DNA of 27,246 bases from a virus: IMG/VR virus record IMGVR_UViG_3300011118_002389, positions 1 to 27,246 of that record; one strand, given 5' to 3'. Both the position numbers and the translations under genes were made by a program. Every line of letters starts with the position of its first letter. Positions within the stretch are counted from its first letter, which is position 1. The notes beneath the pieces are model-generated. The model saw nothing but the letters and a program-made list of their open reading frames with translations. It was not told where the DNA came from and searched no databases. Positions 1 to 27,246 of the stretch are shown here, one piece after another.

Positions 1-225
1 TTATAATGCCTCCCGAGCTTCTTTTTGAAATTCGTTTTTCTCCCCTTCGATTGTACTGACTCTTGCAATGTACCTTAATACTTTTCGTGCTTCGGCTTCA
101 CCAAACTTTTCGTCCATTTCTTTTTCATCGCTTACGTCAGCATCAATATTGCAACTATCAAAAATTCGTTCAATCCAGTCACACGACATTTGCTCTAACA
201 TCTTTATTGCTAATTCTCTTAACAT
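1..225 (-). CDS. small hypothetical protein, 74 aa
   Basis: The protein is acidic and probably all-helical, with no family that I recognise. The stop codon is at the extreme left edge of the window, so the gene is complete. The ATG at 225 has a strong ribosome binding site (AGGAGG about 5 bases upstream), and a good sigma-70-type promoter lies at 269-298. It is therefore transcribed separately from the late phage operon, which appears to end at the terminator near 590-637. It could be a phage moron gene expressed in the lysogen or the first host gene beyond the prophage; the sequence does not decide. The start and reading frame are well supported, the function is unknown. Confidence 0.7.
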   Translation of the reverse strand: MLRELAIKMLEQMSCDWIERIFDSCNIDADVSDEKEMDEKFGEAEARKVLRYIARVSTIEGEKNEFQKEAREAL

Positions 226-268
226 ACTTCCTCCTTTTTATCCTGTTTTATTTTAAAAGACCCTGTTA

Positions 269-298
269 ATTATACTTTACATCTATAATATATATCAA
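269..298 (-). promoter_or_regulatory. sigma-70-type promoter of the 74-aa gene
   Basis: On the minus strand TTGATA (298-293) is followed after 18 bases by a perfect TATAAT (274-269). The start codon it would serve is at 225, leaving a short leader with an AGGAGG site. Both boxes fit the housekeeping consensus well, so this gene should be expressed by the host polymerase independently of any phage sigma factor. Confidence 0.6.
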
Positions 299-352
299 AT
301 TTCATATTAAAAAAACAAAAATGTGGCTTCCCTATAAACTTTTATGAAAATT

Positions 353-428
353 TCCCTACTATAAACGGCGAACCGGATTAGTCGTTAAATTACATAGGGA
401 GAGTCGTGAAAGTTGTTTATAGTAGGGA
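353..428. repeat. 14-bp perfect inverted repeat with 48-bp spacer
   Basis: TCCCTACTATAAAC at 353-366 is the exact reverse complement of 415-428. A related sequence, CCCTATAAAC, occurs just upstream at about 330-339. The stretch 226-646 contains no supported gene apart from this inverted repeat, the promoter at 269-298 and the terminator at 587-637. The function of the repeat is unknown: recombinase arm sites, a protein-binding dyad, or the stem of a structured RNA are all possible. Confidence 0.6.
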
Positions 429-586
429 TATGAGGGGTATTTAACGTGATTAGTGATGGGTTATAACAAAATAAAGTATTGTGTAAACTCTATACAAGAA
501 ATTTATACAGGAAATGCTTAAATTATGCAAAAAGTCAGGAAAAGTATTGGGATTATCACAAACGTCTGTGATACTACCGATAAGCC

Positions 587-637
587 AAAAAATAAGAGGC
601 AGTAAGAAGAAAGGAGTGTAAAAAAACTTACTGCCTC
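587..637 (-). terminator. rho-independent terminator of the late operon
   Basis: Read on the minus strand, GAGGCAGTAAG (637-627) pairs perfectly with CTTACTGCCTC (606-596) across a 20-base loop, and the stem is followed by TTATTTTTT (595-587). An 11-bp stem plus T-tract after the last phage gene fits an intrinsic terminator for the leftward late transcript. The loop is longer than usual. Confidence 0.65.
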
Positions 638-646
638 TCCGGCCGC

Positions 647-744
647 GGTCAATGATAACTTTGTTCAGTGCATATAGCTTTTATTGTGACTTTGTTTTTT
701 ATATCTGGCGGGGATATTGAAATAACTTCGTAAACTTTATTGTT
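647..744 (-). repeat. 98-bp direct repeat, copy 1: orphan 3' end of tail-tip gene
   Basis: This stretch is base-for-base identical to 1958-2055, the last 96 bases of the tail-tip gene plus two bases beyond its stop. Here it has no start codon and follows the methyltransferase stop by six bases, so it is an untranslated gene remnant. Identity breaks off sharply at both ends. It is followed by the terminator at 587-637. Confidence 0.9.
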
Positions 745-750
745 TTATGT

Positions 751-1791
751 TCATTTTTTTGCCTCTTCCTTGTCTCCTATCTCTGGGAAAGGATTTCTCC
801 ATTGCCATCCTGTATTTGCTGTTTTCCTGTAAAGTTCTAACCTTCTTATTGTAATTTCTGCAAAAATTGGGTCGATATCAAATGTAAAAACCTTTCTATT
901 AAGCATCTCTCCTGCAATAAGGGTTGTCCCTGAATGAGCAAAAAAATCTACAATAAGATTTCCTCTCATACTACTAGTTAAAATAATTCTTTCAATTGCC
1001 TTCATAGGTTTTTGAGCATAGCATCCAGATACATTTTCCTCTAATCGATAAAATACCTGTTGAATATCTATCCAAACATTCCCTGGTCTTATTGTATTTG
1101 ACTTACTTCGTTCTAAATTTTCTAGTAATTTCCCATTTACCACCTTATAATATCCTTTTAAAACTTTGGGTATATCAGTATAAACAACTTTAAATTCTGG
1201 TTCACCTCTCACATAATGTAAGAGCTCTTGTCTTATCCACATCCAGTTTTTTTGAGTTCCGTATCCTCTTTGATTTCTTAAAGTAATAAAGTTTCTAGGT
1301 TTCAATTCTTTGAATTTTCTCATCAAGACCATTATATCTGGAAGAGGTTGAAAATTATCTTTGTAGTCTGCTCCAATCCAGATATACAGATGGGCATTGT
1401 TGGCCATTATCTTCATAGCATTGTTTATCCATTTTTCTGAAAAATTCAAATATTCTTTCAAGCTTAGTTTAAATAGGTTTTCCGTGTTTGCATTCCCAAC
1501 CATAACATTATAAGGTGGATCATTTACTATAAGTTCAGCCTTTCTGTTTCCTAATATTTTCTTAACATCTTCAATTTTAGTTGCATCGAGTACGCCTACT
1601 TTATGTCCTTTGATTGGGTCCTCCCATATTTCGCCATATTTTATCCTGCAAAGTGGTAATATTTTCTTTTTTAATATACCATGCAAATCTAGGCGCTTAA
1701 GTTTTTCAGTGGTTCTTTCTTTATCTCTATATTTTTCAACCCCATTTAACTCAGGGAATAAACCTAAGTTTTTTGTATCTCTTGTCTTCAT
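751..1791 (-). CDS. DNA methyltransferase, beta class (N6-adenine or N4-cytosine)
   Basis: The 346-aa protein would methylate the exocyclic amino group of adenine or cytosine at a specific DNA site using S-adenosylmethionine. Catalytic motif IV is NDPPYN at residues 90-95; an AQKP motif X is at 259-262, motif I (FAHSGTT) at 284-290 and DIDP at 305-308. The order DPPY, target-recognition region, then FxGxT is that of the beta class, and DPPYNV favours N6-adenine. No restriction endonuclease is adjacent, so it looks like an orphan phage enzyme that could protect against host restriction or alter regulation. The ATG at 1791 has an AGGAGA site. It lies between two perfect 98-bp copies of the neighbouring tail gene's end, which marks it as an acquired cassette. 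A TTGACA about 40 bases upstream hints at its own promoter, but no well-spaced -10 is clear. Confidence 0.9.
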   Translation of the reverse strand: MKTRDTKNLGLFPELNGVEKYRDKERTTEKLKRLDLHGILKKKILPLCRIKYGEIWEDPIKGHKVGVLDATKIEDVKKILGNRKAELIVNDPPYNVMVGNANTENLFKLSLKEYLNFSEKWINNAMKIMANNAHLYIWIGADYKDNFQPLPDIMVLMRKFKELKPRNFITLRNQRGYGTQKNWMWIRQELLHYVRGEPEFKVVYTDIPKVLKGYYKVVNGKLLENLERSKSNTIRPGNVWIDIQQVFYRLEENVSGCYAQKPMKAIERIILTSSMRGNLIVDFFAHSGTTLIAGEMLNRKVFTFDIDPIFAEITIRRLELYRKTANTGWQWRNPFPEIGDKEEAKK

Positions 1792-1957
1792 AATTCCATC
1801 TCCTGACTATATATAAAGCCACCGCATGTCAAACACCTCTGAGTTTAGTCGATAGTATTTATCGCATAGTAGAAAAACCCTAAAGCTTAAAAATTATTCT
1901 CCCCGCAAAATAGTAATCATGACCCAATTTTTTAATTTTACCGCGATACTTAGAATA

Positions 1958-2055
1958 GGTCAATGATAACTTTGTTCAGTGCATATAGCTTTTATTGTGA
2001 CTTTGTTTTTTATATCTGGCGGGGATATTGAAATAACTTCGTAAACTTTATTGTT
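1958..2055 (-). repeat. 98-bp direct repeat, copy 2: genuine 3' end of tail-tip gene
   Basis: Identical to 647-744. This copy is in frame with the tail-tip gene and encodes its last 31 residues and the TGA stop region. The two copies are 1311 bp apart and enclose the methyltransferase gene and about 165 bases of noncoding DNA upstream of it. Confidence 0.9.
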
Positions 2056-4662
2056 GTATCGCTCAGGAATAACATCATAAACATTTATTTTTATTGCGTC
2101 TGTTGGTCTTAATTTTAAACCGATAAGATTAGTCTTAAAACTAATTTCAGCCCACGGTTTTGTATATTTTTGCACTTCATAATATAACAAGTTATTGGCA
2201 GTTTCAGGGTGTAATATCCAGTTTGCGTTGATAATCTTTTTATTGAATTTGGTATTGTCTGTTTCACCGTTATGAGTACTATGGGCTGTAATACATTTGT
2301 TTTTCACCCAATCTACTGTATATCCATTATTAGTAAACCAAGAACTTGGATTCCAATTAGTACCATCTCTGTTTGCATATACCGTTTCCATCTTGTACCC
2401 ATTTATATCAGCACTGTAACCATAGTTGATTTCAAATGTATCATAAACATTTGTAGCTTTAGGGTTAAAGTCAATTGACCCATCTTCAATATTAGTATGG
2501 TCAAAAAGATGACCAACTTCATGCCAAGATGAAAAATCATTATGCCACCAGTCCCAAACATTACAATACCATTTACCATCGAATAAAAATACTCTTGTTC
2601 CACATTGAGATGCTATTTGTGAAAATATCTTTGTTATTTCAACCTTTTTGTTTATGTTCCCAGCAAACAACCATTGGTCATAATAAGTCCATGCAGAAGG
2701 TTCACTTGGTTTTCTTTGAGCACCGGCTTTATTAAAACTGACTACATCGATTTCATTATCAGTAAGCCCCATTTCTTCACGCAATAAACTTTCTATAATT
2801 TGAATAGGATTTTTAATCAGTCCCCCCGAATCAGCATACCCGTATGCAATTCTTCCAGAAGCCCACGTTCCCGCTTTTCTTCCTTTTGGAGTCACATATA
2901 CATCAGATTGATTTGATTCTGATTGCGAATCTTTATCTGAAACTTCTACGTCCCAACGTTGTGGTATCAATTCAAATTTAGGTCTTATACCCCCAACCCA
3001 GTATTCATATCCAACTGGTTCTACCTTTGGTGCAGTATATTCTATTTTTTTAACTTTTCTACCGCCCTTCAAATAAACACCATGAAATTGAATATGGAAG
3101 TTTTTTAAACGTATGAGGCCTCCTACAACACGTATTCCAACTTTATACCTTGATAACTTTTCAAAATTTATAAATCTACCTGTTGGATATTCGGGAGCAG
3201 TAGAACGCCAGGGGAAACTGAAATTATCTGGATTATTCCGATTATCTTCATTAAACTCTGTTAAATAATCACTAAGGTTGTGCAACGGAAAATATGTGGC
3301 ATAAAAATCAACAGGTGAGTCGCATTGTAGCGCATTATATGTTTCATCGCCTTTTATTATTTTAATGCCTAAATCCTTAAACATATCAACAGAAACATAT
3401 TCTCGTGTTGTTGGATTAATGACAGTGAAATCATTAATAGTGTGACATCTTATCCGGTATATTGTGGGTGTGTTTTCGTTCTCTTCTGTTTCATCTACCC
3501 ATGCACGACCCTCACCGCCTTCAAGAAGGTGAATGCTGTTCCATCTTTGTTGTTCTCCGTCTGTTTTTATAGTGAAGACAAAACTATTTTCACCAGTTAC
3601 TTTTCTTTGTATATCCGCTACTAATCTTATTTCTGTTACATAATAGTCGGAGTCAAGGCCGAAATTCTCAAATGTAAACCAGTGATACCCCTGTCCTAAT
3701 TCAGCGTAAGTAGTGTTGAGTTCACCTGCAAGTAACCCATCTGAATCGAGTGCTTTATGAACTTCATCTTTATAGTCACCCTCACCCTCAAATTCGTATT
3801 CGTATTCTGATGGGCGTATATAACCTCGCAATTGTGCTTCATCTGAAAGAGTAAACCAACTGGTTTCATCTCCCGAATATCCATAAGAGGGGTCGTATAT
3901 TTTTATGAGTTGGTCATTTCCGGTTTCCTTTATAATCATAGACGAACCTGTTCCATCAGGTCCTGTCATGGCATTAAAATGGTCAATGGTGTGGCCAGCA
4001 AACACATATTTGTAATTTGCTTTATCAACTAAGATAGATGGTATTGTGAGCCTACAGCCTCTTTTTAAATAAAAATCTTGGGATGGGTTACTAACATCGT
4101 CTCCAGATGGTGTCATATAATCACCATATACAATTTGTTTTGGTTGCCCGATGAATTTAGTTTCAATGGTTGGATATTCTTCCTTAGTGAAATCACTTGA
4201 AGGAATAACTTTATTATATAATTGAGGTGAAAGAACACATTTAAAAACGATTTTGTTGTTGTTATAATTACAGCTTTTAATATGACCATCAAACAATCTT
4301 AATCGGTTTGCTTGAACCAAAGCAGTATTATCTAATATGTAATATTGAACCTGTGTGTTAATTAAATCATATTCTAATATCTCTTTTGCTATATTAGACG
4401 CATTACTAATTTCAAAGGATAATTGCGGAATCTTGTTTCTTGCTTTATCCCAAACGTCGGCATGATAAGGTGAGGTCAATTTAATTGCCTTTGAAGTTAA
4501 AACATCTTTATATGTAGTACTGCCTATGGTTACAGGAATTGTTGAAAGATAGCCGTATTGATTACCCTGATTTATCAGTTCAGTTATTTCAAGTAAATAT
4601 ACAGGTTCAGCATTTTTAAGTTGTATAAATGCTTTCTGAAAATCATTCAGGGTTCTTGGCAT
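1960..4662 (-). CDS. tail hub/tip protein
   Basis: A 900-aa protein in the position where long-tailed phages encode the central tail hub or tip, after the tape measure and distal tail genes. The N-terminal ~150 residues look like a tail attachment domain. Around residues 660-710 the pattern of a repeated INKKVEITKIFSQIASQ-type helix followed by an aromatic strand resembles the hub fold of phage baseplate proteins (family-level inference by position and pattern). The middle is a large beta-rich region, probably for host contact. It starts at the ATG directly after the stop of the previous gene with a GAGGAA site. Its 3' end is duplicated at 647-744. I see no peptidase or lysozyme motif in it. 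Confidence 0.65.
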   Translation of the reverse strand: MPRTLNDFQKAFIQLKNAEPVYLLEITELINQGNQYGYLSTIPVTIGSTTYKDVLTSKAIKLTSPYHADVWDKARNKIPQLSFEISNASNIAKEILEYDLINTQVQYYILDNTALVQANRLRLFDGHIKSCNYNNNKIVFKCVLSPQLYNKVIPSSDFTKEEYPTIETKFIGQPKQIVYGDYMTPSGDDVSNPSQDFYLKRGCRLTIPSILVDKANYKYVFAGHTIDHFNAMTGPDGTGSSMIIKETGNDQLIKIYDPSYGYSGDETSWFTLSDEAQLRGYIRPSEYEYEFEGEGDYKDEVHKALDSDGLLAGELNTTYAELGQGYHWFTFENFGLDSDYYVTEIRLVADIQRKVTGENSFVFTIKTDGEQQRWNSIHLLEGGEGRAWVDETEENENTPTIYRIRCHTINDFTVINPTTREYVSVDMFKDLGIKIIKGDETYNALQCDSPVDFYATYFPLHNLSDYLTEFNEDNRNNPDNFSFPWRSTAPEYPTGRFINFEKLSRYKVGIRVVGGLIRLKNFHIQFHGVYLKGGRKVKKIEYTAPKVEPVGYEYWVGGIRPKFELIPQRWDVEVSDKDSQSESNQSDVYVTPKGRKAGTWASGRIAYGYADSGGLIKNPIQIIESLLREEMGLTDNEIDVVSFNKAGAQRKPSEPSAWTYYDQWLFAGNINKKVEITKIFSQIASQCGTRVFLFDGKWYCNVWDWWHNDFSSWHEVGHLFDHTNIEDGSIDFNPKATNVYDTFEINYGYSADINGYKMETVYANRDGTNWNPSSWFTNNGYTVDWVKNKCITAHSTHNGETDNTKFNKKIINANWILHPETANNLLYYEVQKYTKPWAEISFKTNLIGLKLRPTDAIKINVYDVIPERYNNKVYEVISISPPDIKNKVTIKAICTEQSYH

Positions 4663-5517
4663 CTACAATTCCTCCGTAAATAAGAACCCGTAAGAATATG
4701 TACCGTGTGCTGGAGATTTACTCTTAAAAATATTATCTTTATATCTGATTAAACTCCAGTTTTCATTTTCATCTCTTAACCAAAACGGATACTTGCCATA
4801 TTGAACTTCTTGTGATTCTAAAAAATTAATTAATCTATCATGGTCTGCTTTAAATCCTTCAAAAGATACAACTTTTTGATTTTGAGTATTATAAGGTTCA
4901 ATTCCTAATAAATTACCACCTGAAGTTTCTGCCTGTTTTCCTATAATATTTGTTTGACTATTAAAAGGGAAAGTGTAACCTTTATCTAACTCAATAAATC
5001 TTGCACCCCCAATGGTAAAGTTATCAATACCAAAAATCAATTGTGGCGTATCGTATACCATTAAATTCACCCTAATATACTTTGTATCAACATTAAGTTT
5101 GTAATCGGCATCGGACGTTGCATGTCCTATTGTTTTTGTAATCTGTGTCCAATCACAATTAGAGGTCGCAGTTAATGGATAAAATGTATTGAGCTCAGTC
5201 ATTTCAGAGTCATGTTCTGTAATTCTAACTACCCCATAACCTGAACTGTAACTTTCAACTTTGTACCAGAAACTAAGGTCGTACTGGACGTTGGCTTCAT
5301 TTACTACTGGCATTACATTACTTTCTAAAACTCCAGTAAAGGGACCGTAGTAAAAAACACAACTATAGTTTCCTGATTGAGCATCATTCCATCTTAATAC
5401 GTATGATATAGCATTACCATCCCTATTAGCCCAGTTGACAGGCCTTGTAGGAGTTGAAGGTGTCCAACGTTCAAAACCGCAATTAGCAACAAGTTCTTCT
5501 TTTAAAGCAATTTTCAT
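4663..5517 (-). CDS. distal tail protein with carbohydrate-binding-like N-terminal domain
   Basis: The 284-aa product begins with a NCGFERW segment (residues 13-19) followed by a jelly-roll-like series of beta strands to about residue 170. This pattern is typical of CBM4/9-type carbohydrate-binding modules. The remaining ~110 residues, ending FLFTEEL, look like a tail-type domain. It lies between the tape measure and the tip gene, so it is likely a distal tail or adhesion component exposed at the tail end. The ATG overlaps the tape-measure stop (TAATG), indicating translational coupling. The carbohydrate-binding call rests on motif pattern only; it could equally be a plain Dit-like structural domain. 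Confidence 0.55.
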   Translation of the reverse strand: MKIALKEELVANCGFERWTPSTPTRPVNWANRDGNAISYVLRWNDAQSGNYSCVFYYGPFTGVLESNVMPVVNEANVQYDLSFWYKVESYSSGYGVVRITEHDSEMTELNTFYPLTATSNCDWTQITKTIGHATSDADYKLNVDTKYIRVNLMVYDTPQLIFGIDNFTIGGARFIELDKGYTFPFNSQTNIIGKQAETSGGNLLGIEPYNTQNQKVVSFEGFKADHDRLINFLESQEVQYGKYPFWLRDENENWSLIRYKDNIFKSKSPAHGTYSYGFLFTEEL

Positions 5518-7652
5518 TAATAAGTTTCCTGCGCGGCTGTATATTCTTCAAGTTGTTTATGAAAATCTTCAGGATTTGGAGTAATTATATTTATAGTTCC
5601 GTTGTTAACAAAACCACCAGTTCTTGGAAGTCTTTTGCGTTTGTTTAAATAATCAACGCCTGGTTTACCACCAATGGCTGCAGTTGCTTCTCTATTTAAT
5701 ACTCCTTCACCTGTTTGTGCTAATATCCACCTCTCATCAGGATTGTATAATCCACTATGAGCTTTTGGAATAAAACCCCCTTGATGCATAACCGTTCCAC
5801 CTTGATGGAAGAGTCCTCCACTTAATGCTTTCATTGCTATTCGTAACGCCAATTGTGTTTTCAAAGCTGCCACAATTGCAAGTTCTTCTCCAATTTGTAT
5901 ACCTAAACCAGTATTAAGCGCGACCTGTGTAGTGACTTGCCCCTTCTTTATACTCCCAGCAATTTTTTCAATCCCAACATTTATCAACAACCTTGCCCCC
6001 ATTTTTAGAAAATTTATTCCTACTTCTTTGGCAAAATGTTCGAAATCTTCAAACGCCCTTTGACCATCAATTACACCATCAACCACAGAGGTTATGCCAT
6101 CTAACAACGGGCCTCCGTAATAATCTACTTGACTGGCGAGTTCGTAAGTTCGTTCTCGCTCCAAATTCAGCCGGTGCTCTTCCAACTCATTTAATAATTG
6201 TTGTTCGTCGTACATCGCTGTAGATAAATCAAGTACATCTTGACCCAACGTAGTTTGACTTTCTCTTGCGGCTGCTTGTCTTTCAAGTAAACCGGTTAAT
6301 TGCTGTTCCGCCCCAACTATTTGAATTTCAAGTTCTAACCATTCTTTTGAACCTTCAGTTACCTCTTCCTGCTTGTCTTTGTACAGCGTTATAGATTGTT
6401 CTAAAGCTTTTTGTGGTTCAGTCAAAGACAATAATTTAATTTTTAATTCTGTGAGTGGGGCTGTTAGCCCCTCAGGAGCAGATGGGGGTGCAGGTACTAC
6501 GAGGCCTTCGGGAGGTCCGTATACCGCAGGATAAAATTTTTGTAGTTGTTTTAAAATTTGTTCATCAGATAGTCCTGCAGCTTCAAGGCTCTCCTTAAAT
6601 ATTTTGGATTGTTCCAATCGTTTTAAACCGGCTTCTTGTTCCGCATTAGTAACATTTGCTTCCGCATTTTTTACCGCTTCTTCTAATTGAATTCCCCCTT
6701 CCATAAATCCCTTAATTTTATCCAGCCAATATTTTCTTGCGTGGTCAGTTTCCGCTGCGTAATATCGTTCCCACGAAAAGTCAAGTCGCTCTTGGTTTGC
6801 TTCTACGGCTTCTCTTGATTCTCGTAAGGCTTTAATATGTTCGGGCGTAAGTCCTGCAATAGTGTCTATAAATTGATTCAAATTACTTACAACACCTGTG
6901 GCGATTTTAACGGTGTCTTTTAAAAATCCTAAAAATGGGTCTCCAACTTTTTCTTCAAAGTCCCCAAACTCGTTTTTGAATTGAGAAACAGCGCCTATTA
7001 AAGTATCTGTTTCACCCGCAGCCATACCTCCGAATTTACTCCGTAGTACTTCCATTGCGTAAGCGACTTTTTCAGAATCATCTTTGAAATTCATCTGTTT
7101 GAGACTTGCTTCTTTTAAAGCAGGAACATATCTACCAAGAGCGGCTACATCACCTTCCCAAGCTCTTGCTAAAAGTAGTGAGGCTGCGTTAGCGTCCATC
7201 ATCCCTGAAGCTTGCATATCGAAAGCAAGTTTCGATAGCTCCATACTTGCTTGTAAATCACCTGTCAATTGAGTCAATTTACCCAAAACAGGGGCAACAT
7301 CAGTATCGCCATAGGTTGTGGTAGCTTGCATTCCAGCAAGGAAATCATCAACCATTGCTTTAGAAGCTCCGGTATAAGATTCTCCAGCAATCTTAAGCTG
7401 ATTACCTAAACGATTAAATATAACTTCTTGTTCTGCTGCGGCTGATATAACCTTTTTTAAAGCTCCAACAACAGCAAGAACAGCACCTGTAACAGCAGCC
7501 CCTTTGATGAGATTACCGTAGTTGAGTAAACTCTTCCCGGACGTATCTGCTGTTGTACCTGTTTTGTCGAGTTCTTTATTGAAGTCTTTTACAGAAGCTT
7601 TTCCTGATTTGGTGTCGACATCTACAATTATTTTATTTTTTTCAACCGACAT
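5517..7652 (-). CDS. tail tape measure protein
   Basis: The 711-aa protein sets tail length by extending through the tube and is released during DNA injection. It has a hydrophobic Ala/Gly/Val-rich segment near residues 50-75, a long helical, coiled-coil-rich middle, and a Gly-rich end around residues 610-670 (HQGG repeats, then DERWILAQTGEGVLNREA) that is a hallmark of siphovirus tape measures. It directly follows the tail assembly chaperone frame, whose extension stop overlaps this ATG. At roughly 710 residues it predicts a tail of around 100 nm by the usual 0.15 nm per residue rule (inference). The start has GGA eight bases upstream. Confidence 0.9.
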   Translation of the reverse strand: MSVEKNKIIVDVDTKSGKASVKDFNKELDKTGTTADTSGKSLLNYGNLIKGAAVTGAVLAVVGALKKVISAAAEQEVIFNRLGNQLKIAGESYTGASKAMVDDFLAGMQATTTYGDTDVAPVLGKLTQLTGDLQASMELSKLAFDMQASGMMDANAASLLLARAWEGDVAALGRYVPALKEASLKQMNFKDDSEKVAYAMEVLRSKFGGMAAGETDTLIGAVSQFKNEFGDFEEKVGDPFLGFLKDTVKIATGVVSNLNQFIDTIAGLTPEHIKALRESREAVEANQERLDFSWERYYAAETDHARKYWLDKIKGFMEGGIQLEEAVKNAEANVTNAEQEAGLKRLEQSKIFKESLEAAGLSDEQILKQLQKFYPAVYGPPEGLVVPAPPSAPEGLTAPLTELKIKLLSLTEPQKALEQSITLYKDKQEEVTEGSKEWLELEIQIVGAEQQLTGLLERQAAARESQTTLGQDVLDLSTAMYDEQQLLNELEEHRLNLERERTYELASQVDYYGGPLLDGITSVVDGVIDGQRAFEDFEHFAKEVGINFLKMGARLLINVGIEKIAGSIKKGQVTTQVALNTGLGIQIGEELAIVAALKTQLALRIAMKALSGGLFHQGGTVMHQGGFIPKAHSGLYNPDERWILAQTGEGVLNREATAAIGGKPGVDYLNKRKRLPRTGGFVNNGTINIITPNPEDFHKQLEEYTAAQETY

Positions 7653-7992
7653 TGTTTTCCATTTCAGTTAAATAGTTTTTATAAATTTTGATTTTCTCCA
7701 CTAAGGCAGATGCTTTTAGTCTTGATATTTTTAAAAGTTCTCTAAACGGTAATGTTTCTGGATTATGTATGATATCTTGTACCAACAATAAGTCTCTTTT
7801 ATTTTCAGGGAGAAGTTCAACATGCTCGTAAGGACAATCCCCATTTTCACAAGGCGGTAAAATTTCAATCCCATCTTCTTCCGAAGCTTTCTCGCAATTT
7901 GTTCTGCATTGATAACAACTTAAAATAGCACCCCCACCAGACCGTCGATTTTCGAATATTCTTATTCGGAGGTTGGAGAGGTGCTCTCGCAG
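7642..7992 (-). CDS. tail assembly chaperone, frameshifted T-like extension (116 aa)
   Basis: This open frame of 116 codons has no usable start of its own: the only ATG is six codons before the stop. It is entered by a -1 shift at the AAAAAAC heptamer at 7998-7992 in the preceding gene, giving a fusion of 121 + 116 = 237 aa. Lambda G/GT and many other phages make the tail assembly chaperone in this way, with the extension binding the tape measure. The extension has a Cys/His-rich cluster near its residues 26-57 (CYQC, NC, PPC, DCPYEH) that could bind zinc. Its TGA at 7644-7642 overlaps the tape-measure ATG. Without the frameshift the 309 bases between the chaperone stop and the tape measure would be unexplained. 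Confidence 0.85.
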   Translation of the reverse strand: MREHLSNLRIRIFENRRSGGGAILSCYQCRTNCEKASEEDGIEILPPCENGDCPYEHVELLPENKRDLLLVQDIIHNPETLPFRELLKISRLKASALVEKIKIYKNYLTEMENNVG

Positions 7993-8354
7993 TTTTTTAA
8001 TTCTATCTCCACTTCAACATGGGCTGAAAGAAACTTGATTGTTAAATGAGTCGTATATTCAAGAGGTAGGCCGTAGATGTATTTCTTTTCAAATGGGATA
8101 TCTATAATCTTACCGGTAGCTATGTCTCTACCCCTGTAGTTTTCCCAACCAAGTAAACAATAATCTAACACAGCACGGTCTACTTTTGATTGTTTAACTC
8201 TACCCCGTTCGATGTATTGTTCTTGAATCTCAACCATTTTTAAATGGGGTATTCTACGGTATTTGAATGTAGCTCCGTTGAATTCAGTAGTATATTCCTC
8301 ATCTTCTTCAATAGCTAAAGGAAGAAGCATTAACTTTTTGACAGCATCGTCCAT
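7962..8354 (-). CDS. tail assembly chaperone (G-like, 0-frame product)
   Basis: The 130-aa protein sits between the tail tube and tape measure genes, the canonical place of the gpG-type tail chaperone. It has the usual small alpha/beta make-up, with a YRRIPHLKMVEIQEQYIERG segment and an acidic beta-rich end. It would coat the tape measure during tail assembly in the cytoplasm and be absent from the virion. The start has an AAGGAGA site. A slip site near codons 119-121 diverts a fraction of ribosomes into the T-like extension at 7642-7992. Identification rests on position, size and the frameshift rather than on strong sequence recognition. Confidence 0.8.
   Translation of the reverse strand: MDDAVKKLMLLPLAIEEDEEYTTEFNGATFKYRRIPHLKMVEIQEQYIERGRVKQSKVDRAVLDYCLLGWENYRGRDIATGKIIDIPFEKKYIYGLPLEYTTHLTIKFLSAHVEVEIELKNCESTSPTSE
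7992..7998 (-). promoter_or_regulatory. -1 programmed ribosomal frameshift site (A AAA AAC)
   Basis: On the minus strand the 0-frame codons are TTA AAA AAC, so the heptamer A AAA AAC is in the correct X XXY YYZ phase. After slippage the next codon is CTG and the frame stays open for 116 codons to the tape-measure start. The 0 frame continues for only nine more codons. This is one of the most efficient -1 slip sequences known in bacteria. Confidence 0.85.
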
Positions 8355-8378
8355 TTTATTTCTCCTTTTTTAAATGGG

Positions 8379-9476
8379 TCAACTTCTCATAGGAACTACG
8401 TCTTCGTTGTTTCTCCAAACAAAAACAAGTTCGTTTTTATTGTCACCCTGTTCCATAAGAGTAATGTTAGTATTTGTTCTTTCTAACAAACATTCATACG
8501 TGATAGAGACCAAATCTTTACCTGCGATGTTCTTGTCACCTTTAGTCAAATAAACAGAAGACATATAACAATCTAAAGCGTAGTTATAATTTGCATTTTC
8601 TTCAGTAACTCCACCAGTAAACGCAAGTTTAATCATTTTTCGAGTATCGTTTTTGACATCATCAGTGAAGTCTCGCTTATCAGTACTTCTGTTAGCCCCA
8701 ACTGTTGGCACTGTGAAAGTGTAACCGACTTCTCTTGCGCCTTCAACTCCCTCTTCAAATTTAGTTCCGGTCACGTTAGTTTGAATATCAGCCCCAACAA
8801 CCCTATCAACTGATAAATTAAAGTCACTGATTCTAACTGCGTCATCAGTGTCCCAACTTGCCTTACTTGAACCCCAATCAGACATATACATAGTCAAGTT
8901 TTTAAACCTGAAAGATTTGGTTGTTTTTTCAGACCAAGAACTAAAGTTAGCAGCCCCAGGAGATGTTTTAGTTTTGTTGTAAGCTACTCCATCAAATGTG
9001 GCTACAATATCATTTGCTGGGTTTCCTGTAATCGTCATTTTAGTAGGTTTGAATGAATCATATACATCGACAAATTCGCCTTTTCCGATACCTAATGTCC
9101 CTTGATGATGATAAAAATTAGAGCCGGTACAAGCATGAATGGGAGCTAATTCGATAGTATGGTCGTATACACCGCTGGCGACGTTTGATTTAGAACCTGA
9201 ACCCATTACCATATAAACTAATGGTAAAATAGACCCGTCACAGCGCATTTGACAAGGAAGTGACCCAGCGTATTTTTCACTAATTACGTCATGGTTAAAC
9301 TTACCGCCCTCACCTTGTAAGGTCTCATCGTTCAGTGTCCCTTTTTCAAAGGCAATACTCTCATTCAGTAAAGGTAGTTGACTATTAGCTCCAAGTGAGA
9401 CAGTGCCACTACCCCAGCCTAAACTACCGCTGAATGCTGCTTTACAGTCTGACCCCCTAATATAAACTTCTGACAT
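8379..9476 (-). CDS. major tail tube protein
   Basis: A 365-aa beta-rich protein lying between the tail terminator and the tail chaperone, as expected for the tube subunit that stacks around the tape measure. The N-terminus and the run of alternating strands (for example the LPCQMRCDGS and YDHTIELAP segments) match the general look of phage tail tube proteins. It is longer than the common 150-250 aa versions, so it may carry an additional decorating domain. ATG 9476 has a clear AAGGAGA site and is preceded by a 30-base gap. The identification is by position plus pattern. Confidence 0.7.
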   Translation of the reverse strand: MSEVYIRGSDCKAAFSGSLGWGSGTVSLGANSQLPLLNESIAFEKGTLNDETLQGEGGKFNHDVISEKYAGSLPCQMRCDGSILPLVYMVMGSGSKSNVASGVYDHTIELAPIHACTGSNFYHHQGTLGIGKGEFVDVYDSFKPTKMTITGNPANDIVATFDGVAYNKTKTSPGAANFSSWSEKTTKSFRFKNLTMYMSDWGSSKASWDTDDAVRISDFNLSVDRVVGADIQTNVTGTKFEEGVEGAREVGYTFTVPTVGANRSTDKRDFTDDVKNDTRKMIKLAFTGGVTEENANYNYALDCYMSSVYLTKGDKNIAGKDLVSITYECLLERTNTNITLMEQGDNKNELVFVWRNNEDVVPMRS

Positions 9477-9506
9477 TTTAAATCTCCTTATGTGTTAAAA
9501 TTATTT

Positions 9507-9986
9507 TTATTCTCTATGTGAAGTATAAGCTATTTGTATGGTCATTTTAAAAGTAGCCTTATCTTTTGAGACGCCAAATTGAGGTTCGTCCAAATACGTT
9601 TCCCCAATTCCGTCTAAAATTTCTGTTATCATAAGTGCTACTAATCCATTTCCACCATCTATATATTGTGTATACTCACTATCATTTTCCAAATACTGGT
9701 CAGTAGTAAGTAATTTACTTCTAACGTTATCTATAAGGTCGTTAAGTTGTGTTTGAGGTGTTGAGCTTGCAATATCAACTCCAAAAATTGTCAATTCCCA
9801 TGTTGATAAATCTTCCTTGTTAGTTTGAGGTTCAATATTTTCAGGTCCAGAAACTACAAAGAGACATGGCAGTTTTTCATGGTCGACATCAGCCCAAGTT
9901 TCACGTTCAATATAAACAGCTTTAACATCTGATATTGCTATTAGTTTATTCTTCAAGCAATTCATTATCGCACTTCTATCATTCAT
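9507..9986 (-). CDS. tail terminator-like protein
   Basis: I chose the ATG at 9986 (159 aa) because it overlaps the upstream stop as ATGA and has GAGGAA nine bases ahead; an in-frame ATG seven codons earlier lacks a ribosome binding site. The protein has the short alpha/beta layout of tail terminators (U/gp17-like): an N-terminal helix, a LPCLFVVSG strand, the WELTIFGVDI strand, a long helix, and a final strand pair with FKMTIQIAYTS. Such proteins cap the tail tube and join it to the head. Position between the morphogenesis protein and tube supports this. Confidence 0.65.
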   Translation of the reverse strand: MNDRSAIMNCLKNKLIAISDVKAVYIERETWADVDHEKLPCLFVVSGPENIEPQTNKEDLSTWELTIFGVDIASSTPQTQLNDLIDNVRSKLLTTDQYLENDSEYTQYIDGGNGLVALMITEILDGIGETYLDEPQFGVSKDKATFKMTIQIAYTSHRE

Positions 9987-10420
9987 TTGACCAACTTCCT
10001 CATCCAAGGTTTTATAAGTTTCTCATTTATCTTATGGAGTTCATTTTTTGATATACCAAAAAAGTTTCTTTCTTTAGAAAGGTACAATGCCTTACGGCCT
10101 TCTTCTCCTCTTGAAAAATGTAACATTACTTGTGTTTTACTAATAAGCTTATGTTTGATTGCGGCTAACATACGTCCAGTAAAAGATAAATTGACTGTTG
10201 TACTTCTTCCTTTTTTAGCCCTTGTCTGTTTATATAGAGGTGAGTAAGCTTTAAATGCTTTACCATCAACATCAGTACCAGCAAGAGTCCTTTGAGTTAT
10301 CATAGCGGTAGCTGTTGAACCTATTTCGTTAAGAAGTTTTTTAGTATCCCCAAGTTTCTTTTCCATGTTTTTGTATTTCTTGGTAGTCTTGTCCAACCCG
10401 ATTGTTCTAATAGGTTTCAT
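9983..10420 (-). CDS. virion morphogenesis / HK97 gp10-like protein
   Basis: The 145-aa basic protein carries the recognisable pattern of the Mu-gpG/HK97-gp10 group: a GKAFKAYSPLYKQTRAKKG segment (residues 53-71) followed by LSFTGRMLAAI (79-89), where family members have W.PLS..T...K...IL..TGRL..SI. These proteins complete the head-tail joint or tail neck. The start overlaps the upstream stop (TAATG). Stop and next start overlap as ATGA, so translation is coupled through both junctions. Confidence 0.75.
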   Translation of the reverse strand: MKPIRTIGLDKTTKKYKNMEKKLGDTKKLLNEIGSTATAMITQRTLAGTDVDGKAFKAYSPLYKQTRAKKGRSTTVNLSFTGRMLAAIKHKLISKTQVMLHFSRGEEGRKALYLSKERNFFGISKNELHKINEKLIKPWMRKLVK

Positions 10421-10881
10421 TATCTATCACTCGGAATAAATGTTGAACCGCCAAATCTTTCGTCAGCATCAATAGACCCTGACCTATTAATGTCAAAGTT
10501 TATAAGAGAAAGCGCTCCGTTAAGAGCTTCTCTGAAAGCAACAGCGTATTCTTGCATCTTTAATTTGGAAGTTTCATCTTCGGCATCAAGTCTACCTTTA
10601 AAAAACTTATAAAGAATCCCATAAGTATTTGCGTTTTTAAAGATTTCTTGATTGCTTACTTCATCGCAAAGGTCATCTTCATAGTCAGATAGGGCGTAGT
10701 TTTCGCCGTATTTACGTTGAATAGTAAGATGTATTGTTACCCTTATTTTACGGGCAATGTCTTCTTTGACTACATCTCTTAAGGCATTAGCTTCAGGTTC
10801 AGTGAGACCTTTTTTGTCGAGATTTTTTTCTTCAAGAACAAGGTCGTTATAATTACAAAGTTCAATTGTTGACCAACTCAT
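10420..10881 (-). CDS. head-tail joining protein with EF-hand-type loop
   Basis: A 153-aa, mostly helical acidic protein in the slot of the head-completion adaptor, downstream of the capsid gene. Near the C-terminus, residues 130-141 read DINRSGSIDADE, which satisfies the EF-hand calcium loop at positions 1 (D), 3 (N), 5 (S), 6 (G), 8 (I), 9 (D) and 12 (E). A calcium-binding loop there could stabilise the neck; this is inference from the motif. The rest does not match a family I can name with confidence. The ATG follows the upstream TAG directly, with AAGGA upstream. Confidence 0.55.
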   Translation of the reverse strand: MSWSTIELCNYNDLVLEEKNLDKKGLTEPEANALRDVVKEDIARKIRVTIHLTIQRKYGENYALSDYEDDLCDEVSNQEIFKNANTYGILYKFFKGRLDAEDETSKLKMQEYAVAFREALNGALSLINFDINRSGSIDADERFGGSTFIPSDR

Positions 10882-11196
10882 CTATTCTTTTTCCTTATCT
10901 TCGTCCTCTTTGGGTTCAATAATTAAAGTATATAAAGTAATAGGCAAAGGTTGTTTTAACAAACCCACTATGTGTTGAGGTGTCTCTGTTTCTCTGACGT
11001 CATCTCTTTTAATGTTTTGAATGTCGAGTAAGGTGACGTCACCTTTTGGGTAAACAGCTACCATAGCAAAACTTTCCTCAAATTCTTTAATGTCATTCAT
11101 CAAACTATAATAAGTAGCGTTCAGTTTAAGAATTTTTTCCCTTACTTCTTTAATGGTCGTATTCTTCGCCATTATTTCAAGGTCGATTGTATTCAT
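10882..11196 (-). CDS. small head-tail region protein, 104 aa
   Basis: The protein has an N-terminal helical, coiled-coil-like half (residues 12-45), a short strand-rich part and a highly acidic tail ending KEDEDKEKE. I do not recognise the family. It lies directly after the major capsid gene, where phages often encode a head-tail connector, a head fibre or a small decoration protein. The ATG at 11196 has AGGAGA nine bases upstream. The gene abuts the next one, whose ATG follows its TAG. Confidence 0.5.
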   Translation of the reverse strand: MNTIDLEIMAKNTTIKEVREKILKLNATYYSLMNDIKEFEESFAMVAVYPKGDVTLLDIQNIKRDDVRETETPQHIVGLLKQPLPITLYTLIIEPKEDEDKEKE

Positions 11197-11226
11197 TTAA
11201 AATGTCTCCTTTAATTTAATAGAAGA

Positions 11227-11247
11227 GGGGTAGAGTTGAACTACCCC
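11227..11247 (-). terminator. stem-loop after the major capsid gene
   Basis: GGGGTAG and CTACCCC form a perfect 7-bp GC-rich stem with a 7-base loop in the 68-base gap following the capsid gene. On the minus strand it is followed by TCTTCTATT, only moderately T-rich. It may be a partial terminator or an RNA-stabilising stem that sets the capsid transcript level above the downstream genes. Confidence 0.45.
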
Positions 11248-11264
11248 ATCTCCTGTGTTAGTGT

Positions 11265-12188
11265 CTAATATCCTGCTACAACAATGCCTCTGCCTCGTGC
11301 GATAGCTTTAGTATTTTTCAATACTGTACCGACGTTCAGTAAACACTTTTTAATCCAAGAGTAATTAGTTGGATGTTCTTTAAACTCTCCAAAAGTAATC
11401 CAAGGTTGCTGTGAGGTCGTAATAAAGTGGTAGCCTAAAAGCCCTAAAGCGAGACAGTAGACGTTAGTGTAATCCCCAACAGGATTAACTGTAGTATTTG
11501 GAGAGGTAAAGTTCTCAAGAGTCTCAAGAATCAAACAAGGAGCACCAAAGAAAATCAATGCGGGTACTGAACCCTGCGCTATAATAGGTGACCATTCTGA
11601 AGGCTGGTTTTTACCGTCCAGTAAGCCAACAAGTTGTGCCTCAACTCTTTGATTCATTACGAAAACCTTTGAGCCGAGTTCTTGAGGAACCTTTTGATAG
11701 ACTTGGAAAAGTCTACTGACAGTCAAAGATGCACCGTCCAAGTTGATATCTTGAGCAGAACCGGAAATAACCATATTTTGAATACCGGTGATTTGGTCTG
11801 TAGTACCTGCACCCCAAGCCATTTCCTTAGTAAATGAATTGATTACACCAAACAAACCATCTTCGGTACATCTCTCTTCTGCGAGAGCTGTTGTTGCGTA
11901 TTTGTTTTTGTCTTTGTTTAGTATTGTACCAGTAAAAGCAAATTCCCGAACATAAGCATCCTCTTGAGTAACTACTGGCATAGTAGAGGATAAAGAACCA
12001 TCAGTAAGAGAGGGGTGAGCTCCAGATGGTTCAGTTGAAGCTCTAGCATAGTTGTAAGACTTACCCGCAATCTCTTCGATTGGGGTAACTACAGATAATG
12101 CATTTTTCTGAAGCACCAAGTCGTGAAGACCTGGAGCCAGATGATAAAGGGTCATATTGTCAATAGATGACCCGACATAAGCGCTCAT
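11265..12188 (-). CDS. major capsid protein, HK97 fold
   Basis: The 307-aa protein follows the scaffold gene and precedes the head-tail genes, the standard place of the major capsid protein. The features of HK97-type shells are visible: an extended N-terminal arm, an early strand/loop region, a central helix with KEMAWGAGT, a TVSRLFQVYQKVP spine-like helix with VFVMNQRVEAQLVGLLDG, and a C-terminal strand region. The protein would self-assemble into procapsids on the scaffold. The ATG has AGGAGAATT seven bases ahead. No N-terminal protease-processed delta domain is evident, consistent with a separate scaffold gene. Confidence 0.85.
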   Translation of the reverse strand: MSAYVGSSIDNMTLYHLAPGLHDLVLQKNALSVVTPIEEIAGKSYNYARASTEPSGAHPSLTDGSLSSTMPVVTQEDAYVREFAFTGTILNKDKNKYATTALAEERCTEDGLFGVINSFTKEMAWGAGTTDQITGIQNMVISGSAQDINLDGASLTVSRLFQVYQKVPQELGSKVFVMNQRVEAQLVGLLDGKNQPSEWSPIIAQGSVPALIFFGAPCLILETLENFTSPNTTVNPVGDYTNVYCLALGLLGYHFITTSQQPWITFGEFKEHPTNYSWIKKCLLNVGTVLKNTKAIARGRGIVVAGY

Positions 12189-12198
12189 TTAAATTCTC

Positions 12199-12810
12199 CT
12201 ATTGTTCAACCCTTCCCGTTGGACGTTCCGCATAAGGTGTTTCATAATACGCTTTTTTTGCTTCCTTTAGATTAACAGGAGTTTTAGAAGTATTGCTTGA
12301 CGGTTGGAAGCTGTCCGGTGCGAAAGGTTGTTCTTGTTTATTATCAGTTACTTTGAAGAGATAGGGTTTCTCTTTTTTGAGACCCTTGACGAGTTCTTCA
12401 GCGTTCTCTGGGTTACCCTCATTATCAAATTTAACAGAGTCGGGTTTAACAAAATTGATACCATCTATATCAATGATACCTTGTTTCATCGCCTCGACCT
12501 TTAGACTGTTAGTAATTTTGAAGCTTTTGAAGGCCGTTTCCAAATTAGTTGATTTTTCCTTTTCCTTCTCGTAGAGTTCTTTGAATTCGTTTTGCTCCTT
12601 AAGTTTGCTTTCCTCTGCCTCGTTGTCAGCTTTTTCTTTAGCTTCAAGTCTTTCTTGCAGTTTGTTCTTTTGAGCAATCACTTCAGAAAACCTTGAGTAA
12701 GGAATCGTCTCCGGTGTTTTACTCTCTTCAGGTTTAGTTATAGGGTCACCTTTTTCGCCTGGTGTTGACGGTGTTTCTTTGTTTTGGTCTTTTACGTCCT
12801 CTTTAGACAT
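12199..12810 (-). CDS. capsid scaffolding protein
   Basis: The 203-aa protein is hydrophilic, has a Pro/Thr/Glu-rich disordered start and a long charged coiled coil (about residues 45-95, EKADNEAEESKLKEQNEF and neighbours). Its C-terminal part ends with a short basic motif. This composition, immediately upstream of the capsid gene and downstream of the MuF-like gene, is typical of phage scaffolds (DUF4355-like group) that template the procapsid and leave before packaging. AGAGGAAC is placed well for the ATG at 12810. Confidence 0.75.
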   Translation of the reverse strand: MSKEDVKDQNKETPSTPGEKGDPITKPEESKTPETIPYSRFSEVIAQKNKLQERLEAKEKADNEAEESKLKEQNEFKELYEKEKEKSTNLETAFKSFKITNSLKVEAMKQGIIDIDGINFVKPDSVKFDNEGNPENAEELVKGLKKEKPYLFKVTDNKQEQPFAPDSFQPSSNTSKTPVNLKEAKKAYYETPYAERPTGRVEQ

Positions 12811-12880
12811 TTTGTTCCTCTTTTACGTTTTGAGTTACGATTAATGTTAAGTATGATTTACATACATAGTTAAAAAAATT

Positions 12881-13705
12881 TTATCCTCTTGAAAATTCAT
12901 CTAACATTGTTTTAGATACGGGTAGCCAAGTGTGTCGGCAATTATAACCACCACAATGAGTCCAAACATCAGTTCCAACACCGTTAGACATATTATTAAT
13001 TGCATCTTTTGTATAAACTTTTCCAGCGTGTTCGGCACAGAAGTCTCTTGTTACTTGGTCTACAGGCCCGGAGTAAAGAAAATATTCAGCATCAAAATTA
13101 TTAGCAGCCATAAGATTTATACCCCTGTCCATTTCAATCATTGCGTCATGAGCATAAACATTAGCATACCTTTTTAATAAGCCACCTTTTTTGTCAGTCC
13201 CTATTATCGTGTCGGTAAGATTTTTAGCTAAATCTTTGTAGGTTGTATTTCCCATTACTGCTTGTTGCAAATTATCAACTACAGTTCTAACAGCATTTTG
13301 ACCGATAACATTAAATTTATTTGATATGTTGGATTGTATCATATGTAATGTTTTTACATCCTTTTCAGTAAAGGCTGTATCAATACCTGTAATTGCAAAT
13401 GTATTTCGAGTATATTTAATAAGGTCATTGCTTACCGTAATATATTCGTCAATTAAGCCCCCATAACCCGCCTCTATAAGGCTTCTATTTAAACTTTCCA
13501 TACTATTTATAACTATATTTAAGTTTTCTGGAGTCATTGCTATTACACCAGCTTCTTTAGGAAGTACGTCAAGGAACGAAAAAACTTCTGATAGGAAAGC
13601 GTTTTGTACTTTGATAATATTGTGGTCAAATAGGTCAAAGTTGTTATCAATAGTTTTATTTTTCAACGCATTAATCCGTTGTATTTTATTTTCTAACGCA
13701 CTCAC
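12881..13705 (-). CDS. MuF-like minor head protein
   Basis: The 274-aa protein starts at a GTG that overlaps the portal stop (GTGA) with GGAG eight bases upstream. The C-terminal region carries the Mu F/SPP1 gp7 signature: DQVTRDFCAEHAGKVY around residues 214-229, then a CGGYNCRHTWLPV end motif. These proteins bind the portal or are injected with the DNA. In SPP1 gp7 modulates DNA release. Its order, between portal and scaffold, is conserved in such phages. Confidence 0.85.
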   Translation of the reverse strand: MSALENKIQRINALKNKTIDNNFDLFDHNIIKVQNAFLSEVFSFLDVLPKEAGVIAMTPENLNIVINSMESLNRSLIEAGYGGLIDEYITVSNDLIKYTRNTFAITGIDTAFTEKDVKTLHMIQSNISNKFNVIGQNAVRTVVDNLQQAVMGNTTYKDLAKNLTDTIIGTDKKGGLLKRYANVYAHDAMIEMDRGINLMAANNFDAEYFLYSGPVDQVTRDFCAEHAGKVYTKDAINNMSNGVGTDVWTHCGGYNCRHTWLPVSKTMLDEFSRG

Positions 13706-15150
13706 TCCTTATTCTCCAAAGGCGTTTCACTTTCAGTTTCTGGTACACTTAAGACACTTCTTATTGCGTCTTCTTGTTGTTTGCCGTTTCCAAAGACCTC
13801 TTCAGTTTTATCTTGGTGTGTTTTGATTTTTTGTAAATATTTAATCGCTTTTTCGTCTGTATCCAAATCCCGATTATTCTTTTTAACAGCCATGACCAAG
13901 CTTATTAAATTCATGTTTATTTTTTGTTGCTGAACTGCTAACCTCATTTGTTCGGTTTGAATTTCAGGTATTTCAGCAAAATCAACACTCCATTCAGCTT
14001 TTTCAGATATTTTTTTTAATTTTTTAGAATTTGCCACATGAACGTTATTGACTATACGCATCTTTTCAAAAAGCTCCCTTAAGGAAACGTGATATAGTAT
14101 TTTTCGTTCGTTAATCCATTTCACGAGTTCTTCAGAAGTCCATTTAAGTCCGGCGTAACTTGAAGGTGTCTTTTGAAATTCCTGTTGTCCTTGAGGAATA
14201 AGCCAACTGCGCATAAAGTCTTTTTGTTTATATTCGATTGCTTTAGTAATTTCCTCAATGTGTTGTGCTGGTTGTAATATTTTTCCATCGGGTTTAATTG
14301 GTGCTTGTCCTGGCATAAATGAACCATAAGGCCCTGTAGTGTTTGTTTTAGTCTTTGCAAATATTTGCCTTGCCCTTGCTAATTTTTTAGCTTGTTCATT
14401 ATCTTTTGAATTATTCGGGTCAATAATGTCTGTCCATAAGTAAGTGACTAATGTTTCTTGAAGAATAGCGTAAGAAAGGTCAGCATCTAATACCAACATT
14501 GAGTCGGCATAAGCTAATAAATCACTCGGAAACTCTCCATAGAGGCTCATACTGTTGTCTTTTTTAAACAGTACGAAAGGAATGACGCCGTAAGGATTAT
14601 TTTCGTCTTTACCCTCACGGGTATACTTATCTTTTGTCCACTTAAAAATCTTTTTCTTTGTTATGCCCTTTTCTAAATAATCCATACTATATCGAAACTC
14701 AACCATCTTCGTAGGGTCAGTTGAAGAGGCTTTAACACAATACTGATGAGGTAAAAACATTCGGTATCTTACAATCCCATCTTCTGTGTCGAAATACGGC
14801 CCGTATGCAACTGTACCGAGTAGGTTTATCATCTCTTCTACTTCAATGGTTTTAGCATCAAAACCAGAGGTTGTTAAGTGTTGTTGGTAAATCTTGTTTG
14901 CTTTCTCGTCGTCAAGATATTGTTTTGCGGGATTTGAAAACACACGGCTTTGCATTAACACAGGTTTCTTAACTCTATTAATGGGGGTGACAAGTCTGCG
15001 TAGTGTTTTCTGTTCTTCTGGAGTAATAATCATACTGTTGATTACGCCCGTCAAATACGGTTTGATATTGTTTTTAAAATAATTATAAAGTTTTTTGTAC
15101 TCGGAGTTTCTTTGTCCAAGCGCTACATCATAATATTCTAAGGTCTGCAT
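13702..15150 (-). CDS. portal protein
   Basis: The 482-aa protein is of the usual length for SPP1-gp6-like portals and sits between the large terminase and the MuF-like protein. It forms the dodecameric ring at one capsid vertex through which DNA enters and leaves. N-terminal residues show the wing pattern with a long helix; the middle has YGVIPFVLFKKDN and later a crown-like charged helical tail. The ATG at 15150 has AAAGGAA upstream. Overlap with the next gene is 4 bp. Confidence 0.85.
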   Translation of the reverse strand: MQTLEYYDVALGQRNSEYKKLYNYFKNNIKPYLTGVINSMIITPEEQKTLRRLVTPINRVKKPVLMQSRVFSNPAKQYLDDEKANKIYQQHLTTSGFDAKTIEVEEMINLLGTVAYGPYFDTEDGIVRYRMFLPHQYCVKASSTDPTKMVEFRYSMDYLEKGITKKKIFKWTKDKYTREGKDENNPYGVIPFVLFKKDNSMSLYGEFPSDLLAYADSMLVLDADLSYAILQETLVTYLWTDIIDPNNSKDNEQAKKLARARQIFAKTKTNTTGPYGSFMPGQAPIKPDGKILQPAQHIEEITKAIEYKQKDFMRSWLIPQGQQEFQKTPSSYAGLKWTSEELVKWINERKILYHVSLRELFEKMRIVNNVHVANSKKLKKISEKAEWSVDFAEIPEIQTEQMRLAVQQQKINMNLISLVMAVKKNNRDLDTDEKAIKYLQKIKTHQDKTEEVFGNGKQQEDAIRSVLSVPETESETPLENKE

Positions 15151-15168
15151 GGTTTATATATTCCTTTG

Positions 15169-16971
15169 TTAGAAGCAAATAAAAGAATCTTCTTCTTCGG
15201 CTTTTCCGTTTAATTTTTCCTCATGAGAAGCCATCATTTTTTCAAAACCGGCTTTATTACGTTCAAGTTGACCGAGTATAGCAAGAGCCTCAAATTGACC
15301 GTAAGGTCGATTCATAAAAAAGTAGCGCAGTGCGTCACAACCGTGTTCATGAAGATTATCAGCAAGAGGTGTTGCTCCACTAATTGCCCTTCCTGCACCA
15401 TCAGTTGGAAATCTTAAACCTTGTATATTCTCAATTAAAGTTCGACAATTCGTGCGGTCAAAAAATAAATATGGATTATCATAAGCGTTTCTGATGAACG
15501 ACTGAACTACTTTAATTCCAAGATTGATTTTTGTGAACGCATTGTAATACTGATATAAGATTTGTAAGCCTACCATCTGTTCGAGGTACTGAATGTCATG
15601 TAAGGGAGAAGTAATGGACGTGTGGCTATTATATCCTGCGGGGTCACCATAAATTGCTTTAGGTAAGAATTGCGGGTCAATTTTTCTGTATTTGTCAATC
15701 AAAGCAAGTATTGCTTCACTGAATGCTTCGATAGTAAATTTACCTTTAGATAGACTTGGATTAAATTCGTCGATTGCATAAATCGCCGGCTTTATTTTAC
15801 TATAGTCCATGCGCCTTCCTTGAAGCCACATTTTGTTGTCTTTAAAATACTTGCCCGTGTAACTATTATCTTCCTGTAGCACAAGGCATATCGGCGTCTT
15901 GCCAAAGTCTAAAGCAAAATAAGTAGGCAGAGCCGGGTCATAAGGATAATCACCTGTATTTGATTTTAAGTTGTGCGGGTCGTGAATCGGCTTTGAAGGG
16001 TCTGCTTCCCTAAAACTATCATAAACTTGACCTTCCATAGCAACGAATTGTGCCCCAAACTCTCTTTTGTATTCAACTTCTGACATAAGTAACTTTAGTA
16101 ACTCCAAGGATTCTTCATCCTTGTACTTATTTTCCTTTTCCGAAATAACCCAAACTCTTATCTTATCGGATGTAATGTTCTGTGCTTGTTGATATAAACG
16201 TTGGTAGAAATCGGATGGAGTACCAACAGCAAAAAGATGATTGAGCCTTTGTAGACGGCCTAATGACCCTAACATCTTCATATATGACTGCCTATTAAAC
16301 TCACCTGTTTCGTCAGTTATAATTAAATCCCATTCTTGACCAACTAACGTGAGGTAGTTTTTACCTGTAGCCGTTCGAATATATGTACCATTTTCCATAG
16401 TGAGTTGGCTGTCTCTATTTTTTGGCTCTTCAATCTTTGTTACTTTAAGTCCTGGTAGTATTCCATTTGAGTTGTAAGTTCCTGCTATTTTATCGCCGCA
16501 TAAATCTTTTTTGACCCGACTCCAAACTATGTTAGTCAATCCCCTTTCTGGGGCAACAATAAGAATCCGATAAGGCCTATTGTGGCGATGTGAATTTACT
16601 ACGTAACCACCGACACATGCCTTTGCGGTTTCACTTTTCCCGTTACCTCTACCCATAATACCAAATTTAATCCTTGCTGGGTCAAGTATCATTTCCTTTT
16701 GGTAACGTTGAGGTATCCAATGTGTCATTTTCCAGTAATCGCGCTGACTTTGTGAGAGTGTTTTTAACTCTTTTTTGCGATTAAAATTCATCATACTCGG
16801 GGCTGTTTGCTGTATGTACATAGATTTATATTTGGCGGTGTAATAGTAAACAGTCGTGATGTCACAATTAAACTTTTCTGCAACCTGCCTTCGAGGTACT
16901 CTTTCTTCGTAAATCAATCGGCACATCTCTTTACCATCGAGGTCTGTAAATTTCCAAGTTTTGTTGTTCAT
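15169..16971 (-). CDS. terminase large subunit with N-terminal HTH
   Basis: The 600-aa protein is the packaging motor and nuclease. The ATPase has Walker A GRGNGKS at 107-113, Walker B DLIITDE at 215-221 and a coupling motif AVGTPSD near 248-254. The RNase-H-like nuclease shows ALDFG at 353-357, GDPAG at 442-446 and DALRYF at 546-551 as its acidic residues. Before the ATPase, residues ~16-45 form a helix-turn-helix (RQVAEKFNCDITTVYYY). This is the type of DNA-recognition domain normally found on the separate small terminase. No separate small terminase was seen in the window. The ATG overlaps the upstream stop (TAATG). Confidence 0.95.
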   Translation of the reverse strand: MNNKTWKFTDLDGKEMCRLIYEERVPRRQVAEKFNCDITTVYYYTAKYKSMYIQQTAPSMMNFNRKKELKTLSQSQRDYWKMTHWIPQRYQKEMILDPARIKFGIMGRGNGKSETAKACVGGYVVNSHRHNRPYRILIVAPERGLTNIVWSRVKKDLCGDKIAGTYNSNGILPGLKVTKIEEPKNRDSQLTMENGTYIRTATGKNYLTLVGQEWDLIITDETGEFNRQSYMKMLGSLGRLQRLNHLFAVGTPSDFYQRLYQQAQNITSDKIRVWVISEKENKYKDEESLELLKLLMSEVEYKREFGAQFVAMEGQVYDSFREADPSKPIHDPHNLKSNTGDYPYDPALPTYFALDFGKTPICLVLQEDNSYTGKYFKDNKMWLQGRRMDYSKIKPAIYAIDEFNPSLSKGKFTIEAFSEAILALIDKYRKIDPQFLPKAIYGDPAGYNSHTSITSPLHDIQYLEQMVGLQILYQYYNAFTKINLGIKVVQSFIRNAYDNPYLFFDRTNCRTLIENIQGLRFPTDGAGRAISGATPLADNLHEHGCDALRYFFMNRPYGQFEALAILGQLERNKAGFEKMMASHEEKLNGKAEEEDSFICF

Positions 16972-17816
16972 TATATTACTTCTCGTAATAAAATTTTGAC
17001 GTTATGGATTACATCACCGTTTGTATTCACGCCTATAACATCGTGCCTTAAACTATCTGAAACGTATTTGACTTCTGAAGTTATAAAGTCGCCATCTTGG
17101 TAAAATGATAGATTAAACGAATTCTTATGCCATCTGATACTGTATTGACCTAAAAACTGCCTTAAATCATTGAGTTTCGTATCGGTCATGTTATAGTTGA
17201 AGTCATATTCATTAATATCAGCACGCATTTTGTACGATGATATTCCACCATCGATAAACCTAATTGAGTTGACTTTACTTTTAGTAATCTTCTTAACGAA
17301 TGGAAACTTTGGAGCATTGTTAGATACCCAAAATGGGTATTGTCCTGAAGTCGTAAACAAAGGATTTATGACACTTTTCTTCGATAAACTAAATACATCA
17401 GAAGTGACCCACTGTCCGTATTCACCTGACCAAGTACCGGTCAATCTTTTATTGCGAATTCTAATTTGTATTTCATCAGTTGGGAGCTCACCTGTTAAAT
17501 CACAAAAAATGGTTGCGTAATTATTATCATGTTGGTCTGGGACGTAATCTAAAATCGGGTCACCATAGGAATTATAAGCTTGATGCCAACTATCTTCAGC
17601 GTAAAGCCTATACTCAATTGTATATCCATAATTTGTTATTGAATCTCCCCATAACCATTTGGTTGATTCATCACCCCATAAGACAGTTGTACGCCATCCT
17701 GAACCATCAATAGAATATGTTGGTAAAGGTAATTCGAATATTATCCCTATAATAAAACCAACTTGGCTATTTGTTTCTGGAAAGTGAATATTACAGTAAT
17801 GATAATCAAGTGCCAT
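16971..17816 (-). CDS. tail-associated structural protein, 281 aa
   Basis: The protein is beta-rich and Trp/Tyr-rich, with no signal peptide. I do not recognise its family by sequence. Residues ~200-280 (strand, TDTKLNDLRQFLG helix, strands) have the same general layout as the end of the distal tail protein encoded at 4663-5517, where a DHDRLINFLES helix occupies the same place, suggesting a related tail domain. It is coupled to the terminase by a TAATG overlap and follows the fibre gene, so it may be a fibre-anchoring or baseplate component. CGGAG lies ahead of its ATG at 17816. Confidence 0.5.
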   Translation of the reverse strand: MALDYHYCNIHFPETNSQVGFIIGIIFELPLPTYSIDGSGWRTTVLWGDESTKWLWGDSITNYGYTIEYRLYAEDSWHQAYNSYGDPILDYVPDQHDNNYATIFCDLTGELPTDEIQIRIRNKRLTGTWSGEYGQWVTSDVFSLSKKSVINPLFTTSGQYPFWVSNNAPKFPFVKKITKSKVNSIRFIDGGISSYKMRADINEYDFNYNMTDTKLNDLRQFLGQYSIRWHKNSFNLSFYQDGDFITSEVKYVSDSLRHDVIGVNTNGDVIHNVKILLREVI

Positions 17817-17841
17817 TATTTACTCCGAATGTGCATAATCA

Positions 17842-20454
17842 TTACAAGGCTCCTACATAAACTTGAACCTCTGTTAAACTTGTTTGCTTATCAATACCCC
17901 CCGATTCATACACCCTCAACGTAATATTCCATTCATAAGCAGTATCATCCGACAACCCCGAAACATCAAGCTCCTTGATATAAGAAACAACCCCAGAAGT
18001 GGTAACTTGAGTATCTGATACTGCACCAACTATACACTTTACGTGACAATTACCATCGGCATTATCTGTAGCTTTATAGGCAAATGTAACAATTGTATCT
18101 TCCGTTCGTTTCCAATAGATACCTCTTAATACAATTGCGTCATCTTGAACTCCATCTTTGGTTTTAACACTTAAAGTCTCAAGATTAGGAGCATCTTCGT
18201 CAGCTGCAGCTTGTTTGTGATTTTCACTATACAAAACTCGTATAGTATTGACCCCGGTTATGTTACCTGTAACTTCTAAATCACCGTCAACATATAACTT
18301 GGCACTAAATTCAAATCTTTCATCTGTTTTATCCCAGATTAAAGTCTCATCACCTGAAGTTGGTTTTCGAAAAACAATATATGCGTCTTGGTCATCATAG
18401 TACTGGTTAATGAACACTCCGGCTTGCGACATCAAATTAAGTCCAGTGATGGTCCCTCCACTGTCAATGTCACCACCCGCTAGTATTTTCGATGCTACGT
18501 GTAAACCGTAGTCATTGCCTGTACAATAAACATTTGGTACATTCAATCCGTGACTTAAAACAAATTCTCCTGGGTCATCATCCCATTTTAAGGAAGCTCC
18601 TGCATAACCTCCATTCTCATAGAAGTATAAGAAACTGTCTCCTTCAGCTCCTGGGAAGTTAATATAAATATTTCCATCTGAACGAAAATCAGAAGCTTCT
18701 GCAACACCACTAACATCAATGCCTGTACAATAAACATTTGGTACATTCAGTTTGTGACTTAAATAAAAACCCGCATAACTATTTTGCCACCTTAAATGAG
18801 CTCCAGTTGGTGAATCACCCTCGTAAAAGTATAAGTAACTGTTTCCATCAGGGCCAATGACATTTGTGTAAATATTACCATCAGCAAGTACATCTCCACC
18901 AACTTGTAAATTATTATCGATGGTTAAAGTATTAAATTGACTACCAGAAGTGTAAACTGCAATTGTACCGTTTACAATTAAATCATCAGCTACTTGTAAA
19001 TCATCTTCAATAAATAAAGAATTAAATTGACTACCAGAAACAGAAGCGTTAAAATAAGAACCGCTAATATGACCGACAGTAATGTCATTATCTGTAATAG
19101 CACCGGCGTCGGTCACATCATCTAAATCATAAACAGGAATACCATCCCCGTCTCCTGTTGACCCACTCATTACCCACGAACCAGAAGGTTCTGGTAGATG
19201 CGACCCATTTCTTACCATTACAAGGCCTGAATTTTCATCAGCCCATATCTTTGCGGGGTGCGTAAAATTGTTGTCGAAAGTAATTATAACATCTTCATCT
19301 ACCCCATCCCCTATAGATACTTCATTACCTCCAACTGTCACATCACCCGTAGTAACAAGAGAACCATCAACATAAAGGTTGTTACTAAATTCAAACCTAT
19401 CCTCCCCGTAATCCCACTTTAAAGAGTAATTTGAGGCGTTGAAATTAATGGTACAATTTTCATCACCGGTAATATAATCTACATTAAGACCCAAATGATT
19501 GGATGCAGAACGTATACTGCCTGCTACATCGAGAGCTTGATTTAATATGAACTTATTATCTGTGTTGTTCCACATTAAACTTGCGTCTGTACCGTGAAAA
19601 TACACCGCACAAGCAGACGCGTTTGAGTCGTAATCAGCAAATAAAGATGCTCCAGATTTGACGTCACTAGTTGCAGTTACGCTAGCGAGAACGTATAAAT
19701 GATTACTAAACCTAAAATCAGAATGAGTTTGTGACCAATGTAAAGTTTCCTCACTTGAACCTGAAGGTTGAAACGCAACAGTTAAATCACCCGTTCCTGT
19801 TCCCGGGTCAAGTTTTATGTAACTGTCGTCAACTGCCCCTCTAGCCCAATACTTACCAGTGTAAGCTTCATACGCATACGCTTTATTACCAGCCGCAAGT
19901 GTCTCAGGATAAGTCCCCTCCCAATCCACAGGTATAGTCATTATGTTCCACGAATTCCCACTATCAAAGGTATATTCAATTTTCTTTGGGGTACCGTAAT
20001 TGGCTCGGATACCGATACCTTGGTCGACAATCGAACTACCAAACCATATATAATCGTCATTTATATCACCACTACCTATATAAAGAGATGTGCCGTCTAC
20101 TTTAAGGTTTTCACTAAATTCAAATCTGTCTTCATTATCATCCCATTTCAAATGTTGTTCTTGAGCATTAAACCAAATAGTGGGGCTTGCAAATCCACCA
20201 GTATAATCAAAATTAACCCACATATCGCTTTTAGACATCAACACGTTACCGAGAACATAGCCGCTACCGGCATTAATGTAACTGTTTACGGTTAGGCTAC
20301 CGTTGCTTATAGAAAGGTCGCCAGCGGTGTAAGCACCGGATATGGGATTATAGACGCTCGCATTAGTTATTTGTGCTTGAAGGTCAGTAAAGTTTGAAGC
20401 AATAGGGGTAACATTCGGTGATAACCCATTTTGAATTAGTGAATTGTCAATCAT
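17842..20454 (-). CDS. repetitive tail fibre / receptor-binding protein
   Basis: The 870-aa protein is built from at least seven copies of a LxW..(4-6)..F.FS..LxVxG motif, beginning near residues 102, 238, 292, 344, 554, 622 and 704. These are separated by beta-rich sequences such as DLSISNG, typical of trimeric phage fibres. The C-terminal ~130 residues differ from the repeats and are the likely tip or trimerisation domain. The last repeats share a 43-bp near-identical DNA segment at 18517-18559 and 18721-18763 (3 mismatches), 68 codons apart, so the array can expand or contract by recombination. It would contact the host surface. GGAA precedes ATG 20454. Confidence 0.8.
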   Translation of the reverse strand: MIDNSLIQNGLSPNVTPIASNFTDLQAQITNASVYNPISGAYTAGDLSISNGSLTVNSYINAGSGYVLGNVLMSKSDMWVNFDYTGGFASPTIWFNAQEQHLKWDDNEDRFEFSENLKVDGTSLYIGSGDINDDYIWFGSSIVDQGIGIRANYGTPKKIEYTFDSGNSWNIMTIPVDWEGTYPETLAAGNKAYAYEAYTGKYWARGAVDDSYIKLDPGTGTGDLTVAFQPSGSSEETLHWSQTHSDFRFSNHLYVLASVTATSDVKSGASLFADYDSNASACAVYFHGTDASLMWNNTDNKFILNQALDVAGSIRSASNHLGLNVDYITGDENCTINFNASNYSLKWDYGEDRFEFSNNLYVDGSLVTTGDVTVGGNEVSIGDGVDEDVIITFDNNFTHPAKIWADENSGLVMVRNGSHLPEPSGSWVMSGSTGDGDGIPVYDLDDVTDAGAITDNDITVGHISGSYFNASVSGSQFNSLFIEDDLQVADDLIVNGTIAVYTSGSQFNTLTIDNNLQVGGDVLADGNIYTNVIGPDGNSYLYFYEGDSPTGAHLRWQNSYAGFYLSHKLNVPNVYCTGIDVSGVAEASDFRSDGNIYINFPGAEGDSFLYFYENGGYAGASLKWDDDPGEFVLSHGLNVPNVYCTGNDYGLHVASKILAGGDIDSGGTITGLNLMSQAGVFINQYYDDQDAYIVFRKPTSGDETLIWDKTDERFEFSAKLYVDGDLEVTGNITGVNTIRVLYSENHKQAAADEDAPNLETLSVKTKDGVQDDAIVLRGIYWKRTEDTIVTFAYKATDNADGNCHVKCIVGAVSDTQVTTSGVVSYIKELDVSGLSDDTAYEWNITLRVYESGGIDKQTSLTEVQVYVGAL

Positions 20455-20466
20455 AAATTTATATTC

Positions 20467-20787
20467 CTAAAATTCGGTGGTTAAAATTTCGATAAAATAG
20501 CTTTGTCCGTATATACTATCTGGGCGTATAAGGGTGTGACTGCCGCTATTGAATTCCATATAAAAACCGTAAAATTCTACAGGAAGAGTTTTAGGAATAG
20601 TAATTGAAACAGCAGCACTACCAGAAATATCAATCGACCCTGAAACAGCACTGCCAAAATTAGGTATTAAGTGATAAGTACCACTCCAATCAGTAAGGTC
20701 ATAATTTGATTTATCAACAGAATTGTAATCTACAATGTTGATTGTTACCGGTGGGTAATTACTGCCTTCGTAAAATTTGTAAATCAT
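20467..20787 (-). CDS. BppU-like N-terminal-domain protein, 106 aa
   Basis: A small all-beta protein with a FNLT-style pattern (NYDLTDWSGTYHLIPNFG), an alternating SGSIDISGSAAVSI stretch and FYGFYMEFNSG. The layout resembles the N-terminal Ig-like domain of lactococcal phage BppU baseplate proteins. It would link the fibre downstream to the baseplate, which fits its position directly in front of the fibre gene. It is short enough to be this domain alone. GAAGG precedes the ATG at 20787. Family assignment is by pattern only. Confidence 0.5.
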   Translation of the reverse strand: MIYKFYEGSNYPPVTINIVDYNSVDKSNYDLTDWSGTYHLIPNFGSAVSGSIDISGSAAVSITIPKTLPVEFYGFYMEFNSGSHTLIRPDSIYGQSYFIEILTTEF

Positions 20788-20788
20788 A

Positions 20789-21070
20789 CTAAAATACCTT
20801 CAAAAAGAATGTGACTACTTGGGCGACGTACTCTGGACGATTGAAAAGTACTGCTACAATAATACTTCCGGCCAATATGACTACGTATTTTTTAATTTTC
20901 TTCTCCAGTTGGTCGTGAATACTTAAGTGGTTAGCAAACTGCTTGAGTACATCCATCTTGAGTTCATTAAGTTTTAGATGCTGATTGTTAACCTTCTGGT
21001 CTATAATAGCAACGTCAGCCTTTATAGAGTCCAATGACACCAGTATTTGTAAATTTTGTTTAGTGGTCAT
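20789..21070 (-). CDS. holin-like / XhlA-like membrane protein, 93 aa
   Basis: Residues 1-60 form a charged amphipathic coiled coil, and residues ~62-80 a single hydrophobic membrane segment (YVVILAGSIIVAVLF), preceded by KKIKK. A short hydrophobic tail follows. This plan is that of XhlA-type haemolysin/holin accessory proteins. It lies next to the HExxH protein and upstream of the baseplate/fibre genes, so a role in lysis is a reasonable but unproved inference. A small membrane protein of another role is also possible. AGGAG is positioned correctly before the ATG. Confidence 0.55.
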   Translation of the reverse strand: MTTKQNLQILVSLDSIKADVAIIDQKVNNQHLKLNELKMDVLKQFANHLSIHDQLEKKIKKYVVILAGSIIVAVLFNRPEYVAQVVTFFLKVF

Positions 21071-21376
21071 TTATTTCTCCTGCAGTAGTTGAAGTAATTT
21101 AGGGTTACTTTTAAAAACGCACAATAGACCCTCACCGAGTCGCATCACAGTGGCTTCATCAAAGTCAAGGGACATACTATAAGATAATGCGTGTATCATT
21201 TCATGGAGTACAACTTCTTGGTGCATTTGAGTATTAAGGTCATCAGCTATGTACATACGTGTTGACGGTAGATGACATTTGCCCCCACAATTACCACAGT
21301 CTAAAAGGTCATGTTGAGGATGTAGATATGTTACCGTAAAAATCTTACCAAGAATCTTGATACTTTTAATTCTCAT
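21071..21376 (-). CDS. small HExxH metallopeptidase-like protein, 101 aa
   Basis: I chose the ATG at 21376, eight codons inside the longest frame, because GAAGGAA lies seven bases ahead; it overlaps the previous gene by 11 bp. The protein has HEMIH at residues 58-62 with acidic residues at 72-73 and 82 as candidate third ligands. A CGNCGGKC cluster is at 27-34, which could bind a second metal. Similar small HExxH proteins are common in siphoviruses, usually annotated only as putative metallopeptidases. Its substrate is unknown; the location next to the holin-like gene raises a possible role in lysis or virion maturation. Confidence 0.65.
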   Translation of the reverse strand: MRIKSIKILGKIFTVTYLHPQHDLLDCGNCGGKCHLPSTRMYIADDLNTQMHQEVVLHEMIHALSYSMSLDFDEATVMRLGEGLLCVFKSNPKLLQLLQEK

Positions 21377-21773
21377 ACCTATTTCCTTCACCAGAGTCAT
21401 TGTTCCAGTAGTTTCGTGTTCGAGATTTTTGACGTTTTTTTGCTAACCGCATAAACATCTTTAGCCGATGTTCAGTCCAACAGGCGTCAAGTGGGAGGTT
21501 GTTCTCCATAGCTATTTTCATTAATGCCCTACGTTTACACTCTTTTTTTGCGAATTCAACACAACGCTTTTCATAAACCAACAGGGCTTTACATGTACCG
21601 AATTGGAAGCAACTCAAAGCTCCTCTACCATCTTTACGATAACCGTTTAAGTTCATAGGCCAAAATAAATCGATAGGAATTCCCTTAAGAACACAAATAA
21701 GCTCTATTTTCATGGGAGTAGAGCTTAAGTAAGCCTGCATATATTGTAATTTGTCAAAGGATTTTTCGAACAA
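21366..21773 (-). CDS. hypothetical protein, 135 aa
   Basis: The reading frame opens with a TTG at 21773 with AAGGAAA well placed upstream; the next ATG is at 21740. The protein is helical and basic, with four cysteines in a CFQFGTCKALL...C...C arrangement (roughly residues 55-79) that might bind metal. I do not recognise the family. It is the first gene after the presumed late control region and overlaps the metallopeptidase gene. It lies in the position where some phages put a late-transcription or small-terminase-like protein, but no HTH is evident. Confidence 0.5.
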   Translation of the reverse strand: MFEKSFDKLQYMQAYLSSTPMKIELICVLKGIPIDLFWPMNLNGYRKDGRGALSCFQFGTCKALLVYEKRCVEFAKKECKRRALMKIAMENNLPLDACWTEHRLKMFMRLAKKRQKSRTRNYWNNDSGEGNRYEN

Positions 21774-21891
21774 CTAAATTTCCTTTTAAAAAGATAAAAC
21801 GTGAAAACGAAACTATTGACTCGTTCAAGTCTTGCGGGTTCATCACCCTATAAAAATTATAGTGCTGGGTTAGGGTTGAATTTACTTTTAC
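21774..21891 (-). promoter_or_regulatory. candidate late promoter region
   Basis: The only sizeable gap (118 bp) in the leftward block separates the sigma-like gene from the structural genes. On the minus strand it contains TATAAT (within the hairpin CTATAA-AAA-TTATAG at 21848-21862) but no good -35 TTGACA. A -10 without a -35 is what a phage-specific sigma factor promoter could look like. A GACT-N6-AGTC dyad is also present. Evidence is positional and weak. Confidence 0.3.
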
Positions 21892-22599
21892 TTATTTATG
21901 CTCTCTGCAAGTTGATAACGCATTTTGTTTCAACAACAACAAAACTTGCTTTTGGGAAATTTTGAAAAATTTTTGCAGTTTGACCTGCGAATATTTTTCT
22001 TCAACTCTTAATCGCACAAATTCTTTAATGTCATTTAAAGTAAGATACCGCTGGAAGCCTTTGTTGCCTCGGGTAGGAACATCAGCTAAACGTAATATAA
22101 GATTAATTATATGGGGGCCGCATTTAAAATGTCTGGCAATGGAAGCAGCTGTCTGATATGATTCGTACATCTTTATAACTTCGAGTGCGGGAATTAATTC
22201 GCTAAATTTATTATGATAATCTCTAATCACGGGTTTTAAAATATCATCTTTTAAAAATTTGAGGTCATTGAAGTTATCTGAGTCAAGAGGAATTTCATAT
22301 CGTTTTTGTTCTTGAAGTTTAAAAGTCCATGCCTTAACTACACCCCGCACGTAATTGTACAAAGTAGCAGCATAATTTTTGTGCTTGAAGGGTTTTGCAA
22401 GTCTTGTTAATAAGGCGAGAGCTATTTCTTGGGCCAGTTCTTCTCTGTCAATTTCGGAAAGGGGACGGAAAAAAGTTACGTTTTTCTCTCTATAATGTTT
22501 CCAAATTTGTAGAAAGATTTTATCGCGAGCTTTTATATCACCGATTTTTTGGTAGCGAAGAAATTGTTCTATGGGTAGATTTAAGTCGTGTTGAGACAT
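21892..22599 (-). CDS. sigma-70-like transcription factor
   Basis: The 235-aa protein resembles sigma-70 region 2 at residues 24-92: ARDKIF helix, then EELAQEIALALLTRLAKPF and LYNYVRGVVKAW, which match the D.EDL.QE..L.LL.A...F and .YL..WIRG.IR pattern. The C-terminal part has two helix-turn-helix-like segments, near 145-170 (TAASIARHFKCGPHIINLIL) and 201-225 (SQVKLQKFFKISQKQVLLLL), in the place of region 4. It would direct the host RNA polymerase to phage promoters. Being the last gene before the structural block, it is a natural late activator. Its start overlaps the previous gene by 19 bp. Region 4 is atypical, so it may be an extracytoplasmic-type or highly diverged sigma. Confidence 0.65.
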   Translation of the reverse strand: MSQHDLNLPIEQFLRYQKIGDIKARDKIFLQIWKHYREKNVTFFRPLSEIDREELAQEIALALLTRLAKPFKHKNYAATLYNYVRGVVKAWTFKLQEQKRYEIPLDSDNFNDLKFLKDDILKPVIRDYHNKFSELIPALEVIKMYESYQTAASIARHFKCGPHIINLILRLADVPTRGNKGFQRYLTLNDIKEFVRLRVEEKYSQVKLQKFFKISQKQVLLLLKQNALSTCREHK

Positions 22600-22955
22600 T
22601 CTTCATATTTCCAATCTTTTGGTTTTTCTTCTACCCATTTCTTACCATCAAACCACTCTTCATACCCACCAGTATATTTACGATGTATCATATTCCCTTT
22701 TTCATTATACCAAACTTCATCTCCATCAGACCATTTACGATGTATCATATTACCTTTTTCATTAAAATCATACCAAATTTCAAATCCAACTTCATACCCA
22801 TCAGGATATTCATAATATCCTACTCTTTTACATACTTCACAAATTAATATATCCCTATTTTCTTTCCAAGGAATAGTATATTTATGGTACCCAAAAAGAC
22901 ATTTTATTTCGTTAGACATTTTTTTTTTGTATGTTATAAGTTCCCATTTACACAT
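22581..22955 (-). CDS. MORN/YwqK-like repeat protein with Cys motif
   Basis: The 124-aa protein has a possible zinc ribbon near the start (CLFGYHKY... CEVCKR) and then tandem ~19-residue units containing NEKGNMIHRK and GYEEWFD. Such repeats are known in toxin-antitoxin-like YwqK/MORN proteins and several phage proteins of unknown role. At the DNA level the units share a 31-bp segment with one mismatch (22677-22707 and 22734-22764, spaced 57 bp). The ATG at 22955 overlaps the upstream stop by 8 bp, favouring coupling; a second ATG at 22919 is also possible, but neither has a clear ribosome binding site. Confidence 0.5.
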   Translation of the reverse strand: MCKWELITYKKKMSNEIKCLFGYHKYTIPWKENRDILICEVCKRVGYYEYPDGYEVGFEIWYDFNEKGNMIHRKWSDGDEVWYNEKGNMIHRKYTGGYEEWFDGKKWVEEKPKDWKYEECLNTT

Positions 22956-23175
22956 TTAAGTCTTTTTTCATATGTTCAAGCACTAAAGTTAATGCCGCAT
23001 AAACTTCTAAAATTACACAGTCTTTCAACTCGAGACCAAACTGCCCCTTTTCGCTAATATGAATAATTGCGCCCCTGAAGGTCTGTTGAGGTTTTGCGTT
23101 TCCTGCTTGTGGTTTTTTAACAAGTTTGTCTTTTAAATTTACATTTTCTTTTTTTAATTTGTCTGATTGACACAT
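22948..23175 (-). CDS. hypothetical protein, 75 aa
   Basis: The start is set at ATG 23175 because AAGGAG lies about 11 bases before it; the frame is open 15 codons further upstream without a site. It is a basic/hydrophilic protein with a coiled N-terminus (KLKKENVNLKDKL) and a compact C-terminal part. I do not recognise the family. It follows the 59-aa gene by one base after its stop and overlaps the next gene by 8 bp, so it belongs to a small polycistronic group. Confidence 0.5.
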   Translation of the reverse strand: MCQSDKLKKENVNLKDKLVKKPQAGNAKPQQTFRGAIIHISEKGQFGLELKDCVILEVYAALTLVLEHMKKDLNV

Positions 23176-23176
23176 T

Positions 23177-23356
23177 TTAATTTTTCTCCTTTTTTGTTTT
23201 ATTTGCTTCTGGTGTTGCATCTACAACGTGTATGTACACAGCGTCTTGAATCATTTCGTACATTTGTCCAAGCCACTGGTCAGACCATCTCACAAGGCCC
23301 TTGTAAACATTCACATTTTCACAAGTCCATTTTTCCACGAACTGTTCTTTGGTCAT
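23177..23356 (-). CDS. hypothetical protein, 59 aa
   Basis: A short gene starting with ATG at 23356 with AAGGAGA nine bases ahead and ending at 23177, right before the next gene's start. Its first residues are MTKEQFVEKW, and a Trp-rich segment with RWSDQWLGQMYEM follows, then VYIHVVDATPE and a basic tail. No family was recognised. The ribosome binding site, the fit into the operon and a clean frame support it as a real gene. A 20-bp-arm imperfect hairpin lies just upstream (23386-23420). Confidence 0.6.
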   Translation of the reverse strand: MTKEQFVEKWTCENVNVYKGLVRWSDQWLGQMYEMIQDAVYIHVVDATPEANKTKKEKN

Positions 23357-23385
23357 TCTTAATTGTTCTCCTTTTTGTTTTAAAC

Positions 23386-23420
23386 GTACCTATACAGCAA
23401 TGTTAAAATTGTATAGGCAC
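23386..23420 (-). repeat. intergenic inverted repeat (stem-loop)
   Basis: The arms GTACCTATACA (23386-23396) and TGTATAGGCAC (23410-23420) are complementary apart from one G-U-type mismatch, with a 13-base loop, and partial pairing continues outside. It lies in the gap between the zinc-motif protein gene and the 59-aa gene. It could be a protein-binding dyad or an RNA stem; no T-tract follows on the minus strand, so it is not a typical terminator. Confidence 0.5.
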
Positions 23421-23439
23421 TTTTAAAGTTTGTTAGTTG

Positions 23440-24408
23440 TTACACACCAGATTTTTTAATTAACTCATCAATTTCGTTGATTGTAAAAATCTTAAGGCCG
23501 ATGCTTTTTGCGAATTTTTTTACTTCCGCTTCTGTAAAATACCAAACCCTTGATTCTGTTAGATGGGCGATTAAAGTGGTGAGTTCGTTTTCTGGCCAGT
23601 CATAGTCACCACCCGCTTCCTCCAACCTTTCGATAACATCTATCAAGGACACAGTCCTTCCATCCAACTTCTTTAGAAATTGTCCGTTGACCTCAGTCAT
23701 CGTAAAAGTTTCACGTCTTAATTCTGTTAAGAGTTTATCAACTGCATCGATAGTAACCTCATCGATATTGACACTTCTTAAACGGTCAAGAACCTCTTCC
23801 TTGGTAACGGACTTAATACCGTCGGCTTTCACTTTCTCAATAAATGCTGTTTCTTCTTCTACTTGTCGTTCTTGTTCCTTCTGCTCCTTTGCTTCTTTTT
23901 TTACACTCTGAACTTTTTTGTCTTTCTTTTCAAGAAAAGCTCCCCACATAGTACTACTATACAAATGTCCGGGTTTAACATCACTACCTTTAGTAATATA
24001 ACAATCTTTTGAAAACAGCCAGTCTATGTACTCCTTAAAGACCGATAGGGTAATGTCGCCTTTACTTCTTGTGATAATCTCTTCAATTGAAGGCCAGTAT
24101 TGATTTTCACTATCGGTTGAGTCATATTTCCAACGTCTGGGAAGCTTTAATACAAAATATTTCCAAACTTGTTCTACGATTGATTCACCCTGTTGCACTT
24201 TATTTCTCACTTCCTCGGGAGCTAATCTCCCAGTTTTCTTATAACGACGGATTTGTTGATATTGTCTATTATAGTGTTTCTTACACAGCCCTTTCCAAAG
24301 ATGTACATCTGCACAAATACCATTCTTCAAACACTCTGAACATTGACCAGTGATTGATTTCCTTCCTTGTCCTCTACCTGCACCACCCCTATTTGACTTT
24401 TGTTTCAT
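23440..24408 (-). CDS. zinc-motif, helical protein; candidate phage replication initiator/organiser
   Basis: The ATG at 24408 (322 aa) is preceded by AAAAGGT at a proper distance; an upstream TTG at 24456 is less likely. After a Gly/Arg-rich start comes a CxxC-x5-C-x9-CxxH cluster (C23, C26, C32, C42, H45) that should bind zinc. A conserved-looking segment near residues 75-150 (WKYFVLKLPRRW, then FKEYIDWLFSKDCY) resembles the helical domains of phage replisome organisers, and a charged coiled coil follows (about 150-185). Helical repeats make up the C-terminal half. The iteron-like array immediately upstream (24642-24674) supports a role in replication, but the function is inference and unproved; a DNA-binding regulator is an alternative. 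Confidence 0.45.
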   Translation of the reverse strand: MKQKSNRGGAGRGQGRKSITGQCSECLKNGICADVHLWKGLCKKHYNRQYQQIRRYKKTGRLAPEEVRNKVQQGESIVEQVWKYFVLKLPRRWKYDSTDSENQYWPSIEEIITRSKGDITLSVFKEYIDWLFSKDCYITKGSDVKPGHLYSSTMWGAFLEKKDKKVQSVKKEAKEQKEQERQVEEETAFIEKVKADGIKSVTKEEVLDRLRSVNIDEVTIDAVDKLLTELRRETFTMTEVNGQFLKKLDGRTVSLIDVIERLEEAGGDYDWPENELTTLIAHLTESRVWYFTEAEVKKFAKSIGLKIFTINEIDELIKKSGV

Positions 24409-24515
24409 TATGTACCTTTTAAAATTAAATACACTTGTTTTTAAACCTTCGTTCAAGTTTTGAAAAACTCTGCGCTCAAGTATGAATGATAATATGTTAA
24501 TGATAATATACCCAT

Positions 24516-24582
24516 ATTATCTCTTTAATATTATCTCTTTAATATTATCTCTTTAATACTATCTATCTATCTATCTATCTAT
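24516..24582. repeat. tandem repeats: 14-mer x3 followed by CTAT x6
   Basis: ATTATCTCTTTAAT is repeated three times without change (24516-24557), immediately followed by a CTAT microsatellite of six units (24559-24582). This lies in the 262-bp gene-free stretch before the zinc-motif gene and next to the 11-bp iterons. AT-rich direct repeats of this kind occur in replication origins as unwinding elements. Confidence 0.9.
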
Positions 24583-24641
24583 GGAGCAAGGTTTTTCAAA
24601 GATTCCTTATAAGTCGTTGCTATTAACATGCGTTATCAGTA

Positions 24642-24674
24642 TCAAAGTTTACTCAAAGTTTAATCAAAGTTTAC
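24642..24674. repeat. 11-bp iteron-like direct repeats x3
   Basis: TCAAAGTTTAC, TCAAAGTTTAA and TCAAAGTTTAC are consecutive at 24642-24652, 24653-24663 and 24664-24674. The 11-bp period places them on one face of the helix, the hallmark of protein-binding iterons in replication origins. They precede the 14-mer/CTAT repeats and a candidate replication gene. The third overlaps the stop region of the 73-aa gene. Confidence 0.75.
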
Positions 24675-24892
24675 TCGAACTCTATACTCTTCTTATCGAC
24701 ACAATATTCATGACTTAAATTTCTTTTTTTTTTTCCAAAAAGTGAAATTAATAACTTACCCTCTGGAGATTCTCTAAATTGTTTTCTCTCTATTGGACTC
24801 ATTTCTTTAAGTCCCAATTTTTTAAGTTCTTCGTTCATAACATTAAATACACAAATGACTCTTTTTTTACTTTCAAATAAATAATAGTTCAT
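24671..24892 (-). CDS. hypothetical early protein, 73 aa
   Basis: The protein is small, basic and helical, with a KGLKEMSPIERKQF-type middle and a lysine run over a stretch of eleven A residues (prone to slippage). I do not recognise the family. The ATG at 24892 lacks a clear ribosome binding site, so the start is uncertain; ATG 24838 is an alternative. It lies divergently from the HTH gene across the palindrome region and could belong to the early leftward operon. Confidence 0.4.
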   Translation of the reverse strand: MNYYLFESKKRVICVFNVMNEELKKLGLKEMSPIERKQFRESPEGKLLISLFGKKKRNLSHEYCVDKKSIEFE

Positions 24893-24961
24893 TTTTTATT
24901 TTAAGAACCGAAAAAGTGAAACTTTTTTCAATACTTTAAAAATCATACCGATATAAAAAAA

Positions 24962-24993
24962 TAAATATATATTAATTTATTAATATATATTTA
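24962..24993. promoter_or_regulatory. 32-bp perfect palindrome (candidate operator)
   Basis: Arms of 15 bp (TAAATATATATTAAT and its exact complement) flank a TT centre. It sits between the divergent 73-aa and 64-aa genes and ends two bases before the AAGGAG site of the latter. A small HTH protein encoded downstream could bind it as a dimer and switch either direction. The AT-rich composition also makes an unwinding element possible. Confidence 0.65.
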
Positions 24994-25007
24994 AAAGGAG
25001 ATGTTAA

Positions 25008-25202
25008 ATGGTTAAATCTAAATTTAGTACGAGTCAGATTAAAGAAATGATACGACTTTATGCCTGTGAGAGAAAAAGTATAGAAAAAATTGCTGAAATA
25101 TTTACTGGGATGAGTTGTACTCCAATGGGTGTGAAGAATATTCTAAAGCGAAATGGAGTTCATATAAGAGAAAGGGGTCGTAAAACTCCCCCTATCCGAT
25201 AG
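25008..25202 (+). CDS. small HTH DNA-binding protein, 64 aa
   Basis: One of the few plus-strand genes. The protein has an HTH-like region at residues ~22-50 (KSIEKIAEIF ... MGVKNILKRNGV) and a basic C-terminus ending RERGRKTPPIR. This resembles recombinase/transposon-type HTH units rather than Cro/CI. AAGGAG lies seven bases before ATG 25008, right after the perfect palindrome, suggesting autoregulation. It converges with the integrase gene, with only 26 bases between the stops. A role as a repressor, an excisionase or a switch component is inferred from location; a Cro/CI pair is not otherwise visible. Confidence 0.6.
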   Translation: MVKSKFSTSQIKEMIRLYACERKSIEKIAEIFTGMSCTPMGVKNILKRNGVHIRERGRKTPPIR

Positions 25203-25204
25203 GG
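25190..25204. terminator. short palindrome between convergent genes
   Basis: CCCTAT-CCG-ATAGGG forms a 6-bp stem at the end of the HTH gene (its stop lies inside). No T-tract follows on either strand, so it is a weak candidate for a bidirectional terminator between the converging HTH and integrase genes. Confidence 0.3.
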
Positions 25205-25228
25205 TGATGATTGGCAGACTCTTTACCC

Positions 25229-26152
25229 CTAACTGACTCTTACCCTTTTCATACTCCTTTTCGCTTTATCCACTATTGAATTATTCTTGTAGTAGTCTGC
25301 CAGTTCTTTACCATCTACCAGAGTCAAATACCTACGCGTCATTTCAAATGAAGTATGCCCCAAAGAATGTTGTAATAAAGGTCCAGGCATTCCATTGATT
25401 GCATTAATTGATGCCCAACTATGCCTTAACAGATGTGAATACACTTTCTTCTTCAAAACTATCCAACCAACATCCCGAAACATTGCTGTCACAGAACTCG
25501 GTAGAAGTCTCACTCCTTCTTTAGTTGATGGGAACAAATACTCACTCCCTTTAAACAGTCGATTTCGTTTCCTCAGCCATTGAATCAACTCTTTTCTCGT
25601 AACGTTACCGAAATACACTACCCTCCATTTCTTACCCTTACCCAAAACCTTGACACTATTGTTATTTGTATCCAAATCATCCAATGTAATGCCTAAAATT
25701 TCAGAAATACGTAAGCCACTGTCGTATAAAAGCCTCATTATCATGCCATTCCTTTGGTATTTAGCGTCTTTACGTTGTTTCATGTATAAAATCATTAATT
25801 CTACTTCTGCTGGCTGTAAAACATCTTTAATTTGGGTTTCTGCTTTTTTGTACCCCACCCCTGCTGCTGGATTCTTTTCTACGTATTCCTCCTTCACTAA
25901 AAAGTTGAAGTAAGCTTTCAGATGTCTCAATCTTCCATTCTTAGTAGTAGTTGAACTCGTCTGTTCTGTCAGATATTCCTTTACTGTACCCTTATCGACA
26001 TCTTGAAAGAGTATGTTCTTCTTCCTCAGCCATTTATAAAAATGACCTATGAACGAAGTATAGTCAATTAGCGTAGCTTCTGTACGCTCTCTAAATTTCA
26101 ACTCCCTCAAAAAACTTTCAAGACACTGTGATGCAAAAACATCATCTTCCAT
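25229..26152 (-). CDS. tyrosine recombinase integrase
   Basis: The ATG at 26152 (307 aa) has AAAGGAGA upstream; a GTG 18 codons further upstream lacks one. The protein has the XerC/D-like core-binding domain (residues ~5-90) and the catalytic domain (~110-290). Catalytic residues are R148 (GLRISE), a K172/K174/K175 group (KGKKWR), H240 and R243 (HLLRH), H266 (LGHTS) and Y275 (RRYLTL). It would integrate and excise the phage at its att site. It stands alone, with a possible -10 TATAAT at 26280-26285. It lies on the 5' side of the tRNA-Lys gene, unlike most tRNA-targeting integrases; see findings. Confidence 0.92.
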   Translation of the reverse strand: MEDDVFASQCLESFLRELKFRERTEATLIDYTSFIGHFYKWLRKKNILFQDVDKGTVKEYLTEQTSSTTTKNGRLRHLKAYFNFLVKEEYVEKNPAAGVGYKKAETQIKDVLQPAEVELMILYMKQRKDAKYQRNGMIMRLLYDSGLRISEILGITLDDLDTNNNSVKVLGKGKKWRVVYFGNVTRKELIQWLRKRNRLFKGSEYLFPSTKEGVRLLPSSVTAMFRDVGWIVLKKKVYSHLLRHSWASINAINGMPGPLLQHSLGHTSFEMTRRYLTLVDGKELADYYKNNSIVDKAKRSMKRVRVS

Positions 26153-26307
26153 TTTAATTTCTCCTTTTTCAAAAATAAGCGCTTTAAATTTAATCTTCAT
26201 TTTCACTATATAGATACATTATGTTCTTGACCTCCTTTCACTTAAAATAAGCGGTTCTAAACTCACATTCTTTGTAATAATTATAGTTCATTTTGAAAAA
26301 TTTTTAC

Positions 26308-26336
26308 TTGAAAGTGTTACTATTAGTGGGTATATA
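26308..26336 (+). promoter_or_regulatory. promoter of tRNA-Lys
   Basis: TTGAAA (26308-26313), 17-base spacing, TATATA (26331-26336), then the tRNA begins at 26350. This is a good sigma-70-type promoter, so the tRNA is expressed from DNA between it and the integrase. Confidence 0.6.
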
Positions 26337-26349
26337 TTAAAATCCCGAT

Positions 26350-26423
26350 GCGCCTTTAGCTCAGCTAGGCAGAGCAGCTGACTCTTAATCAGCGGGTCGC
26401 AGGTTCGATTCCTGCAAGGCGCA
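26350..26423 (+). tRNA. tRNA-Lys (anticodon CTT)
   Basis: The gene folds into a full cloverleaf: the acceptor stem GCGCCTT pairs with AAGGCGC, D-loop TTAGCTCAGCTAGGCAGAGCA, anticodon stem GCTGA/TCAGC with loop CTCTTAA (CTT, reading AAG), and GGTTCGATTCC in the T arm. The discriminator base is A, and no CCA follows, so CCA is added enzymatically. Whether it is a host gene next to the prophage or carried by it is not decided here. Confidence 0.97.
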
Positions 26424-26502
26424 TTTTGTTGTTCCTTAGAGAGATGTATAATTATCGCCGCCGGGTTCAGCCTGCCCTCAATCAAGAAGAGATATTTCCT
26501 GT

Positions 26503-26574
26503 GACGTCAGGTCTCTCTACGTGCCGTATGGCCGAACCTGACGTCTGAAACGGTCAAGTACGGAGACTTGACCG
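26503..26574. repeat. two tandem stem-loops in the tRNA-gene gap
   Basis: The 318-bp stretch 26424-26741 has no gene, but it holds two perfect hairpins. GACGTCAGGT (26503-26512) pairs with ACCTGACGTC (26536-26545), with an inner GCC-GTAT-GGC hairpin at 26523-26532; CGGTCAAGT (26551-26559) pairs with ACTTGACCG (26566-26574). The block is more GC-rich than its surroundings. There is no T-tract on the plus strand after it; an A-run follows instead. It may be a structured RNA, a REP-like element or an inefficient processing site. Confidence 0.65.
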
Positions 26575-26759
26575 CACAAAAAAATACAAAATATTTTTGC
26601 AAAAAACTTCCTTCCCTTTGGCAGGTTTTGTCAGTAGACTTCTGTGTGTTTATATCAACAATGTAGATTTTTGACTTGCTTATTGGTGAGCATAAGTTAT
26701 TTTATAATGGATTACTTTAAATATTAAGGATATGCAAATTAATGGCAATGAAAGCGACT

Positions 26760-26822
26760 AAAACTGGCAAGGCGTTGCATAAAAGACAAGAAATACTCTT
26801 ATCTGATCCATTCAATACAATT
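26760..26822 (+). repeat. 63-bp direct repeat, copy A (within HhH gene)
   Basis: Matches 27063-27125 at 60 of 63 positions and encodes the KTGKALHKRQEILLS unit start. The spacing of 303 bp equals 101 codons, so it marks the period of a tandem domain array at the DNA level. Confidence 0.85.
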
Positions 26823-27062
26823 TTACATATAGGTGATGAGCAATTTTATTTTGAGAAAAAGGAAATAGACATTCTTAGAAGGTTAAACATAAATACTATT
26901 GAGCAATTTATGCTATTAGATCTTTATCATATTGATAATGCTCATGGAATTAATTCTACAACACTTAAATTATTATATAGAAGCCAGGGGATTTTAAACA
27001 GATTAATCGGCAATATTGTAATTGATAATGATGTAAAAATAAAAAAGATCAAGAAATATTCA

Positions 27063-27125
27063 AAAACTGGCAAGGCGTTGCATAAAAGACAAGAAATACT
27101 TTTATCTAATCCATCCAATACAATT
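27063..27125 (+). repeat. 63-bp direct repeat, copy B
   Basis: Second copy of the 63-bp unit at 26760-26822 with 3 mismatches. Similarity stops exactly where the putative IS end begins, which fixes the insertion point at about 27125. Confidence 0.85.
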
Positions 27126-27246
27126 AGAGATCATGTCAATAGTTGTGTAAATTTATTTTTCAAGCAGCGACCTTTCTGCGTTTTTTGTTTTTATTTTTGA
27201 CCTCCTTACCGTTTTCAAATTTAACACCCCCAATGACTTTTTCTAA
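27126..27246 (-). mobile_element. end of an IS256-like insertion sequence (partial)
   Basis: On the minus strand a reading frame enters from beyond the window and stops at 27162-27160, encoding the last 28 residues of a basic protein ending KKRRKVAA. It is followed by TTTACACAA-N4-TTGACA (27152-27135 on the minus strand), a pattern common at IS256-family termini. The element ends near 27126, directly after the broken repeat of the HhH gene. The full transposase lies outside, so the family is tentative. Confidence 0.45.
27160..27246 (-). CDS. partial transposase-like C-terminus
   Basis: Twenty-eight codons are open from the window edge to TGA at 27162-27160. The residues are strongly basic (KNKNKKRRKVAA at the end) after a GGVKFENGKEV motif. 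They are placed at the end of the putative IS256-like element, 35 bases inside its terminus, as expected of a transposase gene. Too little is visible for a firm family call. Confidence 0.35.
   Translation of the reverse strand, partial: LEKVIGGVKFENGKEVKNKNKKRRKVAA

Follow-up and report, generated by a model that had tools for sequence, protein, structure and literature searches.

A phage methyltransferase gene as the probable scar of a Type II restriction-modification operon inserted behind a tail gene with a long target duplication

A solitary DNA methyltransferase (MTase) gene, lying between two perfect 98-bp copies of a phage tail-gene end, is probably the scar of a Type II restriction-modification (RM) operon that inserted behind the tail gene with a long target duplication, and of which only the MTase survives. 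The evidence for this reading comes from the layout of the duplication, from a putative remnant of a restriction endonuclease (REase) start at the junction, from the REase partner of the MTase family, and from flanking duplications at bacterial loci of the same family.

Duplication of a tail-gene end around a methyltransferase gene

The window (the whole 27,246-base stretch of DNA analysed, a virus record) encodes a terminase, a maturation protease, a scaffold, a major head protein and tail genes. Because a tyrosine integrase (25229-26206) adjoins a tRNA-Lys (CTT; 26349-26424), the window is probably a provirus or temperate phage, and the region 25229-26424 is likely one provirus end. Past the tRNA-Lys, a 63-base segment (26760-26822) recurs at 27063-27125 with 95% identity within one open reading frame (ORF); the region (26742-27200) is possibly host DNA beyond the attachment site. 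Short tandem repeats were also observed at 24514-24569 (14-base units, non-coding) and at 24641-24684 (11-base units), the latter array extending into the end of a 73-aa ORF.

A repeat search of the window showed that positions 647-744 (left copy) and 1958-2055 (right copy) are identical at 98/98 bases with a start-to-start spacing of 1311, and the wider match of 647-748 with 1958-2059 is identical at 101/102 bases. No other near-identical repeat of the window approaches this pair in length, and chance cannot account for it. Its flanks diverge abruptly (C at 646 versus A at 1957, and T at 745 versus G at 2056), so that the perfect copies with abrupt ends described in a sequence-only reading of this DNA were recovered in full. 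The same reading had taken the right copy to be the real 3′ end of the tail gene, and this is borne out by the ORF at 1960-4662 on the minus strand, whose last 32 codons including the stop (96 bases), together with 2 further bases, make up the right copy, the original of the pair. This target gene is complete and encodes a protein of 900 aa, called tail-tip-like from its place after the tail genes; a profile search gave no family match for it. The tail gene stops normally inside the right copy, and the earlier view that the duplicated end leaves the gene complete while cargo is added is supported. The left copy (minus strand) begins 6 bases past the MTase stop (751) and is a remnant of the tail-gene end from which no tail protein is translated.

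Between the copies lies a unique insert of 1213 bp (745-1957, minus strand), delimited by the repeat, in which the MTase is the only sizeable gene, accompanied by one 68-aa ORF on the opposite strand; neither the ORFs nor the domain matches in 745-1957 include a recombinase. Read along the minus strand, the order is complete tail gene, 166-base leader, MTase, 6 bases, left copy, 8 bases and hairpin. The leader (1792-1957) is a putative upstream region that is without similarity to the leaders of relatives, and a promoter scan of it gave nothing above chance expectation. The hairpin (595-638, minus strand), a likely terminator, has perfect 12-bp arms (595-606/627-638) and a T-rich tail and folds at -30 kcal/mol (z -4.9). 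Since this strong hairpin stands 8 bases beyond the left copy, it is probably the natural end of the tail operon.

With 0/98 differences between the copies (95% upper bound on divergence, 3.0%), the insertion is judged to be recent, unless gene conversion keeps the copies alike. Recent acquisition of the MTase by insertion, as proposed earlier, is thus supported by the foreign family of the gene, the duplicated gene end and the absence of any change between the copies. No close relatives of the tail gene, the terminase or the repeat were found in IMG/VR, GTDB genomes and sequenced phages, with not every query run against every collection. As no relatives of the tail gene were found, there is no comparable empty site for this phage, and the case for an insertion is therefore built on the architecture.

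The methyltransferase and its nuclease-bearing family

The MTase gene (751-1791, minus strand) is intact and encodes 346 aa. It matches PF01555 in a profile search (E 1.5e-26), contains NDPPYN at residues 90-95 followed by the SAM-binding motif FAHSGTT at 284-290, and has PDB matches to M.RsrI and M.MboIIA. On the order of DPPY before FAHSGTT, the PF01555 match and the PDB relatives, we classify it as a beta-class amino-methyltransferase, and the predicted modification is most likely N6-adenine.

Relatives of this MTase number 291 in GTDB contigs, and the best 80 of the 291, which were kept, share 58-78% identity and are spread over ~20 bacterial phyla. Within three phyla that were sampled, family MTases are rare and patchy (5/147, 19/393 and 15/392 genomes, or 3-5%), and the additional members from these phyla showed no further clear gene-end duplication. 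This patchy distribution across ~20 phyla is as expected for horizontal transfer. The family MTase itself also decays in places, being split in two frames or interrupted by one in-frame stop in L155/L156, L087 and L175 (genomes G218, G006 and G830). At the contig end of another locus, positions 1-20 of L040 translate to DVYKRQ, a peptide typical of residual sequencing-adapter sequence.

In 32/82 family loci, a near full-length Type II REase gene lies directly behind the MTase. This partner matches PADLOC REase_II PDLC03414 (E 1e-41 to 1e-65), and in the loci that have it the REase start codon is at, or overlaps, the MTase stop. The nearest relative of the window MTase among the best 80 of 291 is that of locus L004 (78% identity), which has both MTase and REase. 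A comparison of the two genes gave dN 0.13 and dS 1.6, the latter near saturation, with dN/dS ~0.08, which points to purifying selection on the MTase lineage, although most of this divergence from L004 probably predates the phage. In the protein tree, the window pairs with L004 (SH-aLRT 95) inside a mostly REase-bearing part, and a second virus-borne member, L002, groups with the REase-bearing L009. Loci with and without REase are interleaved on this tree (18 changes, at least 10 of them forced by well-supported branches), so the REase has been lost frequently, and from their positions both viral members look like losers of the REase.

A putative nuclease-start remnant at the junction

Beside the window MTase, only five REase-like codons are present in place of an REase gene. 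On the minus strand, the sequence from the MTase end into the left copy is AAAAAATGAACATAAAACAATAAAG, in which ATG AAC ATA AAA CAA TAA encodes MNIKQ followed by a stop and overlaps the MTase stop TGA. This putative REase-start remnant (MNIKQ plus stop; 740-754, minus strand) overlaps the MTase stop by 4 nt (ATGA), the same overlap that is seen in L033, and its codons 4-5 run into the left copy. The REases of relatives start with MDIKQL, MDLKQL or MNIDQL. Of all ATGs in the window, 907 over the two strands, this one alone opens a start of the form M[DN][ILM][KRDEGN]Q, and the chance of such a start in a 30-base interval of simulated DNA is 1.25e-4. Because the MNIKQ start resembles those of the relatives, we place the beginning of the left copy within codon 4 of an REase gene that has otherwise vanished, its first five codons alone seeming to persist in the window. 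The sequence-only reading had described the left copy as untranslated and six bases past the MTase stop, which stands, but those six bases are better viewed as part of an REase-like start than as a neutral spacer. The REase partner of the MTase family, together with the REase-like start at the junction, leads us to interpret the feature as a decayed RM operon, and the window MTase as a solitary enzyme that would derive from a Type II RM system.

The six bases AACAAT occur at REase codons 4-6 in L008, L011, L015 and L021, and the same six bases open the left copy, making AACAAT a plausible joining point between the REase start and the tail-gene copy.

A further arrangement was observed on a 140-kb virus contig (L002 7029-7742, also L003). 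Behind a family MTase (74%), this contig has an ORF with an REase-like start, MDLGQLKEY, whose remainder is paralogous (57% aa) to the phage ORF that comes next. It appears to be a second virus with a truncated REase, here cut off after ~9 codons and joined to a phage gene. As a case of target duplication L002/L003 was rejected, the REase start being fused to a paralogue of the next phage ORF.

Flanking duplications at bacterial loci of the family

All family loci were searched for direct repeats flanking the MTase, and a cut-off of at least 45 bp and at least 90% identity was applied to the result. Such repeats enclose the MTase at 3/76 testable loci, a count that excludes the window, as against 0/223 for further genes of these loci (p ~0.016 by hand calculation, with a cut-off chosen after seeing the data). 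The three strong cases beside the window are L070, L080 and L010. Most family loci are without a strong flanking repeat, so that the duplication is visible in a minority of presumably recent cases.

In L070 (Planctomycetaceae), a complete acyl-CoA ligase gene is followed by the MTase, the REase and then a copy of the ligase end, which begins 7 nt past the REase stop and is 91% identical over 123 bp. The copy corresponds to ligase residues 565-603 and 682-712 with the middle deleted, or ~440 bp before decay, and resembles the ligase gene of its own locus (91%) more than it does the nearest orthologues (83-84%). In L080, also from Planctomycetaceae, glutamine synthetase III is followed by the MTase, a reduced REase and a 265-bp copy (94%) of the synthetase end and downstream DNA. 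The REase here is reduced to its first 6 codons (MEKLTA) and a C-terminal piece, and the copy abuts the REase 3′ end. The third locus, L010, holds an REase-like ORF, an MTase, the family MTase and then a 75-bp copy (92%) that takes the place of the final MTase codons; for the REase-like ORF (4017-4898) no library match was obtained, and its name reflects position and appearance only. The L010 repeat occurs exactly twice genome-wide in G003 and the L080 repeat exactly twice in G001, and neither is thus a dispersed repeat. The targets at these three loci (an acyl-CoA ligase end, a glutamine synthetase end plus intergenic DNA, and intergenic DNA) are unrelated, and with the window included the duplications measure 75 bp, 98 bp, 265 bp and ~440 bp at four different targets.

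An empty site for the L070 and L080 targets was not found in 80 genomes of their families, where orthologues were present and the downstream genes were not syntenic; the L070 downstream gene was not beside the ligase within 1.5 kb in relatives. Weaker repeats at L033, L048 and L059 were left out of the count because they are short or reach just 83% identity. Around seven methyltransferases of phages that are distant relatives, no flanking duplication was seen, except for short gene-start repeats at L190 that recur several times.

Two of these loci contain additional RM genes. In L010 (4017-7056), the family MTase lies behind the different REase-like ORF and MTase, with the whole block within one target duplication, and these stacked RM genes may have moved together. 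In L080 (6156-7919), an ORF with HEAT repeats and an MTase motif lies at the duplicated copy, followed by a possible second Type II REase, so repeated RM insertion at one spot is possible.

Proposed mechanism and alternative explanations

Under the preferred explanation, an RM operon (MTase, then an overlapping REase gene) would have inserted behind the tail gene with a long target duplication. By a two-step route, a complete operon would have arrived with its target duplication, after which a deletion at AACAAT would have removed the REase along with the first part of the copy; the original duplication would have exceeded 98 bp, because the deletion ran from REase codon 4-5 into the copy. By a one-step route, a variant of this explanation that we hold tentatively as a real possibility, template switching in repair or replication would have captured the MTase together with five REase codons. 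A replication fork or repair synthesis at the tail-gene end would have moved to a host RM operon as template, copied from the leader through the MTase to the fifth REase codon, and returned to the tail gene at AACAAT, 98 bp upstream, so that the phage would never have carried the REase. A single junction would then account for the truncated REase as well as for the point at which the copy begins, and AACAAT is present in the target as well as in the four REase starts named above. L080, however, shows the other route, and supports the two-step order because its copy abuts the REase 3′ end and its REase was deleted internally, presumably later. We regard one-step capture as nearly as good as the two-step route.

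The likeness to integrative elements that restore their target genes, suggested in the sequence-only reading, did not survive comparison with the family. If the 98-bp copies were attL and attR of a site-specific element with its attachment site in a gene end, the exact restoration of the tail gene would be expected, and the window does encode a tyrosine integrase (25229-26206). That integrase, however, adjoins the tRNA-Lys, and a 22-base piece of the tRNA-Lys 3′ end matched nowhere else in the window, the surroundings of the 98-bp repeat included; moreover, the insert lacks a recombinase, and the family relatives lie at unrelated targets with very different duplication lengths and no common attachment core, leaving this explanation hardly credible. 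An assembly artefact, the alternative raised at the outset, would be a misjoining of two sequences sharing 98 bp. The repeat length is near a common k (98 = 99 - 1, a k-mer overlap), and this metagenome-derived virus record is judged from assembled sequence alone. Even a misjoin would still need real reads for the MTase-copy and the tail-copy adjacencies, though, and the REase start runs into the copy, as expected of an evolved junction. The same layout occurs in three other, independent assemblies, L010, L070 and L080, whose copies have diverged and are for that reason not k-mer artefacts, which makes an artefact in the window very improbable. Finally, the repeat could be a by-product of plain tandem duplication, or of homologous recombination between related phages with the MTase already at the tail-gene end. 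Phage genomes are mosaic and gene conversion could maintain such a repeat, yet neither the REase-like start next to the left copy nor the occurrence of this layout in bacterial chromosomes would follow from such an event, and we consider this origin unlikely.

Discussion

Insertion of RM systems that involves no mobile element, and that leaves target duplications which are long (~100 bp) and of variable length, has been described by the Kobayashi group (review PMC3874152; PMC3031569), with H. pylori examples mentioned in PMC4978471 and PMC1643837; Nobusato et al. 2000 and Furuta et al. 2010 are cited here as represented in PMC3874152 and PMC3031569. The window shares with these insertions an RM-derived gene between ~100-bp target-derived direct repeats, an intact target gene, a variable repeat length and the lack of a transposase or recombinase. 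Because of the RM-derived gene, the ~100-bp target repeat, the intact target and the missing recombinase, we assign the window to this class, and it fits as a further instance, with the MTase half alone remaining. Unlike the published insertions, which are in bacterial chromosomes, it lies in a phage late operon and consists of an MTase with a five-codon REase scar. The view of RM systems as mobile elements that lack a known mobility enzyme has, to our knowledge, come mainly from comparisons within Helicobacter.

The window MTase also resembles Type II RM systems with a beta-class MTase and PDLC03414, sharing 58-78% identity and the same overlapping gene order, but with the REase deleted. In having no nuclease, and in its temperate-phage-like genome, it resembles solitary (orphan) phage MTases, from which it differs in that its sequence still shows the particular RM family it came from. 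What is new here is the unusually readable scar of REase loss and the phage setting, RM insertion with a long target duplication being already known. Together with the three independent bacterial cases in its enzyme family, the window takes long target duplication into further phyla and into the late operon of a phage, and at a junction this fresh (0/98 changes) the way in which the nuclease was lost is still readable.

The likely role of the MTase would be self-methylation that protects phage DNA from host or rival RM systems of the same specificity, without a toxic nuclease. Clean excision or tandem amplification of the unit through the 98-bp repeats may be possible by homologous recombination. 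The case offers a testable route from a host defence operon to a phage self-protection gene. A wider proposal, which we put forward as doubtful, is that phages gain solitary MTases by one-step template-switch capture from host RM operons, the same event duplicating the target end and breaking the nuclease gene. If this were true, viruses that disarm and keep host defence genes would generally be recognisable by readable REase-start scars behind their MTases.
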